NCBI RefSeq assembly: GCF_004168285.1
Contig: NZ_SEWF01000020.1
Coordinates: forward strand, 1 to 64,000
Origin: Emticicia agri
Lineage (GTDB): Bacteria; Bacteroidota; Bacteroidia; Cytophagales; Spirosomataceae
DNA length: 64,000 nucleotides
Direction: 5' to 3'
The notes beneath the pieces are model-generated. The model was given only the letters and a program-made list of their open reading frames with translations, had not been told where the DNA came from and did not search any database. Numbering within the stretch: the stretch's first letter is position 1; each line of letters starts with the position of its first letter. Below, in pieces: positions 1 through 64,000 of the stretch. Both the position numbers and the translations under genes were made by a program.

Positions 1-1190
1 GATGAACTGTGTTAAAAGTCAATAAAAAGTCGAAATATTATTTGGCAAACTCAAAATCATTGACGAACAAGGTTTGGTTTTTAACCACCCCAAAAACTTG
101 TCTGATTAATTTGTTCATCACGGCAATCATAGCGACTTTGTGAGCTTTACCCAAGGCTCTTTGCCTTTGATAAACAGCCACACAGGCCAGGTTATATTTT
201 TTAGCACTTCGGGCAGCCATATAAAGAATCGCTCTGACATAACCCAGTCCGGTTTTAGCCAGCCCATAGTTTTTGTGTACACTTTTGGAGGAGTGTTTTT
301 CGATGGGAACAATTCCTAAGAACTTAAGTACTTGCTTGACATTGCTAAAGTTCTTAAACCCATCACTGGCGATAATCAAAGCATTGGCAGAGGCATCACC
401 GATACCCACTACTGATTTGATTAAACCAAACAAGTGTTTATGTTGGTCATCATCTAAAGTAAAGAGTTCCTCTTTAAATTTAGTGATTTGTATTTGCAAG
501 GTCATTTGCAATAATTCTAAACTTTCAATGACTAACTTGTCAGCTCTTGGGTCAAAAGACAAGGCATGAAGTTGATTCTCATAGGCTTGTTTCTGAGTCA
601 TTAAAGTGGATAAATGTTTCCTTTTTTGTCTGAGATGATGCAAATGCTCATCTTCGATACTGGTGGGAGCAGGTTGATAATTGGCTCCATACAAGCTTAA
701 TAAGGCTGCATCCACTCCATCATGCTGATGAGTAACTTTCATACTTTTGACAAACCCTTTGCTTTGGCTTGGAGTGATTACACTAAAAGTAATCTCATGA
801 AGCGTTAAAGCATAGCTTAATGGAAGATTATAAGTACCAGTTTGTTCAAAAATAATATGTACATTTTCACCAAGTGTCTCAATCCACTGATTGATAGCTT
901 CTATAGTATTGTCGATAGTTTGTACAGGAAGTTTGATGAATTTGGATGAAGCTTGACTTAAGCCCTGAGCGATGACTAACTCATGGCTTCCCACATCGAT
1001 ACCTATGTACTGTTTGTTTATAGTCATTGTTTTAAAATAGTTTATTTCATGCTTATAACATCATCGTTTGAAGAGATCTATGTCCCAGTGAACTGTCCAT
1101 AATCGCATGAAGTGGGTAAGTTGGCTATTAGCATCACTCCAGATATATTTTACCAATTTAGCGTCAATATGACCAACTTAACCGTGTCTT
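1..1190 (-). mobile_element. IS110-family insertion sequence, ends not fixed
   Basis: The element consists of the transposase gene plus non-coding flanks. IS110 elements lack classical terminal inverted repeats, so the ends cannot be set from one copy. The right flank on this strand runs off the window start. Upstream of the gene (about 1040-1190) lies a structured stretch with a pairing of TAAGTTGG (1117-1124) and CCAACTTA (1173-1180). This is where many IS110 elements encode their guide (bridge) RNA. The 8-mer TGAACTGT occurs at 3-10 and 1089-1096, on both sides of the gene, and could mark the recombined core, although an 8-mer match is weak evidence. Confidence 0.55.
38..1027 (-). CDS. IS110-family transposase (DEDD recombinase)
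   Basis: Transposase/recombinase of 329 residues, the usual IS110 length. The N-terminal RuvC-like DEDD domain starts with IGIDVGSHE (D11) and shows E61 in FEQTGTY and D103/D106 in HDGVDA. A helical linker (about 125-195) leads to the C-terminal Transposase_20 domain with VVGIGDASA near 206-214 and the serine-rich PIEKHSSKS near 241-249, where the family's catalytic serine lies. The protein looks intact, with no frameshift. It is transcribed towards the window start and is unrelated to the aminotransferase that follows. Family membership is clear; activity and target are not shown. Confidence 0.93.
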   Translation of the reverse strand: MTINKQYIGIDVGSHELVIAQGLSQASSKFIKLPVQTIDNTIEAINQWIETLGENVHIIFEQTGTYNLPLSYALTLHEITFSVITPSQSKGFVKSMKVTHQHDGVDAALLSLYGANYQPAPTSIEDEHLHHLRQKRKHLSTLMTQKQAYENQLHALSFDPRADKLVIESLELLQMTLQIQITKFKEELFTLDDDQHKHLFGLIKSVVGIGDASANALIIASDGFKNFSNVKQVLKFLGIVPIEKHSSKSVHKNYGLAKTGLGYVRAILYMAARSAKKYNLACVAVYQRQRALGKAHKVAMIAVMNKLIRQVFGVVKNQTLFVNDFEFAK

Positions 1191-1247
1191 AATTTTATTG
1201 TATCTTAACTATAAACCAAATTTTATTCCGACTTTGCAATACTACGA

Positions 1248-1349
1248 TTTAGTGATTGTTTTAATAGTGAATCATGAATGGCGAATATTTGAGCTAAAGA
1301 TTAATTTTTAACTATTCACTAATTCACCATTAATCACACAATCACTAAA
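1248..1349. repeat. Intergenic palindrome, gtgattnagtgaat word family
   Basis: TTTAGTGATTGT (1248-1259) pairs perfectly with ACAATCACTAAA (1338-1349). The interior carries further related words (tagtgaat, attcacta). It lies between the IS110 leader and the 3' end of alaA, so it could end alaA transcription. Related but non-identical palindromes recur in at least five other gaps of this window. Confidence 0.7.
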
Positions 1350-1363
1350 CCACTCAATGATTC

Positions 1364-2605
1364 TCACGCCATCTCCATTTCATCTACCCTTACCCGATGG
1401 CCTTCTAAGAAATAACGGATACGATTAGAAGCAGTTTCGAGTTCTTCGGCAGACGGGAGAAATACGATACGGAAATGGTCGTTTTTAATATAATTAAAGC
1501 CTGTTCCAGAAACAACGAGCACTTTTTGTTCAGACAATAAATCAAAAACAAACTGTTCGTCATCTTTGAACGAGAATTTACGTAAATCAATTTTCGGGAA
1601 TAAATACAAAGCACCTTTAGGCTTTACACAGGTAATGCCCGGAATATCGGTCATTTTATAATGAATCAAATCACGTTGTTTGCATAATCGTCCTTCAGGT
1701 GCTACCAGGTCATTGATACTCTGATACCCCCCGAGAGCTGTCTGAATAGCATATTGGGTAGGCACATTGGCACACAGGCGCATACTTGCCAATAGATTGA
1801 AACCTTCGACAAATGATTTAGCCTTATGCACTGCTCCGCTCAGAATTACCCAACCTCCACGAAACCCAGCCGCACGATAGTTTTTAGATAAGCCGCCATA
1901 GGTCATAATAAATACATCGTCGCTTAGAGTAGCAACGGGTATATGCTTATTTCCATCATACAGAATTTTATCATAAATCTCGTCAGAGAATATAATCAGG
2001 TTATGCTCGGCTGCCATTTTTACAATGCCTTCCAGTACTTCCTTACTATATACTGCTCCGGTCGGATTGTTCGGATTTATTAACACAATACCTTTAGTCT
2101 TGCGGTTGATTTTTCGTCTGATGTCGTCTAAATCAGGGTTCCAGTCTGACTCCTCATCACAGATATAATGCACAGGTTTACCGCCTGAAAGTGCCACTGA
2201 GGTTGTCCAGAGCGGATAATCGGGCGAGGGGAGAAGTATTTCGTCACCCTCATTTAATAGAGCCTGCATGGTCATTACAATTAATTCGCTTACACCATTG
2301 CCGATAAAAATATCGTCGATAGTTACGCCATGAATGCCTAATTGCTGGGTATAGTGCATAATAGCCTTGCGGGCAGGAAAAATACCTAAATGATGTGAAT
2401 ACCCTTGTGCATTGCGGATATTCATAATCATATCATATATAATTTCATCAGGAACGTCAAAACCAAATGGCGCAGGATTACCAATATTGAGATTGATAAT
2501 TTTTTGCCCCATTGCCTCCAGTTGTTGTGCTTTTTCGAAGACAGGCCCACGGATAGCATAACTCAGGTTATTGAGGCGATTGCTTTTATTTATTGGCTGT
2601 TGCAT
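1364..2605 (-). CDS. alaA: Alanine aminotransferase, AlaA-type
   Basis: PLP-dependent fold-type I aminotransferase of 413 residues, very like Escherichia coli AlaA, which converts pyruvate and glutamate to alanine and 2-oxoglutarate. Recognisable blocks are the N-terminal AIRGPVFEKA, LNIGNPAPFGFD (39-50), NPNNPTGAVYS (177-187), SDEIYDKILYD (207-217), the PLP lysine K241 in GLSKNYRAAGFRGGW, and a C-terminal FRIVFLPS stretch with the arginine that binds the substrate carboxylate. The gene is monocistronic with its own good promoter 24 bases upstream. The start codon fits that promoter. Other class I/II aminotransferase specificities are possible, but the AlaA resemblance runs the full length. 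Confidence 0.93.
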   Translation of the reverse strand: MQQPINKSNRLNNLSYAIRGPVFEKAQQLEAMGQKIINLNIGNPAPFGFDVPDEIIYDMIMNIRNAQGYSHHLGIFPARKAIMHYTQQLGIHGVTIDDIFIGNGVSELIVMTMQALLNEGDEILLPSPDYPLWTTSVALSGGKPVHYICDEESDWNPDLDDIRRKINRKTKGIVLINPNNPTGAVYSKEVLEGIVKMAAEHNLIIFSDEIYDKILYDGNKHIPVATLSDDVFIMTYGGLSKNYRAAGFRGGWVILSGAVHKAKSFVEGFNLLASMRLCANVPTQYAIQTALGGYQSINDLVAPEGRLCKQRDLIHYKMTDIPGITCVKPKGALYLFPKIDLRKFSFKDDEQFVFDLLSEQKVLVVSGTGFNYIKNDHFRIVFLPSAEELETASNRIRYFLEGHRVRVDEMEMA

Positions 2606-2628
2606 ACGCTTATGGATAAAAATGTGTG

Positions 2629-2657
2629 CAAAATTAATTAAAATTTATGCGTTACAA
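2629..2657 (-). promoter_or_regulatory. Bacteroidota-type promoter for alaA
   Basis: Reading the minus strand, TTG (2657-2655) is followed after 18 bases by TAATTTTG (2636-2629), matching the TTG/TAnnTTTG promoter consensus of Bacteroidota. The alaA start codon is 24 bases downstream. Confidence 0.65.
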
Positions 2658-2671
2658 TGACAAAAAAACAC

Positions 2672-2708
2672 AAAAAAGGCCGAGATGCAATCAATCCCGA
2701 CCTTTTTA
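2672..2708 (-). terminator. Intrinsic terminator after the sigma-factor operon
   Basis: AAAAAAGGCCGAGA (2672-2685) pairs with TCCCGACCTTTTT (2695-2707), giving a G+C-rich stem flanked by A and T runs on both sides. It lies just after the LTxxQ gene on the minus strand and upstream of the alaA promoter. Confidence 0.75.
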
Positions 2709-2730
2709 TACCAATTATCTAACTTTTAAA

Positions 2731-3159
2731 CTATTCGCGCAGTTTTTCTATCAGTTTTTTATTGAAATTCTGCTCTGTGCGTTTTAATTCTGCATATTGT
2801 TTGGGCGAAATGGTTTTCAGTAGTTTCGCCATATATTCTTCATCTAATTCTATCTCTTTCTTTTTGATAGCCAGTGTCTGACGATGTGATGATATGATTT
2901 TATCGTCAGAGGCTGTCAGCGAATTAGCTTCGTCCAAAGTTCTTTTCATACTTCTTCTGAGGTCAAATTTCTTGCCTTGGTACTCATTATAGACCGACCA
3001 GAACTGCGGTGCCTGTTCTGTGGTAAGGTTTAGTTTTTCAGTAATCAGGCCAATTTTAGCAGTTTGTATTTTCTCGAATCGCTCACCATTAAACCCTTGT
3101 CTGTTCTGCGAGAACGAAAACATCGGGATGACTAAAATGATAATTATTAATTGTTTCAT
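2731..3159 (-). CDS. Periplasmic LTxxQ (Spy/CpxP-like) protein
   Basis: Small exported helical protein. The chosen start gives a clean signal peptide (MKQLIIIILVIPMFSFSQ); an ATG 27 bases upstream would add a charged tail before it. The mature part shows the LTxxQ-type element NLTTEQAPQFW and repeated helices rich in K, E and R (DLRRSMKRTLDE, KKKEIELDEEYMAKLL, ISPKQYAELKR), as in Spy/CpxP chaperones and CnrX-type metal sensors. It is the last gene of a three-gene operon behind an ECF sigma factor and a membrane protein. By analogy it may sense or buffer an envelope signal for that pair. No His/Cys metal cluster is obvious, so the ligand is unknown. Confidence 0.75.
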   Translation of the reverse strand: MKQLIIIILVIPMFSFSQNRQGFNGERFEKIQTAKIGLITEKLNLTTEQAPQFWSVYNEYQGKKFDLRRSMKRTLDEANSLTASDDKIISSHRQTLAIKKKEIELDEEYMAKLLKTISPKQYAELKRTEQNFNKKLIEKLRE

Positions 3160-3192
3160 AACTGTTGGTTTTATCTTTAGTGCCATAGCACA

Positions 3193-3930
3193 CTATATAT
3201 CTTCTTCAATATCCTGACTTTCAAGATGTTCTAAAATATCTTTCTTATTGATATTCAAATCATCTATCATCTTGGTTTCAAACTCTTTTGGCAATGGAGC
3301 AGTATTGGTAGTGATGGCTTCGTATTCCAGATTACCCAAATCCTGCGTTGCCAGATAGCTGTTAATCTCCTCTTTACTCAATGATTCAAATGCTGCTTCT
3401 GAATCTGACTGACTAAACTGCGGCACGGCAAAACCCAACCCAATCAACAATACAATACTTGCTGCTGCTGCCCACATGGTTCGGCCTTTCTGCCACCAGT
3501 TTACCTGAATAACCTTCGTTTCCTGCTGTGTCTTGCTCAGAATACGACCAGTTAATTCGTCAAAGTATCCATCAGGAACTTCAAAAATATTTTTACGTTC
3601 AATGCTCTCAACCCTTACCTGTGCTCTGATGCTTTCTTCGGTATTTTCAAAATAACCTTGCGGAACTTTGAAAACATTTACTTTAGGTAAGTTTTCTAAC
3701 CTGATTTCCTGTTTTTCAAGACCGGCAATCCGATTCATGATTCTTGATGAAAGTGTATCGAAATAATTTTCCGGAACACCAAAGTTTTGTTTTTTGCCGA
3801 AATTCACAACAGGCTCCTCAGAGAATCTGATTCTTTCCTGAATAGACATAGACAAAGTATCGAAGTAACCTTCGGGTACTTTAAATACGTTTACTTTGGA
3901 AAGTTTTTCTATGTTGATTATCTCTTTCAT
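3193..3930 (-). CDS. Membrane protein with four VPxGYF repeats, putative anti-sigma factor
   Basis: Protein of 245 residues lying between an ECF sigma gene and an LTxxQ gene. The first 135 residues contain four copies of a unit with core F-x-VP-x-(G/N)YF-(D/E): FKVPEGYFD near 17, FGVPENYFD near 50, FKVPQGYFE near 92 and FEVPDGYFD near 120, each followed by a short helix ending in R, I or V. A single membrane segment follows (TMWAAAASIVLLIGLGFAVP, about 150-170), then an acidic C-terminal domain ending in EDI. Position and topology (cytoplasmic N-terminus, one TM) suit an anti-sigma factor, but no zinc anti-sigma motif is present. The role is inferred from context. Confidence 0.7.
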   Translation of the reverse strand: MKEIINIEKLSKVNVFKVPEGYFDTLSMSIQERIRFSEEPVVNFGKKQNFGVPENYFDTLSSRIMNRIAGLEKQEIRLENLPKVNVFKVPQGYFENTEESIRAQVRVESIERKNIFEVPDGYFDELTGRILSKTQQETKVIQVNWWQKGRTMWAAAASIVLLIGLGFAVPQFSQSDSEAAFESLSKEEINSYLATQDLGNLEYEAITTNTAPLPKEFETKMIDDLNINKKDILEHLESQDIEEDI

Positions 3931-4032
3931 ACTACTACGGAGAGCCGGGTAGTGTTGTTATCCTGCTCTTTTTTAGCCTTTTAACTGATTAATTGTTTTT
4001 TTGACAAGTTAATTTTTAAAAGGTTTAAAAAA

Positions 4033-4599
4033 TTATGAATCTTTATTTAAAAAATCTTCAATTTTTTTCACAGCGAGGTGATAGGAGGCTTTCAAAGCCC
4101 CTACAGAAGTGCCTGTTATCTCGGCAATGTCTTCGTATTTCATATCATCGTAGTATTTCATATTAAATACTAACCGTTGTTTATCGGGCAACTGAAGCAA
4201 GGCTTTTTGGAGTTTTAGCTGAATCTCATCGCCCGAAATATAATCCTGCGAAATTGAACTTTCGAGCGTATTGAGCAAATCCATACTATCTTCTGATTCA
4301 GTTTCAAGAGGAATGTGGTTGCGACGACGTTTCTTTTGAAGAAAGTTTAAAGATTCGTTGGTGGCAATTCTATATATCCAGGTATATAGTTGTGCATCGC
4401 CTCTGAAGTTTTGGAGACCCTGCCAAACCTTGATAAAGGTTTCCTGCACTACATCGTCGGCGTCGTCATGGGCAATCACCATTTTACGTATATGCCAATA
4501 GATTTTCTGCTGATATTTTTTAAGCAGTAACTCAAACGCATTCTGACGCTTATCCGGTTCTATGATTAAACTAACTAACTCCTGGTCTGAAATCTGCAT
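4033..4599 (-). CDS. ECF RNA polymerase sigma factor
   Basis: Sigma-70 family ECF factor of 188 residues from the chosen start MQISDQEL. An upstream in-frame start would add 55 residues encoded by a G+C-rich repeat, with no sigma homology, so it was not used. Region 2 includes the DDADDVVQETFIKVWQ motif and YTWIYRIATNESLNFLQKKRR. Region 4 holds LPDKQRLVFNMKYYDDMKYEDIAEITGTSVGALKASYHLAVKKI as a helix-turn-helix. It directs RNA polymerase to alternative promoters, probably including its own operon. It heads a three-gene unit with a putative anti-sigma membrane protein (102 bases downstream) and a periplasmic LTxxQ protein. Confidence 0.93.
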   Translation of the reverse strand: MQISDQELVSLIIEPDKRQNAFELLLKKYQQKIYWHIRKMVIAHDDADDVVQETFIKVWQGLQNFRGDAQLYTWIYRIATNESLNFLQKKRRRNHIPLETESEDSMDLLNTLESSISQDYISGDEIQLKLQKALLQLPDKQRLVFNMKYYDDMKYEDIAEITGTSVGALKASYHLAVKKIEDFLNKDS

Positions 4600-4634
4600 T
4601 TTACCGAAAATTGGTTGATTTATGTGAGTTTTCA

Positions 4635-4762
4635 CCTCACCCCAAACCCCTCTCCTGAGGGAGAGGGGCTTAAAAGTCTCCCTCTGCGCGGCGTCCGCTT
4701 CTTTTTCAGGAGAGGGAGATTTAGAGCGGACGTCGCACGGGGTGAGGCGGCCGCCGCGCGGC
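4635..4762. repeat. G+C-rich palindromic repeat upstream of the sigma gene
   Basis: Outer arms CCTCACCCC (4635-4643) and GGGGTGAGG (4739-4747) pair. Inside, a CCCCTCTCC...GGGAGAGGGG hairpin (about 4647-4668) and a TCTCCCTCT/AGAGGGAGA pairing follow. Two further G+C blocks, GCGGCGTCCGC (4688-4698) and GCGGACGTCGC (4726-4736), pair at 10 of 11 positions. The right edge carries GCGGCCGCCGCGCGG (4747-4761), a word found twice more near 30.7 kb. A relative of the CCCCTCACCCC part lies at 12492-12532. The composition contrasts sharply with the surrounding DNA. Confidence 0.75.
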
Positions 4763-4788
4763 ATAACTCTTAAAACAACCTATCTGTT

Positions 4789-5745
4789 TTATTGTTTTCT
4801 TTGAATCACTTTTAAGGCTTTTTCAACAATATTTTTTGCTGAAAGGCCATATTTTTCCATCAATTGGGCTGGTGTACCAGATTCACCAAATGAATTGTTT
4901 ACAGCTACATATTCCTGTGGTGCCAGAAAATTCTGCGCCAACGTTTGTGCCACTGCATCACCTAAACCACCATTGGCCTGATGTTCTTCGCAAGAAACCA
5001 CACATTTAGTCTTACGAACGCTCTTTAAGATAGCTTTTTCGTCCAAAGGTTTAATGGTATGTATATTCAGAATCTCGGCACTGATGCCTTGTGCTTCCAA
5101 TATTTCGGCAGCCTGAATAGCTTCCCAGACTAAATGGCCTGTAGCAACAATAGTTACGTCTTTACCTTCGCTTACCATCCATGCCTTGCCTATTTCAAAT
5201 TTCTGGTCAGGTGCTGTGAAAACAGGTACTACCGGACGACCAAAACGCAGATAAATAGGGCCTTTCCAGTTGGCGGCAGCAATGGTAGCGGCTTTGGTCT
5301 GGTTAAAATCGCAAGGGTTGATAACCGTCATATTCGGCATGGCACGCATCATCGCTAAATCTTCAAGAATCTGGTGCGTAGCACCGTCTTCTCCTAAAGT
5401 AAGACCTGCATGAGATACCGCTATTTTTACGTTTTTATCTGAATAAGCTACCGACTGACGAATCTGGTCGTAAACCCTGCCTGAACCGAAATTGGCGAAA
5501 GTCGTAGCAAATGGAATTTTACCGCCAATGGTTAATCCGGCAGCTACACCTATCATGTTAGCTTCGGCAATACCACACTGGATAAATCTTTCAGGATTTT
5601 CTTTAATGAATGTATCGATTTTGAGAGACCCTACAAGGTCGGCACAAAGGGTTACAACATTGGGGTTAGTTCTGCCTAATTCGGTCATACCCGCACCAAA
5701 GCCTGAACGTGTATCTTTTTTCTCGGTGAATGTGTATTTTGTCAT
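4789..5745 (-). CDS. Transketolase, C-terminal subunit (half-gene)
   Basis: 318 residues covering the pyrimidine-binding and C-terminal domains of transketolase, which moves two-carbon units between sugar phosphates in the non-oxidative pentose phosphate pathway. Key blocks are RSGFGAGMTELG, QCGIAEANMIGVAAGL with the cofactor-activating glutamate, THQILEDLAMMRAMPNM, and the C-terminal domain from about 190 (KDVTIVATGHLVWEAIQAA, SCEEHQANGGLGDAVAQ). It needs the N-terminal half-protein encoded at 7915-8787. The halves are normally adjacent in Bacteroidota; here three unrelated genes lie between them. The gap to the preceding gene is 16 bases, so it probably still sits on one transcript. Confidence 0.92.
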   Translation of the reverse strand: MTKYTFTEKKDTRSGFGAGMTELGRTNPNVVTLCADLVGSLKIDTFIKENPERFIQCGIAEANMIGVAAGLTIGGKIPFATTFANFGSGRVYDQIRQSVAYSDKNVKIAVSHAGLTLGEDGATHQILEDLAMMRAMPNMTVINPCDFNQTKAATIAAANWKGPIYLRFGRPVVPVFTAPDQKFEIGKAWMVSEGKDVTIVATGHLVWEAIQAAEILEAQGISAEILNIHTIKPLDEKAILKSVRKTKCVVSCEEHQANGGLGDAVAQTLAQNFLAPQEYVAVNNSFGESGTPAQLMEKYGLSAKNIVEKALKVIQRKQ

Positions 5746-5761
5746 AAACGCTGATTAATCG

Positions 5762-6340
5762 TTAGCTATGAATTTTACTTAATGATTGTAATTTGTTTAT
5801 AAAATATCTGGCACTCGGGCAATTAGGGTGGTTAGCGGCGTTTTCGATGGAAAAGCCATTTCTGATATATTTAGCCGCAAACTTAAGTTTTGCATTTTTG
5901 CCGAAGCCCTGCTCTCGTATTCTCAAAGATTCTCGTCTTATTGTTTCGTATGGAATCATTTCCCGTTCCGGAAACTCAAAAAAATATTTTTGTTTAAAGA
6001 GAGTACTCATTGATTCTGAGTCAGCTAAAAACCAAGATTCGATTTGCTTTACTGAAACTATAATGATTTCATTTTCTAAAGGTTTTATCCGTTGCTTAGT
6101 TAAGGTAATACAAGATAAATCGTCTAAATCAGTGATAATTATTATAATTTCTGCTTGCTTATCCTTTAAATTCTCTCTATGCTCTAAAATCCGATGAGGT
6201 AGTAAGTTATCTTTACCTGTTGCATTTATTATTGGTTTTATACATTCTAAGTCAAGCCTTTTTAAAAGGTTTTGAAAATCAGGTGATTCAATTAAGATTT
6301 TCTCTACATCACCTTCACATATGAAACCTACTTTTACCAA
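5762..6340 (-). CDS. DUF4276-like TOPRIM-type protein
   Basis: 192 residues resembling DUF4276/RloB-type TOPRIM proteins. FICEGDVEKILIES carries E9 and E13, and the strand EIIIIITDLDDL carries D71 and D73, the acidic pattern of TOPRIM metal sites. VKQIESWFLAD (E101, W103) is a further family block. The C-terminal half is basic and helical. The gene overlaps the ATPase gene by 7 bases, so the two are translationally linked. In known defence pairs (PARIS AriA/AriB, AbiL, Gabija) an ATPase partners a TOPRIM or nuclease effector. A similar role here is inference from architecture, not shown by sequence alone. Confidence 0.7.
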   Translation of the reverse strand: MVKVGFICEGDVEKILIESPDFQNLLKRLDLECIKPIINATGKDNLLPHRILEHRENLKDKQAEIIIIITDLDDLSCITLTKQRIKPLENEIIIVSVKQIESWFLADSESMSTLFKQKYFFEFPEREMIPYETIRRESLRIREQGFGKNAKLKFAAKYIRNGFSIENAANHPNCPSARYFINKLQSLSKIHS

Positions 6341-7323
6341 GGTAAGCCACCTCCTAAGGCATTAGTTAATAATGCTTCATCGGCAGGCATCCCATAAAAA
6401 TCACCCTCTTTAAATTGTTTTATTTTTGTTTCACCATTAATCTTATCAACAGTTATCATTTCCTCTTCTCGCAATTGAGAAACCAATGTTTGAGAATGAG
6501 TATTTAGCCATATATAATGACCTTTCTCTTCGCAGGCATCTCTAAAGAAATTTACTAACTCTTTAACTACCTTTGGATTTAAGCCATTTTCAGGCTCTTC
6601 AATGCAAAGAAATTGAGGTTCATCAGATTGAAAAACTGCTGTCAGTAAGCAAAGAATGTTGTATGTGCCATCAGAAATTAGTTCTTTATTGAAAGGTTTA
6701 TCGTAATGTTTTTGATAAATCAGTAATTCTTCGTTACTACTAAATTCACTTTTACGTACTTCTACATCTTTAAATTCGGGAATAAATAATTCAAGCCACT
6801 CTATTATTTCTTTCTTATCCCATTCATTTTCAAGAACTCTTTTTAGTACTTTTTCAAGATTACTTTCAGAGGAGTTCCAAGAATTATTTAATCTATTGTC
6901 TCCAACATTTTTTACTTTGTCGATTTGTTTTCCTAAAAATAATCTTGAAAATGAATTGAAAATATTGTTGTTTATATCAATAAAATTACTTTCTTTAATT
7001 ATTAAATCAGAGTCAAGTACGAGTTTAATGTCTTTTGATTCTTCAATAATTTGAATTGAGATTGGGCTAATATTATCGTTAAAATTAAAAACATTAGATT
7101 TTCCTCCGTAACTATCAATTACTTGGGTTGAAATGGCTTGAGTTCTTCTATTCCCATAAGTGGCACCAAACAATGAAAATGTTCTTACAAACTCTAAAGC
7201 CTCAAAAATATTAGATTTTCCACTTCCATTAGGGCCTACAAAAACGGTAAAAGGATTCGGCTCGTTGATGGTTATATCAACAATAGATTTGAAGTTTTTA
7301 ATATTTAAGGACTTTATTTTCAA
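6334..7323 (-). CDS. RecF/AAA-like ATPase (SMC-type ABC ATPase)
   Basis: 329-residue ATPase of the AAA_21/RecF-like class. It begins MKIKSLNIKNFKSI, the usual first strands. Walker A is GPNGSGKS (30-37), the signature-like stretch is LISDGTYNIL (215-224), Walker B is FLCIEEPENGLNP (238-250), and the H-loop is NTHSQTL with H276. The middle (about 90-200) is a short helical insertion instead of a long coiled coil. The coding sequence is visibly richer in A and T than the transketolase halves around it, suggesting acquisition. ATG overlaps the stop of the Uma2 gene by 4 bases, and its own end overlaps the DUF4276 gene. It probably works with that protein. Confidence 0.87.
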   Translation of the reverse strand: MKIKSLNIKNFKSIVDITINEPNPFTVFVGPNGSGKSNIFEALEFVRTFSLFGATYGNRRTQAISTQVIDSYGGKSNVFNFNDNISPISIQIIEESKDIKLVLDSDLIIKESNFIDINNNIFNSFSRLFLGKQIDKVKNVGDNRLNNSWNSSESNLEKVLKRVLENEWDKKEIIEWLELFIPEFKDVEVRKSEFSSNEELLIYQKHYDKPFNKELISDGTYNILCLLTAVFQSDEPQFLCIEEPENGLNPKVVKELVNFFRDACEEKGHYIWLNTHSQTLVSQLREEEMITVDKINGETKIKQFKEGDFYGMPADEALLTNALGGGLPW

Positions 7324-7907
7324 GCAAATACTCTGGTTAAATCAATATTTAAATCAGGAAAAATAATAGAGTGCAAAGTTTCGTCTTCAATAAATGGACG
7401 ATGCCCGACGTATTTGCCTTGTTCGTTGAGGGAATAAAGCAGCACTATTTTTTCAGCCATATCTACCATCCAATATTCTTTTACTCCAGTTTCTTCATAT
7501 ACCTCAAATTTCTCTTTCATTTCCTTTTTGGTATTGCCGGGAGAAAGAATCTCTATAATCAAGTCAGGAGCACCAATACAGCCACGCTTGTCTAACTTGG
7601 ATTCATCACAAATGATACAAATATCCGGTTGAACAACTGTATATACTTCTTTGTCATTTCTTTCATTGAGGCGGGGAAGTCTGACATCGAAAGGAGCATG
7701 GTATATTTCGCAGGGTTTTCCGTAAAAATATTTATCCATTTCCCTTTCTAAATTCCATGAAAGTTTCTGATGTTCCCGTGACGGAGCAGACATTCGCATA
7801 ATATATCCCTTAATTAATTCCAAACGCTCGCTTATCTGCCATTTTAAATAATCGGCATAGCTGTATCGCTTAGAAAAATCAAGTTGTTCAATGCTTGTGA
7901 TTGTCAT
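7320..7907 (-). CDS. Uma2 family (DUF820) PD-(D/E)XK endonuclease-like protein
   Basis: 195 residues of the Uma2/DUF820 family, a restriction-endonuclease-like fold common in cyanobacteria and Cytophagales. Seen: RYSYADYLKW at the start, ERLELIKGYIMRMSAPSREHQ (28-46), VVQPDICIICD (91-101), GAPDLIIEILSPGNTKKEM (112-130) with the D115/E119 acidic pair, and VKEYWMVDM (142-150). It is the first of the three genes inserted between the transketolase halves, 7 bases after the N-terminal half-gene and overlapping the ATPase start by 4. Such genes are often solitary, so it may be a passenger or part of the ATPase/TOPRIM module. Confidence 0.85.
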   Translation of the reverse strand: MTITSIEQLDFSKRYSYADYLKWQISERLELIKGYIMRMSAPSREHQKLSWNLEREMDKYFYGKPCEIYHAPFDVRLPRLNERNDKEVYTVVQPDICIICDESKLDKRGCIGAPDLIIEILSPGNTKKEMKEKFEVYEETGVKEYWMVDMAEKIVLLYSLNEQGKYVGHRPFIEDETLHSIIFPDLNIDLTRVFA

Positions 7908-7914
7908 GTCTTAA

Positions 7915-8787
7915 TCAATAATCCCCAATAGTCCCGGTTGTTACCAATTGATTCAGTGCTGTTTGTAGTTGTTCGTCGTTAGGAGCTACACCGTGCCATT
8001 TGTGGCTACCCATCATATAATCTACTCCGGCACCCATTTCGGTTTTCATGAGTATCATAATCGGTTGCCCTTTGCCTGTCAGACGTTTAGCTTTACGCAA
8101 TCCGGCTACTACTTGGGTCATATCGTTGCCGTCTTTGATTTCCATTACATTCCAACCGAAAGCTTTATATTTGGCTTTCAAATCACGGTTACTCATCACC
8201 TTTTCAGTAGGGCCGTCAATCTGCTGTCCGTTCAAATCTATGATTGCTATCAGGTTATCTATTTTGTGGTGAGGGGCTGCCTGTGCGGCTTCCCATACTT
8301 GGCCTTCCTGTTGCTCACCATCACCCATTAAGCAATACACTAAGTTTTTATCACCATTCAGGCGTTTGGCTAAAGCTGCTCCGATAGCTACCGAAAGCCC
8401 CTGGCCTAATGAACCTGAAGCTATACGAATACCTGGCAGGTGCTCGTGTGTAGTAGGGTGTCCTTGTAGTCTTGAATTAATTTTACGGAAAGTTGCCAGT
8501 TCTTTTACATCGAAATACCCTCTACGAGCTAAAGTTGAATAAAACACCGGAGAAATATGTCCGTTTGAAAGAAAGAATAGATCTTCACCTTTTCCGTCCA
8601 TATTAAATGATAGATAAGTGTCTTTACCTTTGCGGTTGTTAATTTTCATTTGTTGAAAATAAAGGGCAACAAATAAATCGGTACAACCTAAAGAGCCACC
8701 CGGATGGCCGGACTGACAGGCATGCACCATTCTAACAATATCCCGGCGTACTTGTACCGCAATTGCTTGTAGTTCTTGGTTTTGCAT
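7915..8787 (-). CDS. Transketolase, N-terminal subunit (half-gene)
   Basis: 290 residues forming the thiamine-diphosphate-binding domain of transketolase. Seen: CQSGHPGGSLGCTDLFVALYF (about 24-44), the histidine-bearing GHPTTHEHLPGI, SGSLGQGLSVAIGAALA, and the TPP motif GDGEQQEGQVWEAAQAA followed by NLIAIIDLNGQQIDGPT, which holds the Mg/diphosphate ligands. The C-terminal half-protein is encoded at 4789-5745, about 2.2 kb further along the same strand. First gene of the five-gene run, with a TAnnTTTG promoter element 39 bases upstream. The pair should make one functional enzyme; transcription of the second half must pass through the three inserted genes or use an unseen internal promoter. Confidence 0.92.
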   Translation of the reverse strand: MQNQELQAIAVQVRRDIVRMVHACQSGHPGGSLGCTDLFVALYFQQMKINNRKGKDTYLSFNMDGKGEDLFFLSNGHISPVFYSTLARRGYFDVKELATFRKINSRLQGHPTTHEHLPGIRIASGSLGQGLSVAIGAALAKRLNGDKNLVYCLMGDGEQQEGQVWEAAQAAPHHKIDNLIAIIDLNGQQIDGPTEKVMSNRDLKAKYKAFGWNVMEIKDGNDMTQVVAGLRKAKRLTGKGQPIMILMKTEMGAGVDYMMGSHKWHGVAPNDEQLQTALNQLVTTGTIGDY

Positions 8788-8825
8788 TTAAAAAGATTTA
8801 TTAAGTGTCAAAAAAACAATTAATA

Positions 8826-8833
8826 CAAAGGTA
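8826..8833 (-). promoter_or_regulatory. Promoter -7 element of the transketolase operon
   Basis: On the minus strand this reads TACCTTTG, an exact match to the Bacteroidota TAnnTTTG element, 39 bases before the start of the N-terminal half-gene. No clear TTG box is seen at the usual distance upstream. Confidence 0.5.
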
Positions 8834-9088
8834 GTTTAGAAAATGTTAAAAATGTGGTTGTTGTATTAATTTTTGCAAAAGTACATAATACATCTTGGTT
8901 TTTAAATAAAGAATATGGTTAAACTTAGGGTTTATGGGTGCAAATGAGGATTTAGTAAAGCATTTCGATGCTAATTAAGCCATTGCATTCGGCTATTTTA
9001 ATGAAATTTAAAAGAATCCTCCTCGTTGTTAGGCTCGTGTCAGCGAATAGAATTGGCTGGCTAAAATAACAACGGTATAATTATTATA

Positions 9089-9158
9089 CAGTGCCGACTT
9101 GAGTCGGACACAAATAGAAAAATTCCTTTGTTATCTTAGCCGGTGAATTCATTCACCG
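9089..9158. repeat. REP-like hairpin doublet
   Basis: Read on the minus strand, 9114-9089 begins TTTGTG and continues into a CCGACT-CA-AGTCGG hairpin, the same layout (TTTGTG tag, then a six-to-eight-base stem with a two-to-three-base loop) as the copies at 55418-55445 and 55542-55569. A second hairpin, CGGTGAAT-TC-ATTCACCG, follows at 9141-9158. Membership of the same family is likely for the first hairpin and unsure for the second. Confidence 0.5.
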
Positions 9159-9173
9159 AACTGGAGTGAAATA

Positions 9174-9995
9174 TCAAAACAATTTTGGAAAAAAGGCAGG
9201 AACACGCTTGGTATAATCGGCGTATTGCGGTTTGGTTTCAGTCAGTTTTTGCTCTAATAGAGTTACGCCAGAAACCTGCATGAGCAGAAATGTCATTAAC
9301 AGTGGGCTAAAAACGTAGAGATATTGTTGATTGGTGTAAGCAAAAAGGAAATAGCCCCACCATTGCACTGCATCGCCGAAATAATTGGGATGACGTGTAC
9401 GAGACCAGAGTCCGGTCTGTAATACTTTTCCTTTATTGGCTTTATTTTTCTTGAATTGTGTGAGTTGCCAGTCGCCAACGGCTTCAAAAATGAAACCTGT
9501 TGACCAAACGCCAATAGCTATATAATCGAGGGTTTGTAAGGTATTAAATTCAGAAGATAAGGCAGGGACATAGACTGATGAAATAATCCAGAGCAGGATT
9601 CCTTGTAATAAGAAAACCCTGAAAAATGACACCCACCACCAGTTTTCGTCGTTTTCCTTGCGCCATTCCCGGTAACGATAGTCTTCTCCTTTGCCGATGT
9701 TTCTGATAGCCAAGTGGATACTCAGGCGTAAACCCCAGATGGTAACAATGCTACAGAAAATGAATGAACGGGTATCAATCAAACCGCCTGTGTAACGATA
9801 AAACCATACTGTAATCACGAAACCCATTCCCCAGAAAATATCAATAATGCTTGAATCTTTGAGGACTATGCTCAGCAACCAGAGTGCTGTGAGACATGAC
9901 ATAATAACGACTAAGCCTTGTCCGAACGGAAAGGGTTGAAAAAACAGGAAGACTGCTATGGCTATAGCCACCACTAATAGAATGATGCGTGCCAT
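9174..9995 (-). CDS. DUF1295 membrane protein (steroid 5-alpha-reductase-like)
   Basis: 273-residue integral membrane protein with about six or seven hydrophobic segments. The family hallmark is in the C-terminal third: LQTGLWSRTRHPNYFGDAVQWWGYFLF, followed by a last membrane segment and PQYADYTKRVPAFFPKLF. This is the DUF1295 / steroid 5-alpha-reductase C-terminal / isoprenylcysteine methyltransferase-like fold, whose conserved RHPNYxG binds a nucleotide or SAM-like cofactor. The substrate is unknown. It starts 14 bases after the bcp stop on the same strand and probably shares its transcript. Confidence 0.85.
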   Translation of the reverse strand: MARIILLVVAIAIAVFLFFQPFPFGQGLVVIMSCLTALWLLSIVLKDSSIIDIFWGMGFVITVWFYRYTGGLIDTRSFIFCSIVTIWGLRLSIHLAIRNIGKGEDYRYREWRKENDENWWWVSFFRVFLLQGILLWIISSVYVPALSSEFNTLQTLDYIAIGVWSTGFIFEAVGDWQLTQFKKNKANKGKVLQTGLWSRTRHPNYFGDAVQWWGYFLFAYTNQQYLYVFSPLLMTFLLMQVSGVTLLEQKLTETKPQYADYTKRVPAFFPKLF

Positions 9996-10009
9996 TATTA
10001 TGAAATAAT

Positions 10010-10459
10010 TTATTTCAACACCTGCTGGGCATGGTTTTTAGCATTGACTTTTGAGATAATCTCTTCAATAATTCCATTTTCGTCAATAATAAAAGTAGTA
10101 CGCAGAACACCCATGTGTACATGCCCCCATAATTTTTTCTCTGCCCAGACCCCGAATTTTTCCATCACTTGATGGTCGGGGTCACTTAGTAAATCAAAAG
10201 GTAAGTTATGCTTTTTTATAAACTTCTGATGTCTCGCTTCATTATCAGGACTGATGCCAAAAACGGTATAGCCTTTGGCTATCAGTGCCTCATAATTATC
10301 TCTTAAATTACAAGCTGTTGCCGTGCAGGTAGGGGTGCCATCTTGCGGATAAAAGAATAAAACTATTTTTTTGCCTTTATAATCATTCAGGTCAATTTCA
10401 ACGCCGTCTTGATTTTTTGCTTTTACTTCCGGAACCGGATTTCCTACGTGCAGGTGCAT
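10010..10459 (-). CDS. bcp: Thioredoxin-dependent thiol peroxidase (Bcp/PrxQ)
   Basis: Peroxiredoxin of 149 residues that reduces hydroperoxides in the cytoplasm. The start MHLHVGNPVPEVKA was chosen because Bcp proteins begin about ten residues before the conserved proline. An upstream ATG would add a Lys/Asn-rich tail. The active site is FFYPQDGTPTCTATACNLRD: peroxidatic C45 and resolving C50 five residues later, as in atypical 2-Cys PrxQ. Thr replaces the common Gly before C45. The rest (VFGISPDNEARHQKFIKKHNLPFDLLSD and LRTTFIIDENG) is standard. Its first 62 bases overlap the 3' end of the M23 peptidase gene in another frame. Confidence 0.93.
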   Translation of the reverse strand: MHLHVGNPVPEVKAKNQDGVEIDLNDYKGKKIVLFFYPQDGTPTCTATACNLRDNYEALIAKGYTVFGISPDNEARHQKFIKKHNLPFDLLSDPDHQVMEKFGVWAEKKLWGHVHMGVLRTTFIIDENGIIEEIISKVNAKNHAQQVLK

Positions 10460-12458
10460 GTTTCTTTTTCGATTTTTGTACTTGTTTTTGTTTAAAATAC
10501 TCATCCAGATTTACCTGATAAGTACCTACATTGCCCACATTATCTACTACTTCTAATTTCAAATCTCCACCAAACATTCGTTCTTCATCGATCTTAATAG
10601 ACCATATTCTGCCATTTTTATATTCATAATCCATCAATACCCATTCGCCATCCACAAAGCAATTAAAAGATTTAATTCCCGACAGATTATCTGAAATAAC
10701 AAAACTCAGATAAGAGGAATCTAACCGAGCCGGACGAACGGAGGGAGCTTCATTGTCGGTAAAGAGCATAAAACTGCCTAACCGACGGGTTTTAAACTGA
10801 ATGGCACTACCGACCCAGACACCACCTAAGTACGAACGGCCGTTACTTACATCATATACCCCCGTTTTAGGCGACATAGACACACCCGAGGGTGTCCATT
10901 GAACCGTTATATTATCTTTCAGAGGAATTCTCTGTGTATTGATGGTCAAACGATTGCCACTCATGCCTGTAGTCAGATAAAGGGTATCATATACGGCATT
11001 ATTAAAATCGATACGCAGGTTAGGCTCGGTATAAAACTGCCCGATTTGCGGCAATATTTCTTTTTTAATGCCAATAAGTGCCGAACTGTTATCTACCTGT
11101 GCAAAATCTGCAATTCCTTTGTTTAAGTCATATAGGTATACGGCTTCTTTATTGCCTACATAAGATAAAGGTACTTTGGTAGGTACACCCTTGTTCTGCA
11201 CAACAGCAAAGGGCGCTTTGGTGTTTTTGGCTCTGATAGCGAGCGTATTTTCGGTAATAGAAGTAGCTATATTGCCGGTAAATTTACTTTCTTCCGCCAA
11301 AGGTGTTTCTCCTTCACTCTCCTGCAAAATGGGCGCTTCTCCCTGAATAGAAAATGTCAGAACTGAAGTATTACCATAGGTATCTTTCACACGCACATAT
11401 ACACTATGCAGTTGATTATCACTGATAAGTATTCTCCCTTTATTTTTATCGGTTTCATAAACAGAAATCCGGTTACCATCGGCTACATAACATTTCTGAA
11501 TACGCACACCGTCGGTTTGCGAAATATCGTAATCAATATGTACATTAATGTCTTTGGAAACATCAAAAGGCATTTTTTCAAGATTCAGTTTGTAGGTACT
11601 CTTGCCATCTACTTCTACTTCTAAAGCAGTAATACCCATACGGAAAGGTGAGGTCTGGCTACGGTCATAGGTATTAAGTTCTAAGCCTATAATACCCTGT
11701 GCTTTTACAATATTGGGTAAGATATATTCACCGGAAGCCGAACGTTTGGGAGCCATAGATACCCTGCCAAATTCACCATTCACACGTGAATAGGCGTTTA
11801 GGGTTTTCAGAATTACCCGTTCTATGACAGGAGCCTGCGAGTCCTGAATTTCAGGAAAACCGAATTTCATCGGATTAATCGCATTTTCCAGGGCATCACG
11901 AATCTCAAAATGTAAATGAGGTCCACCCGATGCACCCGTATTACCGGAAATGGCCACAATTTCGCCTTTTCTTACTTTCAGTTCATTAGGGTTGGGTGTC
12001 AGCTCTATTTCCCATACTTTCTGGCTATATTCACGTCTGCGCAGATATGCCTCAATGGCAGTATTGTAGTTTTTTAAGTGCCCATATACAGTAGTGTAGC
12101 CGTTTGGATGGGTGATGTATAAAACATTCCCATAGCCACCACGCATCACTCTTATGCGCGAAACATACCCATCGGCTGCTGCATATACATTATAACCCTC
12201 TACGGCACCTGTACGAATATCAAGCCCTGCATGAAAGTGATTGGTACGTAAGTCGCCAAAACCACCTGACAGAGATGCCTGTTTGCCCGGCTGTATCGGA
12301 AACATAAAGTATCCTTTCGGGTATTGTTCCTTAGCTGCCTGACCGGGTTCTCTCTGTGCATAAGAAAGGTTAAGAGAGGTATCGGAGATTAAATACACTA
12401 TTAATAAGATAGCACTTAAAACTCTTGTGATAATCATGGACTTATCAGTATTCTTCAC
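10398..12458 (-). CDS. Secreted M23 family metallopeptidase (LytM-type)
   Basis: 686-residue exported protein. Residues 1-34 act as a signal peptide. The LytM domain lies at about 50-190: HFHAGLD gives zinc ligands H76 and D80, GHLKNY lies near 127, and HLHFE gives H183. M23 enzymes cleave peptidoglycan peptide bridges or act as degenerate scaffolds; both ligand motifs are intact here. Residues 200-650 form a long beta-rich region (FYTEPNLRIDF, LDSSYLSFVISDNLSGIKSF, RMFGGDLKLEVVDNVGNVG) with fibronectin-like character. The C-terminus is a lysine/arginine/serine-rich tail, and its last 62 bases overlap the bcp start. It is followed directly by bcp and the DUF1295 gene, a likely operon. Confidence 0.9.
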   Translation of the reverse strand: MKNTDKSMIITRVLSAILLIVYLISDTSLNLSYAQREPGQAAKEQYPKGYFMFPIQPGKQASLSGGFGDLRTNHFHAGLDIRTGAVEGYNVYAAADGYVSRIRVMRGGYGNVLYITHPNGYTTVYGHLKNYNTAIEAYLRRREYSQKVWEIELTPNPNELKVRKGEIVAISGNTGASGGPHLHFEIRDALENAINPMKFGFPEIQDSQAPVIERVILKTLNAYSRVNGEFGRVSMAPKRSASGEYILPNIVKAQGIIGLELNTYDRSQTSPFRMGITALEVEVDGKSTYKLNLEKMPFDVSKDINVHIDYDISQTDGVRIQKCYVADGNRISVYETDKNKGRILISDNQLHSVYVRVKDTYGNTSVLTFSIQGEAPILQESEGETPLAEESKFTGNIATSITENTLAIRAKNTKAPFAVVQNKGVPTKVPLSYVGNKEAVYLYDLNKGIADFAQVDNSSALIGIKKEILPQIGQFYTEPNLRIDFNNAVYDTLYLTTGMSGNRLTINTQRIPLKDNITVQWTPSGVSMSPKTGVYDVSNGRSYLGGVWVGSAIQFKTRRLGSFMLFTDNEAPSVRPARLDSSYLSFVISDNLSGIKSFNCFVDGEWVLMDYEYKNGRIWSIKIDEERMFGGDLKLEVVDNVGNVGTYQVNLDEYFKQKQVQKSKKKHAPARRKSGSGSKSKKSRRR

Positions 12459-12792
12459 GTATTTGTAAGGGTTTGGGTGGATATGTCTTAACCCCTCACC
12501 CCAGCCCCTCTCCCCATTGCTGGGGTGAGGGGCTTTTGAAACCGTTTGGGCGGATGCCTTGCGGAAGGGTTAAGACGGGGTTATTTTGGAATCTTTGAAC
12601 AAGTCTTCTTTAAATCAGTAAACTCTATTTTATAGAGATTGTTCTTATAAAAATGAAAAGGCAGTCTGCTACAAGAACAATCTGAAAAGTAGAAATCAGC
12701 TTTACAGTTTTATATAGGGGTTAAGCCATCTATTTCCATAAAGGCATTTAACCTGATTCAGCTTTTCCTGCCAGATTTTATTTTTTAAAATC
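12459..12792. repeat. 334-bp intergenic stretch with palindromes
   Basis: No gene is seen. CCCCTCACCCCAGC (12492-12505) pairs perfectly with GCTGGGGTGAGGGG (12519-12532), a relative of the repeat at 4635-4762. A second, A+T-rich palindrome pairs AGATTGTTCT (12636-12645) with AGAACAATCT (12674-12683). Between them lies an unpaired G-rich stretch (12545-12580). It separates the M23 gene's start from the 5' side of the FAH gene's stop, so the second hairpin may belong to neither gene. Confidence 0.65.
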
Positions 12793-13419
12793 TTACTTTA
12801 CTTCAAATTCAAGCATCTTGTTTCCTTCTATAAAGGCGGTTAGCTTATCGCCTGTTTTTACTGGAGCAACGCCTGAAGGGGTACCTGTAAAAATAATATC
12901 TCCTGTTTTCAGCGTAAAATACTTTGAAACAAACGAGATAATATAATCAAACGAAAAAAGCATTAATGAAGTATTGCCTTGCTGACGAGTTTGTGTCTCA
13001 CCGTTAGCGTCTGTTACATCCAGATGAAAATTCAGATTGGCGAGGTCAGTAAATTTCGATTTAGGTACAAAATTCGAAATAGGTGCTGAACCGTTAAATC
13101 CTTTGGCTAAATCCCAGGGTAAACCTTTGGCTTTCAGTTTCGATTGCAGGTCTCGCGCCGTAAAATCTATGCCTATACCAATTTCATCGTAGTATTTATG
13201 AGCAAATTTTTCCTCAATATTTTTACCCATTTTGTTGATTTTAAGCAATATTTCTACCTCGTGATGAATATCCTGCGAAAAATCAGGGTAGTAAAAAGGC
13301 TCCCCGTCTTTCAGAATAGCTGTATCCGGTTTTGTAAATATAACAGGTTCGTCAGGGCGTTCGTTATTTAATTCTTTAATATGTTCTACGTAATTCCGGC
13401 CAATTGCGATAATTTTCAT
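12793..13419 (-). CDS. Fumarylacetoacetate hydrolase family protein
   Basis: 208-residue single-domain FAH-fold protein. It has the metal-binding pattern HHEVEILL (E54, E56) and IGIDFTARDLQ (D85), plus the conserved GDIIFTGTPSGVAPVKTGDKL near 175-195. FAH-family members are Mg2+-dependent hydrolases or decarboxylases of acylpyruvates, fumarylpyruvate, oxaloacetate and similar diketo acids; small ones in Bacteroidota resemble acylpyruvase FAHD1. The start MKIIAIGRNYVEHIKEL matches the family start exactly. The gene is alone on its strand, divergent from the M48 protease gene. Substrate cannot be assigned. Confidence 0.88.
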   Translation of the reverse strand: MKIIAIGRNYVEHIKELNNERPDEPVIFTKPDTAILKDGEPFYYPDFSQDIHHEVEILLKINKMGKNIEEKFAHKYYDEIGIGIDFTARDLQSKLKAKGLPWDLAKGFNGSAPISNFVPKSKFTDLANLNFHLDVTDANGETQTRQQGNTSLMLFSFDYIISFVSKYFTLKTGDIIFTGTPSGVAPVKTGDKLTAFIEGNKMLEFEVK

Positions 13420-13660
13420 ACGATATATGCTGTATCTAAAGTTCAGATTTTGGTTTGAGTTAGGTAATTTTTGTTTACTTTTGAGGCACTCAAAAGTCGA
13501 AAAATTTCACAAAATTTCACAAAAATAGGTATTTTTCATACTTCACTCACAGATAGTGGTCTGATTTTTTAGACATTATCTGAAAATAAATATTTGTGAT
13601 TTTGTTATATTCTCAACTATTAACGTCTAATACAATCAAGAACTTAATTTAATAAATACA

Positions 13661-14497
13661 ATGAAAACCTTATTAAAATCTTCTGTAGCTGCTTGTTTGT
13701 TGTTTGTATCTATTTGGTCTTGTCAGAAAGTGCCGCTTACTGGTCGTAACCAGTTTGTAGGCTTGGTTTCGAACGAACAAATGATTCAGATGAGTTTTGC
13801 CGAATATAAAGGCTTTATGGATACGTCTAAGGTAGTATCTGTCGGTAATAATGATGCTGCCATGATTGCAAGGGTAGGAAACAAAATTAAAACTGCTGTA
13901 GAAAACTATCTGATTCAGAATAACCTGAGCCATATTATTAATGGTTATCAATGGGAATTCAAATTAGTGCAAAGCAAAGAAGTAAATGCCTGGTGTATGC
14001 CCGGCGGTAAGGTTTGTTTCTATACAGGAATTTTGCCGATTTGTAAAGATGAGGCAGGTGTAGCCGTAGTAATGGGGCACGAGGTAGCCCATGCGATTGC
14101 CAGCCACGGTCGTGAGCGTATGAGTCAGGCAATGGCAGCACAGGGAATTACACAATTGGGTGCAATTGGCGCAGGAGTTTATACAGGAAATCAGCAAACA
14201 ATGGAGTTGGTAGGACAAGTTTTGGGGGTAGGTACCACTTTGGGTTATGTATTGCCTAACAGCCGTAAGCAGGAGTCAGAAGCTGATGAATTGGGATTGA
14301 TTTTTATGGCAATGGCAGGTTATGACCCGCAGAATGCAGTAGCATTCTGGCAAAGAATGGCAGAGGCTGGTAAAAACTCATCAAAACCTCCGAAATTACT
14401 TTCTACCCACCCTACAGATGCAGATAGAATTGCAGATTTGCAAAAGAAAATGTCCAAAGCACAGAAATACTATACTACTTACGCAAGTAGAAAATAA
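13661..14497 (+). CDS. M48 family metalloprotease lipoprotein
   Basis: 278 residues with a signal sequence ending in SIWSC, making C21 the probable lipid-modified cysteine. The peptidase domain carries HEVAHAIASHG (zinc ligands H140 and H144, catalytic E141) and the third ligand in SRKQESEADELGL (E207). LoiP/YcaL/BepA-type M48 proteases degrade misfolded outer-membrane proteins. The order (VNAWCMPGGKVCFYTGIL, HEVAH, ESEADELG, STHPTDADRI) is complete. The gene has its own 240-base upstream region, whose hairpin CTTTTGAG/CTCAAAAG (13478-13496) may be regulatory, and an intrinsic terminator. Confidence 0.92.
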   Translation: MKTLLKSSVAACLLFVSIWSCQKVPLTGRNQFVGLVSNEQMIQMSFAEYKGFMDTSKVVSVGNNDAAMIARVGNKIKTAVENYLIQNNLSHIINGYQWEFKLVQSKEVNAWCMPGGKVCFYTGILPICKDEAGVAVVMGHEVAHAIASHGRERMSQAMAAQGITQLGAIGAGVYTGNQQTMELVGQVLGVGTTLGYVLPNSRKQESEADELGLIFMAMAGYDPQNAVAFWQRMAEAGKNSSKPPKLLSTHPTDADRIADLQKKMSKAQKYYTTYASRK

Positions 14498-14537
14498 TAG
14501 ATAAACGGTTTCTATAACAACGGGTCAATCATAATAT

Positions 14538-14574
14538 AAAGAGGTACTGGTTTTGTAATCAGTGCCTCTTTTGT
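14538..14574 (+). terminator. Intrinsic terminator after the M48 gene
   Basis: AAAGAGGTACTG (14538-14549) pairs with CAGTGCCTCTTTT (14560-14572), with one G-T pair, followed by a T-rich tract. Confidence 0.75.
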
Positions 14575-14658
14575 TTGTGTATTATTATCAGGAATTGATT
14601 TAATAGTAGCTATAGACGATTTCCGTAACAACGAACCGTTCAATCGTTATAAAAAAAA

Positions 14659-14689
14659 TTTGTAAAGATTTTTTCTTTGCTTACTTTTG
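14659..14689 (+). promoter_or_regulatory. Bacteroidota-type promoter of the SDR gene
   Basis: TTTG (14659-14662), 19 bases, then TACTTTTG (14682-14689): both consensus elements at consensus spacing. The SDR start codon is 49 bases downstream of the second box. Confidence 0.75.
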
Positions 14690-14737
14690 CTTGTATAGAC
14701 AAGTTGGACGAGTGAATTGCCAAATGGATAGAGAAGT

Positions 14738-15517
14738 ATGTTAAAAAACAAAAAAATAGTGATTATAGGTGGTACTACCGGCTTAGGATTATCGGCTGCC
14801 AAAGCCTTTGTGAAAAATGGAGCAAAGGTTGTAGTGGTAGGGCGAAATCCTGAAAGCTGTGTGGCGGCTGAAATAGAATTAGGTGAAAACGCCCATGCCA
14901 TGAGTGGTGATGCCGCCAACCCTGATACACCCAATAAGGCTATTGACTTAGCTATTAATGATTTTGGGGGATTCGATGGATTATACCATGTAGCAGGCGG
15001 AAGCGGTAGAAAGTTTGGCGATGGCCCATTGCATGAAATATCTTTAGAGGGCTGGAATAAAACCTTTGAACTGAATCTTACAAGTCTGATGCTATCCAAT
15101 CAGGCGGCAATCCGTAAATTTTTAGCTTTAGGTAAAGGCGGTACTATTCTGAACATGGGTTCGGTGCTGGGTGTTTCGCCTTCGCCAAAATATTTTTCTA
15201 CCCATGCTTATGCGGCTACTAAAGCGGCTATTATTGGTTTTTCTAAATCTATTGCTGCTTACTATGCGCCTGATAATATCCGTATAAATGTTTTGGCTCC
15301 GGCTCTGGTAGAAACTCCTATGTCTCAAAGGGCTTCTAAAGACGAGGTAATCATGGATTTTGTGAAAACCAAGCAACCTTTGGATGGGGGCAGAAATGGA
15401 CAAGTAAGCGATTTAGATGGAGCAGCTGTGTATTTTATGTCTGATGGTTCAAAATTTACGACTGGGCAGGCTTTATTTGTTGATGGTGGATGGGGTGTGA
15501 GTGAAGGGCAATATTAG
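14738..15517 (+). CDS. Short-chain dehydrogenase/reductase
   Basis: 259-residue classical SDR. The cofactor motif is GGTTGLG (11-17) after KKIVII, NAD(P) is supported by VVVVGRNPES, and D58 lies in SGDAAN. The catalytic set is N113 (ELNLTS), S142 (NMGSVLGVS), Y158 and K162 (YAATK). The arginine of VVGRNPE favours NADPH over NAD. The C-terminal LVDGGWGVSEG block is typical of FabG-like enzymes. The substrate is unknown. It has a strong promoter and is followed by a palindromic repeat, so it is probably transcribed alone. Confidence 0.92.
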   Translation: MLKNKKIVIIGGTTGLGLSAAKAFVKNGAKVVVVGRNPESCVAAEIELGENAHAMSGDAANPDTPNKAIDLAINDFGGFDGLYHVAGGSGRKFGDGPLHEISLEGWNKTFELNLTSLMLSNQAAIRKFLALGKGGTILNMGSVLGVSPSPKYFSTHAYAATKAAIIGFSKSIAAYYAPDNIRINVLAPALVETPMSQRASKDEVIMDFVKTKQPLDGGRNGQVSDLDGAAVYFMSDGSKFTTGQALFVDGGWGVSEGQY

Positions 15518-15610
15518 TCAATTGTCGATTTTCAATTGCAGATTGTCAATTGATTGTCGAATGTGCATTTTAATTCGACAATCTGCAATCGACATTCGAC
15601 AATAAAAAAT
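15518..15610. repeat. Palindromic repeat, attgtcgattttc family, left copy
   Basis: Built from words such as attgtcgattttc, gcagattgtc and gacaatctgcaat. A perfect core pairs GATTGTCGAAT (15552-15562) with ATTCGACAATC (15573-15583), and the outer words can extend the stem. It follows the SDR stop codon directly and precedes the four-helix-bundle gene, whose other side carries the same repeat family. Confidence 0.75.
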
Positions 15611-15641
15611 AAGTATAAACTACCAATAAACTATCATACAA

Positions 15642-15995
15642 ATGAATTCTGTTGAATTAAAGAGCCGTACGAAGCAGTTTTCTTTAAGAGTTATCAGATT
15701 AGTACGGGCTTTACCAGCAGATAAAGTAGCTGATGTGATTGGAAAACAGTTGCTGCGGTCAGGTACTTCGGTTGGGGCAAATTATCGTTCAGCCTGCCGT
15801 GCTAAATCACAAGCAGATTTTATTAATAAAATACATATAGCAGAGGAAGAAACAGACGAGTCTATATTCTGGATGGAATTGTTAATAGAGGGAAAAATAG
15901 TAGAAGACGGTCTTTTGCATGATTTAATGAAAGAAGCTAGTGAATTATTAGCAATTTTTTCAGCATCGGCTATAACAGCGAGAAAAAACAAGTGA
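15642..15995 (+). CDS. Four-helix-bundle protein, S23 / 23S rRNA intervening-sequence family
   Basis: 117 residues, all helical. The hallmark blocks are LPADKVADVIGKQLLRSGTSVGANYRSACRAKSQADFINKI, then EEETDESIFWMELLIEG and a last helix ending ARKNK. This is the S23/IVP family, structurally related to Avd of diversity-generating retroelements. Members were first found encoded in intervening sequences of 23S rRNA, but free-standing copies are common and their role is unknown. The gene lies alone between two copies of the same palindromic repeat family (15518-15610 and 16000-16102), as if moved as a unit. Confidence 0.88.
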   Translation: MNSVELKSRTKQFSLRVIRLVRALPADKVADVIGKQLLRSGTSVGANYRSACRAKSQADFINKIHIAEEETDESIFWMELLIEGKIVEDGLLHDLMKEASELLAIFSASAITARKNK

Positions 15996-15999
15996 ATTG

Positions 16000-16102
16000 A
16001 TTGTCGATTTTCAATGCAGATTGTCGAATTAAACGCACATTCGACAATCTGCAATCGAAAATCGACAATCAATCGACAATCTGCAATCGAAAATCGACAA
16101 TA
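16000..16102. repeat. Palindromic repeat, attgtcgattttc family, right copy
   Basis: The arms 16000-16030 and 16039-16069 are near-perfect inverted copies of about 31 bases (one missing base in the left arm). The right arm is then partly duplicated in tandem up to 16102. It ends five bases before the ROK start codon, so the promoter of the sugar cluster would have to lie in or before the repeat. Confidence 0.8.
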
Positions 16103-16106
16103 AGAA

Positions 16107-16991
16107 ATGTCATATGTTATTGGAATAGACCTCGGTGGTACAAACATTAAAGGGTTGATTATCAACCAAAATGGAGAGGTATTGAAGCAACATTATATTC
16201 CGACGAAGGATACTGAAGATGGCTCCTGGCGGGAAAATGTGAAAGAAATGGTAGAGTATCTGAAAAATTATCTCCAACAACCTGTTTTAGGCATTGGCTT
16301 ATCAGCACCCGGCTTACCGAATGAGCAGAACCAATGTATTGCCTACCTGCCTAACAGACTGAAAGGGTTAGAGAATTTTATGTGGGGTGAGTATCTGGGC
16401 GATGCTACCTATGTGCTGAACGATGCCCATGCCGCATTAATGGCAGAAGCAAAATTCGGAGTAGCCAAAGATAAACGTAATGTGGTATTACTCACTTTAG
16501 GCACAGGTGTTGGCGGTGGTATCTTAATCAATGGGCAATTGTATCAGGGACTTTCGCAAATGGCAGGACATCTCGGGCATATTTCGTTGAATGCTCATGA
16601 AGAAACGCAAAGTATTGTAGGAATGGTTGGTAGTCTTGAATATGCCATTGGCAATTATTCCATAGAAAAAAGAAGTCATGGCAGATTTACTTCTACCTGG
16701 GAATTAGTAGAGGCTTATCGCAAAGGAGATTACTTTGCCTCTTATTTGTGGCTTTCGTCAGTCAGAAAACTGGCTATTGCCATCAGTTCTGTTGCCAATC
16801 TGCTATCGCCTGAAATGATAGTGCTGGCCGGGGGTATAACCTTAGCTGAAAACTCCCTTTTTGAGCCATTGGCAGCTTTTATGGACTTATATGAGTGGAA
16901 ACCGGGAAATAAAAAAACTGAAATTGCGCAGGCCTATTTTGGCGATATGGCCGGAGCCATTGGTGCTGCCAGTTTTGTACTAACTAAATAA
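16107..16991 (+). CDS. ROK family sugar kinase-like protein
   Basis: 294-residue ROK (repressor, ORF, kinase) protein of the ASKHA fold. Phosphate loop 1 is IGIDLGGTNIKG (5-16), the catalytic Asp lies in VLNDAHAALMAE, and the second phosphate loop is LTLGTGVGGGIL. No N-terminal HTH is present, so it is a kinase type, not a repressor. The usual zinc motif CxCGxxGCxE after GHLGH is missing: the region reads HISLNAHEETQSIVGMVG, with no cysteine. It heads a tight three-gene cluster with a SIS-domain protein and a DUF1080 hydrolase, suggesting a role in sugar phosphate or amino-sugar use. Substrate unknown. Confidence 0.88.
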   Translation: MSYVIGIDLGGTNIKGLIINQNGEVLKQHYIPTKDTEDGSWRENVKEMVEYLKNYLQQPVLGIGLSAPGLPNEQNQCIAYLPNRLKGLENFMWGEYLGDATYVLNDAHAALMAEAKFGVAKDKRNVVLLTLGTGVGGGILINGQLYQGLSQMAGHLGHISLNAHEETQSIVGMVGSLEYAIGNYSIEKRSHGRFTSTWELVEAYRKGDYFASYLWLSSVRKLAIAISSVANLLSPEMIVLAGGITLAENSLFEPLAAFMDLYEWKPGNKKTEIAQAYFGDMAGAIGAASFVLTK

Positions 16992-17004
16992 AAATCTAAT
17001 TAAA

Positions 17005-17814
17005 ATGAGTGTCATACAGGATTATCTGAATAAATGTGCGGCGATTGTAGAAACAGTAAAGCAGCAGGAAAATGAAATACAAACGGCTGCCCGATGGTTT
17101 GCCGATTCGATTCTGGCAGGAAGAATGGTGCATGCATTCGGGTCGGGTCATAGTCGTATTATGGTAGAAGAAATGTGGCCTCGGTACGGTTCATTTCCGG
17201 GATTTAATCCGATTGTAGAACTCTCCTTGACCTTTCATAATTTAGTGGTTGGTGCTAATGGGCAACGTCAGGCCATGTTTTTAGAAAATGTAAGCGGATT
17301 AGCCGACCGCATTTTACGTAATTTCGATTTATCTACGGTTGACACGGCGCTGGTTATTTCGTCGTCAGGTACCAATGTAGTACCTGTTGAAATGGCAGAG
17401 ATTTTTCAGCAGAGAGGCATTAAAGTAGTCGCTTTGGTAACCAAAGACCATCTGGAAGCCAGCCTTACCAAACGCCCGGATGGAAAGAAGTTAAATGATT
17501 TTGCCGATTTGGTATTGGATACAGGAGCCCCTGTGGGAGACTCAATGGTGCATGTGCCAAACCTGGATACGCCTGTATCACCCGGTTCAACTGTTGGGGG
17601 AGCCATGCTCATCAATAGTATTAAAGCACAGGTAGCCGATTATCTGACACAGGCCGGACATCCGCCTAAAGTACTCACTGCCGGTGCTTTAGTTGGTACG
17701 CAAAGAGCTACCGAATTGTTTGAAGCCGCCTATGACGAACACGCCCATCGCATAGCCCATATGTATGCCAAAGTAGGTGTAGCGAGTTATGTATCCGACA
17801 ACAAGACCCATTAA
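17005..17814 (+). CDS. SIS-domain sugar isomerase-like protein (UPF0309 type)
   Basis: 269 residues containing a SIS fold. Seen: MVHAFGSGHSRIMVEEMWPRYGSF (about 42-65), ALVISSSGTNVVPVEMAEIFQQRG with the phosphosugar-binding SSSGTN, VVALVTKDHLEAS, and a C-terminal helical region. The length and the GSGHSR/SSSGTN combination fit the UPF0309 group of sugar isomerase-domain proteins, related to MurQ. It lies 13 bases after the ROK kinase and 22 before the DUF1080 gene, so it is co-transcribed. It could isomerise or bind the phosphosugar made by the ROK protein; this is inference. Confidence 0.85.
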   Translation: MSVIQDYLNKCAAIVETVKQQENEIQTAARWFADSILAGRMVHAFGSGHSRIMVEEMWPRYGSFPGFNPIVELSLTFHNLVVGANGQRQAMFLENVSGLADRILRNFDLSTVDTALVISSSGTNVVPVEMAEIFQQRGIKVVALVTKDHLEASLTKRPDGKKLNDFADLVLDTGAPVGDSMVHVPNLDTPVSPGSTVGGAMLINSIKAQVADYLTQAGHPPKVLTAGALVGTQRATELFEAAYDEHAHRIAHMYAKVGVASYVSDNKTH

Positions 17815-17836
17815 TAACCCTGTCTGTTTTTAACCT

Positions 17837-18586
17837 ATGCAAAAAATTATTTGTCAGCTTGCCTTAGCAGCTATCAGCCTGGGCGGATTTGCCCAGAATT
17901 TTAAAGTCCCTGAAACCACTGAGGTGTGGGAACCTAAACCCAAACTGGTAGTACCTGCCAAAACTCCCGGTGGTGCGCCATCTGATGCAGTAATACTTTT
18001 TGATGGCAGTGGCCTTGATGCCTGGCAGCAAACCAAAGATAAGGCTCCGGCTAAATGGCTTGTAAAAGATGGTGCAATGATTGCCAAAAATGGCACAGGC
18101 GAGCTAAGAACCAAACAGGAGTTTGGCAGTTTTCAATTGCATGTAGAGTTTAGTACACCTTTGGACTCGAAAAAAATGGGTTATCCGAATGGGGGAAATA
18201 GTGGGGTGTTTTTACATGGCAAATATGAGATTCAGATTTTTGACTCGTATAATAACGAAGTGCCTATTTATGCCAACGGACAAGCAGGGAGTGTGTATAA
18301 ACAGGTGATACCGATGGCTAATTCTATGCTGAAACCAGGCGAATGGAATACCTACGATATATTCTTTACTGCGCCTAAATTCAGATACAACGGCTCGGTA
18401 GAAACGCCTGCTTATGTAACTGTATTGATGAATGGCGTTTTAATATTGAATCATTTTGAGATTCAGGGTACTATTCAGTATATCGGTATTCCCTCATACC
18501 AATATTATTCAGGTAAAGGGCCTATTGCTTTGCAGGAGCATGGTTCAGAGGTATCGTTCCGCAATATCTGGATTAGAGAATTATAA
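17837..18586 (+). CDS. Secreted DUF1080 (3-keto-disaccharide hydrolase domain) protein
   Basis: 249-residue exported protein with signal peptide (MQKIICQLALAAISLGGFAQ). The whole mature part is a concanavalin-like DUF1080 domain: DAVILFDGSGLDAWQ (51-65), KWLVKDGAMIAKNGTGELRTKQEFGSFQLHVEF, GNSGVFLHGKYEIQIFDSY and SYQYYSGKGPIALQEHGSEVSFRNIWIREL. Some members act as 3-keto-disaccharide hydrolases. It is last in the ROK-SIS-DUF1080 cluster and supplies a periplasmic or surface glycan step ahead of cytoplasmic sugar handling. Confidence 0.9.
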   Translation: MQKIICQLALAAISLGGFAQNFKVPETTEVWEPKPKLVVPAKTPGGAPSDAVILFDGSGLDAWQQTKDKAPAKWLVKDGAMIAKNGTGELRTKQEFGSFQLHVEFSTPLDSKKMGYPNGGNSGVFLHGKYEIQIFDSYNNEVPIYANGQAGSVYKQVIPMANSMLKPGEWNTYDIFFTAPKFRYNGSVETPAYVTVLMNGVLILNHFEIQGTIQYIGIPSYQYYSGKGPIALQEHGSEVSFRNIWIREL

Positions 18587-18591
18587 ACATT

Positions 18592-18999
18592 TTGATTGAC
18601 CTTAAACAAATACAAGCGTATGAAACCCGGGCATTGCGTCACAAGGTCATGTGGCCTGATAAACCCATTGACTTTGTGATTTTGCCTGACGATGCCGACG
18701 GTTTGCATTATGGATTGTTTGAAAACAACCAATTAGTATCAGTAATTTCGCTATTTATCAAAGCAGAACAGGCACAATTCAGAAAGTTTGCTACTGATAG
18801 CGCTTATCAGGGTAAGGGCTATGGCACACAACTATTGAATTTTCTGATTAAAGAGGCAAAATACCTCGGTATAAAAGAACTTATCTGCGATGCTAGGGTA
18901 ACAGCCATAGGCTTTTATGAGCAGTTTGGCATGGAAACAGGCTCAGAAGTTTTTCAGAAAAGTGGCAAAGATTATGTAAAAATGCGTTTGAAGATTTAA
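18592..18999 (+). CDS. GNAT family N-acetyltransferase
   Basis: 135-residue GNAT protein. The acetyl-CoA loop is FATDSAYQGKGYGTQLLNFLIKEAK, with the QxxGxG signature, followed by the terminal block DARVTAIGFYEQFGMETGSEVFQKSGKDYVKMRL. The best start is a TTG (18592) giving MIDLKQIQAYETRALRHKVM, five bases after the DUF1080 stop; no ATG lies ahead of the conserved region. The close spacing makes it a likely fourth gene of the sugar cluster. The acetylated substrate is unknown. Confidence 0.85.
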   Translation: MIDLKQIQAYETRALRHKVMWPDKPIDFVILPDDADGLHYGLFENNQLVSVISLFIKAEQAQFRKFATDSAYQGKGYGTQLLNFLIKEAKYLGIKELICDARVTAIGFYEQFGMETGSEVFQKSGKDYVKMRLKI

Positions 19000-19077
19000 T
19001 AATTTGGTAATCTGATGCATATAAATAAATTGCAAGATTTTGGCTATATTATAGAAACACAATAAAACTGTTTTTTT

Positions 19078-20445
19078 ATGAAAAACACCGAATTATGGCA
19101 AAAAATCTGCGAATTTAAACTGGACGACCCCAATGCTGAAGTAAAGTTTTCAGACAAACTATGTAAGGAAGAAAGTTGGTCAAAACCACTGGCAGCGCTG
19201 GCAATCAGTGAGTACAAGAAATTTATCTATTTGTGTATCACGCAACCCAATGGTGCTTCGCCTTCCGAAGAGATTGACAAAGTATGGCATCTGCATCTGA
19301 CTTATACCGATAACTACTGGAATGAATTCTGTAAAAAAACATTGGGTAAAGAGGTACATCATTACCCAAGTAAAGGCGGTGAAAGTGAAAACATAAAGCA
19401 TGTTAAATGGTATGATGATACCATTATTGCTTATATAAAAGAGTTTGGAGAAATTCCTCCCGAGTCTATCTGGCCGCTCCCGAAAGGTTTTGATCTGGAA
19501 AAATACCTTCCGCAAAATTCTCCTTTCAGAGCACCTGTTTATGAAGAAATCGGAAGCCCTTTTGATTTACCATTTGTAAAAAGGATTCTTATAGGTAGTG
19601 ATATTGCGTTAGCAGTTCTTTTATATTTTACTAAAAACCCGTACCGATTAGACGGACCCGAATTTTTAGGATTTTATGCAGGGTTGATGCTGATTGGGTT
19701 TACACTGATATATGCCAATAAATTTTTTAAAGAAAATACGGCTATCAATCTTGGAAGGCAATTACATCCACTTCATGTTTCGGCAGTGTATGCGGGTCAG
19801 GAAACGACCATGCGGATGTTGACTGTAAATCTGGTAGAAAAAGGGTTATTGACTTTTAATGGTGAAACATTTAAACATACATTTGATAAAACTGAACCAC
19901 TTTTTTATAGTATTCAGGCACATGAGAATGAAAATATTGGTATAAAATCCGTAAGACTTATATTGCTTAATCATGCCGCTTATTTTGTCAAATTAACCAC
20001 ACCATTAAAAGAGGCTATTAAATCGAGAGGAAGTTATTTTTTAATCTTCCATTTTATTATTTTGCTGATAGGAGTTATACGCCTTTTTCAAGGAGTTGGT
20101 AATCAAAAACCTGTGGTTTTTTTGGTTGTAATGATAATCCTATATATTCTAATAGGATATTTTTTAAGTAAATTTTCGATAAACAGCAGAGAAAGTATAA
20201 AAACCACAATAGAAGAAAATACACATAGTTTTGATTTTGCCACTATCGCTGGAGCCTATCTTTTTACTGATTTTTACTTACTGAACAACGAAAATGGTAT
20301 TAATGCAGCATTTGACCCACATTATATGGAAAAAGGTAGATACATAGGTAACAACAGCAGCAGCAGTTCGTGCGGTAGTGGTGATGGAGGAGGGGACGGA
20401 GGAGGTTGTAGTAGTGGCTGCGGAGGTTGTGGTGGTGGAGATTGA
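19078..20445 (+). CDS. TIGR04222-like membrane protein with Gly/Cys-rich tail
   Basis: 455 residues. The N-terminal part (about 10-135) contains EIDKVWHLHLTYTDNYWNEFCKKTLG and EVHHYP, a His/Cys-rich motif of the glycine-rich-domain-containing (DUF1399-like) family. Hydrophobic segments lie near 173-187, 190-215, 316-335 and 341-362. The last 35 residues are Ser/Gly/Asp with six cysteines in short spacing (SSCGSG, GGCSSGC, GGCGGG). This layout matches TIGR04222 membrane proteins, whose Cys-Gly tail has no assigned role. It stands alone after a 78-base gap. The tail could bind metal or be processed; neither is shown. Confidence 0.75.
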   Translation: MKNTELWQKICEFKLDDPNAEVKFSDKLCKEESWSKPLAALAISEYKKFIYLCITQPNGASPSEEIDKVWHLHLTYTDNYWNEFCKKTLGKEVHHYPSKGGESENIKHVKWYDDTIIAYIKEFGEIPPESIWPLPKGFDLEKYLPQNSPFRAPVYEEIGSPFDLPFVKRILIGSDIALAVLLYFTKNPYRLDGPEFLGFYAGLMLIGFTLIYANKFFKENTAINLGRQLHPLHVSAVYAGQETTMRMLTVNLVEKGLLTFNGETFKHTFDKTEPLFYSIQAHENENIGIKSVRLILLNHAAYFVKLTTPLKEAIKSRGSYFLIFHFIILLIGVIRLFQGVGNQKPVVFLVVMIILYILIGYFLSKFSINSRESIKTTIEENTHSFDFATIAGAYLFTDFYLLNNENGINAAFDPHYMEKGRYIGNNSSSSSCGSGDGGGDGGGCSSGCGGCGGGD

Positions 20446-20465
20446 TGCGATTAAAATATAGAAAT

Positions 20466-20912
20466 ATGCTACAAACTGAATTAATCAAACTATTCGACAG
20501 AGATTTACTGAAACTGAAAGCTGAGATAGAAGCCTATACGAATGAGGAAATCATCTGGCAAGTCAGGCCGGAAATCAAAAATTCGGCAGGTAATTTATGT
20601 CTCCACCTGATGGGTAACCTGAATCATTATATAGGGGCTCAATTGGGCAATACAGGCTATATCAGAAATCGCCCTTTAGAATTTTCAGATAAAAATGTAC
20701 CGAGAGCCACCTTGATTCAGCAGATTGAAGAGACAATACAGATGCTGAGAGAGGTAATCACTAATCTTACTGATGAAGTTTTAGCACAAAACCATACAGA
20801 AGAGTACAATGACGGACAAGCTACTAACGAGTATTTCCTGATTCATCTGTACGGCCATTTCAATTATCACTTAGGACAAATTAATTATCATAGAAGGCTT
20901 ATTAATCAATGA
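20466..20912 (+). CDS. DinB family protein (DUF1572-like)
   Basis: 148 residues with a four-helix DinB/YfiT-like fold. It starts MLQTELIKLFDRDLLKLKAEI; an ATG 39 bases upstream, inside the preceding gene, would add a Trp/Arg-rich tail, so the shorter start is used. Metal-ligand histidines are visible in LCLHLMGNLNHYIGAQL and in LIHLYGHFNYHLGQINYHRRLI, the usual three-His pattern. DinB-like proteins use Zn or Ni for thiol transfer or unknown reactions. It is followed by a palindromic repeat. Confidence 0.87.
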   Translation: MLQTELIKLFDRDLLKLKAEIEAYTNEEIIWQVRPEIKNSAGNLCLHLMGNLNHYIGAQLGNTGYIRNRPLEFSDKNVPRATLIQQIEETIQMLREVITNLTDEVLAQNHTEEYNDGQATNEYFLIHLYGHFNYHLGQINYHRRLINQ

Positions 20913-20923
20913 GTGAGTTAGTG

Positions 20924-21020
20924 ATTTAGTGAATGAGTGATTACAAATATATTGATTAACACAAACTATTCACTAATTCGCCCTTAATCACTAATTCACT
21001 CAATCACACATTCACTAAAT
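20924..21020. repeat. Intergenic palindrome, gtgattnagtgaat word family
   Basis: ATTTAGTGAATG (20924-20935) pairs perfectly with CATTCACTAAAT (21009-21020). Between them lie more words of the same vocabulary on both arms (gagtgatta, aatcacta, attcactcaatcac). It ends six bases before the start codon of the MetE-like gene. Confidence 0.75.
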
Positions 21021-21026
21021 AAACTT

Positions 21027-22061
21027 ATGCAACCTATACCTATTAGAACAACCGTTGTGGGAAGTTATCCTTTTCCGGGATGGCTGGAATTCTCTTCTAT
21101 GAACCTTGATAAATTCGGGGCAGCAGATATAGAAGAAATGATTGAAGATGCGGTGATTGCGGCTATTCATGACCAGACTACTGCCGGATTGGATGTAATT
21201 ACCGATGGCGAACAAACCCGCCTTGACTTTAATTTATCTTTCTATGGCTTTATCAAAGGACTTGAACCCAATCATTCAGAAACCCGTAAGTTTGGGCCAC
21301 CTGCGCACGACCAGCGTGGCAAACATTCGATTGTTGAGCCGCTAACTGCACCTAAAGGATTAGGAGCCGTAAAAGAATACCAGCGTCTGGCAAGATTAGC
21401 CCCCCAAGGTTATACTCTGAAAGCATCTGTGCCGGGCCCTTATACCTTATCAGGACGTATGTTGCCTGATGGGAAAATCTATAAAGACCGATTTGAGGTA
21501 ACAGAAGGGCTACTGCCTTTTGTAAGAAAAGAACTGGAAGACCTGGTGGCCGCAGGTTGCACCGAAATTACGGTTGATGAACCCTCAATGTCGTGCTATG
21601 CATATAAAGAGGATACCAAACGATTTGTAGATATTTTTAATCGTACCATTGCCGGAGTGGTAGGCAAGGCACGTGTGTCCACACATTTATGCTTTGGTAA
21701 TTTCAAGGGACGCCCGGTAGGGTATCGGAAATTACACCCGATGTTACCTGAGTTTCTGGATATGAATGTTGATGAAATTCATATTGAAATGGCCAACCGT
21801 GAGTTTGATGAAGTAGAATTGCTTGCCGAATTTGCGCAGAGAATGGATGTGGCAGTGGGCATTATTGACGTAAAGAACTATTACTGCGAAACCGTAAAAG
21901 ACGTAATGGAGCGAATAGAACTTTGCCTGAAATATGTTCCGGCTGAAAAACTGGCAGTTGCTCCTGATTGTGGGTTAAGTCAGACCGCCCGCTGGGCCTC
22001 ACGCCAGAAACTAAAAGCCATGTGCGATGGAGCAAAAACCATGCGTGAACGGTTGGGATAA
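21027..22061 (+). CDS. Cobalamin-independent methionine synthase-like methyltransferase (MetE C-terminal type)
   Basis: 344 residues, equal to the catalytic C-terminal half of MetE with no N-terminal half. Seen: TTVVGSYPFPGWLEF at the start, DGEQTRLDF, the phosphate/substrate strand PGPYTLSGRM, EITVDEPSMS, HLCFGNFKGR (zinc ligands H and C near 219-221), EIHIEMANREFDEVELL, and APDCGLSQTARWASRQKLKAM with the third ligand cysteine. Such short proteins include core-type methionine synthases (Mes family), which transfer methyl groups to homocysteine from donors other than folylpolyglutamate, and coenzyme-M-type methyltransferases. Donor unknown. The gene is flanked by palindromes on both sides. 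Confidence 0.85.
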   Translation: MQPIPIRTTVVGSYPFPGWLEFSSMNLDKFGAADIEEMIEDAVIAAIHDQTTAGLDVITDGEQTRLDFNLSFYGFIKGLEPNHSETRKFGPPAHDQRGKHSIVEPLTAPKGLGAVKEYQRLARLAPQGYTLKASVPGPYTLSGRMLPDGKIYKDRFEVTEGLLPFVRKELEDLVAAGCTEITVDEPSMSCYAYKEDTKRFVDIFNRTIAGVVGKARVSTHLCFGNFKGRPVGYRKLHPMLPEFLDMNVDEIHIEMANREFDEVELLAEFAQRMDVAVGIIDVKNYYCETVKDVMERIELCLKYVPAEKLAVAPDCGLSQTARWASRQKLKAMCDGAKTMRERLG

Positions 22062-22065
22062 TGTA

Positions 22066-22146
22066 ATCGTGAATTTGCGAATGATGAATTAGCGAATATA
22101 CTAATTATTGAATTATTCACTAATTCGTCATTCGCAAATTCACGAT
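22066..22146. repeat. Intergenic palindrome, 19-bp perfect arms
   Basis: The 19-base arms 22066-22084 and 22128-22146 are perfect inverse complements (core TGAATTTGCGAATGA / TCATTCGCAAATTCA). The interior adds more pairing (gaattagcgaat with attcactaattc). It begins five bases after the methyltransferase stop and ends four bases before the GH43 stop on the opposite strand, so it separates two convergent genes and can act as a bidirectional terminator. Confidence 0.8.
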
Positions 22147-22149
22147 TAA

Positions 22150-23091
22150 TTATTCTCTCAATAATTTCTGTGCTACTTTCTTAGAAACTTCTATCACACT
22201 ACCATGCCTCATGCCTTTGGGGAAGCGCATTTGTGCTGAAACTTCCTGCCAGTCGTTTAAATCTCTTGAGAGGTAAGCACCATAGTAATGAGGTTTAGTA
22301 TAGTGGTCGAAATAAACATAATATTCATCTCCGATTTTAATGGCTGATGGACCCTCTACCCAACTGATAGTAAAAGGTGCGGTTAAGTCTTTAAAAGGAC
22401 CTACGGGTGTTTCGCCGACTGCCATTCTTAAGTTCTTTTTTACAGGTTTCAATCGTTCATCTTTCAGAAAAAGATAAAATTTGCCTTTATCTTCGAATAA
22501 AGTGGCATCTATACAATTGAAACCCGGATCATACAAAAGCTGGGTTTCGCTGAAATGCTCAAAATCTCTGGTGCGCACATAGTAAAAACGATGATTGTAT
22601 TTACTCTCGCTCAGGTTGGTAATATCTTCTTCAAATTTTCCTTTGACTGTCGATGACCAGTAGATAATCCAGTCTTTCTGTTTTTTGTCGTAAAATAACT
22701 CCGGTGCCCATACATTTCTTACATCAGTATCGTGTTCCAGTACCGGAATTGCCGTTTGGGGTTTCCAATTAATAAGGTCTTTTGAACTGGAATAACCCAC
22801 TATTTTGCCATTATCACCATTCCACGACACTGTCCAAACCATGTGGAAAGTGCCATCACGGCCTTGTTTGATGGCAGGGTCACGCATGAGGTTATCAGGA
22901 TGGTTAATCTGTGGTTTCAGAAACGACTGGTCATTTCTGAGGGGTTGCCAGTTGTAGCCATCGTTACTCAACGCCAGGTGAAGACCATCTTGCCCGTTAT
23001 CTCTGAAAGAAGTAAAGACATAATAGGATTTTTTCTGCGCAAAAATCTGTGTAGCGTAAAGGAGTAGGAAGAATAGAAGTCTGGTTTTCAT
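22150..23091 (-). CDS. Secreted glycoside hydrolase family 43-like protein
   Basis: 313 residues with a signal peptide (MKTRLLFFLLLYATQIFAQ). The mature part has the five-blade beta-propeller pattern of GH43: FTSFRDNGQDGLHLALSNDGYNWQPL, LMRDPAIKQGRDGTFHMVWT (the DP motif), VWAPELFYDKKQKDWIIYWSS, CIDATLFEDKGKFYLFLKDE (middle Asp) and WVEGPSAIKIGDEYYVYFDHY (the catalytic Glu of EGPS). GH43 enzymes are arabinofuranosidases, xylosidases or galactosidases acting on plant glycans. The substrate cannot be read from sequence. No PUL partners (SusC/SusD) are nearby. Confidence 0.87.
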   Translation of the reverse strand: MKTRLLFFLLLYATQIFAQKKSYYVFTSFRDNGQDGLHLALSNDGYNWQPLRNDQSFLKPQINHPDNLMRDPAIKQGRDGTFHMVWTVSWNGDNGKIVGYSSSKDLINWKPQTAIPVLEHDTDVRNVWAPELFYDKKQKDWIIYWSSTVKGKFEEDITNLSESKYNHRFYYVRTRDFEHFSETQLLYDPGFNCIDATLFEDKGKFYLFLKDERLKPVKKNLRMAVGETPVGPFKDLTAPFTISWVEGPSAIKIGDEYYVYFDHYTKPHYYGAYLSRDLNDWQEVSAQMRFPKGMRHGSVIEVSKKVAQKLLRE

Positions 23092-23140
23092 AAGGTTTAA
23101 TGGGTTGTGTTTGATATTAATGTATTGACTAAAATTAAAG

Positions 23141-23191
23141 AAAGAATCGTTCTCTTAAATTTATAGTTTTTCATTGAGAACGATTCTTTCT
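23141..23191 (-). terminator. Terminator of the arginine deiminase gene
   Basis: AAAGAATCGTTCTC (23141-23154) and GAGAACGATTCTTT (23176-23189) form a perfect 14-base stem ending in T-rich sequence on the minus strand, 50 bases past the arginine deiminase stop. Confidence 0.7.
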
Positions 23192-23241
23192 TGCACCCGT
23201 GCGATATTCACCTGATTATCTGGTTCTGCTCAAATAAAAAC

Positions 23242-24678
23242 CTAAATTGCATTGTCTCTCAGAATAGGCAAACTCATGCAATGGGAGCCACCTCTGGCTC
23301 TTGAGAGTTCGGCTGAGGGCAACATAATAATAGTATCTCTTAAAGTTTCCGGCGATAATTCGTTGCTTTCAAATTTTTCCAGTAATTCAATGGCATTAAT
23401 GGTTTTAAATCCTGCATTTCTGAATGCCTGTGCAGTATGGTCGTTGCGGTCGTACCCGATTGCCACCCCTGCTTTTAAAGCTAATAAATTACATGAGTCA
23501 GTCCATTGTTCCCGGGCACCATACGGAAACTGGTTATTGCCCGAGTAAATGAATTTGATTTCATCATAACAATTTAGGTCGTCTCTCGTAACCGAACCAA
23601 GAAGGTCTTCCAGATTGGCAAAATCCTTGATTTTTACGCCATCAGGTTTATTAATAAATTGTTTAATAATCAATGTTTCATAACCGGGTTTTTGCCCCAA
23701 TTGCTCCCAAGTCTGCTGCTTTTCGGCTTCTTCCTGCACTCTTCCCAATGAACCTAACAGTACCCATACATTACACTTGATTTGTGTAAAAATGGTGTCA
23801 ATGTGCATATAGTCCCGTTTTTGAGGAATCTTGATAATGGTTATCTTGCTTACTACTTTTTTGGCAAAAAGCAAATCAATGGCTTGTCGGGCGGCTTCTA
23901 CTGTAGTGCGTTCGCTCACACCAATTAGTAAATGATTGGGGGCTACCATCATTACGTCTCCACCTTCTAAAGTATTCAGACGGCCTTCCTGTTCTTCTTC
24001 AGCTAACAGAAAATGATTTTCGTCTTCTGTAATCTCAATAATCTTGCCTCTTAAATTGGCAAAGACAGGATGGTTGAAAAAGATATATTTGGCTAATAAA
24101 GACTCACGGGTGCGGGCATATTTGGCTGGTTTGTTCAGCAATAAATGGTCGTTTACAACAATCCCGATGTCACGGGTAAAAATCAGGTTCGGAATCGGCG
24201 GAAAGAGCATTTTGTTCGAAGGCATAGTACCTGTAATAAGCACCTTGGCCAAGTCAATTACCGATAACTTAGCTAATTCTTTCTGAAACTGAAACGAACA
24301 TTCTTCTATAGCACATACTGCCGCAGTAAGTTCGGTACGTACCTCCGGCATGTGAAGAATATCTGCCAGCAGGCTTTCAAACTCTATTACTTTATCCGAT
24401 TTGAAGTATTTCTCTTTTTCGGGCTTATAGAAATCCCGACTTGTATCGGCATCAATTTCCTTTAATTTGCCCTGTACTTTTTCTTTGTCGAGAAAATATA
24501 ACAAAATCTTTAAATAGTAGTCGTACTCGTCACGACGCATGGTTTGCAGGTGAACAATGTCTTCAAATAACCAGTCCTGTGCTTTTGAGGGTACTACTTT
24601 GCCCAGACCACTATCTGGGCTATGAATAATAAGGCGACGAAGTGTGCCTACTTCGGAAGAAACAAATATATTTTGCAT
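23242..24678 (-). CDS. Arginine deiminase family protein
   Basis: 478 residues; arginine deiminases are usually about 410, and the extra length sits near 60-130 (KEKVQGKLKEIDADTSRDFYK and following helices). It hydrolyses arginine to citrulline and ammonia if active. The guanidino-modifying catalytic set is complete: D170 in IFTRDIG, E238 and D241 in LEGGDVMM, H292 and D294 in YMHIDTIF, and nucleophile C467 in RGGSHCMSLP. The N-terminal VGTLRRLIIHSPDSGLGKVVP and the FEDIVHLQTMRRDEYDYYL block are characteristic. No arcB or arcC neighbour is present, so it does not form a classical arginine deiminase operon here. Confidence 0.9.
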   Translation of the reverse strand: MQNIFVSSEVGTLRRLIIHSPDSGLGKVVPSKAQDWLFEDIVHLQTMRRDEYDYYLKILLYFLDKEKVQGKLKEIDADTSRDFYKPEKEKYFKSDKVIEFESLLADILHMPEVRTELTAAVCAIEECSFQFQKELAKLSVIDLAKVLITGTMPSNKMLFPPIPNLIFTRDIGIVVNDHLLLNKPAKYARTRESLLAKYIFFNHPVFANLRGKIIEITEDENHFLLAEEEQEGRLNTLEGGDVMMVAPNHLLIGVSERTTVEAARQAIDLLFAKKVVSKITIIKIPQKRDYMHIDTIFTQIKCNVWVLLGSLGRVQEEAEKQQTWEQLGQKPGYETLIIKQFINKPDGVKIKDFANLEDLLGSVTRDDLNCYDEIKFIYSGNNQFPYGAREQWTDSCNLLALKAGVAIGYDRNDHTAQAFRNAGFKTINAIELLEKFESNELSPETLRDTIIMLPSAELSRARGGSHCMSLPILRDNAI

Positions 24679-25170
24679 AAGAGGTATCTAATGAGTGATT
24701 GAGTGAATGTGTGATTTTGTCTGAACTGTGATTTAGCTGATTGACCTGATCGCATTGATTAAATAACTTTAATTGAATTATTATCTCAGAATAATTTAAA
24801 TAGTAACTCAGCGAAATCATCAAATCAGGTCAATCAAAGTTCAAGACGATTAATTCAAACCTCATTAGTAAAACCCGAATTGAGCCATGAAGAACAAAAG
24901 CTGAAAAAAGGCAACCAGTATCGGTTGCGGTTGGCAGAAATGGCGGTTGAGAGTAATCAAAGCACTGTCATACACATTACCTACGGGGTAATTTGTGTTT
25001 TGAGAAAGTGCGATATCTTCGTTAAAAAATGCCATTTTATTTTGCAATAATACAAGTTATCCGAATGATTTCAAAATAGCCAACATTTTCAGGCTTCTTT
25101 CTTAGGGGCAATTTCGGAAACTTAACAAATCTTTAAAAAAACATTCCTAAATTGCATTGTCCATTCAAAA
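24679..25170. other. 492-bp divergent intergenic stretch with palindromes
   Basis: No convincing gene. The left part (about 24690-24840) belongs to the gtgattnagtgaat word family and contains TGATTGACCTGAT (24738-24750) pairing perfectly with ATCAGGTCAATCA (24824-24836). The rest up to 25170 is A+T-rich and holds the promoter regions of the two divergent genes, although no consensus TAnnTTTG could be fixed. A 60-codon frame at 24865-25047 on the minus strand has no recognisable feature. Confidence 0.6.
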
Positions 25171-28100
25171 ATGCAAATGGTTGAATCTAAAAGTATGAGT
25201 GGGGTAGCCCAGACAGAAGAACGCCCAAAAGAATCAAGACTGCTTATATTGTTTTTCCTACACAATTTTTTTATTAGTATAGGAACCGTCTTAGTATATG
25301 TATCAGCTAACTTAATTTTACTCGAACACCACCCCGAAGTATCCTTACCTGTTGCTTATATTGCTTCTACTTTTGCCATGATGGGCGTAGGTAAGATTTA
25401 TGAATATTATGAACACCATCTGGTTTTAAAGAAACTTAGCGTCAGAGTTTTATTAGCCGTATTGGTGCTATCAATCATTATTGGCACAATCCTGTTTTTT
25501 AATCATTCTACTATTGTGGCCATTGGCATCATGGTGGGGTTCAGGGTTATTTATTTGTTAGTGAATTTAGAGTTCTGGGGTGTTTCGGCACTGGTCTTTG
25601 ATGTGCGGCAAAGTAAAAGGCTTTTTAGTGTAATCGGGTCTGGCGATGTGCCAGCCAAAGCCATTGGGGCAATTCTGGCGGCACTTATTCATTCTACTTC
25701 AGTGCTGGCTATTCTGGTACTGGTGGCTTTTGTTACTTTTCTTTTAGCTTTTTTTACCCAGAAACGCACTTTTGAACTTACCGAAATACCCAGCCATCAT
25801 CAGAATAAAATCCGTCGCCCTACCGAATCAAAAATGGTAGAAACGCTTTTTGGTGGTAGTCGTTTGGTTTTTGAAATGTGTATTGGTCTGGTAGCCATAG
25901 CGGCATCGGCTACGTGGGTTGAGTATAATTTCTTTGTGAATGTAAAGTATAAATTCCACAGCCAGCACGATGTCATTCAGTTTGTGGGGTATTTATTAGC
26001 CATTACTTATGCTATTTCTACCATAGTAAAGCTACTGTTTTCGAGCAAGGTTATTGATAAATTCGGGCTTAAAAATGCCTTGTTGTTGTTGCCGATAGGG
26101 ACTTTATTAATGTCGGTTTTACTGGTGGGTATGTCGTCTTATCAGCACGACGATAGTTCGCTCTTATTCGATTTCAGTGCTGCTTATCTGTGTTTTGAAG
26201 TATTGAGAAGAACAGCTTTCGACCCTGTTTTTTTGGTGATGTTTCAACCACTATCAACACAACAGCGATTGAAAGGACATACGCTGGCAAAAGGCTTTTA
26301 TGAGCCGCTTGGAATGGGTATTGCCGGTATTCTGTTGCTGATTGCTTACTTTGTTCATTCGTCTGAAATCTGGATAGCCTTTGCTTTTACAGTACTATTG
26401 TCGTTACTGGCGTTATTTTTTCTGAACAAAGCCTACAAACGCTATATTATAGAGTTGAAAAATGCCCTGAGCAAACGCTTTCTGAAAAGCAATGAACTGG
26501 TGGTACAGGGCGATGCACTCGGAATTATTTTAAAGAACCTGACAAGCGATAAACCAGAAGAAGTAATCAGTGCCATTGACTGGATAGTGAAGTTTGAGCC
26601 TAAAGTGATTCAGCATCAGGTAGAGTTATTATTAAAGAATAAATCTGATAAAGTGCGTCTGCATATTCTGACAGTTATCAGAAATATGCACTTACATTTA
26701 GATGCAGAGTTTTTGAGGATTTTTAATGAAAATGAAACAGACCCGCTTGCCCGGCGTATTTCGGCAGAAATAGCCTGCGCATCAGCCTCTTCGCCTGAAC
26801 AACGTTCCCATTATCTGAACGCTAAAAATATTTATACAGTCGAGGGGGCTATTATAGCCTGTTGGAAACTGCAAAGAACTGAGGCAAAAGCAAAACTTGA
26901 TGCATTATGCGCCAGTACAGAGCCCTCGCATATCTATGTGGCTTTGGAGATTATAGCGTTTCTGCATCTGAAAGAGTATGAAACTTTTGTAAGAATATGC
27001 CTTGAAAAAGAAACAGGAGAGATAAAAGAGAAAGCCATAGAGGTAGCAGGATCTGTTGATTCGCCTGTGCTGATAAAAAGTCTTGTACAATTATTAGAAG
27101 ACCGCTTATGGGGCAAAAAAGCCATCAACAGCCTGATAAAATCAGGGGGAAGAGGTTTTGAGGAGGTAGAGGCATTATCGAAAGGGGGCGATACCGGATT
27201 ATTACAAAAAGTGGTATTATTCAGCGAAAAATACCAAAGCCTTGCCAGTGAAAGGTTGTTGATACGCCTGGCGCAGAATGAGTCGCTGCATGTAAGGCAG
27301 ATGGCGCTGAAAGTATTAAGCAGACGAACCAATGCAGAGGATTATGAGGCCATGTTTGAAAAACTACTGCAGGAAGAACTGGCGCATGCCTATCAGGTAT
27401 TACATGGATTTATTACCTTGAAAGACACTTTACTGCAATATGAACTGGGGCAATCATCGAACCGAATTTTTTATCTGCTGATGCTGCTTTATGATAAAGA
27501 TATGGTACAGGATGCCATGATGGGCGTAGAACATTCGTCGAAAGAGAAAAGAGCTAATGCCTTAGAGATTTTAGATAATATTATTCCGAGGGATATTTAT
27601 AAGTGCCTGCACGCCATGTTAGATGAAACCGAGGTTGATAAAAAGATAGCAGTATTTGATGCGTATTTTAATAAAGGTATTAAAACCAAGCCTATTGTAC
27701 AATATGTGCTGGAAAAAGGTAACCTTGCATTTGGCGACTGGACTATTGTAATGGCTTTGCGTCAATGGGAGTTTAAGGCCAATAAAAACCAGCTTTTTGA
27801 AAAATATATTGGCTCACAGAAAAAACTTCTGAACGAAGCCACCAAAGAGATTATACTCAATAACCCGGATTTAACAGAAAAATATAAAGATATTTTAGCT
27901 ATGCAACACGGACATGATGAAAACGAAATATCTGAACTGGAGCGAGTAATTGTATTGAAAAATACACAGTTATTCTCTGAAACCCCCGAGAACGTGCTGA
28001 CCTCAATTGTGCCGATTATGAACGAAGTAACGTATCATGAAGGACAGGAGATTTTTCAGAAAGGGGCCATAGGCAATTGTATGTACGTAATATACTCTGG

Positions 28101-28362
28101 CGAAATCGGGATTGTTGACCATGATGTAGTTTTTGCTACTTTTGGCAAGGGTGATATTTTTGGCGAATTAGCCTTGCTCGATTCAGAGCCTCGCTCGGCA
28201 ACGGCTTTGGTTAAAAGCGATGCCCTGCTATTCAGAATTGACCAGGACGATTTCTACGACCTGATGGAAGAGCGAGACGAATTACTGAGAAGTGTATTAA
28301 GAATTCTCTGCCAGCGCATACGTGCCCAGAATGATAAACTAAGAAGATTGTCGGTGCAGTGA
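25171..28362 (+). CDS. Transporter-like, HEAT-repeat, cyclic nucleotide-binding protein
   Basis: 1063 residues in three parts. Residues about 25-425 are about a dozen membrane helices resembling MFS or NTT-type nucleotide transporters (IKLRRT-type loops, FRVIYLLVNLEFWG, RRTAFDPVFLVMFQPLS). Residues about 435-900 are helical repeats of HEAT type (VISAIDWIVKFEPKVI, ALEIIAFLHLKEYETF, VRQMALKVLSRR). Residues about 925-1055 form a cyclic nucleotide-binding domain with the phosphate cassette FGELALLDSEPRSATA, whose Glu and Arg contact cAMP or cGMP. It therefore appears to be a membrane protein gated by a cyclic nucleotide. A receiver-adenylate cyclase is encoded 5 kb downstream. Transported substrate unknown. 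Confidence 0.85.
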   Translation: MQMVESKSMSGVAQTEERPKESRLLILFFLHNFFISIGTVLVYVSANLILLEHHPEVSLPVAYIASTFAMMGVGKIYEYYEHHLVLKKLSVRVLLAVLVLSIIIGTILFFNHSTIVAIGIMVGFRVIYLLVNLEFWGVSALVFDVRQSKRLFSVIGSGDVPAKAIGAILAALIHSTSVLAILVLVAFVTFLLAFFTQKRTFELTEIPSHHQNKIRRPTESKMVETLFGGSRLVFEMCIGLVAIAASATWVEYNFFVNVKYKFHSQHDVIQFVGYLLAITYAISTIVKLLFSSKVIDKFGLKNALLLLPIGTLLMSVLLVGMSSYQHDDSSLLFDFSAAYLCFEVLRRTAFDPVFLVMFQPLSTQQRLKGHTLAKGFYEPLGMGIAGILLLIAYFVHSSEIWIAFAFTVLLSLLALFFLNKAYKRYIIELKNALSKRFLKSNELVVQGDALGIILKNLTSDKPEEVISAIDWIVKFEPKVIQHQVELLLKNKSDKVRLHILTVIRNMHLHLDAEFLRIFNENETDPLARRISAEIACASASSPEQRSHYLNAKNIYTVEGAIIACWKLQRTEAKAKLDALCASTEPSHIYVALEIIAFLHLKEYETFVRICLEKETGEIKEKAIEVAGSVDSPVLIKSLVQLLEDRLWGKKAINSLIKSGGRGFEEVEALSKGGDTGLLQKVVLFSEKYQSLASERLLIRLAQNESLHVRQMALKVLSRRTNAEDYEAMFEKLLQEELAHAYQVLHGFITLKDTLLQYELGQSSNRIFYLLMLLYDKDMVQDAMMGVEHSSKEKRANALEILDNIIPRDIYKCLHAMLDETEVDKKIAVFDAYFNKGIKTKPIVQYVLEKGNLAFGDWTIVMALRQWEFKANKNQLFEKYIGSQKKLLNEATKEIILNNPDLTEKYKDILAMQHGHDENEISELERVIVLKNTQLFSETPENVLTSIVPIMNEVTYHEGQEIFQKGAIGNCMYVIYSGEIGIVDHDVVFATFGKGDIFGELALLDSEPRSATALVKSDALLFRIDQDDFYDLMEERDELLRSVLRILCQRIRAQNDKLRRLSVQ

Positions 28363-28368
28363 GTTTAT

Positions 28369-28470
28369 ATTGAGTGAATTAGCGATTGAGTGATTTAATC
28401 TAAGTGGTGCGATGATTTTCATAAATCTTAGTTGGTCTGCTAACTCACAATTTATAACCATTCACTCAAT
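28369..28470. repeat. Intergenic palindrome between convergent genes
   Basis: ATTGAGTGAAT (28369-28379) and ATTCACTCAAT (28460-28470) pair perfectly. The interior contains more words of the gtgattnagtgaat family. It begins 7 bases after one stop, and its right arm overlaps the last codons of the HD-domain gene, so it can end both transcripts. Confidence 0.75.
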
Positions 28471-29049
28471 TTCCATCTTCGCCTTTAGTTCTTCAATGCG
28501 TTTGAGTTTGTTAGGGGTACGCCATTGGTTAGCCGTGTCTGTCCAATAGTGGTGGCTTTCAAGAAATTGTATCTGTAGTTTATTCCAGCTATTCCTATCT
28601 GTTACCATTTCACGTTCTTTTAATTCCTCATAAAGAGAGTCGGAAATAGGCCAGAAGTCTTCACGCCCTAAATAATCAAGGTCGGCATCTGCCATAATTT
28701 TTTCCAGATGCGTATGCGCATTCTGCGGTATTTTAGTAGTCATTATCAGACTACATATAGTCTCAATTTCTTCATCAGAATAATCGAAATCAGGTAAGGA
28801 TAATCTGGCCAGACGGCAACTTTCTTCCTCATGCCCCTTGTAGGTACTGATAAAACCTGAATCGTGGTAGAGTGCTGCTGTCTGCAACAATAGCAAGGTC
28901 TCTTTGTCATTGATTCCCTCTGCTATAGCTATCTGCAACACGGCTTTGCACACATCAATAGTGTGGTGTACGCCATGATAAAATAATGTAGCAGATAAAC
29001 TATCTTCTAATTTGTCAAAAACATAGGCTTCTGCCTTTTCAAAATTCAT
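28462..29049 (-). CDS. HD-domain phosphohydrolase
   Basis: 195 residues from MNFEKAEAYVFDKLEDSL; a start 63 bases upstream would add 21 poorly conserved residues, so the shorter start is preferred. Metal-ligand blocks are FYHGVHHTIDV (H pair), LLQTAALYHDSGF (HD), and SRLARLSLPDFDYSDEEIETICSLIMTT followed by KIMADADLDYLGREDFWPIS, the last D set. This is the HD superfamily, hydrolysing phosphate esters, often nucleotides. It is a lone gene convergent with the cyclic nucleotide-binding protein. A role in cyclic nucleotide turnover cannot be claimed from sequence. Confidence 0.88.
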   Translation of the reverse strand: MNFEKAEAYVFDKLEDSLSATLFYHGVHHTIDVCKAVLQIAIAEGINDKETLLLLQTAALYHDSGFISTYKGHEEESCRLARLSLPDFDYSDEEIETICSLIMTTKIPQNAHTHLEKIMADADLDYLGREDFWPISDSLYEELKEREMVTDRNSWNKLQIQFLESHHYWTDTANQWRTPNKLKRIEELKAKMEIE

Positions 29050-29321
29050 TTGTACTTCAGGTTTGGCTGATAGGAAAACTACTCTTAATAGTTCCGGGTT
29101 TTTATATTGCAAATATTATGACAAATTTTATTCAAATAATCCTGTTGCTATACTTTTTTCTGACTAAAAACATAAACTGTCTTTAACTAATACCTTAAAA
29201 TTGTAATTTGCAGGATTCTTCGCTATTTTTGGTTGAGAATGATGGTAGAGACACCAACCCGACAAAACATTGAGTATTTTGTAGCCAAACTAACATTTAC
29301 CCGACTTATTCTGAAAACACT

Positions 29322-30692
29322 ATGAAAGTTGATTACAGCGAAATGGTGGAAAAAGGCATATTTACATTTTTTGTAATACGCTTTTTACGCAACTATTACG
29401 ATACACCTAACCGATACCCGGAACTCGACAAGATATTGCAGAGAACCTGGTTATTTGTAATACCACTTTTCTTATTGGCAGGTTTGCCCGGTATGAAATT
29501 CATTAACGACTGGTATTACGAGGTGTTTATTCTGGTAGGAGCATTTCTTATTTACAGGGCCAGATACAACCGCAATACACGTACTTTGTTTACGGCTGTT
29601 CTACCTGTGGTAATCATGATTTTTATCAATACGTTTTTTGAATTTTTGTTCCCTTCATTTTATAAAGAATATGAAGAAATATTCGGTACAGCTTATGGGT
29701 TCTCTTTTTTCTGGATGATTGGTTTTGGTATTTATGCACATAAGCAAAATAAAGTAGAACAAACCCAGCGGCAGAAAACCGAAGAAGAGCGAATCAGGAA
29801 TGAGGCCAAAAAGCAGGAACTGGAATATCAGGTAGCAGAACGAACGGCTGAACTTACCAAACAGAAAAACGAACTCGAAGAAACCATTGCCGAACTAAGA
29901 GCTACACAGAACCAGTTAGTACAGGCTGAAAAAATGGCTTCTCTGGGCGAATTAACCGCAGGTATAGCCCACGAAATACAGAATCCGCTGAATTTTGTGA
30001 ATAATTTCTCTGAATTGAGTGTGGAATTAGCCAAAGAATTGCAGGAAGAATTGGACAGAGAAGATCAGGATAAAGATTTAATTGTAGATTTGGTAAGTGA
30101 TTTGGTGCAGAATCAGGAAAAAATCAACCATCATGGCAAGCGGGCCGCAAGTATTGTTCGTGGTATGTTGCAACACTCACGCACTAGTACCGGACAAAAA
30201 GAAGAAACAAATATGAACGACCTGGCCGATGAATACCTGCGGTTGTCGTATCATGGACTAAGAGCTAAAGACAAAACATTTAATGCCGACTTCAAGACAC
30301 ACTTAGACCCTAAAGTACCTAAAGTAAATATTATTCCACAGGATTTCGGGCGTGTATTGCTGAATCTGTTTAATAATGGATTTTACGCAGTGCAACAAAA
30401 AGCAAAGCTGGGTATTGATGGGTATAAACCTATGGTAGAAGTAACCACAGAATTTCTGGAAAAAGAGGAAGAAATTGTGATTAAAGTACGTGACAACGGC
30501 ACGGGTATTCCAGAAAGTGTCAGAAACAAGATTTTTCAGCCATTTTTTACTACTAAACCAACCGGACAAGGCACAGGCTTAGGTTTGTCGTTAGCCTTTG
30601 ATATTATCACCAAAGGACATGGTGGTGTATTAGAAGTAAATTCAACAGAAGGAGAAGGAACTGAGTTTGTGATTACTATACCTGTGAATTAA
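29322..30692 (+). CDS. Membrane sensor histidine kinase (first of tandem pair)
   Basis: 456 residues. About four membrane segments (43-57, 68-78, 93-110, 124-140) are followed by a coiled coil (145-205) and a dimerisation/phosphoacceptor domain with H217 in GELTAGIAHEIQNPLNFVNNFSEL. The ATPase domain shows N-box LLNLFNNGFYAV, G1 DNGTGIP, and G2 TGQGTGLGLSLA. There is no periplasmic sensor domain, so it probably senses a membrane or cytoplasmic cue. The kinase core is close to that of the gene 145 bases downstream. Both are followed by two receiver genes, which makes a plausible phosphotransfer set. Confidence 0.93.
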   Translation: MKVDYSEMVEKGIFTFFVIRFLRNYYDTPNRYPELDKILQRTWLFVIPLFLLAGLPGMKFINDWYYEVFILVGAFLIYRARYNRNTRTLFTAVLPVVIMIFINTFFEFLFPSFYKEYEEIFGTAYGFSFFWMIGFGIYAHKQNKVEQTQRQKTEEERIRNEAKKQELEYQVAERTAELTKQKNELEETIAELRATQNQLVQAEKMASLGELTAGIAHEIQNPLNFVNNFSELSVELAKELQEELDREDQDKDLIVDLVSDLVQNQEKINHHGKRAASIVRGMLQHSRTSTGQKEETNMNDLADEYLRLSYHGLRAKDKTFNADFKTHLDPKVPKVNIIPQDFGRVLLNLFNNGFYAVQQKAKLGIDGYKPMVEVTTEFLEKEEEIVIKVRDNGTGIPESVRNKIFQPFFTTKPTGQGTGLGLSLAFDIITKGHGGVLEVNSTEGEGTEFVITIPVN

Positions 30693-30715
30693 TATATTTA
30701 GTGATTTAGTAAATG

Positions 30716-30792
30716 AGCGGCCGCCGCGCGGTGATTGCGTGATTATTTAAAGCTCTGTAAATTAATCAATTAATCACCGCGCGGCGGCCGCT
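30716..30792. repeat. Palindrome with GC-rich 15-bp word between tandem kinases
   Basis: The 21-base arms 30716-30736 and 30772-30792 are perfect inverse complements. Each contains GCGGCCGCCGCGCGG or its complement (30717-30731, 30777-30791), embedded in ordinary A+T-rich gtgattnagt words. The same word occurs at 4747-4761. The contrast in composition within a few bases is striking. It could end transcription of the first kinase gene or, given the NotI-like GCGGCCGC, reflect a cloning or adapter artefact; the match to both flanks argues for real DNA. Confidence 0.75.
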
Positions 30793-30836
30793 AAATCACT
30801 CAATTTTAAGAAATATAAGAAGATATTAGAAAATAA

Positions 30837-32990
30837 ATGAAGCATTTTTACCTGTTTATTATACTGCTGATAGGCTTACAGGCACAAGGCCAGAAACCAA
30901 GGAAATTTACTCCGATTGATTCTATTCCCATGTATGGAGTTACGCTGAGTAACCACTGGAAATGGCATGCCGGAGACAATCCGGCATGGGCGAAACCTGA
31001 ATTTAATGATAGCCTTTGGGATAAACTTCAGGTGGCTGAATCTATCGAAGAGTTTCCGAAACTGCGTGAGTCTGAAATAGCCTGGTTCAGAAGACCTATA
31101 CAAGTTACACAGGCATTGGTAAACAAGCCGCTCTCTATCAGTGTCAAACAGATGGGAGCCTCCGAAATTTACCTTGATGGTAAACTCTTGCATAAGCTGG
31201 GGGTAGTAAGTAAGAACGACGACGAAGAACAGACGAAGGTTTCTACTACCTCGTTGCCCATTGTTTTGTCTGATACCAACAAGCATGTATTGGCTGTTAG
31301 GTACTCATTTTCCAAAGATAATTTCTATTACCCTGGTACCAACTCCGAAACCTTTCATCTGAGAGTACATAGAGCGCAGGACGTAGGTAAGTTTTTTGAA
31401 GAACAGGCCAATCGTACTTCCGGATTCTTTTATTTTTTTACGGGTATTTTTCTGATTTTTACTATTCTTCATTTTTCATTTTATGCCTCAAACAGAGCGA
31501 GAAAAGTAAGTTTAAGTTTGGGGCTCACCATGCTGGCATTGACACTGGCATTTTTTCTGAGAAGTATAGAAAGTTACCAGACCGAAATTTCATCAAAAGA
31601 AGTGTATGGGCTACTTTCGGTTATCACTACCTATGCCGGTGTTTTTCTCATCAATGTGTCGTTATACCAATACCTGAATCAGAAATTTGGTATTATCTTT
31701 TATGTACAGGCCTTGTTGGTAACAATCAGTATGTTCAGTTATATTTTTAACTGGGATATGCCTTATTCTGTGGAGGCATGGCTGCCGTTTCTCTTGTTGT
31801 TTGTTGACTTTATCAGGGTCAGTATCCTTGCCGATCGAAGAAAAGATTCAAATGCTAAAGTACCTATTTACTCGCTGCTTGTAGTAGCCGGTTGTGCCTT
31901 ACTTTCTATTATTGTTTTATTTATTGAGGGTACCACAGGTAATGGGTCGGGCAGTATTATTATGAATCTGGGTATATTCTTTATAATCATTATGTTTTTT
32001 AGTATTCCTATTGGTTTATCGCTATCGCTGGTAAGAGAATACACCCGAACACATCAGGCACTTAGTAAGAAACTGGTAGAAATAGAAAAACTATCTGCTG
32101 AAAATCTGGCGTATGAACAGGAAAAACAACAGATATTGGCAGCACAGAATGAAATACTGGAAAAGGAAGTAGCCGAAAGAACCGCAGAGTTAGCGCAATC
32201 ATTACAAGAACTGAAAGTTACTCAAAGTCAGTTAATTCAGAGTGAGAAACTGGCTTCATTAGGCGAGCTAACCGCAGGCATTGCTCATGAAATACAAAAT
32301 CCACTGAATTTTGTGAATAATTTTTCTGAACTGAGTAAGGAACTGATTGAGGAACTGAAAGAAGAACGGGAGAAAGAAAAAAGCAAACGGGATGAAGAAC
32401 TGGAAGAAGAACTATTAGGAGACATTGCACAGAACCTTGAAAAAATAAATCATCATGGCAAGCGGGCAAGCAGTATCGTAAAAGGGATGCTCGAACACTC
32501 ACGCACAAGCTCGGGCAAAAAAGAACCAACCGATGTGAACGCTATGGCCGATGAATACCTGCGTCTGGCGTATCATGGCATAAGAGCCAAAGACAAAAGT
32601 TTCAATGCCGATTTTAAAGCCATTCTTGATGAAAGCATACCGATGATTCAGCTGATTACCCAGGATTTTGGCAGAGTATTGCTGAACCTTATCAATAATG
32701 CCTTTTATGCCGTAAAAGATATGCAGGGCAAAGGGCAGGTAATAGTGCGTACAAAAAAACTGACCGACAGTATTGAAATACGGGTGAGCGATAATGGTAC
32801 AGGTATTCCGGAGCATATAAAAGCAAAAATTTTTCAGCCCTTCTTTACTACAAAACCTACCGGACAAGGCACCGGATTAGGCTTGTCGCTGACTTATGAT
32901 ATTGTTACCAAAAGCCATAATGGGTCTATAGAAGTGGAAACAAAAGAGAGAGAGGGAACAATGTTTATCATCAAATTGCCTTATCTTTGA
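30837..32990 (+). CDS. 7TM-type sensor histidine kinase (second of tandem pair)
   Basis: 717 residues. It has a signal peptide (MKHFYLFIILLIGLQAQGQ), a beta-rich extracytoplasmic domain (about 20-185, galactose-binding-like: IYLDGKLLHKLG), seven membrane helices (196-400), a coiled coil (405-470), the phosphoacceptor H484 in GELTAGIAHEIQNPLNFV, then the ATPase domain with NLINNAFYAV, DNGTGIP and GQGTGLGLSL. The overall layout is the 7TMR-DISM type common in Bacteroidota. It probably senses an external ligand and passes phosphate to the receiver proteins encoded directly after it (gap 29 bases from the first ATG). Confidence 0.93.
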   Translation: MKHFYLFIILLIGLQAQGQKPRKFTPIDSIPMYGVTLSNHWKWHAGDNPAWAKPEFNDSLWDKLQVAESIEEFPKLRESEIAWFRRPIQVTQALVNKPLSISVKQMGASEIYLDGKLLHKLGVVSKNDDEEQTKVSTTSLPIVLSDTNKHVLAVRYSFSKDNFYYPGTNSETFHLRVHRAQDVGKFFEEQANRTSGFFYFFTGIFLIFTILHFSFYASNRARKVSLSLGLTMLALTLAFFLRSIESYQTEISSKEVYGLLSVITTYAGVFLINVSLYQYLNQKFGIIFYVQALLVTISMFSYIFNWDMPYSVEAWLPFLLLFVDFIRVSILADRRKDSNAKVPIYSLLVVAGCALLSIIVLFIEGTTGNGSGSIIMNLGIFFIIIMFFSIPIGLSLSLVREYTRTHQALSKKLVEIEKLSAENLAYEQEKQQILAAQNEILEKEVAERTAELAQSLQELKVTQSQLIQSEKLASLGELTAGIAHEIQNPLNFVNNFSELSKELIEELKEEREKEKSKRDEELEEELLGDIAQNLEKINHHGKRASSIVKGMLEHSRTSSGKKEPTDVNAMADEYLRLAYHGIRAKDKSFNADFKAILDESIPMIQLITQDFGRVLLNLINNAFYAVKDMQGKGQVIVRTKKLTDSIEIRVSDNGTGIPEHIKAKIFQPFFTTKPTGQGTGLGLSLTYDIVTKSHNGSIEVETKEREGTMFIIKLPYL

Positions 32991-33019
32991 AATATATTTA
33001 ATTGCTTAACCCAAGTATT

Positions 33020-33394
33020 ATGAAAATATTAGTAGTTGATGACGAAGAAGATGTAAGAACTTTATTCCAACAACGTTTTCGTCGGGAAATCAGGGCAGGT
33101 GAATTTGATTTTGCTTTTAGTGGCTCAGGAGAAGAAGCGCTGAAATACCTTGAAGGCCAGGATTCAGAAGCAGTACTGATTTTATCTGACATTAATATGC
33201 CCGGCATGAGTGGGTTAGAACTGCTGAAACAAATCCGGACAACCTCTCCGAGTGCACCGCCTACCATCATGATGATTACTGCTTATGGGGATGAAGAAAG
33301 CCACGCCCAGGCGCTTAGATTAGGAGCTAACGATTTCCTGACCAAGCCTTTAGATTTTGTAGAACTCAAACAAAAACTTGTAAGTTCGATATGA
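33020..33394 (+). CDS. Response regulator, receiver domain only
   Basis: 124-residue stand-alone receiver. It begins [11 protein letters not shown] (the acidic pair at 7-8), phosphoacceptor D57 is in [17 protein letters not shown], Thr/Ser lies in IMMITAYGD, and the lysine in [13 protein letters not shown] 18 bases upstream was rejected as start in favour of the ATG at 33020. It has no output domain and so acts as a phosphate relay or switch for another protein. Its stop overlaps the next gene's start by 4 bases (ATGA), coupling it with the receiver-cyclase. Confidence 0.93.
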
Positions 33395-34437
33395 ACGCTA
33401 AGATAATGGTTGTGGACGATGAGGCAGATTTAGAAACACTCATCAAACAGAAATTCCGCCGACAAATCAGAGAAAAAACATACGAATTCAGCTTTGCGCA
33501 GAATGGTGCCGAAGCACTTAAAATATTACAGGAGTTTCCGGATATTGATATGATATTGAGTGATATTAATATGCCGGAAATGGATGGACTGACCCTTTTG
33601 AGTAAAATTTCCGACAATCATCCGCTTTTAAAGGCGGTTATTGTTTCGGCTTATGGCGATATGGACAATATCAGAATTGCCATGAACCGGGGTGCTTTTG
33701 ATTTTTTAACTAAGCCTATCAATTTCGAAGACCTTGAAGTAACGGTTGAAAAAACCATCAAGCACGTAGTTCAACTACGCCAGACCTTACAGGCTATCAA
33801 AGAAAACAACATCCTGAAAATGTATGTCGATGAAACAGTCCTGAAATTTATGAATAGTCAGGAATTTGAAAAATCACTTACTGCCAACGAAACTATTCAG
33901 GCCACGGTTGTTTTCATTGATATTTGTGGTTTTACGTCCATTTCAGAAAAAGAGTCGCCCGATATAGTAGTAAACCTGATTAATAAATACTTTGATGTAA
34001 TGGTGAAAGGTATTATAGACCAGGGAGGATACGTAGATAAGTTTATGGGTGATGCCGTTATGGCGGTTTTTAAAGGTGATTACCACATTGACCGTGCCAT
34101 TGAGGCCTCGCTGGCTGTCCGCTCAGCTATTGATAAAATTGAAGAGGTATTGCCTAATCATGCTACTTATCTGCCTAAGGTATCTATCGGTATCAATACC
34201 GGTGAAATGATTTCGGGTAATATAGGCTCGGCTTCACTGAAACGCCTTGACTATACCGTTATAGGTGATGCCGTGAATACAGCCCAACGATTGCAGTCGG
34301 CCGCTAAACCGTCGCAGATTATTATCAGCGAAGCAACCTATGAGCAGGTAAAAGAGTCTTTTAATTGTAAGGAAGTAGGGGAGGTAACTCTGAAAAATAA
34401 GTCAAAAACTGTAAAACTCTACGAAGTAGTGGCGTAA
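33391..34437 (+). CDS. Response regulator with class III adenylate cyclase domain
   Basis: 348 residues. The receiver domain (1-125) has phosphoacceptor D58 in [12 protein letters not shown] and lysine in DFLTKPINF. The class III cyclase domain (about 165-345) has metal ligands D177 ([10 protein letters not shown]) and D221 ([10 protein letters not shown]), adenine-specifying K217 and D287 ([14 protein letters not shown]), and transition-state N296 and R300 (NTAQRL). All six key residues are present, so it should make cAMP in response to phosphorylation. It is fourth in the kinase-kinase-receiver-receiver run. A cyclic nucleotide-binding transporter-like gene lies 5 kb upstream. Confidence 0.93.
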
Positions 34438-34462
34438 CACGGAATGATATTCCGTGTTTTTC
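34437..34462 (+). terminator. Intrinsic terminator after the receiver-cyclase
   Basis: ACACGGAAT (34437-34445) pairs with ATTCCGTGT (34449-34457) across a GAT loop, with a T tract after. It starts at the last base of the stop codon and ends the kinase/regulator/cyclase run. Confidence 0.8.
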
Positions 34463-34610
34463 ATACTGTTTTTTGATGAATTATAATTTTTTGAAATAAA
34501 CGAGACATATTTATTACGTATATATCAAATTTTATAGGCTAAAAGGAACGAGCTGCCATTATTTAGGGTTATATAATTGAATAAGAATAGCATCTTGGCT
34601 ATTTTGGTTG

Positions 34611-34618
34611 TATCTTTG
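34611..34618 (+). promoter_or_regulatory. Promoter -7 element ahead of sufC
   Basis: TATCTTTG is an exact TAnnTTTG match, 74 bases before the sufC start. A TTGG at 34595-34598 is somewhat closer than the usual spacing, so the upstream box is uncertain. Confidence 0.5.
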
Positions 34619-34692
34619 CAGCCTAATTTTTTTAGTTTCTATCAGAGAATACTACAATCAGAGTCAAGAATCATTTAAAATAAAGCTTAAAA

Positions 34693-35457
34693 ATGCTCAC
34701 TATCAGTAATTTACATGCGAGAATTGAGGAGAAAGAGATATTACGTGGAATAAATTTTGAGGTAAAACCGGGCGAGGTTCATGCAATTATGGGACCAAAC
34801 GGCTCAGGAAAAAGTACACTTGCTTCAGTGCTGGCAGGTAGAGAAGATTATGAAATAACCAATGGTACTGTTGAGTTCAATGGTAAAGATTTATTAGATA
34901 TGTCTCCTGAAGAAAGAGCCGCAGAGGGAATCTTTCTTGCCTTTCAGTACCCTGTCGAAATCCCGGGTGTAACTACCGTTAATTTCCTTAAAACTGCTAT
35001 CAACGAAATACGTAAATATAACGGACAGGAATCTTTAGATGCAGCGCAGTTTCTGAAAAGAATGAAGGAGAAAGCAAAATTGGTGAAAATTGACGATACT
35101 TTGTTAAGACGTTCGCTGAATGAAGGGTTCTCTGGCGGAGAAAAAAAACGGAATGAGATTTTTCAGATGGCTATGTTAGAGCCACAATTATGTATTCTTG
35201 ACGAAACTGATTCAGGGCTTGATATTGATGCTTTAAGAATTGTAGCCGAAGGTGTAAACAAACTAAGAGACGAAAAACGTTCATTTATTGTAGTAACGCA
35301 CTATCAACGCTTGTTAGATTATATCGTGCCAGACTTTGTACACGTATTATACAAAGGAAGAATCGTGAAATCGGGTACTAAAGATTTGGCACTTGAACTG
35401 GAAGAAAAAGGTTATGACTGGATTAAAGCAGAAGTTGATTCGCTTGAAGTAGCTTAA
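34693..35457 (+). CDS. sufC: Fe-S cluster assembly ATPase SufC
   Basis: 254-residue ABC-type ATPase of the SUF system, which drives the SufBCD scaffold in Fe-S cluster assembly in the cytoplasm. Walker A is GPNGSGKST (36-44), the Q-loop region AFQYPVEIPGV, the signature FSGGEKKRNEI and Walker B LCILDETDSGLDIDAL are the classic SufC sequence; the D of SGLDID and the H of VVTHYQRLLDY are present. It stands first after a promoter and terminator, with ridA and sufD behind it. sufB, usually directly upstream, is not in this window. Confidence 0.96.
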   Translation: MLTISNLHARIEEKEILRGINFEVKPGEVHAIMGPNGSGKSTLASVLAGREDYEITNGTVEFNGKDLLDMSPEERAAEGIFLAFQYPVEIPGVTTVNFLKTAINEIRKYNGQESLDAAQFLKRMKEKAKLVKIDDTLLRRSLNEGFSGGEKKRNEIFQMAMLEPQLCILDETDSGLDIDALRIVAEGVNKLRDEKRSFIVVTHYQRLLDYIVPDFVHVLYKGRIVKSGTKDLALELEEKGYDWIKAEVDSLEVA

Positions 35458-35472
35458 CCCATCTACCCAATT

Positions 35473-35853
35473 ATGATAATTATTCAGGTAGCTGATAGCC
35501 CCAGACCCATAGGTCATTACTCGCATGCAATTGTGAGTAACGGTTATGTATTTACGTCAGGTATTCTACCCATCAGAATAAAAACCTCCGAAAAACTACC
35601 TGTTGATGCTGCCATAGAAGAGCAGATTGCTGCGGTTTTTGATAACCTGAAGCAGATTCTGGAAGAAGCAGGCAGTAGCCTCGAAAAAGTTGTGAAAACA
35701 ACGATATATATTGCAGACGGAGAACACTGGGGGATTGTCAACCAATTGTATGCCGGATTGTTCGGAAGTCACAGACCTGCAAGGTCTATCATTCCGGTTA
35801 AAGAATTACACTTTGGTTATAAAATAGAATTAGAAGCAGTAGCAGAATTATAA
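35473..35853 (+). CDS. RidA family enamine/imine deaminase
   Basis: 126-residue Rid-family (YjgF/UK114) trimer-forming protein. It hydrolyses reactive enamines and imines made by PLP enzymes, protecting pyridoxal enzymes. Seen: GHYSHAIVSNGYVFTSGILPI, the conserved NLKQILEEAGSSLEKVVKTTIYIADG, and the C-terminal RSIIPVKELHFGYKIELEAVAEL with the arginine that binds the carboxylate. It is inserted between sufC and sufD, 15 bases after one and 1 base before the other, so all three are co-transcribed. Why a Rid protein joins a SUF operon is not clear from sequence. Confidence 0.93.
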   Translation: MIIIQVADSPRPIGHYSHAIVSNGYVFTSGILPIRIKTSEKLPVDAAIEEQIAAVFDNLKQILEEAGSSLEKVVKTTIYIADGEHWGIVNQLYAGLFGSHRPARSIIPVKELHFGYKIELEAVAEL

Positions 35854-35854
35854 G

Positions 35855-37183
35855 ATGAGTTCTATAGAAAATACAGATTTAAAAAATCAATTAATTGCTG
35901 ATTTTCAGACTTTACAAACCCAACTGAATGGCAAAAGCCTTTTGCCTGTTAATCAGTTGCGTAGCGAAGCCATGAAAAACTTCGCTCAACTGGGTTTCCC
36001 GACTATCAGACATGAGGAATGGAAATACAGCAATGTGTCGAGCCTTGTAAAACAAAACTACAATTTTGAAGCAAGTTCTGATTTCAGCAATAAAGATTTA
36101 AAAGAAATACATCTGCCACATCTGAAAGGCAATGTATTGTACTTTGTTAATGGCGTATTTCATGCAGAATTATCCCATATCGAAAGCCCGGGCGAACACC
36201 TGCAGGTAGTGCCTTTTGCCGAAGCGCAAGAGAAAATGCCCGAGGTAATCAATCGCTATTTTGCCCAATATGCCGACTATAAAAATGACGCTTTCACTGC
36301 CCTGAATACAGCTTTGGCAAAAGATGGGGTAGTGGTGCATATAGCAGATAATAAAACTTTAGAAGAGCCCGTTATCCTTCGTTTTATTGGCGATACCCGT
36401 AAAGAAGACGTTGGCTCACAGGTAAGAAACCTGATTGTAGTAGGCAAAAACGCTGAAGTGAAAATAGCAGAAGCCTACCGTACTATAGGTGATAATAAAT
36501 ATTTTATTAATACTGTTACAGAGTTTGTGCTTTTTGAAGATGCAAGAGCAGATTATTACAAAGTGCAAAACGAAAGCGACAAAACGCATCATATTGGCAC
36601 TACACAGGTTTATCAGCAAGACAGAAGTTACTTCTACTCGGCTACAGTTACAGTAAACGGTGGTTTTGTAAGAAATAACCTGAATATTGTTTTAGACGGC
36701 GAGCATATAGAGAGCCACATGTATGGACTGTATTTACCAACAGGCAAGCAACACGTAGATAACCATACTCTGGTTGACCACCGCAAACCTAATTGCCAGA
36801 GTAATGAGCTGTATAAGGGGATTCTGATGGATAAATCGACAGGGGTTTTCAATGGTAAAATCTTTGTACGTCAGGATGCACAAAAAACCAATGCTTATCA
36901 GAACTGCCGCAATGTGGTAACTACCGATGAGGCAACCATGAATACCAAACCGCAGTTAGAGATATGGGCTGATGATGTGAAATGTTCACACGGTACTACT
37001 ACAGGTAAACTGAATGATGAAGCTATTTTCTATATGCAGTCGCGTGGGATTCCGAAGAAAGAGGCAATTCGTTTGCAGTTATTAGCTTTTGCCGAAGATG
37101 TAGTGTCTCAAATCAAAATCGACTCTATCAAAGAATACCTTGAAGGATTGATTGTTGATAAACTGGCAAGTTTAGGAAAGTAA
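35855..37183 (+). CDS. sufD: Fe-S cluster assembly protein SufD
   Basis: 442-residue SufD, the partner of SufB in the SufBCD scaffold. The N-terminal helical part contains FPTIRHEEWKYSNVSSLV. The beta-helix core (about 150-390) holds VLFEDARADYYKVQNE, SYFYSATVTVNGGFVRNNLNIVLDGEHIESHMYGLYLP, VDHRKPNCQSNELYKGILMDKSTGVFNGKIFVRQDAQKTNAYQNCRNVV, and CSHGTTTGKLNDEAIFYMQSRGIPKKEAIRLQLLAFAEDVV near the C-terminus, where the SufB/SufD-conserved His sits. Stop codon is followed by a strong terminator, ending the sufC-ridA-sufD operon. Confidence 0.96.
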   Translation: MSSIENTDLKNQLIADFQTLQTQLNGKSLLPVNQLRSEAMKNFAQLGFPTIRHEEWKYSNVSSLVKQNYNFEASSDFSNKDLKEIHLPHLKGNVLYFVNGVFHAELSHIESPGEHLQVVPFAEAQEKMPEVINRYFAQYADYKNDAFTALNTALAKDGVVVHIADNKTLEEPVILRFIGDTRKEDVGSQVRNLIVVGKNAEVKIAEAYRTIGDNKYFINTVTEFVLFEDARADYYKVQNESDKTHHIGTTQVYQQDRSYFYSATVTVNGGFVRNNLNIVLDGEHIESHMYGLYLPTGKQHVDNHTLVDHRKPNCQSNELYKGILMDKSTGVFNGKIFVRQDAQKTNAYQNCRNVVTTDEATMNTKPQLEIWADDVKCSHGTTTGKLNDEAIFYMQSRGIPKKEAIRLQLLAFAEDVVSQIKIDSIKEYLEGLIVDKLASLGK

Positions 37184-37206
37184 GGAATTATAACGTATAT
37201 ATTGAA

Positions 37207-37235
37207 AATCTCCATAGTGCTATGGAGATTTTTTT
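37207..37235 (+). terminator. Intrinsic terminator after sufD
   Basis: AATCTCCATAG (37207-37217) and CTATGGAGATT (37220-37230) form a perfect 11-base stem with a two-base loop followed by a run of seven T. It ends the suf operon. Confidence 0.9.
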
Positions 37236-37336
37236 GTGGACTTACCCTCCATTTAATCAATAACCCATAACATAAGACGCTCATTTTCGTTTGATAGGGA
37301 GATTATTGTATTTTCACACAAAACTGATTCTATCTC

Positions 37337-38044
37337 ATGAAAAACATTCTGTTGGTTGTAGTATTAGCATTCGTAAGTGTATTTTCTCATGCCCAGAGTG
37401 CCGATGATATTATTAAAGGCATGACCAGTGGTAAAAAAGTAAAACCTAAGCCGGAATATAATTTTGCAGGCTCTCTTAAATTTCAGGTAACAGCTATTCA
37501 GGAAGGAAAGGCTTCTAAAGGTGAGCAGATGTGGTATTTTCCGGTAGGTAAAGAAAACATCTTCGGTATTGCCATGAATATGGAGCAGGGGTCGAGTATT
37601 CGGGGAGTAATTGACTACACAGACAAATCGATGATTATGTTTATGGAAGACCAGAAAATGGTGATGGGTATTCCGTTTGATTTGGATAAAACCATGAATG
37701 ATATGCAGAATGACCCTAAGACGAAGGTTTCCACTCCTAAAAAAACAGGCCGTACCAAAACTATTTTAGGTTATGCCTGCGAAGAATGGGTAACCGAAAA
37801 TATCGAGTACAGTTCTTCGATGTGGATGAGTGAGAAATTGCCTATTAATTCGGCAAGTTTTTATAAAATTATGGCCCAGCAATTAGCTAAAAGCACAGGT
37901 ACACCCATGCCTGCTGATATGAAAGGCATTCCGCTTGAGATACAAGCTACCAATAAGAAATCGAAAGATAAATATAGCCTGGTTTGTACCGAAGTAAGCA
38001 GCAAACCAACCAAGTTCTCAACGGCAGGTTATAAAACCATGTGA
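37337..38044 (+). CDS. DUF4412 exported protein
   Basis: 235 residues with signal peptide (MKNILLVVVLAFVSVFSHAQ). The mature part carries the DUF4412 pattern: YNFAGSLKFQVTAIQEGK, QMWYFPVGKENIFGIAMNM, SSIRGVIDYTDKSMIMFMEDQKMVMGIPF and TILGYACEEWVTENIEYSSSMWMSEKLPI. Members are periplasmic beta-rich proteins of unknown role in Bacteroidota. Its 3' end overlaps that of the hybrid kinase gene on the other strand by 16 bases. No partner gene identifies its job. Confidence 0.85.
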   Translation: MKNILLVVVLAFVSVFSHAQSADDIIKGMTSGKKVKPKPEYNFAGSLKFQVTAIQEGKASKGEQMWYFPVGKENIFGIAMNMEQGSSIRGVIDYTDKSMIMFMEDQKMVMGIPFDLDKTMNDMQNDPKTKVSTPKKTGRTKTILGYACEEWVTENIEYSSSMWMSEKLPINSASFYKIMAQQLAKSTGTPMPADMKGIPLEIQATNKKSKDKYSLVCTEVSSKPTKFSTAGYKTM

Positions 38045-40500
38045 GACTGGCGTTGCAGGTAATTCTCAATTTTGCCCAGTATCTCTTTCTGACGGTAAGG
38101 TTTTGGCAGATAATCGTCAAAACCTGCCTCTTCCAAAGCACTTGAATCTTTTAGAAATACATCGGCTGTGAGCGCAATAATAAACGGCTGGTCAGTATCC
38201 TGATAAGTTTCTCTGATAAGTTTTGAGGTCATGATACCGTTAATGCCTGGCAACTGAATATCCATAAAAATCAAATCATATTTCTTTTTCCTCGCTTCAA
38301 CTACGGCTTTTTCGCCTGTATCAACAATATCAAATTCATCCATTACCCCTTCAAGAATCCGTTTCAGTATTTTCTGATTAAACTCATTATCTTCTACCAC
38401 CAATACTCTGTGGTCGTTTAATATTTTCTCAGGTTTATTCTCTTCTTGTTTCTGAACAGTTTGTTGCACCACAGTCTTGAATACCCATTTTTCAACCATT
38501 TTCATCACGTTTTTCAACTTCAATGGTTTAATCATCATATCGCTATATCCTAACCTTGCATATTCTTTGGCTTCTTTTTCGTGGCTATAGCTCATGACAA
38601 CAATAGGCACTTGTTCTGATACCCCGTTTTCTCTGAAAACCCTGATAGCCTTCTCCAATTCGCCTTTTACCTGCATCGAATCCACAAGTATCATTGACGG
38701 TGAATTTTGAGGGCTTTCAAAAAACTTCTCCGGTGAGCCAAAGGCAACCAATTCCAATTTCTTATCTTTAAAATACTGCTCAAATGTTTCAACGGCTTGT
38801 TGCGAGTCCACAGTCCAGATACAAGCCTCAGTATTGGCATATTTTATAAACAGGTCTCCCAGAAGAATCGGTTTTGAATCAGTATTTTCAAAAGGTACTT
38901 CAAAGAAAAACTCAGCCCCTTCGTGAAGCTTACTTTTTACGCCAATTATACCGTCCATCATTTCAGTCAGACGCTTGCAAATCGCTAACCCTAAACCAGT
39001 ACCTCCCGAGTGCTTATTGGTTAATTGTTTGAAGCGGTCAAATATCAATTCTTGTTCATTGGCATCAATGCCTTTGCCCTGATCTATAACTTTACAAGAT
39101 AAAGTAGGCTTTCCGTCAATGTTTCTGGCTGAAACCTTAATAGTTACCCAACTTCCGTTAGGCGAAAATTTAACCGCATTGGAAACAAAATTCAGGATAA
39201 TCTGGCGTAACCGGTTTCTATCAGCCCTGATATACACAGGTACATTCGGATTCAGCATTACCCTTAACTGTATAGATTTTTCGAGGGCAGTCGCATAAAA
39301 TACGTCTACGCAATCATCAAACAACTCAACTGATGAGAACACCTCCGGTTGGATTGTCAGTTCTCCTGCTTCTATTTTCGAGTAGTCCAGAATATCATTA
39401 ATCAACGAAATAAGGCTTTCTCCACTTTTCTTGATAATATTTACCAATTCAAATTGTTCGTTCGATAAAACCGTGTTTTCCAGCAAACTCACGGCCCCAA
39501 TTACCCCGTTCATCGGTGTACGAATTTCATGGCTCATATTCGCCAGGAAAGTGGTTTTCATTACATTGTCCCGTCTTTCTTTTTCAGCCAGATGAATCAA
39601 CTGATGATTTATCACCTGCAGGCGTTCTTCTACCTGTTCTTCGATGGTTACATCTTCAAAAATCCAGATTCTACCTGTATAGCGGTTTACATGAATTAAC
39701 TGTGTAATCACATTATAGGTACGGTTGATAGGCGCACCGAATTTCCACCTCCACCGGTCAATTGAGTTCGAAAACATCAATTCCTGCATTTTGGCTTGCA
39801 CTTCTTCTTTGTTTTGCAGCTTGGTAATAAGGTTGCTGAACCCCTCTGCAATTTTTTGTGAATTAATAGGTTCGTCAGAAGAAAAACCAAATAAATCGTA
39901 CGCCTTTGTATTCATAAATACCCCATTGGCACTTTCGTCAACAAAGACAATCGGTATCGGACTTTTACTCAGAATAGATTCAAACCGGATATTGAGTTCT
40001 GTTAAATCGGTAGTAGTCTGGTAGGTTGAAACAATCTCTTCAAACCTGATTTTGCAGAGTAATGAAAAATAACGGTAGGCTGTATGAATATTGGCATCTT
40101 CGGCACACACTTTTACCAGTAGTCCAGTGGTATGGTCGGTCTTTATGGCCTGTACAATTACTTTTCTGGCCGTTTTTTCAAAACTGAACAAGGCTATGTC
40201 TTCTTCAATAAGTCTGAAAGTATTTTCGGTAAGATCGTGCGATTTACTGAATGGGATTTTGAGCCCCACCAACGACGCATCGGTACTATAGGCTATTTCG
40301 GCTACACCAGACGGAAGAAAATGTACGTAGTAGATTTTTTCGGCAATGTCTAACTTTTTCAGCGATTGCAGTAACACACCCATCATGTTATCGATAGTAT
40401 TATGAATACCAATCGTACTTTTAAAGAACCTGACGTATTTATTCGACCAGATTGTTTGTTCATCTGTATCTATCATCGGTATATTGCTTTGAAAGCTCAT
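38029..40500 (-). CDS. Hybrid sensor histidine kinase with PAS and two receiver-like domains
   Basis: 823-residue soluble hybrid kinase. Residues 20-155 are an unrecognised sensor-like region and 170-290 a PAS domain (PIPIVFVDESANGVFMN). The phosphoacceptor H324 is in FLANMSHEIRTPMNGVIG. The ATPase domain follows (NLVSNAVKFSPNG, DQGKGID, GGTGLGLAI). The first receiver-like domain (about 555-680) keeps ILVD and SYSHE-type strands but looks degenerate; the second (about 700-815) has DNEFNQKILKRIL, phosphoacceptor D in LIFMDIQLPGING and lysine in DYLPKPYRQ. The layout resembles BarA-type phosphorelay kinases. A separate Hpt protein is encoded 200 bases upstream. Confidence 0.9.
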   Translation of the reverse strand: MSFQSNIPMIDTDEQTIWSNKYVRFFKSTIGIHNTIDNMMGVLLQSLKKLDIAEKIYYVHFLPSGVAEIAYSTDASLVGLKIPFSKSHDLTENTFRLIEEDIALFSFEKTARKVIVQAIKTDHTTGLLVKVCAEDANIHTAYRYFSLLCKIRFEEIVSTYQTTTDLTELNIRFESILSKSPIPIVFVDESANGVFMNTKAYDLFGFSSDEPINSQKIAEGFSNLITKLQNKEEVQAKMQELMFSNSIDRWRWKFGAPINRTYNVITQLIHVNRYTGRIWIFEDVTIEEQVEERLQVINHQLIHLAEKERRDNVMKTTFLANMSHEIRTPMNGVIGAVSLLENTVLSNEQFELVNIIKKSGESLISLINDILDYSKIEAGELTIQPEVFSSVELFDDCVDVFYATALEKSIQLRVMLNPNVPVYIRADRNRLRQIILNFVSNAVKFSPNGSWVTIKVSARNIDGKPTLSCKVIDQGKGIDANEQELIFDRFKQLTNKHSGGTGLGLAICKRLTEMMDGIIGVKSKLHEGAEFFFEVPFENTDSKPILLGDLFIKYANTEACIWTVDSQQAVETFEQYFKDKKLELVAFGSPEKFFESPQNSPSMILVDSMQVKGELEKAIRVFRENGVSEQVPIVVMSYSHEKEAKEYARLGYSDMMIKPLKLKNVMKMVEKWVFKTVVQQTVQKQEENKPEKILNDHRVLVVEDNEFNQKILKRILEGVMDEFDIVDTGEKAVVEARKKKYDLIFMDIQLPGINGIMTSKLIRETYQDTDQPFIIALTADVFLKDSSALEEAGFDDYLPKPYRQKEILGKIENYLQRQSHMVL

Positions 40501-40657
40501 AGTGGGTGTTTTTGCCTGAAATTGTAAGACATCTGATTACCCAATAACAAAGCAAAAATCAAGCCAAGCAGATACCAGATAACAGTATGCTACCGCTGGA
40601 TAATTATTTTTTATATTAAGATTAAATTAAAACTAAGGTGTGAAAATTTATGCAGAA

Positions 40658-40697
40658 AAGTGCCTGATTAATACTAACCAAGGCACTTTGAGTTTTT
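40658..40697 (-). terminator. Terminator after the Hpt gene
   Basis: AAAGTGCCT (40658-40666) pairs with AGGCACTTT (40682-40690), with T-rich sequence on both sides. It lies 22-61 bases past the Hpt stop codon on the minus strand and before the hybrid kinase start. Confidence 0.65.
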
Positions 40698-40718
40698 TTA
40701 TAACAGAAGAATTTCTTT

Positions 40719-41084
40719 TTAGCTGAGTTGATTATACTCTTGTTGAATGATGCCTATAAACGCATCAATTTCGTTGACTATTGCCTGTGATTCCTCATTC
40801 GCAATGTCAAAATCGGGGTCGTTTTTTGCTTTTACCTCAAATTTTTTCATCCGGTCTGATAAATCAATGCCACCAACAAAACCCACCGCAGAGCTTATGG
40901 CATGAATTTTTCTCACTACTTTGTCTTTATCATTTTCGGCTTGTGCTGCTTTGATTTCTTCAACTTCCTCTGGCATGAGTGCTAAAAAATCGCCGAAAAC
41001 CTCTAAAAGATACTCAAGCGTATCATAATTTTCAAGGAGAAATTCTTTGTCAAGAATTGTATTAAACTGATGAGTTTCAAACAT
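40719..41084 (-). CDS. Hpt-domain phosphotransfer protein (atypical motif)
   Basis: 121-residue helical protein likely to be a histidine phosphotransfer domain for the neighbouring hybrid kinase. The helix KVVRKIHAISSAVGFVGGIDLSDRMKKFEVKA holds the candidate phospho-His in KIHAISS. The usual Lys-Gly right after the His (HxLKG) is replaced by Ser-Ser, so reactivity may differ. The flanking helices (EYLLEVFGDFLALMPEEVEEIKAAQ and NEESQAIVNEIDAFIGIIQQEY) fit the four-helix Hpt fold. The kinase-Hpt-separate layout suggests a phosphorelay. Confidence 0.75.
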   Translation of the reverse strand: MFETHQFNTILDKEFLLENYDTLEYLLEVFGDFLALMPEEVEEIKAAQAENDKDKVVRKIHAISSAVGFVGGIDLSDRMKKFEVKAKNDPDFDIANEESQAIVNEIDAFIGIIQQEYNQLS

Positions 41085-41257
41085 AATTGATTAGTACAGG
41101 ACGTATCTTATCCTTTTTAATTTGTGCAAAAAAATAAAAACACATTTTTTAGCATTAGCAAAAGTCGTCTGAAAATATACTATAATAGTCTGGTCAAAAA
41201 CTATACCACGTGCAGGATTTACCGTAGAAACTTGTTGCAAAGGTACGAAATTTAATT

Positions 41258-42124
41258 TTATGTATTGGCATCATACTTTCGCAAATAAGTGCTGGGTGTC
41301 ATTTTGGTTCTGTTTTTAAACTGACGGTTGAAATGGGAAACATTGTTGAAACCATTGGCATAGCACACTTCCAGCACCGTGTTATCGCCACTTTGCAACA
41401 TCCGGCAGGCATGTCCTATGCGAATGTCATTCAGAAATTCAGAAAAGGTTTTGCGTGTCCGGAGCTTGAAAAAACGACAAAAAGCATTAGGAGTCATGTT
41501 GGCTATTTCTGCCACTTCTTCCAGATTTACTTCACGTTCGTAATTGCGCATCAGAAACTCAAATACGGCATTGATGCGTTGGTTATCAGCTTCTTTCTGT
41601 GTATTCTGATAGGTGATACCCGAAAGAAATTCTTTATCAGGCGAAACCGAAATAGCATTCAGTATTTCAAGAAAAGTCAATAGCTTGTCAAATCCCTTTT
41701 TATAGATTATCGACTCAACTAAAACTGTGAGGGTATTGGCCTCTTTATTTCTGATTCTAAAACCTCTGGAGGCTTCATTCAATAAACTTTTTAAATGCAG
41801 GGTTTCTGGAATATCAAAGAAATTTTCACCTAAAATATCTCCTCTGAAATAAATGGAAATAGAATACGCCCGCAGATTCTCGGTATAATATTCAGCATCA
41901 CTCCTGAAAACATGGGGCAGATTACTACCCAGAAAATAGATGTCATACGGTTGAAAACGTGCTACATTGTCGCCAACAAACTGTGTGCCTGTACCCTCCA
42001 GCATTAAAGTTAGCTGCCATTCGGGATGAAAATGGAGTGTATCATAAAAATAGGGCAAATCATCAATCTGCACACGAAACGATTCTGTTTCAGTTTTTGG
42101 AATGCGGAATAAAAGAGGTTTCAT
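41258..42124 (-). CDS. AraC family transcriptional regulator
   Basis: 288 residues. The N-terminal cupin sensor domain (about 20-150) includes FHPEWQLTLMLEGTGTQFVGDNVARFQPYDIYFLGSNLPHVF. The C-terminal AraC/XylS domain (about 185-285) has two helix-turn-helix units: VNLEEVAEIANMTPNAFCRFFKLRTRKTFSEFLNDIRIGHACRML and TVLEVCYANGFNNVSHFNRQFKNRTKMTPSTYLRKY. It is divergent from the hydroxyproline operon and most likely controls it. The 320-base gap contains two perfect inverted repeats that could be its operator. Confidence 0.92.
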   Translation of the reverse strand: MKPLLFRIPKTETESFRVQIDDLPYFYDTLHFHPEWQLTLMLEGTGTQFVGDNVARFQPYDIYFLGSNLPHVFRSDAEYYTENLRAYSISIYFRGDILGENFFDIPETLHLKSLLNEASRGFRIRNKEANTLTVLVESIIYKKGFDKLLTFLEILNAISVSPDKEFLSGITYQNTQKEADNQRINAVFEFLMRNYEREVNLEEVAEIANMTPNAFCRFFKLRTRKTFSEFLNDIRIGHACRMLQSGDNTVLEVCYANGFNNVSHFNRQFKNRTKMTPSTYLRKYDANT

Positions 42125-42443
42125 AAGAATTGTCGAATTTCGACTGCGGATTGCGAACTATTAATAAAAATTACATTATGCGCAGACTTCAATCTGTATT
42201 CTATACAAAAAAGACCCGTGAGACATCCATTTTGTTTTTTTAGACAACAAATTCATGCGCTGAATCGTAAAAAATGAATTTAATTATAGGCATAAATACT
42301 AATTTACCCCTATATAAATTAGTAAACAACTATTTGGGGTAAAAAAGTATAGGTATTGGTGAAATGACAATAGGTTTTTATGAGCTATGTATAATAGCTT
42401 TGTATCATCAAACCGAATCATTCATTATCTTATATTACTCAAT
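42125..42443. promoter_or_regulatory. Divergent regulatory region of the hydroxyproline operon
   Basis: ACTAATTT (42298-42305) pairs perfectly with AAATTAGT (42316-42323), and TTTACCCC (42303-42310) with GGGGTAAA (42336-42343); the two overlap and could bind AraC dimers or an activator. A TAGCTTTG box (42395-42402) matches the TAnnTTTG element and is 42 bases before the DHDPS start. It supports the start at 42444 over one at 42387. A partial attgtcgaatttcg word follows the regulator start. Confidence 0.5.
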
Positions 42444-43349
42444 ATGAAACCTTCCTGGACAGGCGTTTATCCGGCAGTAACTACTAATTTTTTTCAGGAC
42501 GAAAGTCTTGACCTGAAAACCTTCTCGTTTAATATCGACGAACAAATCAAGGCGGGTGTACATGGCATTATTATCTGCGGCTCATTGGGCGAAAACGGTA
42601 CGCTGACAAAAGATGAGAAACTGACCTTGCTTGAAACGGCGAAAAATACGATTGCAGGCCGTGTACCTTTGGTTATTTGTATTGCTGAGTGCATTACCAG
42701 AGAAGCCATTGCTTTTGCCAAAGAATGTGAGCAGACAGGTGCAGAAGGTTTTATGTTGTTACCACCGATGCGTTATCCTTCTGACGACAGAGAAACCTTA
42801 CATTATCTGCATAGAGTAGCTGATTCAACTGATTTGCCTGTAATGGCCTATAATAATCCGTTGGCATATAAGACCTTTATTTCTATTCCGATGTTTCATG
42901 AACTGGCCGCAAATCCGCATTTTGAAGCCATGAAAGAATCGACAGGAGATATTCGCTATATGACTGACATTATCAATGCACTGGGCGGCAGATTCAAGAT
43001 TCTTTCAGGAGTTGATGATTTAGCTTTTGAAAGTCTGGTAATGGGTGCAGACGGTTGGGTAGCAGGGTTGGTAGATGCCTTTCCGCGTGAAACCGTAGCT
43101 ATTTACGAACTCGTAAAACAAGGCCGTATTGAAGAAGCCAGAGCCATTTATCGCTGGCATTTCCCGCTGATGCACCTGGATGTTTCTACAAAATTTGTAC
43201 AGAATATTAAATTAGCCGAAGTAGCAACAGGTTTAGGGACTGAGTGGGTACGTGAGCCACGATTGCCCTTGGCAGGTGAAGAGCGTGAGCGTGTATTGAA
43301 AATCATTAACGACTCTCTGGCAACCAGACCTGTTTTACCTCAATTCTGA
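42444..43349 (+). CDS. DHDPS-family lyase/deaminase, probable hydroxyproline pathway
   Basis: 301 residues of the dihydrodipicolinate synthase/N-acetylneuraminate lyase superfamily. The Schiff-base lysine is K164 in EAMKESTGDI, and the tyrosine is Y136 in MAYNNPLAYK. G-rich block IIICGSLGENGTLTKDEK is the substrate loop. Start MKPSWTGVYPAVTTNF is chosen over an upstream ATG because the promoter box lies in between. In the trans-4-hydroxyproline pathway this family member deaminates pyrroline-4-hydroxy-2-carboxylate to alpha-ketoglutarate semialdehyde. The next gene is the epimerase, which supports the role. DapA (lysine biosynthesis) is less likely from context. Confidence 0.85.
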   Translation: MKPSWTGVYPAVTTNFFQDESLDLKTFSFNIDEQIKAGVHGIIICGSLGENGTLTKDEKLTLLETAKNTIAGRVPLVICIAECITREAIAFAKECEQTGAEGFMLLPPMRYPSDDRETLHYLHRVADSTDLPVMAYNNPLAYKTFISIPMFHELAANPHFEAMKESTGDIRYMTDIINALGGRFKILSGVDDLAFESLVMGADGWVAGLVDAFPRETVAIYELVKQGRIEEARAIYRWHFPLMHLDVSTKFVQNIKLAEVATGLGTEWVREPRLPLAGEERERVLKIINDSLATRPVLPQF

Positions 43350-43357
43350 TTATAACT

Positions 43358-44359
43358 ATGATAAAGAGTTTTTTTTGCATAGATGCCCATACCTGTGGGA
43401 ATCCGGTGAGGTTGATTGCCGGAGGCGGGCCGATACTGGAAGGGAAAAATATGTCTGAAAAAAGGCAACATTTTTTACGTGAATATGACTGGATACGTAA
43501 GGGGTTGATGTTTGAACCACGTGGCCACGACATGATGTCTGGCAGTATTCTGTACCCACCTCATGACCCCGAAAACGACGTGGCTGTATTGTTTATTGAA
43601 ACCAGTGGCTGCCTGCCTATGTGCGGGCATGGTACCATTGGTACCATTACCATAGCCATTGAGCACGGGCTGATTCAGCCTAAAAAGCCCGGATTTATAA
43701 GAATGGAAGCTCCGGCAGGGTTGGTAATGATTGAGTATAAGCAGGAAGGTAACAAAGTGAAATCGGTAAAACTGACAAATGTTGCTTCATTTTTAGCCGC
43801 CGAAAATATTGAAGTAGAATGTCCCGATTTAGGTATGCTGAAAGTAGATGTAGCCTATGGGGGCAACTACTATGCAATTGTGGACGTGCAGGAAAATTTC
43901 CCAGGCTTAGAGCATTTCAAGGCTGACCAACTGATTGCCTGGGCAAGGGTATTAAGAGAGCGAATCAATGCAAAACATCAGTTTGTGCATCCGGAAAACC
44001 CGACTATCAATGGGTTAAGCCATATAGAATGGACAGGTAAAGTAATAGACCCGACTTCAACAGCCCGTAATGCGGTTTTTTATGGCGATAAGGCCATTGA
44101 CCGCTCGCCTTGTGGCACAGGTACCTCAGCCCGTATGGCGCAATGGGCAGCCAAAGGTAAACTGCAACCCGGCGATGAATTTGTGCATGAAAGTATCATC
44201 GGCAGTAAATTCATTGGTCGTATTGAGGGTACTACCAAGGTAGGTGATTTTGATGCCATTTACCCAAGTATTGAGGGTTGGGCAAGAATTTATGGAAATA
44301 ATACGATTACAATTGACGACCATGACGACCCGTATGCGTTTGGTTTTCAGGTGATATAA
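43358..44359 (+). CDS. Proline racemase-family enzyme, probable 4-hydroxyproline 2-epimerase
   Basis: 333 residues with both catalytic cysteines of the two-Cys subgroup: C89 in LPMCGHGTIGT and C252 in DRSPCGTGTSARM, which form the general acid/base pair. N-terminal FFCIDAHTCGNPVRLIAGG is diagnostic. Proteins with both cysteines and this length are 4-hydroxyproline 2-epimerases or proline racemases. Those with Ser or Thr in place of the first Cys are dehydratases. Lies between the DHDPS-family deaminase (8 bases) and the D-amino-acid oxidase-like gene, fitting the hydroxyproline pathway order: epimerise, oxidise, deaminate. Confidence 0.9.
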   Translation: MIKSFFCIDAHTCGNPVRLIAGGGPILEGKNMSEKRQHFLREYDWIRKGLMFEPRGHDMMSGSILYPPHDPENDVAVLFIETSGCLPMCGHGTIGTITIAIEHGLIQPKKPGFIRMEAPAGLVMIEYKQEGNKVKSVKLTNVASFLAAENIEVECPDLGMLKVDVAYGGNYYAIVDVQENFPGLEHFKADQLIAWARVLRERINAKHQFVHPENPTINGLSHIEWTGKVIDPTSTARNAVFYGDKAIDRSPCGTGTSARMAQWAAKGKLQPGDEFVHESIIGSKFIGRIEGTTKVGDFDAIYPSIEGWARIYGNNTITIDDHDDPYAFGFQVI

Positions 44360-44380
44360 GCTATTTATAAGAAAAAAATT

Positions 44381-45655
44381 ATGGCTACAAAAGCAAATGT
44401 ACCGCATACAGTCATTATAGGCAGTGGTATTATAGGGTTATATTCGGCCTATTATCTGCAACAGAAAGGGCATCAGGTAACTATTATTGAGCGTACTGAT
44501 GGTAGCGATGGTTGTTCGTATGGAAATGCAGGTATGATAGTACCCAGTCATTTTATTCCTTTGGCTGTGCCGGGTATGATTGAGAAAGGTATCAGATGGA
44601 TGTTTAATTCAGAGAGTCCTTTCTATGTAAAACCCCGCCTCAACTGGGATTTGATTTCGTGGGGCTTAAAGTTTTATAAGGCAGCTAATGCCAGACAGGT
44701 AGAAAGAGCCATGCCTGCCTTGCGAGATATAAGTTTGTTAGCCAAAAAACTCTATCAGGATTTTGCCAAAGACGAGAAAAATGATTTTTCATTTGAGGAA
44801 CGAGGACTGATGATGCTATGTAAAACCGGACATAATTTTCATGAAGAAGCCGAAGTAGCCGAAACTGCTAATAAATTAGGTATTGAAGCACAGGTGCTTG
44901 ATGTGACCGCCCTGCATCAGCTTGAACCGGAAGTAAAACCCGACGTAGCAGGGGCAGTATATTATCCGGGCGATGCGCATTTGTATCCGAATGTACTGTT
45001 AAAAAAACTGAAAGATTTGTTGCAGCAACAGGGCGTTACTTTTTTATATAATAACGAGGTAACAGGGTTTGATTCAGCAGGCAGCACAATTAAAAGCATC
45101 AGTACACAATCTGGTAAAACCATTGCTGTAGAGGAACTAATTATTGCTACAGGTTCGTGGTCGCCAATGCTGGCCAAGCAGTTGAATATTAATTTACCCA
45201 TGCAGGCCGGAAAAGGTTATAGCACTACGCTTAAACAGCAGGAAGGCAAAAAACTGAATATCCCGTCTATTTTATTAGAGGCCAGAGTAGCTATAACTCC
45301 AATGTCTGATAACCTGATTCGTTTCGGGGGTACGATGGAGATTGGCGGTATTAATCAGGATATTAACATGAATCGGGTAAGGGGTATTATTAAAGCCGTA
45401 CCTGAATTTTTTCCTGAGTATCCGATTGAAGTGCCGAAGCAGGAGAAAGTATGGTCTGGATTGCGTCCTTGCTCGCCTGATGGCCTGCCTTACATCGGGC
45501 GCACTAAAAAGTACACTAATCTGATTATTGCATCAGGTCATGCCATGATGGGGCTAAGTCTGGCACCCGCCACCGGAAAATTAGTGCAGGAAATTGTTGA
45601 CAATGAAAAAACAAGCATAGATATTTCGTTGTATAAGCCAGAAAGATATGACTAA
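44381..45655 (+). CDS. FAD-dependent D-amino-acid dehydrogenase-like, probable D-hydroxyproline oxidase
   Basis: 424-residue DAO/DadA-type flavoprotein. The dinucleotide fold HTVIIGSGIIGLYSAYYLQQKGHQVTIIER is at 9-40, followed by SYGNAGMIVPSHF, GSWSPMLAKQLNINLPMQAGKGYSTTL and the C-terminal FAD loop WSGLRPCSPDGLPYIG, then IIASGHAMMGLSLAPATGKLV. In the pathway it would oxidise cis-4-hydroxy-D-proline. The gene overlaps the next by 8 bases. Substrate assignment rests on the operon context. Confidence 0.88.
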   Translation: MATKANVPHTVIIGSGIIGLYSAYYLQQKGHQVTIIERTDGSDGCSYGNAGMIVPSHFIPLAVPGMIEKGIRWMFNSESPFYVKPRLNWDLISWGLKFYKAANARQVERAMPALRDISLLAKKLYQDFAKDEKNDFSFEERGLMMLCKTGHNFHEEAEVAETANKLGIEAQVLDVTALHQLEPEVKPDVAGAVYYPGDAHLYPNVLLKKLKDLLQQQGVTFLYNNEVTGFDSAGSTIKSISTQSGKTIAVEELIIATGSWSPMLAKQLNINLPMQAGKGYSTTLKQQEGKKLNIPSILLEARVAITPMSDNLIRFGGTMEIGGINQDINMNRVRGIIKAVPEFFPEYPIEVPKQEKVWSGLRPCSPDGLPYIGRTKKYTNLIIASGHAMMGLSLAPATGKLVQEIVDNEKTSIDISLYKPERYD

Positions 45656-46817
45656 CCAGAAACATTTATTTGCTTTAGATGAGGGTATTACCTACCTGAA
45701 TGGGGCTGCTTATGCGCCAATGCTGAAAACCTCAATAAGCAAAGGCACTGAGGGTATGCTGATGAAAGCCAGCCGACCTTTTACCATTGACCCCAAAAGT
45801 CACTTTGACCCTGCAGAAAGGGTACAAAAGTTATTTGCCCAATTGCTGAATATAGACAATCCGCAACGGGTAGCCATTATTCAGGCAGTATCTTATGGCA
45901 TGGCGGTTGTGGCTAATAACCTGCATCGATTACCCGACATTTCAGCTAAAAAGCAAATTATCCTGATTCAGGATGAGTTCCCGAATAATGTATATGCTTT
46001 CGAGAGAGTTTGTCGGCAATTATCACTCAGTTACCATACCGTTGCCAAACCTGATACTTTAGAGAATCGAGGGAAGTTGTGGAATGAAAGTATTCTTAAC
46101 GCCATTACCCACGAAACAGCTATGGTAGTGGTACCTCATATTCATTGGATATATGGCGTGAAGTTCAATCTGGCGGCTATTTCAGAACGTTGTAAAGAAG
46201 TAGGGGCACTGATGATTGTTGATGCCACGCAGTCGGTAGGAGCCATGAGTTTTGATGTAGATGCCATACAACCCGATGCCGTGATTTGTGCCGGATATAA
46301 ATGGCTTTTAGGCCCATATAGCATAGGCCTGGCTTATTTTGGTGAGTTTTTCGACGAGGGTATTCCGGTAGAAGAGTCGTGGTTGAACCGCATAAACAGC
46401 GAGAAGTTTGCCCAGTTGATTCACTATCAGAAAGTGTACCGACCCTTTGCCCAAAGATACAATGCAGGCGAGTATTCACAGTTCATTCAATTGCCCATGT
46501 TAGAAGATGCGCTTTCGCAAATTCTTGATTGGGGAGTAGATACTATGCAGCAATATTGCCAAAGCATTACGCAGAAACCTTTAGAAGCCTTACAGAAATT
46601 AGGTTGCAGACTTGAGTCAGAGGCTTATCGTGGACATCACTTATTAGGTATCAGTTTGCCACAAGGCGTAGATAACCAGGCTTTTACCGAAGAATTATTA
46701 AGCAATAAAATCATCATCTCCAACCGTGGCGTAGCTATACGGGTTTCTCCGAATGTGTATAATAAGGAAGATGATATGTGGGCTTTGGTTGAAGTGTTGG
46801 AGAAGAGTTTGAAATAA
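45648..46817 (+). CDS. Class V aminotransferase-like PLP protein
   Basis: 389 residues of the aminotransferase class V family (isopenicillin N epimerase / cysteine desulfurase-like). Residues LNGAAYAPMLKTS begin the fold, IQAVSYGMAVVANNL binds phosphate, VPHIHWIYGVKFNLAAI sits over the PLP, LMIVDATQSVGAMSFDV gives the PLP-pyridine Asp and Gln, and VICAGYKWLLGPYSIGLAYF carries the Schiff-base lysine. C-terminal GVAIRVSPNVYNKEDDM has the substrate Arg. Overlaps the oxidase gene by 8 bases, so is translated with it. No known hydroxyproline step needs it, so the reaction is open. Confidence 0.82.
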   Translation: MTNQKHLFALDEGITYLNGAAYAPMLKTSISKGTEGMLMKASRPFTIDPKSHFDPAERVQKLFAQLLNIDNPQRVAIIQAVSYGMAVVANNLHRLPDISAKKQIILIQDEFPNNVYAFERVCRQLSLSYHTVAKPDTLENRGKLWNESILNAITHETAMVVVPHIHWIYGVKFNLAAISERCKEVGALMIVDATQSVGAMSFDVDAIQPDAVICAGYKWLLGPYSIGLAYFGEFFDEGIPVEESWLNRINSEKFAQLIHYQKVYRPFAQRYNAGEYSQFIQLPMLEDALSQILDWGVDTMQQYCQSITQKPLEALQKLGCRLESEAYRGHHLLGISLPQGVDNQAFTEELLSNKIIISNRGVAIRVSPNVYNKEDDMWALVEVLEKSLK

Positions 46818-46834
46818 ACTGATACAAAATTTTG

Positions 46835-46912
46835 CCACAATGTACACTATATGCACTATATTACACTATTCCGGTTAGTTGTGCAACGTTGCGATTTTAA
46901 TGTACATTGTGG
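46835..46912. terminator. Bidirectional terminator between convergent genes
   Basis: CCACAATGTACA (46835-46846) and TGTACATTGTGG (46901-46912) are perfect 12-base arms, with AAAATTTT on the left and TTTTAATTTT on the right. The loop is 54 bases with a smaller hairpin-like stretch (gtgcaacgttgc). It ends both the hydroxyproline operon and the symporter gene; an operator function is possible too. Confidence 0.65.
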
Positions 46913-46926
46913 TTTTAATTTTATGC

Positions 46927-48168
46927 TCAGGCAGGCTGTGCAGGCCCTAATTCATTCTCCCATTTAGCTACTATGGCAGTAGCTACGGCATTGCCAGCCA
47001 CTGAGGTAGCCGAGCGACCCATATCTAACAACCAATCTACAGCAAATAGCAAGATTAAACCCTCGGCAGGTAAATTAAATAGCGACATCGTTCCTGCAAT
47101 GACTACCAGAGAGGCTCGTGGTACGCCCGCAATACCTTTACTGGTAATCAATAGCGTAAGCAGCATGGTAACCTGTTGACCTATTGATAATTCAATGCCA
47201 TAGGCTTGCGCAATAAAACCGGTGGCAAAGGTCATATACATCATAGAGCCGTCAAGGTTGAAAGAATACCCCAATGGCAATACAAAACTCACGATTCTTT
47301 CTGATACGCCGAATTTCTTCAATTGCTCAATCTGTAATGGCATTGAGGCTTCCGAACTGGCTGTGCTGAATGATAAAAACAGGGCGTCTTTTACGTAAGC
47401 AAGCAGTTTCCAGTACTGTACTTTGGTAAACAGACAGATAAGCGGCAAGACCACTAATATAAAAAAGGCCAGTGTAGCAAAGAAACAGATAATCAGATAT
47501 AGATAACCACCAAGAATGCCAAGACCTTTCTGGGCAATTACGGCTGCTACTGCACCAAAAACCGCATAAGGCGCAAAACCCATCACATAACCCACTATCT
47601 TGAACATCACTTCGGCAACGGCATCCAAACCTTTGATAATCACTTTACCGTGGTCGCCGATAGCGGCTGTGGCAATACCAAAAAAGATAGAGAATACCAC
47701 TATCTGCAAAATTTCGTTGGTAGCTAATGCTTCAAAAAAACTCTGCGGAAAAAGGTGTGTAAAGAAGTTTTCTAAAGTCATTTTTTTCGACTCTATGCCT
47801 GTATCTGCACCCGATTCCGGCAAGGGTATTTCCATCATCTTTCCCGGTTTAAGAATATTCACGGCAAGTAAACCCGTTACTAACGACAATATAGTAGCAA
47901 AATAGAAATATCCCAGTGTTTTTACCCCAATGCGTCCAACGGTTTTAAAATCACCTAATTTGGCTATACCCACCGTCAGGATAGAGAAAATCAATGGCCC
48001 GATAATCATTTTTATCAAGCGTAAGAAGATTTTGCTTAACAGGTTTAAATACACACTCCAGGAGGCAAGTGCTTCGGGGTCAGAAGTTAAATAGACATTC
48101 ATCAGGTAGCCTACTATGATACCCAAGGTCATGCCTATAAAAATTTTCCAGGTAATATTTAGTTTCAT
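46927..48168 (-). CDS. Dicarboxylate/amino acid:cation symporter (DAACS family)
   Basis: 413-residue GltP/GltPh-type symporter with eight membrane helices and two re-entrant loops. HP1 contains FSTASSEASMPLQIEQLKKFGVSERIVSFVLPLGYSFNLDGSMMYMTFATGF, the serine-rich and NMDGT-like (NLDGS) motifs that bind substrate and Na+. HP2 contains TSKGIAGVPRASLVVIAGTM. C-terminal DWLLDMGRSATSVAGNAVATAIVAKWE is the TM8 signature, with the substrate-binding Asp/Arg/Asn/Thr set. Arg in TM8 favours acidic dicarboxylates. Convergent with the hydroxyproline operon, so may not be its transporter. Confidence 0.92.
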   Translation of the reverse strand: MKLNITWKIFIGMTLGIIVGYLMNVYLTSDPEALASWSVYLNLLSKIFLRLIKMIIGPLIFSILTVGIAKLGDFKTVGRIGVKTLGYFYFATILSLVTGLLAVNILKPGKMMEIPLPESGADTGIESKKMTLENFFTHLFPQSFFEALATNEILQIVVFSIFFGIATAAIGDHGKVIIKGLDAVAEVMFKIVGYVMGFAPYAVFGAVAAVIAQKGLGILGGYLYLIICFFATLAFFILVVLPLICLFTKVQYWKLLAYVKDALFLSFSTASSEASMPLQIEQLKKFGVSERIVSFVLPLGYSFNLDGSMMYMTFATGFIAQAYGIELSIGQQVTMLLTLLITSKGIAGVPRASLVVIAGTMSLFNLPAEGLILLFAVDWLLDMGRSATSVAGNAVATAIVAKWENELGPAQPA

Positions 48169-48703
48169 AATGAAGTGGTTTTCCCTGTCCCTACAGGAGA
48201 AGCATTGTTTAGGTTATGGTTCAGGATAGACCTTCTATAGGGTGTAGAATCATATCCTGAATTTTATTTATTACAATAATGGTTAAAAAATATGGGTAGT
48301 CAAAATACTGACTTACCGAATGTTGATTTATTTAATCATTTTCTGTCAAATTTCCTGTTTTTTGTTGTTTGATATGCCGTTAAATAATTTTTTTTTACCA
48401 TTCAATTGTTTTTGCAACCGTAGAATAAAATTTTTCGTATATTCTGTAACATTCATACAAATTTTACGTCTTAGTAATAGTAATTTTGAAACAGAGAATG
48501 GGAGTTTGCTTCTATGATCTTTACGTTTAGGTATTTTGTACTAACCTATTTTTATTCAGAAATTCTTCTTTTCAATACCTTCTGAATAATTTTTTGAAAA
48601 ATACCGTACAGCACGTATAAAGATTAGGGGTTTTTACGCTAAAATATGTTCAGAGAGTTTCAGACCTTTGCATTGTTCATTCAACTTTATAATATGTAAG
48701 AAA
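48169..48703. other. 535-bp A+T-rich intergenic stretch
   Basis: No gene supported. A small palindrome pairs TTCAGGATA (48220-48228) with TATCCTGAA (48253-48261) in the symporter's leader. The rest is A+T-rich (T-runs near 48340-48400). It should hold divergent promoters for the symporter and for the 54-residue membrane protein. A near-match to the promoter element, GACCTTTG, lies at 48663-48670. Confidence 0.5.
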
Positions 48704-48868
48704 ATGTTTACGCTTTTAGAAATCGGAAATAGTCTCAACAATATAGCCATGATTTACCCGCTACAAATCCTTTTAGTTGGAGTATTGTTGTTATTAGGAC
48801 TATATGTACTATATCACTCTACGGGTTTAAGTAGAGGTTTATTTCAAAGAAATAAATTTTTAAAGTAG
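48704..48868 (+). CDS. Small single-pass membrane protein, 54 residues
   Basis: The product is MFTLLEIGNSLNNIAMIYPL followed by a strong membrane helix LQILLVGVLLLLGLYVLYH and a short basic tail (STGLSRGLFQRNKFLK). It has its own upstream promoter-like box (GACCTTTG, 34 bases ahead) and an intrinsic terminator 34 bases after the stop. That transcript unit is the main reason to call it. A longer frame starting at 48668 would add a Cys-rich tail and would include the promoter box. Function unknown; no relative recognised. Confidence 0.6.
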   Translation: MFTLLEIGNSLNNIAMIYPLQILLVGVLLLLGLYVLYHSTGLSRGLFQRNKFLK

Positions 48869-48901
48869 ATTTTGTTTCATCATAGTGGTTAGGGTTGTAG
48901 C

Positions 48902-48934
48902 AAAAAGCCATCTCTGTTGAGGTGGCTTTTTTGT
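48902..48934 (+). terminator. Intrinsic terminator after the small membrane protein
   Basis: AAAAGCCATCTC pairs with GAGGTGGCTTTT (one G-T pair) around a four-base loop, then T run. It confirms a short independent transcript. Confidence 0.8.
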
Positions 48935-48940
48935 TTAGGA

Positions 48941-49060
48941 TACTTGCCCCACACCATTTATTTTATAGACAATGCGGGAAAAGCAGTTGAACTGAAAGCA
49001 GGATTTGTAGCCAGTGGCGTCCGAATATTTACCGTAAAAATTGGCGGTTGCGAGAATTGA
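48941..49060 (+). pseudogene. Remnant of a 3-coathanger-stack domain protein
   Basis: An open frame without a start codon reads YLPHTIYFIDNAGKAVELKA (20 residues), then GFVASGVRIFTVKIGGCEN and a stop at 49058-49060. The pattern sxeLkaGFxAxxGxxFtxxIggC ending just before a stop is that of the C-terminal repeat of 3-coathanger-stack domains, found at the end of large secreted Bacteroidota proteins. The upstream part of the gene is missing, so this looks like a decayed fragment, perhaps of a secretion-system substrate. The rest of the stretch up to 49265 shows nothing else. Confidence 0.45.
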
Positions 49061-49265
49061 TGGCCACCCATTGAATAATTACTTGATTATCAGCGTTATT
49101 AATAAAAACAGAAGTAGTTTTTGTACTAAAAAGCTTTGCTATGCTAAATAATTGAATTGGATTTTTCTGTTTAAAGGTTGGATATTGTTAATGATTGTTA
49201 ATGATTTGAATCAGATTAAACCATTTCACTAATATTAGCATCTATAAGCTATAAATAAGGAGAAA

Positions 49266-50477
49266 ATGAAAGAAATAAAGAAAAATGCTATAAACCCTGT
49301 GCCCTCTCAAATAAAGAGGGGAGGTATTACTGCATCGCTTTTGCTGATGGCAGGTTTGAGCTTTTGCACAATTGATACTTTTGCTCAGGGTAGGAAGGGC
49401 GACAGAGAGGGTGGACAAACAGGCAATGGCAGAAGTGAGAGGAGTGGAGGCTCTGAAAGGAGGTCTTTTGAGAGAAGCAACGGCAGCGACAGAGTTGCCA
49501 TGAATCGTGGTAATGAAGGCCGTAGCTTTGAAAACAGGAGTTCAGGGAACAGAGGTTCTGAGATTAGAAGCAGCGAATCGAGGGGAAGCCGGATGTCAAC
49601 ACCGGGTGGCTCTTCAAGAGAAGAAAGCAGAAGCTCTTTTCCTGACAGAGGTGCCAGAGGAAGAGAAGAAAGGGGTGATATAAGCCTGAATCGTCCGGAT
49701 AGAGTGCAAACACAGCCGGATGTTCGTACTGAAAGCAGAAGGGTAGAAACGCCAAGACCTGATAACGACAGAGGGAGTAGAGATAATAATTATAGTGGTG
49801 GCAGCAGAACTTATGGCGATAGAAGTAATGGCGCAGACAGAAGCAACGGCGGCGATAGAAACCGTACTTATGGAGACCGTGGCGGAAGAGACAACGACCG
49901 AAACCGTTGGGATAATAACCGAGGTGGTAGAGACAATAACTATGGCAACAGAGGCGGCTGGGATAACAGAGGTAGGAGAGATAATGACAGATACGACCGC
50001 AGAGGCTATGATAACCGCAGATTTGATGGCAGATATGGCAGCCCAAGCTGGAGATACTACAATCTGCCACGCCGTAATAGTGTAGTTCGTGTATTACCCA
50101 CATCTTGTTTACCTGTCTATTACGGAGGTATCAACTATCGTTACTACAACGGTATCTATTACAGACCTTATAGAGATACATACGTGGTTTCGTTTCCGCC
50201 GATTGGTTTAAGAATTGGCGTATTGCCACTTGACTGTCAGATTTATACTTTCTTTGGTCGTCCGTATCACTACTATAATGGGTCCTATTATCGCCCGATT
50301 GGGAATGAATACGAAGTAGTACCGCCTCCGGTTGGTGCTTTGGTTGAAAGTATTCCTGACGGGTACGAGCAAGTGATTATAGACGGAGAAACATATTATA
50401 TAGTAGATGGTGTGCAATACAAAGCAGTAGTTTACGAAGGTGAGATATGGTATGAAGTGATTAAAATAAATTACTAA
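49266..50477 (+). CDS. Exported Arg/Gly/Asn-rich protein with DUF6515-like C-terminus
   Basis: 403 residues. A long, atypical N-terminal signal (about 1-40: GGITASLLLMAGLSFCTIDTFAQ) is followed by a low-complexity region (about 42-260) rich in Arg, Gly, Ser, Asn and Asp, such as GDRSNGADRSNGGDRNR, then a folded Tyr-rich C-terminal domain with YYGGINYRYYNGIYYRPYRDTYVVSFPPIGLRIG and a repeat VPPPVGALVESIPDGYE, QVIIDGETYYIVDGVQYKAV, the DUF6515 pattern of repeated Tyr-rich strands. Likely periplasmic or surface-attached. The low-complexity region could bind nucleic acid or polysaccharide; nothing proves it. Confidence 0.75.
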   Translation: MKEIKKNAINPVPSQIKRGGITASLLLMAGLSFCTIDTFAQGRKGDREGGQTGNGRSERSGGSERRSFERSNGSDRVAMNRGNEGRSFENRSSGNRGSEIRSSESRGSRMSTPGGSSREESRSSFPDRGARGREERGDISLNRPDRVQTQPDVRTESRRVETPRPDNDRGSRDNNYSGGSRTYGDRSNGADRSNGGDRNRTYGDRGGRDNDRNRWDNNRGGRDNNYGNRGGWDNRGRRDNDRYDRRGYDNRRFDGRYGSPSWRYYNLPRRNSVVRVLPTSCLPVYYGGINYRYYNGIYYRPYRDTYVVSFPPIGLRIGVLPLDCQIYTFFGRPYHYYNGSYYRPIGNEYEVVPPPVGALVESIPDGYEQVIIDGETYYIVDGVQYKAVVYEGEIWYEVIKINY

Positions 50478-50506
50478 AACTACAATTTGCTTACATCTAA
50501 ACACGG

Positions 50507-50538
50507 GGATATGTCCATTGGGCATATCCTTATTTTTT
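50507..50538. terminator. Terminator between convergent genes
   Basis: GGATATG (50507-50513) pairs with CATATCC (50523-50529), then a T-run ending in the first codons of the convergent DUF4344 gene's 3' end. Probably bidirectional. Confidence 0.6.
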
Positions 50539-51312
50539 TATCCAGGGTTCCAGTACTTTCAGCCAGCCTTTTTTTGTTTTCTGATAATCTTCAAGACAAC
50601 GGCTGGTCATAGACAGGGGTAGCATCTTCCGACGGACTAAAGCCTGATTCTGCGTAGGATTAGAGCCATAGAGCATACAGATAATATGATAAAAACGCTG
50701 GTGGTCAAGCGAGTGCTCGTCCCACAATTGCAGGTTCTTCAAAGGAACATTCTGTTCCGATTCTCCCATCAGATAAAAAGCGATAGCTCCATCCAGAACT
50801 GCCACAGAACCTTTTCTACTACCATCGGCTAATAGAAAAACAGAAAAATTATCTACCGTATCTTCTTCTTTTCCGGTTACAGGTAAATCCATCAGGTCTA
50901 TAAGGGCATGTCCCATTTCATGGTAAAAGATAAAAAGCGTGGTATTAATGACCATCTCTCTCAACTGTGCCTGATTCTGTGTTTTGGTTGTGAACAACTC
51001 ATATAAATATACAACCATTTCGTAGCAGATAGTTACTTTTTTGCTGTGTTCGTCATAAAACGCATTGCTACTCTGGCATTCGTCAAAAGTAATATACAGG
51101 TCTTCAGGTAAAGCCAGATAGCCGTTAATATCCTGTGCAATGGCTTCTAAAATTTTAGTACGCTTGATTCTCTCCTGAAAATCTCTGAAAACTGAATCTT
51201 TTATATGATCATTCCATACTACTTTTACATCGCCGTGGTCATTCATTTTTGCCTGCTGGGCAATGGTAGTGAAAGAACAAAAACAAATAAAACCTATTAT
51301 CAAACCTTTCAT
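50530..51312 (-). CDS. DUF4344 metallopeptidase-like exported protein
   Basis: 260 residues from MKGLIIGFICFCSFTTIAQQ, a clear signal peptide; an upstream in-frame ATG would add 14 residues. The mature protein shows ITFDECQSSNAFYDEHSKKVTICYEMVVYLYELF, then HEMGHALIDLMDLPVTGKEEDTVDNFSVFLL with the HExxH zinc motif (H..E..H) and the following Glu/Asp-rich segment of DUF4344, and a C-terminal helical part. DUF4344 proteins are predicted zinc metallopeptidases of the periplasm. Zinc binding is likely from HEMGH; the substrate is unknown. Confidence 0.85.
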   Translation of the reverse strand: MKGLIIGFICFCSFTTIAQQAKMNDHGDVKVVWNDHIKDSVFRDFQERIKRTKILEAIAQDINGYLALPEDLYITFDECQSSNAFYDEHSKKVTICYEMVVYLYELFTTKTQNQAQLREMVINTTLFIFYHEMGHALIDLMDLPVTGKEEDTVDNFSVFLLADGSRKGSVAVLDGAIAFYLMGESEQNVPLKNLQLWDEHSLDHQRFYHIICMLYGSNPTQNQALVRRKMLPLSMTSRCLEDYQKTKKGWLKVLEPWIKK

Positions 51313-51643
51313 AAATTGCTTTGTGAGGCAAACCGGGTGACGACTGTAGTTCACCTGATAATTGTGGTAATTTTAAAATAAGCTAACTTGTTTATTTACA
51401 ACGTAAAAAAACGCAATACTTACACCACAGACAAGCACATTTTACTAAACAATTTGTTAAATTAAGTTAATCATACAAAAGAATCAAGGCTGTGGTGCTT
51501 GTCGCATAAAATACTTATGTAGACGAATTTTAACAAGCTAATCAACAAAAACCGAATTGACCAATCAGGAAAAATAGTATATTTGTTTGACATCCAATCT
51601 GTTAAATCAACGGAACTAAGCCAATACATTACCCAATACTCCT
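51313..51643. other. 331-bp divergent intergenic stretch
   Basis: Apart from the ggt promoter (51557-51585), the left part holds CCACAG (51425-51430) and ACAAGCAC (51431-51438), whose complements CTGTGG (51490-51495) and GTGCTTGT (51495-51502) occur in the same left-to-right order, so the two stems would interlock. The rest is A+T-rich and unremarkable. Confidence 0.5.
51557..51585 (+). promoter_or_regulatory. Bacteroidota-type promoter of the gamma-glutamyltransferase gene
   Basis: TTG (51557-51559), 18 bases, then TATATTTG (51578-51585), matching both elements. The start codon lies 58 bases downstream. Confidence 0.7.
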
Positions 51644-53338
51644 ATGAAAAAAATAATTCTTTGTATGATGCTATTATCAACGCTTCACTCAGTTCGGGCA
51701 CAAGACCGTGTGTATGGCAATGTTCGTTCAACCCGCTCAGAAGTAATCGCCCAGAATGGCGTGGCCTGCACCTCTCACCCACTTAGTACACAAGCTGCTA
51801 TCGAAATTCTGCGAGCAGGAGGGAGTGCCATTGATGCCGCTATTGCGGCCAATGCAATGGAGGGCGTAGTAGAACCTCACATGAACGGAATTGGCGGTGA
51901 TTTATTTGCCATTGTATGGGATGCCAAAACCCGTAAACTATATGGGTTGAATGCTTCGGGGCGTTCGCCTTATACCCTTACTTTAGCAGAATTGAAAAAA
52001 AGAGGATTAACTCATCTCCCTTCAACCGGACCTTTACCTATTAATGTACCGGGGTGTGTTGACGGCTGGTTTGAATTACATAAGAAATTCGGTAAACTGC
52101 CTATGGAGAAAATTCTGTCGCATGCTATTGCTTATGGCAGAAATGGCTTTCCTGTGCATGGCGAGTTGGCCAGTTCTTTAGCGGCCGTACCACGGTTATA
52201 TGGCAAATTCCCGAATGTAAAAGAGCATTATTATCCGAATGGAGAAGTGCCTAAAAAAGGCGATATATTTAAAAATCCTAATCTGGCTAATACACTTGAA
52301 AAAATTGCCAAAGGTGGTCGTGATGTCTTTTATAAGGGAGAAATACCACAAACGATTGAAGCCTTTATGAAAAAGAATGGCGGATTTCTGACTGCCAAAG
52401 ACTTTGCCGACCACACCTCAACCTGGGTTGAACCTGTTTCTACCAATTACCGGGGCTATGATGTATGGGAGCTACCACCCAACGGACAAGGTATATGTGT
52501 TCTACAAATGCTGAATATACTGGAAGGGTATGACTTCTCGAAAATTCCTTATGGCAGTACCGAGCATATACATCTGTTTACAGAAGCTAAAAAATTAGCG
52601 TTTGAAGACCGTGCCAAATATTATGCAGACCCAGAATATGCCAAAATTCCGGTAAAACAGTTAATTTCGAAAGAATATGCGGCAGAAAGAAGAAAATTGA
52701 TTGACCCTAATAGGGCAGCTGCCCGATATGATGCAGGTAACCCTGCCTTGAAAGACGGAGACACGATTTTTTTGACGGTAGCTGATAAAGAGGGCAATAT
52801 GGTAGCTTTGATTCAAAGTAATTACAGAGGATTCGGCTCGGGTATGATGGCTGATGGCTTAGGCTTTATGTTTCAGGATAGAGGTGAAATGTTTAGCCTG
52901 ACCGAGGGAGAAAATAATACCTATGCGCCACACAAGCGTCCGTTTCATACCATTATTCCGGCATTTATTACCAAAGACGGCAAACCTTATATGAGTTTTG
53001 GGGTAATGGGAGGGGCTTTTCAGCCACAAGGCCATGTACAGATAGTAATGGATATAGTAGATTTCGGTATGAATCTGCAAGAAGCCGGAGATGCCCCACG
53101 ACTGAATCATGAAGGTTCATCAGAACCAACGGGTGAAAAAATGACTGATGGAGGCATGATAACATTAGAGTCAGGATTTTCATATGAAACTATCAGAGGA
53201 CTAATGCAGAAAGGACATAAAGTAGGTTATATTTTAGGCTTGTATGGCGGGTATCAGGCTATTCGCTACGATGAAGAGCGAAAAACCTATACTGGCGCAT
53301 CAGACCCACGTAAAGATGGCCATGCCGCAGGTTTTTAA
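51644..53338 (+). CDS. ggt: Gamma-glutamyltransferase family protein
   Basis: 564 residues with a signal peptide (MKKIILCMMLLSTLHSVRAQ). Belongs to the Ntn-hydrolase family that cleaves gamma-glutamyl bonds of glutathione. N-terminal GVACTSHPLSTQAAIEILRAGGSAIDAAIAANAMEGVVEPHMNGIGGDLFAIVWDAK gives the usual start; the nucleophile is T374 in DGDTIFLTVADKEGNMV, by alignment with the conserved TTH.SVVD; GFGSGMMADGLGFMFQDRG and PFHTIIPAFITKDGKPYMSFGVMGGAFQPQGHVQIV are the two later blocks. The Thr is intact, so autoprocessing is likely. Periplasmic or lipid-free secreted; it has its own promoter. Confidence 0.93.
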   Translation: MKKIILCMMLLSTLHSVRAQDRVYGNVRSTRSEVIAQNGVACTSHPLSTQAAIEILRAGGSAIDAAIAANAMEGVVEPHMNGIGGDLFAIVWDAKTRKLYGLNASGRSPYTLTLAELKKRGLTHLPSTGPLPINVPGCVDGWFELHKKFGKLPMEKILSHAIAYGRNGFPVHGELASSLAAVPRLYGKFPNVKEHYYPNGEVPKKGDIFKNPNLANTLEKIAKGGRDVFYKGEIPQTIEAFMKKNGGFLTAKDFADHTSTWVEPVSTNYRGYDVWELPPNGQGICVLQMLNILEGYDFSKIPYGSTEHIHLFTEAKKLAFEDRAKYYADPEYAKIPVKQLISKEYAAERRKLIDPNRAAARYDAGNPALKDGDTIFLTVADKEGNMVALIQSNYRGFGSGMMADGLGFMFQDRGEMFSLTEGENNTYAPHKRPFHTIIPAFITKDGKPYMSFGVMGGAFQPQGHVQIVMDIVDFGMNLQEAGDAPRLNHEGSSEPTGEKMTDGGMITLESGFSYETIRGLMQKGHKVGYILGLYGGYQAIRYDEERKTYTGASDPRKDGHAAGF

Positions 53339-53351
53339 AAGATAGAGAAGA

Positions 53352-53397
53352 AAGAATCCTGTCCTGAAATGGTTTACGGACAGGATTCTTCTTTTTT
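53352..53397. terminator. Bidirectional terminator between convergent genes
   Basis: AAGAATCCTGTCC (53352-53364) and GGACAGGATTCTT (53378-53390) are perfect 13-base arms with T-rich or A-rich flanks, between the gamma-glutamyltransferase gene and the gene on the other strand. Confidence 0.85.
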
Positions 53398-54181
53398 AAC
53401 TATTTGAAGCGTTGGTTATTAATAATAATATACCTGTCAATACGCTGAGTATTCCCCATACGAGCAAGAATTTCTTACGTTCTTTCCTCTTTTCTTCCCT
53501 GCTCATGGTCGAGATAGGCTTGACGGGTTTACTAAAGGCCTTAATCAGAAAGTAAACACCTCCTGATAGTACCCCAAGACTTGTTATAAATATCAGCAAC
53601 GCCAATACACCATAGCCACTGCACAAAACGCCACAGGTAAGATATAAACCAAAATAAGTAAGTACCAGACTTAATAAAAACAATAAAACGTACCCGACAC
53701 GACGACCGCTATAAGGGTCGTCGTCAGCCGTTTTCTTTGAGAATACCCGAATTTTATGCTTTAAAGTATGTTTCTTGGTTGCTATTTGAGAATTAGTTGT
53801 TACTACACTGTCAGATGACATTGAAACAGCCGCATTTGCCACGAATACACTATTGATAGAATAACCCAATCCTTTAAAATGATTGCCTAAAAGAACAGAC
53901 AACAAAAGACTGCTTAAAAAGATGATGCCTGTAGTTCGGAGGCGTAGCTGGCGATGGGCTTCTTTGCTGAGGGTTTGCGCCTGATAACGGTAGTTGTTCT
54001 GAACAAAGGTGATAACAAAAACCAGCCCCAAAACAGCTAATTCAATAAAAGCGGTGGAAAAAACAGGAAAGAAATGTTGACCTATATCGAATCCGATGAA
54101 ACTCTTAACAAATTCGATGATAACAATGAGTGTGATAGCCTTTTTGGAGTTACGGCTTGCCCAGATAGAAATAACATTCAT
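53396..54181 (-). CDS. Integral membrane protein of unknown function
   Basis: 261 residues with about five hydrophobic segments (about 14-35, 42-65, 87-105, 167-200 and 203-222), then a basic linker and a last one near 238-255. The central part (110-150) is polar and rich in Ser, Thr, Lys and His. No family was recognised. It precedes the ferrochelatase gene in the same direction, but a terminator lies between the two, so an operon link is not indicated. It could be a transport or signalling membrane protein; no claim is made. Confidence 0.6.
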   Translation of the reverse strand: MNVISIWASRNSKKAITLIVIIEFVKSFIGFDIGQHFFPVFSTAFIELAVLGLVFVITFVQNNYRYQAQTLSKEAHRQLRLRTTGIIFLSSLLLSVLLGNHFKGLGYSINSVFVANAAVSMSSDSVVTTNSQIATKKHTLKHKIRVFSKKTADDDPYSGRRVGYVLLFLLSLVLTYFGLYLTCGVLCSGYGVLALLIFITSLGVLSGGVYFLIKAFSKPVKPISTMSREEKRKERKKFLLVWGILSVLTGILLLITNASNS

Positions 54182-54220
54182 AAGATACAGTTTTCGGTGA
54201 GGACTTTATGCCTTAAAACT

Positions 54221-54256
54221 AAAAGGGTTATGCTTTTGTTTGGCACAACCCTTTTT
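54221..54256 (-). terminator. Terminator after ferrochelatase
   Basis: AAAAGGGTT (54221-54229) pairs with AACCCTTTT (54247-54255), about 20 bases beyond the hemH stop on the minus strand, with T-rich flanks. Confidence 0.7.
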
Positions 54257-54273
54257 CTGTATCCTATTCTTTT

Positions 54274-55305
54274 TTAATGCTCCTGTTCTTTTACCAGGTC
54301 AGTCAATAAATCAATCCAAGGTGCTGAATCGTTCAGACTTTCTACCAGTTGCCAGTGTTCGCCGCCATGTTCTTCAAACATTTCCCGATATTCTTCTGCT
54401 ACCTCAATGGTAGTTTCCAAGCAGTCGGCCACAAAGGCAGGTGAGTACGCTAATACTCTTTTAACGCCTTTTTGCGCCAGTTCTTTCACCACATGGTCAG
54501 TATAGGGCTGAATCCAGGGTTCTTTGCCTAAACGGGACTGAAAGCTGGTGGTATAGGTACCTTCTTTGAGGCCTAATTCTTTTACCAGTAATCGGGTAGT
54601 TTCGTAGCAGGAAGCCCGGTAACAGTGCTGATTGAAAGCATGGATAGTATCGCAGCAACTACCAAGCTTGCAGGTATTGCCTGTGCAGTCGGCTTTAGTC
54701 ATTTGCCTTTCGGGCAAGCCATGATAACTGAAAACCACGTAATCGTAATTACCTTTATCAAGGTATTTCCTGCCATTATCGGCAAAGGCTTTAATAAATT
54801 TCGGATGATTGTAAAAGTAATTGACAAACTTTAACTGAGGAATTATCTGCCACTGACCAATTATCCGCATCACTTCTTCATAGACCGAACCTGTGGAGGC
54901 CGAAGCATATTGTGGAAAGAATGGCACTACAATAATTTTACTTAATCCCATCAACTGCAATTCTTTCAGTCCTTTTTCTATACTCGGGTTCTGATAGCGC
55001 ATGGCTAACTTTACTACGTAGTCATTTCCTAAGGCTTCTTGTAATTGTTTCTCATTAGCTTCACCATAAATTTTAAGCGGAGAGCCTTTTTCTGTCCATA
55101 GTTCTTTATACACTTTAGCTGATTTAGGCGAACGAAAAGGGGCAATAATCAGGTTAATCAGCAACCAACGGTTGGCGTAAGGGATATCTATTACTCTGCC
55201 ATCCATCAGAAACTCACGTAGATATTTTTTTACATCAGGTACATTCGGAGTGTCAGGTGTACCTAAATTTACTATTAATACTCCGGTTTTTCCAAGCATA
55301 ATCAA
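54274..55305 (-). CDS. hemH: Ferrochelatase
   Basis: 343 residues. Ferrochelatase inserts Fe2+ into protoporphyrin IX, the last step of heme synthesis. Seen: GVLIVNLGTPDTPNVPDVKKYLREFL at the start, VVPFFPQYASASTGSV, the catalytic H195 in FSYHGLPER and the acidic E301 in ADCLETTIE. Between 207 and 233 lie six cysteines (207, 212, 217, 218, 228, 233), a pattern seen in some ferrochelatases with an Fe-S centre. The first few residues are uncertain; a start at the second Met is possible. The gene has its own promoter region and terminator. Confidence 0.94.
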   Translation of the reverse strand: MIMLGKTGVLIVNLGTPDTPNVPDVKKYLREFLMDGRVIDIPYANRWLLINLIIAPFRSPKSAKVYKELWTEKGSPLKIYGEANEKQLQEALGNDYVVKLAMRYQNPSIEKGLKELQLMGLSKIIVVPFFPQYASASTGSVYEEVMRIIGQWQIIPQLKFVNYFYNHPKFIKAFADNGRKYLDKGNYDYVVFSYHGLPERQMTKADCTGNTCKLGSCCDTIHAFNQHCYRASCYETTRLLVKELGLKEGTYTTSFQSRLGKEPWIQPYTDHVVKELAQKGVKRVLAYSPAFVADCLETTIEVAEEYREMFEEHGGEHWQLVESLNDSAPWIDLLTDLVKEQEH

Positions 55306-55417
55306 GCTAACTGATTTTTGAAAAGTACAGTGTCTTTTCGAAGAATAATATAATTAAGTGTAAATAAGTATGAGTACTTTTAAAGTAACTACAATTTTAA
55401 AAAAAACGTTTCCTTTC

Positions 55418-55569
55418 TGTGAGGCGAACTTTCAGTTCGCCAAAACTCGGAGAGTTTTATAAAAAGGTCTTTGAGCTATAATCAAATTCAAATTGAGAAG
55501 TTATGAATTATCCCGTCTAATTTTTTATGAAATTCTCTGAATTTTGACGAACTGGAAGTTCGTCCCACA
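55418..55569. repeat. Inverted pair of 28-bp REP-like elements
   Basis: Copy 1 (55418-55445, plus strand) and copy 2 (55569-55542, minus strand) share tgtg, then an 8-base stem with 3-base loop (gRcgaact..agttcgYc), then aaaa. In copy 1 the second stem base pair is G-C; in copy 2 it is A-T: a compensatory change. Between them is a further small hairpin AAAACTC/GAGTTTT (55442-55458). The region lies between hemH's promoter side and the carboxylase stop; no gene is present in 55306-55573. Confidence 0.75.
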
Positions 55570-55573
55570 AATC

Positions 55574-57133
55574 TTACAATGGAATATTCCCATGCTTTTT
55601 TCTCGGTAAGGTATCCACTTTATTTTCGAGCATTTTAAAGGCTTTTAACAGTTTTTCTCGGGTGTCTTCCGGTTTAATTACTTCGTCCACATACCCTCGG
55701 TGAGCAGCTTTATACGGATTGGCAAACTTTTCGGTGTACTGTTCAATCTTATGCCGTAATTCAGCCTGTGGGTCGTCAGCTTCGCTTATTTCTTTACGGA
55801 AAATAATTTCGGCTGCTCCGGCGGCACCCATTACCGCAATTTCGGCCGTTGTCCAGGCATAATTCATATCTGCACCAATATGCTTTGAATTCATGACACA
55901 ATAGGCTCCGCCATAGGCTTTACGGGTAATGACCGTAATACGTGGAACAGTAGCCTCACAAAAAGCATACAGCAGTTTGGCACCGTGCATAATAATTCCG
56001 TTCCATTCCTGGTCGGGGCCGGGTAAAAAGCCGGGAACATCTTCCAACACTAAAAGCGGAATATTAAAGCAGTCGCAGAAACGTACGAACCTTGCACCTT
56101 TAATGCTGGCATGAATGTCTAAAACACCTGCTAATACAGCAGGTTGATTGGCTACAATGCCTACGCTACGCCCGCCCACGTGTGCAAAACCTACCACAAT
56201 GTTTTCGGCAAAGGTTTTATGTACTTCAAAAAAACTATTTGTATCAACTAATTCTTCTATCAATTCTCTGACATCGTACGGATGGTTCGGGTTTTCGGGT
56301 AATAAGCCAGCCAGTTTAGGACGTTTTTCATGACCATCAGACTCATAAGGAGCAAAAGGTGCCTGGTCTTCACAATTAGAAGGAATATAGCTGAATAGTT
56401 TTTTTATCTGATTGATACATTCCGCTTCGTTTGGTGTTACAAAGTGGGTAACACCAGATTTTGTAGCATGGGTAATGGCACCGCCTAATTCTTCTGAAGT
56501 TACGTCTTCATGCGTAACAGTTTTTACTACATTGGGGCCTGTTACAAACATATAAGAGGTATTTTCTACCATAAATATGTAGTCGGTTAAAGCAGGCGAA
56601 TAAACGGCTCCTCCGGCACAAGGTCCCATAATGGCAGAAATCTGAGGAATCACGCCTGAGGCAAGGGTATTACGATAAAATATTTCAGCATATCCGGCCA
56701 ATGAATTGACACCCTCCTGAATACGTGCGCCGCCTGAATCATTCAGTCCTATAACCGGAGCACCATTTTTCATGGCCATATCCATAATTTTACAGATTTT
56801 TTCGGCATACGTCTCTGAGAGCGAGCCACCAAATACCGTAAAATCCTGTGCAAAAACATAGACCAGACGTCCGGTAATAGTGCCATAACCGGTTACCACA
56901 CCATCGCCTAAATAATACTCTTTGTCAAGCCCGAAATCTTTGCTTCGGTGCATCACAAATTTGCCTATTTCCTCAAAAGTGTTTTCATCTAAAAGTAACT
57001 CTATTCTTTCGCGAGCAGAAAGTTTCCCTTTGGCGTGCTGACTTTCTATTCTGTCTTTTCCTCCACCTTGTTCAGCTTCGGTATTTTTGCGGTCAAGTAT
57101 TTGTGTCCTTCCGAGATTTGATTGTGATGACAT
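55574..57133 (-). CDS. Acyl-CoA carboxylase, carboxyltransferase beta subunit
   Basis: 519 residues from [11 protein letters not shown]; an earlier ATG lies 30 bases upstream but overlaps the promoter box at 57161-57168, so the shorter start is used. This is a biotin-dependent carboxyltransferase (propionyl-CoA carboxylase beta / methylmalonyl-CoA decarboxylase alpha type). Seen: [140 protein letters not shown] and [24 protein letters not shown]. No alpha subunit or biotin carrier is adjacent, so it must pair with genes elsewhere. Confidence 0.92.
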
Positions 57134-57160
57134 ACCGGGTTCAGGGTCATATAAGTAGAG

Positions 57161-57168
57161 CAAAACTA
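57161..57168 (-). promoter_or_regulatory. Promoter -7 element of the carboxylase gene
   Basis: TAGTTTTG on the minus strand, an exact TAnnTTTG match 28 bases before the chosen start. A TTG at the usual spacing is not clear. Confidence 0.5.
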
Positions 57169-57248
57169 AGAAAACTGGCGTGAAATGGTTCTTATCAATC
57201 CACTTTTATTTATACTATCATTCAGAAGAGGCCTTGTTCAGGTTAATA

Positions 57249-57450
57249 TCAGAGATCGTCAGGTGTTAGGTCAGTTTTTTTCAGAATCGACATAAATAAG
57301 CCAGTTTGAATATCTTTATTGCATGCACAGGAATTGGAATAGTTTGTTTCCTCTCAGCATGATACATAATGTGATGGCTTCCTTTACTCTTTTAAGAACC
57401 CATCCTTTTGATTCTAATACCTTAATCAAATTCTTTGCCGATTGATTCAT
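57249..57450 (-). pseudogene. hicA: HicA toxin gene broken by two single-base deletions
   Basis: Translating the minus strand and allowing two frame changes gives a full HicA: MNQSAKNLIKVLESKGWVLK then R-V-K, a frame change, GSHHIMYHAERKQTIPIPVH, a second frame change, NKDIQTGLFMSILKKTDL and TPDDL, then stop. The GSHHIM segment carries the catalytic His of HicA ribonucleases. Each break loses one G in a G-run (GGG to GG after VK, GG to G after VH), leaving 202 bases for an expected 204. The reading frame opens 5 bases after the hicB stop. As read, no full toxin can be made. Real inactivation or homopolymer sequencing errors are both possible. Confidence 0.8.
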
Positions 57451-57455
57451 GAAGA

Positions 57456-57722
57456 TTAAGCAGTAGTCAGACTATTAGCAGAATGCATAAGTAAAGTTGA
57501 CGGAACACTAATAGAGTATTCAAGTACATTACTGTCATCAGGTATTGACAAACCTTCTTCTTCCCTCACTATTAACACACCTTCTAAGGCTTCTTTTATA
57601 TTCTGCATGGCCTCTTCAATCGTTTCCCCGTATGATACACAGTGCTTTAAGGTTGGAATATCTGCAATATAACCTCCCTCGCTATCTTTACTAATGACAA
57701 CCCTATATGTACGATTATCCAT
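57456..57722 (-). CDS. hicB: HicB family antitoxin
   Basis: 88-residue HicB: MDNRTYRVVISKDSEGGYIADIPTLKHCVSYGETIEEAMQNIKEALEGVLIVREEEGLSIPDDSNVLEYSISV. The RVVISKDSEGGYIADIPTL and GETIEEAMQNIKEAL blocks define the partial RNase H fold. No C-terminal DNA-binding helix-turn-helix is seen, as in the short HicB subgroup. It neutralises HicA. Gene order here is hicB first, then a frameshifted hicA five bases after. If hicA is inactive, HicB is an orphan antitoxin. Confidence 0.9.
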   Translation of the reverse strand: MDNRTYRVVISKDSEGGYIADIPTLKHCVSYGETIEEAMQNIKEALEGVLIVREEEGLSIPDDSNVLEYSISVPSTLLMHSANSLTTA

Positions 57723-57792
57723 AATCTCAGTTTATCTTTTAAAATTATTATTAAGATACGATGATTAATCCAAAATAACAACAATTTTAAGC

Positions 57793-57829
57793 GATTGGTT
57801 TTAAGTAGTGCGATTGCTTAAAACCAATC
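57793..57829 (-). terminator. Terminator after the ABM-domain gene
   Basis: GATTGGTTTTAAG (57793-57805) and CTTAAAACCAATC (57817-57829) are perfect 13-base arms around an 11-base loop, 18 bases past the gene's stop on the minus strand and upstream of hicB. Confidence 0.75.
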
Positions 57830-57846
57830 CTTATATTCTATCGGGC

Positions 57847-58191
57847 TCAATTAAAATGTTGTACTACCGGAGGAGTTTTGAAAAAAGGTGCTAAAAATGA
57901 CCTGTACTCTTTATACAAATCAGATTCCCGGAAACCTTTCATGTGGGCTTCTACCGATTCCCAGTAAATCAGAAAAACGTATTTGTTTTCCTGTTCTATA
58001 CAGTGCTTGGCTTCGTACGAAATAAAACCTTTTGCCTTACTTATTACAGCTTTAGCTTTGGTAATAGCATCTTCAAAGTCTTTATTCGTACCTTCTTTTA
58101 TTTCAATAGTTACTATTTCTAATACTTTGTTCTGAGAAAATGCCAACTGCTGAAAGCATAAGAGTCCTGTTAAAAGCAAGAATATCTTCAT
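57847..58191 (-). CDS. Exported ABM-domain (antibiotic biosynthesis monooxygenase-like) protein
   Basis: 114 residues with signal peptide (MKIFLLLTGLLCFQQLAFSQ). The dimeric alpha+beta barrel appears as VLEIVTIEIKEGTNKDFEDAITKAKAVISKAKGFISYEAKHCIEQENKYVFLIYWESVEAHMKGFRESDLYKEYRSFLAPFF. ABM proteins include heme-degrading and quinol monooxygenases; the exported form suggests a periplasmic role. Its start overlaps the amidohydrolase stop by one base (TAATG-type), so the two genes are co-translated. Substrate unknown. Confidence 0.85.
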   Translation of the reverse strand: MKIFLLLTGLLCFQQLAFSQNKVLEIVTIEIKEGTNKDFEDAITKAKAVISKAKGFISYEAKHCIEQENKYVFLIYWESVEAHMKGFRESDLYKEYRSFLAPFFKTPPVVQHFN

Positions 58192-59549
58192 TAGTTTTTT
58201 ACCAGTTTCGTTAGCATCGTATCAATCTCACTTTTGGCCAGCCAGCGTCCGTTAAGCATAACGCCCTGCACCGAACCAACGGCAGTAACATCTTTCAAAG
58301 GATTGGCATCAAGCAATACCAAATCGGCTATAGCTCCATTTTTGATAACGCCTAAATTATCGTTTTTAAAGAATTTGCCAATATTGACAGTACCTGTTTG
58401 TAAAGCCTGATAAGGAGTTAAGCCTGAATCTACCAGGTATTTCAATTCATGTTTCAGTGAGAAGCCCGGTACACTAAATACCTGTGGGGCATCAGAGCCT
58501 AATAATAAGCCAACTCCCTGCCGCTGACATTCACGGATAATGCGGCGTCTGACATCAATAAATTTTAGTACCGATTCAGGTTTATATTGCGGATTTTTCA
58601 TCGTACTGTTTTTGGCTCTTGCCCAGCCATCAAGTGTTGATTTATCCATGTATTTCATTTCAGGCCATGTTAATATAGCCTCGGTAGTTCGGTCAGGCGA
58701 CTGCCAATGCTCGGCAAGGGTCTGGGTTGGTACTATCCATACACTATTGTCTTTAATAGTTTTCAGTATTTTATCTAATCTTGATACATCGGCATTATGT
58801 CCTACATATAAGCCAAACAAACCTGCTTCGGCTTCTGTCAAAGTATCCAGACGAGGCATCATGGCTTCTATAATACCATCCAGATGGTCGATAGTGGCAT
58901 ACCCTGCTTCGGCCGAACGCCAGACTCCTACGCCAAAAGAGACGTGTCCGGCAAAAGGCATATTTTCTTCTTTGGCGGTTTTTACAATAGCCTCGAAATT
59001 ATTTTTGGTAATACCCGGGTGCATTTTCATGAAATCATAACCTACTTTTTTTTGGCTTTTTACTTTTTCAATGCCTTCTTCAGGTGTTTTTATACTTGCT
59101 CCGCTAAAAGATGGCCCTGAGGTGTATAAGCGTGGCCCTAAAATCTCACCCGATTGAATTTTGCTACGCACCTCCAGATGAAGCGGGTGGCCTAACATAC
59201 CCCTGATAGTGGTAACACCATTGGAAGCAAAGAGCAACAACACATCATTTATCTGCTTCATATCATCTGTTGGCGGCAAATGTGCGTGCATTTCTGCCAA
59301 ACCCGGCATCAGGTATTTGCCTTTGGCATCAATTACCAGGGCATTTTTATCATATTTAACTTTTGAACCCAAGGCAGTTATCACCCCATTTTTAACAACT
59401 ACTGTCTGGTTATCCAATACAGTTTCTGAGGTCATCGGAATCACCGAAACATTGGTAAAAACGATTTCTTTCTGGCGGGAATCAACGGTTTGCTGTGCCT
59501 GGCTAAGGAATGAGACAAGCAGGAGGAGTAATAAGAGTTGTTTTTTCAT
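58191..59549 (-). CDS. Exported amidohydrolase family protein
   Basis: 452 residues with a signal peptide (MKKQLLLLLLLVSFLSQAQQ). Amidohydrolase fold with HxH metal motif H88/H90 in PGLAEMHAHLPP, later histidines in FAGHVSFG and TIDHLDG, and the metal Asp in LLGSDAPQVFSVPGF. Beta-sandwich edge strands flank the barrel (FTNVSVIPMTSETVLDNQTVVVKNGVI at the start, NGAIADLVLLDANPLKDVTAVGSVQGVMLNGRWL at the end). Similar to imidazolonepropionase-like or prolidase-type peptidases in Bacteroidota, with unknown substrate. Co-transcribed with the ABM-domain gene. Export suggests it acts on a nutrient or peptide outside the cytoplasm. Confidence 0.88.
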   Translation of the reverse strand: MKKQLLLLLLLVSFLSQAQQTVDSRQKEIVFTNVSVIPMTSETVLDNQTVVVKNGVITALGSKVKYDKNALVIDAKGKYLMPGLAEMHAHLPPTDDMKQINDVLLLFASNGVTTIRGMLGHPLHLEVRSKIQSGEILGPRLYTSGPSFSGASIKTPEEGIEKVKSQKKVGYDFMKMHPGITKNNFEAIVKTAKEENMPFAGHVSFGVGVWRSAEAGYATIDHLDGIIEAMMPRLDTLTEAEAGLFGLYVGHNADVSRLDKILKTIKDNSVWIVPTQTLAEHWQSPDRTTEAILTWPEMKYMDKSTLDGWARAKNSTMKNPQYKPESVLKFIDVRRRIIRECQRQGVGLLLGSDAPQVFSVPGFSLKHELKYLVDSGLTPYQALQTGTVNIGKFFKNDNLGVIKNGAIADLVLLDANPLKDVTAVGSVQGVMLNGRWLAKSEIDTMLTKLVKN

Positions 59550-59823
59550 AGTTGATAGATGTTAGCTGGTCATAAAATCGAGTATCGTATTTGGCAAATA
59601 CAGTGCAATATAATTAAAAATTAGTGCCTGTAAGACTAAAATTGACTTTAAATAAGATGGATTCTGGAGGTTTTTTAGACAATAATCTGTTGTTTACAGC
59701 CCGTTTGTTTTTTGCAGATAAGCCTATGGTATCACCCCTCACTCAATCAAATATTTGGTCGAAATTTGAAATTTTAAAGGTTTTACTTTAATTTTCCCAC
59801 GTCAATCAACTTTATATCCCCAC

Positions 59824-60903
59824 ATGAAATCTAACAGGTCCTATTTCCTCAAGTTCTTCGAGGTCTTTTTTATGCTACTGGTTATCATTGGTCTTACGCA
59901 GTATTTCGATTTTTTTACCGGATTACAAATGCAAGTAGTTACCAATGCTCATCTTATCTGGATTGTTTGCGGAGTGCTTTTAGCATTGAGTGCGGGTGGG
60001 GCTTTTGTATGGCATAAATTTATTAAGAAAACAGATTTACATCAGTGGTTTCAACCGATTATTACCTATTATGTGGCTCATAAAATAGCAACTTACGGAG
60101 CCGCCAAGCTATTAAAAACACAGTTTCAGGTGCCTAATTTTATTTTAGAAAGTCCTGTGGGCGAACTAAACGGTTTTTGGCTTACCTGGACCTACTTTGG
60201 TTATTCACAAACCTTTGCATTTGTGCTTGGTACTATGCAGGTGGTAGGTTCGATACTCTTGATTTTTCGCAAAACACGGCTTTTAGCCACGTTTATTCTT
60301 TTGCCGATTCTGATAAATATAGATTTTATAGACCATTTCTATCACATATCGCCTCTGGCTTATTATAATTCATTGCATTATACTTTTATCCTGATTTTTT
60401 TGATGTTCCTGGATATAGATAAACTGGTCTATGCCTTTTTATCTTATAAAGAATACTTTTATTTCAATAAAAAAACGGTTTTTCTGAATCTGATAAGAGT
60501 TATAATTATAGGCGGGGCTTTTCTGCATATCTATCTTCTCAAAAGTGGTTTTCAGCCAAAGACAGCCATCAACGGCGTATGGAAAATAGATGAAATTACG
60601 ATGCACAACCGGAAAGTTAACCCTTCTATAGCTACGATGGATTCAGTATGGTCGAAAATCTATTTTGAGTGGCGTTATGGGTTGTTAATTAAATATAATC
60701 CTTATCAGTTTAACGAAACTAAAGACCTTCAAGGTCAATACCAGATAGATGAGTCTAAGCATCTGGCTAAAATTACACTTCAGCGTCCCAATAATAAGGT
60801 TGATTCGCTTAATCTTCAATATCAGATAAAAGACAGCACAATGGTGATGTGGGGAATGTATGAGAAAGATTCACTGATTATGCGACTGACAAAATTGAAA
60901 TGA
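59824..60903 (+). CDS. DoxX-like membrane protein with C-terminal extracytoplasmic domain
   Basis: 359 residues. About seven hydrophobic segments occur (about 9-28, 42-62, 78-90, 121-150, 156-170, 185-200, 221-240), resembling DoxX/DoxD-type membrane proteins: SQTFAFVLGTMQVVGSILLIFRKTRLLATFILLPILINIDFIDHFYHI is the clearest block. A C-terminal domain of about 115 residues (AINGVWKIDEITMHNRKV through DSLIMRLTKLK) is beta-rich, probably outside the membrane. DoxX proteins take part in redox and sulfur-related functions in some bacteria; no specific role is claimed. Confidence 0.65.
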   Translation: MKSNRSYFLKFFEVFFMLLVIIGLTQYFDFFTGLQMQVVTNAHLIWIVCGVLLALSAGGAFVWHKFIKKTDLHQWFQPIITYYVAHKIATYGAAKLLKTQFQVPNFILESPVGELNGFWLTWTYFGYSQTFAFVLGTMQVVGSILLIFRKTRLLATFILLPILINIDFIDHFYHISPLAYYNSLHYTFILIFLMFLDIDKLVYAFLSYKEYFYFNKKTVFLNLIRVIIIGGAFLHIYLLKSGFQPKTAINGVWKIDEITMHNRKVNPSIATMDSVWSKIYFEWRYGLLIKYNPYQFNETKDLQGQYQIDESKHLAKITLQRPNNKVDSLNLQYQIKDSTMVMWGMYEKDSLIMRLTKLK

Positions 60904-60909
60904 TTTAGC

Positions 60910-62373
60910 TTATAACTTTTCAATCATATCCATAATAAGGTCAGGCTTTATGAACAGATAGACCAGCAAAAAGATAAAAACAAATAAGAATAGCTTTTTC
61001 ATCAGGTCTAAGCCATATCGCTTGGCACTTCCCATAGGGTCTTTAAAAATCATGAAGAACGGGATTCGCAGGTAGTAGAAGACCGAAATGGCTGTATTGA
61101 GCAGACTGATGATTAATACAACCAATAAAAGCATATTACCTGAATCCTGATACGATTGCCATAGGGCAGTAAATATCAAGAGTTTTCCTGTGAAACCTAC
61201 CGTAGGAGGAAAGCCCACAAGCGCAATCATGATTACTACTGCCGATAAACCTAAGAGAATGTTTTCTTGTCCTAAGCCTTTCAGACTTGCTAATTCATAG
61301 CTTTCGGTTTTAAGTGCCAGCAGGTCAACTAAAAGAAAGGCCGACAGAGTAATAAACATATAAGTAGCTACATAAAAAATAGCCGATTGCACCCCGAATT
61401 CATTAAGTGCTAAAAGCCCTACCAGCATAAAACCCGCATGTGCAATGGTAGAATAGCCTAACATACGTTTAGTATTCGTCTGCCACAACGCAGAAAGATT
61501 GCCTATCAGTAAAGACCCTATAATAACAATAGACAGAATCAACCTGAAATCAATGCTCAACCCACTCAGGAAACGAATCATCACAATGATAACGCCTACT
61601 TTTGGAGCTATTGATAGAAAAGCAACAATAGGGGTAGGAGTGGCTTCATAGACATCGGGTGTCCAGCTATGAAAAGGCGCAGCCGAGAGTTTGAATAATA
61701 AACCTCCAATAGTCATAAAAGCTGCCACATTTGCCACCCATGAAGGATTCTGCCCCAGAAAAGTGGCAAATTCCTGACTACCAAAATTCAGTGTGCCTGT
61801 CATACCATAGAGCAAAGAAATACCATACAGCATAACTGCCGAACTTGTGGCACCTGTCAATAGGTACTTGATACCTGCTTCGGCATTAGATTTAGATTTA
61901 TTGATAACTACCAGAATATAAGAGCAGATAGAAACCATTTCTATGGCTACATAGAGCATGAGCATGTGGGTAGTCATGCTTAAAATAAAAAGCCCTAAGA
62001 TTAATGCCAGAAAAATAGCATAGAACTCTCCAACTACTTTATATCCGATAATCCATAAGTGCAGAATTACGGCGATTGCCGAAACCGTGATAATAATTTT
62101 GAAGAAAATGCTTAGTTTATCAAGGTAAATCAGGTTATGAAACAAGACTACGCCCGAATCGAAATACTGCTCTAAAAAACTCAGAAATACATAAAATACA
62201 AAGCCTATGGTAATGAGTATGCTCAGGGTAAGGGTATTGTACAGGTTATAACGCTGATGCGATTTTTTTGAAAAAGCGACAATGGTAACAATAAGTAGAA
62301 ATACCCCTGCAAAGACCAATTCCGGCAACAACAGCCTTGTACTGAATAAAATATGTGAAAGTTTTTCGAGCAT
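60910..62373 (-). CDS. nuoN: NADH-quinone oxidoreductase subunit N
   Basis: 487 residues with fourteen membrane helices, a Mrp-antiporter-like subunit of complex I. Seen: VAIEMVSICSYILVVINKSKSNAEAGIKYLLTGATSSAVMLYGISLLYG (family core), FKLSAAPFHSWTPDVYEATPTPIVAFLSIAPKVGVI with the conserved Lys and Glu, and KRMLGYSTIAHAGFMLVGL. Helps pump protons in the cytoplasmic membrane. It is the last gene of the nuo operon, 74 bases after nuoM. The stop is 6 bases from the stop of the DoxX-like gene, convergent. Confidence 0.95.
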   Translation of the reverse strand: MLEKLSHILFSTRLLLPELVFAGVFLLIVTIVAFSKKSHQRYNLYNTLTLSILITIGFVFYVFLSFLEQYFDSGVVLFHNLIYLDKLSIFFKIIITVSAIAVILHLWIIGYKVVGEFYAIFLALILGLFILSMTTHMLMLYVAIEMVSICSYILVVINKSKSNAEAGIKYLLTGATSSAVMLYGISLLYGMTGTLNFGSQEFATFLGQNPSWVANVAAFMTIGGLLFKLSAAPFHSWTPDVYEATPTPIVAFLSIAPKVGVIIVMIRFLSGLSIDFRLILSIVIIGSLLIGNLSALWQTNTKRMLGYSTIAHAGFMLVGLLALNEFGVQSAIFYVATYMFITLSAFLLVDLLALKTESYELASLKGLGQENILLGLSAVVIMIALVGFPPTVGFTGKLLIFTALWQSYQDSGNMLLLVVLIISLLNTAISVFYYLRIPFFMIFKDPMGSAKRYGLDLMKKLFLFVFIFLLVYLFIKPDLIMDMIEKL

Positions 62374-62447
62374 TACCTGTTTTATTAACTAATAATAGCT
62401 GGTTGTACTATGCTTAGTTATTATTTAAGCATCAGATGCCTGTTATT

Positions 62448-64000
62448 TTAAAATTTTTCTAAAAATAGCTTAACTGTTTCGCCGCTTAAATCAAAAATCA
62501 GATTGGGAAAAATACCAAATATGACAGCCAATGCCGATAACCCGTAAAGCATCACCATTTCTCTGATGTCGAGGTCTTTCATGTGGTGTTCGTGGTTATG
62601 ATTGGTCCAGAATTTTCCGAAGAACATTTTCTGTAATGTCCAGAGAAAATAGCCTGCTGATAATACCAATCCCAGCGTTGCGAGCATAGGTACCCAATCG
62701 GGTAAAACCGGAGAAGCAAAACCACCCATCAAGGTAAAAAACTCACCCACAAAACCCGGTAAAGACGGCAAGCCTAAAGCACCAAAAAAAGCAATGGTAA
62801 CAGCTACCGTATAAAGCGGCATTTTAGAGGAAAGTCCTCTGAAATTTTCGATTAAACGATTATGAGTTCTATCATAAATAACACCTGCAATCAGGAATAG
62901 GAGGGCAGATAAAATTCCGTGTCCGAACATCTGATAAATAGCTCCATTGACACCCTCGGCTGTTAGAGACGAAAGACCCAATAAAACAAAGCCCATGTGA
63001 GAAACAGACGAATACGCTATCATTTTCTTTAAATCGTCCTGTGCCAGGGCATTAAATGCGCCATAAATAATTGATAATACCCCTGCTCCGGCTACAATAT
63101 AACTACAATTATAAGCTATGTCAGGAAAGAAGCCGTAGGCAATTCTGATAAACCCATAGGCACCGATTTTTAATAAGATACCTGCCAGAATAACTGATAC
63201 AGGTGTAGGAGCTTCTACGTGGGCATCGGGTAGCCATGTATGCAAGGGTACGGTGGGTAGTTTAATGCCAAACCCGATAAGCAGCAATATAAAGGCAAAT
63301 ACACGTGCCGAAAGACCAAAAATGAGCTGATTGCTATCAGGCGAAAGCAACGAACCTGAAATGTAATTTTTGAAGTCGCCTAAAAACCTGAAATCGAATG
63401 TATGCACAGTCGTACTTAGCTCCTGAGAGAAGAAAGTATCATTGACAGACATGGCCAGCCCAATCATGACAATCAGAATAAAAATAGAGCCGACAAATGT
63501 ATAAATGAAGAACTTGATGGCCGAATATTCTCTGCGTTCGCCTCCCCAGATTCCTATCAAGAAATACATGGGCAATAGCATAAACTCAAAGAAGATAAAA
63601 AACAGAAAGAAATCGAGTGCTACAAAACAACCTATTACCGTGCCTGATAAAAGCAGATATAATGAATGATAGGCTTTTGGCCGATGTTCGATATTGAATG
63701 AGGCTACCGCACCTACCAGAAATATAATGCCCGACAGCAGTACCATAGGCATATTGATACCATCTACCCCAAGAATATAATCAATAGACAGAATCCCGAG
63801 GCTACCTAAACCCATCCGGATCCATTCGTATTGTTCAAGAAACTGAAACGAGGTCAGTTTACGGTCGAAAGTATTGTAGAGTGTAAAAATGTTTAAAAGG
63901 TTGATAATGCTTACCAGTATAGAAATCCATTTGAACGAGTCTTTGTAAGCATTAGGTAACAACAACACCAGCGCTGCCGCAATAATCGGAAGAAAAATGA
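62448..64000 (-). CDS. nuoM: NADH-quinone oxidoreductase subunit M, 5' end outside window
   Basis: At least 517 codons, cut at the window edge. The frame stays open to base 64000 and reads IFLPIIAAALVLLLPNAYKD upstream of a GTG at 63968 that would otherwise look like a start, so the true start lies beyond. Subunit M blocks: FFIFFEFMLLPMYFLIGIWGGERREYSAIKFFIYTFVGSIF, LLIGFGIKLPTVPLHTWLPDAHVEAPTPVSVILAGILLKIGAYGFIRIAYGFFP, and DLKKMIAYSSVSHMGFVLLGLSSL, with conserved Glu and Lys. A proton-pumping antiporter-like subunit of complex I, with nuoN downstream. Confidence 0.95.
   Translation of the reverse strand, partial: IFLPIIAAALVLLLPNAYKDSFKWISILVSIINLLNIFTLYNTFDRKLTSFQFLEQYEWIRMGLGSLGILSIDYILGVDGINMPMVLLSGIIFLVGAVASFNIEHRPKAYHSLYLLLSGTVIGCFVALDFFLFFIFFEFMLLPMYFLIGIWGGERREYSAIKFFIYTFVGSIFILIVMIGLAMSVNDTFFSQELSTTVHTFDFRFLGDFKNYISGSLLSPDSNQLIFGLSARVFAFILLLIGFGIKLPTVPLHTWLPDAHVEAPTPVSVILAGILLKIGAYGFIRIAYGFFPDIAYNCSYIVAGAGVLSIIYGAFNALAQDDLKKMIAYSSVSHMGFVLLGLSSLTAEGVNGAIYQMFGHGILSALLFLIAGVIYDRTHNRLIENFRGLSSKMPLYTVAVTIAFFGALGLPSLPGFVGEFFTLMGGFASPVLPDWVPMLATLGLVLSAGYFLWTLQKMFFGKFWTNHNHEHHMKDLDIREMVMLYGLSALAVIFGIFPNLIFDLSGETVKLFLEKF

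Follow-up and report, generated by a model that had tools for sequence, protein, structure and literature searches.

On the minus strand of the window (the whole stretch of 64,000 nucleotides of Emticicia agri DNA that was analysed), the two half-genes of transketolase are separated by three further genes, giving the order TK-N (the N-terminal half), Uma2, ATPase, DUF4276-like gene and TK-C (the C-terminal half). This order, together with the overlaps of 4 bases (Uma2/ATPase) and 7 bases (ATPase/DUF4276) claimed in the initial annotation, is borne out by the coordinates collected in Table 1; the outer gaps of the insert are 7 bases between TK-N and Uma2 and 16 bases between the DUF4276-like gene and TK-C. 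Of 74 ATPase/DUF4276 pairs in relatives, 66 overlap by 7 bases, seven by 4 and one by 13, a constancy that is more than chance. The ATPase gene had also been described, correctly, as richer in A+T, its G+C content being 30.0% as against 39.2% for the window (DUF4276, 32.0%; Uma2, 36.6%; TK-N, 43.2%; TK-C, 42.7%). Inside the insert there is no match to the Bacteroidota-type promoter consensus, but since across the whole window this pattern performs no better than chance (6 found against 4.65 expected), the promoter scans say little; a sigma-70-type scan gave 18 where 13.4 were expected. That these facts of the locus hold is, in our judgement, close to certain.

Table 1 Genes and features of the transketolase locus, in coordinates of the window
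Feature	Coordinates	Strand	Evidence
TK-N, transketolase N-terminal half, upstream housekeeping flank	7915..8787	-	PF00456 2.5e-50
Uma2-family putative nuclease	7320..7907	-	PF05685 3.2e-29; PADLOC PDC-S03 3.6e-52
OLD/ABC-type ATPase, HEC-01A	6334..7323	-	PDLC04176 5.7e-86; AAA_21 9.8e-27
Walker A of the ATPase, GPNGSGKS, residues 30-37, conserved head	7213..7236	-	two ATPase alignments
Hypervariable ATPase segment, residues about 46-156 (core 46-125), proposed sensor	6856..7188	-	alignment identity; swaps between near-identical flanks
SDGT (217-220), which we take to be the ABC signature, to FLCIEEPENG (238-247), which we take to be Walker B; conserved head	6583..6675	-	alignments
ATPase C-terminus, residues 281-329, tends to swap with DUF4276	6337..6483	-	partial Mantel; L221/L227
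DUF4276-like, TOPRIM-like predicted nuclease, HEC-01B	5762..6340	-	PDLC04191 7.5e-60
DLD motif (D71-L72-D73) after the third strand; proposed metal site with E9	6122..6130	-	conservation, modelled secondary structure
TK-C, transketolase C-terminal half, downstream housekeeping flank	4789..5745	-	PF02779 4.6e-42, PF02780 3.9e-32

It had been supposed at the outset that no known system combines these parts. This proves not to be so for the ATPase and its DUF4276-like neighbour: since both match the profiles of HEC-01, a candidate system in PADLOC-DB 2.0 (for the ATPase, 287 bits with PDLC04176; for the second protein, a HEC-01B match that recurs in all 76 aligned members of its family), and since the two genes are adjacent and overlapping, the pair is that known candidate. 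HEC stands for Hma-embedded candidate (HECs are treated in PMC12988326), and embedding in another immune system is absent at the window, though found for the E. coli form described below; the assignment is nonetheless kept, because embedding is how such candidates were found rather than a component of them. What is new is therefore not the pair itself but its setting, at a fixed, family-wide site in a core metabolic operon, and the hypervariability of its ATPase. In the open-licence literature no paper was found that is tied to either point; PMC12724379, on Desulfovibrio prophages, may mention HEC-01.

Several known systems can be compared with the pair. An AlphaFold2 model of the window ATPase (pLDDT 89) ranks PtuA, of Septu and retrons, best among solved folds, followed by SMC/Rad50 and OLD, with sequence identities in the top ten structural matches that are low, at 11-16%; however, the NCBIfam PtuA profile reaches 39 of 500 bits, far below its cut-off, and the HNH partner PtuB of Septu is missing between the transketolase halves. 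Gabija differs in that no UvrD-like helicase is present, the neighbours being Uma2, the DUF4276-like gene and transketolase. The ATPase matches the AbiLi profile (1.1e-25), and its partner is distantly similar to RloB, but among the 76 members only one matches AbiLii at E ≤ 1e-5, the window protein gives no match to AbiLii (PADLOC), and its RloB score of 16.6 bits falls short of the Pfam cut-off of 31.5. PARIS likewise joins an OLD-type ABC ATPase to a separate TOPRIM nuclease, and in it AriA sequesters AriB until the trigger Ocr frees it to cleave tRNA-Lys (PMC11455837); the AriA-type profile PDLC02980 does match the window ATPase (1.1e-28), far more weakly than the best HEC-01A profile, whereas AriB is absent among the PADLOC matches of the window's second protein and of all 76 members. 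OLD classes are treated in PMC10568477, and OLD-ABC/TOPRIM dyads are presented as backup effectors in BREX in PMC12839542.

For the DUF4276-like protein the Pfam DUF4276 score also lies below cut-off (18.3 against 30.2 bits), and across the aligned members DUF4276 is matched at E ≤ 0.01 in 74 of 76, and OLD-like_TOPRIM and RloB in five each. Its AlphaFold2 model (pLDDT 95) shows alternating strands and helices, with E9 following the first strand and D71xD73 the third; a glutamate after strand 1 and a DxD after strand 3 are what we take to be the TOPRIM motif, and this motif is conserved here. E9 is conserved in 75 of the 76 members, E13 in 71, and D71 and E101 in all, while residue 73 is Asp in 62 and Glu in the remaining 14. 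A DUF4276 fold devoid of a metal site had been named beforehand as an outcome that would refute the initial reading; the acidic positions at which a TOPRIM-type metal site would be looked for, D71 and D73 (as D or E) among them, are in fact conserved. The proposed modelling of the TOPRIM fold gave a divided answer, as topology and acidic motif fit but Foldseek of the model against the PDB returned 0 matches at E ≤ 0.001, so that the fold was not confirmed by any solved TOPRIM structure and its assignment therefore rests on topology together with residue conservation. A sequence profile of the family searched against the PDB had its best hit, to an unrelated protein, at E 0.086. The protein is described here as a predicted TOPRIM-like nuclease.

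Two things that could not be seen in the sequence itself form the main result: the hypervariability of the ATPase, and a site that stays the same throughout the family. Of 148 relatives, 139 have a TK-N match at E ≤ 1e-60 and 29 a DUF4276 match, the latter being 28 of the 90 Spirosomataceae and one of the 58 from other families. The transketolase junction was examined in 86 of the 90 family genomes (88 have a TK-N match, and two of these, at contig starts, were excluded). Twenty-nine of the 86 carry the pair, every one at this junction: 27 downstream of TK-N, G006, counted as a carrier though its contig ends after Uma2 and the start of the ATPase, and G016, seen from the TK-C side only, its pair and TK-C lying together on a single contig. 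Put the other way round, DUF4276 lies at the junction in 28 of the 28 family genomes in which it is matched, and no pair was found elsewhere in a family genome, the only stray being a 22-residue fragment in G042. The insert measures 1,575-1,751 bases, or 2,169-2,491 with Uma2. Adjacent transketolase halves without an insert, which the initial annotation had proposed to look for, occur in 56 of the 86 genomes with gaps of 2-225 bases, including the nearest relatives G001 and G002 (gap 47); in G014, which lacks the pair, the gap is 351 bases and holds a 45-residue relic of the ATPase.

Nor is the five-gene order shared by most Cytophagales, an outcome named beforehand as refuting the initial reading: the pair is present in 29 of 86 family genomes, Uma2 in eight of those 29, and DUF4276 in one of 58 relatives in the order outside the family. 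These findings agree with the earlier view of an acquired and hence foreign, probable conflict module inserted with co-direction kept; empty and filled sites occur in sister species. On a tree of the transketolase protein, used as a proxy for the species tree (84 leaves, 26 of them carriers, with G045 represented by an additional leaf for its second copy), parsimony requires 19 changes of presence, where shuffling gives a mean of 22.5 and a value as low in 28 of 500 shuffles. Vertical inheritance of one ancestral cassette was considered and rejected, as the transketolase and cassette trees differ (as judged by eye) and near-identical transketolases accompany unrelated sensor segments.

Uma2 (102 bits with PF05685, cut-off 27) behaves otherwise. 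It is found in eight of the 29 carrier genomes but at none of the 57 non-carrier junctions, and, among the best 80 of 210 stretches encoding a relative of the ATPase, at nine of 49 transketolase loci and none of 31 others; furthermore its distance tracks that of transketolase (rho 0.62, 11 carriers), which that of DUF4276 does not (0.13). Judged by its absence from all 31 loci elsewhere, Uma2 seems to be an accessory of this one site.

All 80 of these loci (the best 80 of the 210) have a DUF4276 match beside the ATPase, some being cut by contig ends. Transketolase lies beside the pair or within about 1 kb in 49 of them (about 1 kb off in L217 and 0.5 kb upstream in L218) and does not in the other 31; the 49 are labelled as Spirosomataceae genera or as Cytophagales, Cytophagaceae or Cytophagia MAGs, with the exception of L206, labelled Flavobacterium. 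At the 31 loci away from transketolase, and counting readable cases only from simple ORF calls of at least 100 residues, the neighbour is on the same strand as the pair in 23 of 27 cases upstream, 20 of 27 downstream and 15 of 24 on both sides; the opposite-strand neighbours (four of 27 upstream, seven of 27 downstream) argue against a general rule. Outside the family, other housekeeping operons house the pair. The histidine degradation gene ftcD is downstream in nine of the 31, with hutI upstream in four of the nine, and other upstream neighbours recur: ileS with a DksA-type gene (three), lysA (two) and lycopene cyclase (two). Single cases comprise dapB, rbfA, smc, pyruvate kinase and moeA upstream, and rmuC downstream (one case per neighbour gene was checked by profile, the remainder being identified by eye). 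A class-wide profile search found HEC-01B in eight of 395 genomes and added two loci, judged by eye: L260 has ftcD downstream, and L262 adjoins a HutI-like sequence. L259, L261 and L264 repeat L232, L226 and L223 by coordinates and were not counted as new.

As regards possible carriers, no relative is encoded in any of the 42 viral stretches picked out by pattern matching, so that no vector was seen in this pattern scan of viral contigs; among phage records there is a match in one short unannotated record of 2.4 kb. A silent donor copy in the same genome was also considered and rejected, the one other ATPase match being 32% identical over part of the protein. On plasmids, relatives at E ≤ 1e-20 occur in 11 from E. 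coli, and both of those examined carry the pair inside BREX. This E. coli form, whose ATPase is 28-34% identical to that of the window, matches the same profiles (PDLC04176 at 1.1e-181, HEC-01B at 5.2e-100), overlaps by 7 bases, as in the window, at both loci that were read, and in all 26 genomes with a close copy (5,426 searched) is placed inside BREX, between pglX and pglZ. A location always remote from defence genes, which had been named as evidence against a defence role, thus describes the pair in the window, with 0 PADLOC matches at E ≤ 1e-5 among nine neighbours, but not its counterpart in E. coli.

The second main point concerns the ATPase itself. When residues 51-120 are divided into seven blocks of 10, mean identity across 83 ATPases is 0.08-0.18 in every block except 71-80 (0.38), and over the segment the median distance is 0.88, with nine of 3403 pairs below 0.5 and three below 0.3. 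Among 44 distinct transketolase-embedded cassettes there are 28 close pairs, defined by a transketolase distance below 0.06, which share members and hence are not independent; in all 28 the distance over ATPase residues 46-125 is 0.49-0.90, even where transketolase is identical. None of these pairs keeps the segment (<0.3), while DUF4276 is kept (<0.3) in ten and replaced (>0.4) in 18.

At the level of DNA, the edges of the change are sharp. Between the Runella genomes G058 and G070, TK-N and Uma2 are 96-100% identical and TK-C 91-99%, as against 36-64% for the middle of the ATPase and 44-75% for DUF4276, whereas between the Flectobacillus genomes G046 and G084 DUF4276 is kept (94-100%) and the segment is not (41-72%). 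Runella zeae and R. sp. MFBS21 are 41-53% identical in codons about 50-150 and 85-100% elsewhere, apart from one upstream dip to 51-72%; L225 and L230 are less sharply divided, the segment being 68-76% identical and the remaining ATPase 63-89%. In Spirosoma L221 and L227 it is the effector side that is swapped, the ATPase from about codon 200 and DUF4276 being 43-75% identical (89% in the last part of DUF4276), with 64-72% in the segment. L238 and L242 appear as if the sensor had been carried over between cassettes: codons about 59-259 are 95-100% identical, the ATPase ends and DUF4276 73-89%, and the ftcD side 84-99%. The distance of the ATPase C-terminus is correlated with that of DUF4276 given transketolase (partial Mantel 0.20, p 0.004), which is not the case for the sensor segment (0.01, p 0.41), and the ATPase C-terminus and DUF4276 may therefore swap as a second module, although the link is weak and mere adjacency could account for it.

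Relaxed constraint on the segment was rejected as an explanation because the flanking genes of G058 and G070 are 96-100% identical, and a near-complete difference in one segment between near-identical flanks is what an arms race would be expected to produce in an immune receptor. Hypervariability is not, however, a property of all HEC-01, because the E. coli form is conserved along its length: its ATPases in BREX on two plasmids are 93-99% identical throughout, and it is part of pglX that falls to 46-67%. Type I specificity subunits, too, exchange a recognition segment between conserved ends. In this respect PglX and those subunits resemble the present ATPase; they are nonetheless unrelated proteins, the part exchanged here lying in an ABC ATPase.

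Taken together, these observations make it rather probable, in our view, that this is a HEC-01-type abortive-infection pair with an exchangeable sensor, housed in the transketolase operon. Its role in defence is inferred from the place of the E. coli form inside BREX. The pair would be expressed together with that operon, and the OLD/ABC ATPase would keep the TOPRIM-like nuclease in check until residues about 46-156 recognised some product of an invader; an ATP-dependent rearrangement could then free or activate the nuclease, which would stop the infected cell, as AriA and AriB do in PARIS. On this proposal phages would evade recognition by changing the trigger, and rare sensor alleles would be favoured because of it. 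New alleles might arrive by homologous recombination, for which near-identical transketolase genes and the conserved ends of the ATPase would serve as arms, and what is replaced would be either the sensor segment or, on the effector side, the ATPase C-terminus together with the nuclease; alternatively the whole cassette would be gained or lost.

Of the alternatives, the one that survives best, though we think it unlikely, is that of a selfish toxin-antitoxin or homing-type element with no defence role, the ATPase acting as antitoxin and the nuclease as a toxin or a cutter of empty junctions, and the whole being kept by addiction or by conversion of empty sites. PARIS itself has been described as toxin-antitoxin-like (PMC11455837), and such an element would suit an insertion site that is always the same, a patchy distribution and junctions that are seamless. 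Yet unrelated variable segments are found at the same target site, so the segment does not encode the choice of site, and relatives occupy other sites; addiction alone, moreover, predicts no hypervariable part, while absence of the pair from 57 of the 86 genomes and the broken DUF4276 genes of G011 and G034 mean that its loss is tolerated. A somewhat poorer case can be made for discrimination against plasmids, other foreign DNA or kin instead of phages, with the variable segment reading DNA or a cell-derived signal as restriction specificity subunits do. Allele swapping between conserved ends does resemble the exchange of target-recognition domains, which is seen in pglX of the very E. coli BREX locus that holds the pair, but none of the nine neighbours scanned in the window is PADLOC-listed, and there is no methyltransferase between the transketolase halves. 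It is very improbable that the insert regulates or maintains transketolase or its operon, with a merely weakly constrained central segment, since, although within the family it always occupies one metabolic operon at the same place and in the same direction, it is absent from 57 of 86 family genomes, its relatives adjoin hut, lysA, dapB, ileS and other genes, and weak constraint cannot give an ATPase middle 36-64% identical beside TK-N and Uma2 at 96-100% (G058/G070).

A broader picture can be put forward, tentatively and with slightly less than even confidence: each genome would have one receptor slot in a core metabolic operon, a fixed-locus, hypervariable immune receptor whose sensor and effector modules would be reshuffled independently of each other between species by homologous recombination, with housekeeping genes as homology arms and the repertoire held in the species pool rather than in the genome. 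The sensing part is directly testable, since the natural alleles of G046 and G084, whose DUF4276 proteins are 99% identical, and likewise those of Runella zeae and R. sp. MFBS21, differ for the most part in a single ATPase segment. A pair of this kind would escape any search for defence genes that goes by defence islands, and the finding suggests a route by which such genes may be maintained and passed on inside core operons by ordinary recombination, with no need of islands, plasmids or integrases.

One family member (G045) has two transketolase operons, L103 and L146, whose proteins are 99% identical; the cassette and its usual context are found in one of them, while the other is empty, has a different context and adjoins an ArsR-like gene (identified by eye).

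The junction between the transketolase halves can also hold other genes. At one such locus, L174, from another Cytophagales family, it is occupied by Uma2 (46% identical) together with antitoxin-like, PIN-domain-like and DUF433-like genes, the last three names, unlike that of Uma2, having been assigned by eye. A VWA-type protein, likewise named by eye, is encoded there at two loci from other Cytophagales families (L156 and L169), and in one metagenome-assembled genome an alpha/beta hydrolase gene (L217:1535-2545) separates DUF4276 from the C-terminal half. A Larkinella-like transketolase locus was found in L206, a record titled Flavobacterium that is probably mislabelled or mixed.

Feature near the start of the window
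Feature	Position in window	Identification
IS110-like transposase gene	38-1027	by eye

In E. coli BREX, comparison of L267 with L268 shows that one part of pglX has been exchanged (46-67%), and the adjoining HEC-01 pair is almost constant. Within the family, the ATPase gene is open but the DUF4276 gene beside it broken in L070 (genome G011) and L092 (G034), a case of ongoing decay.
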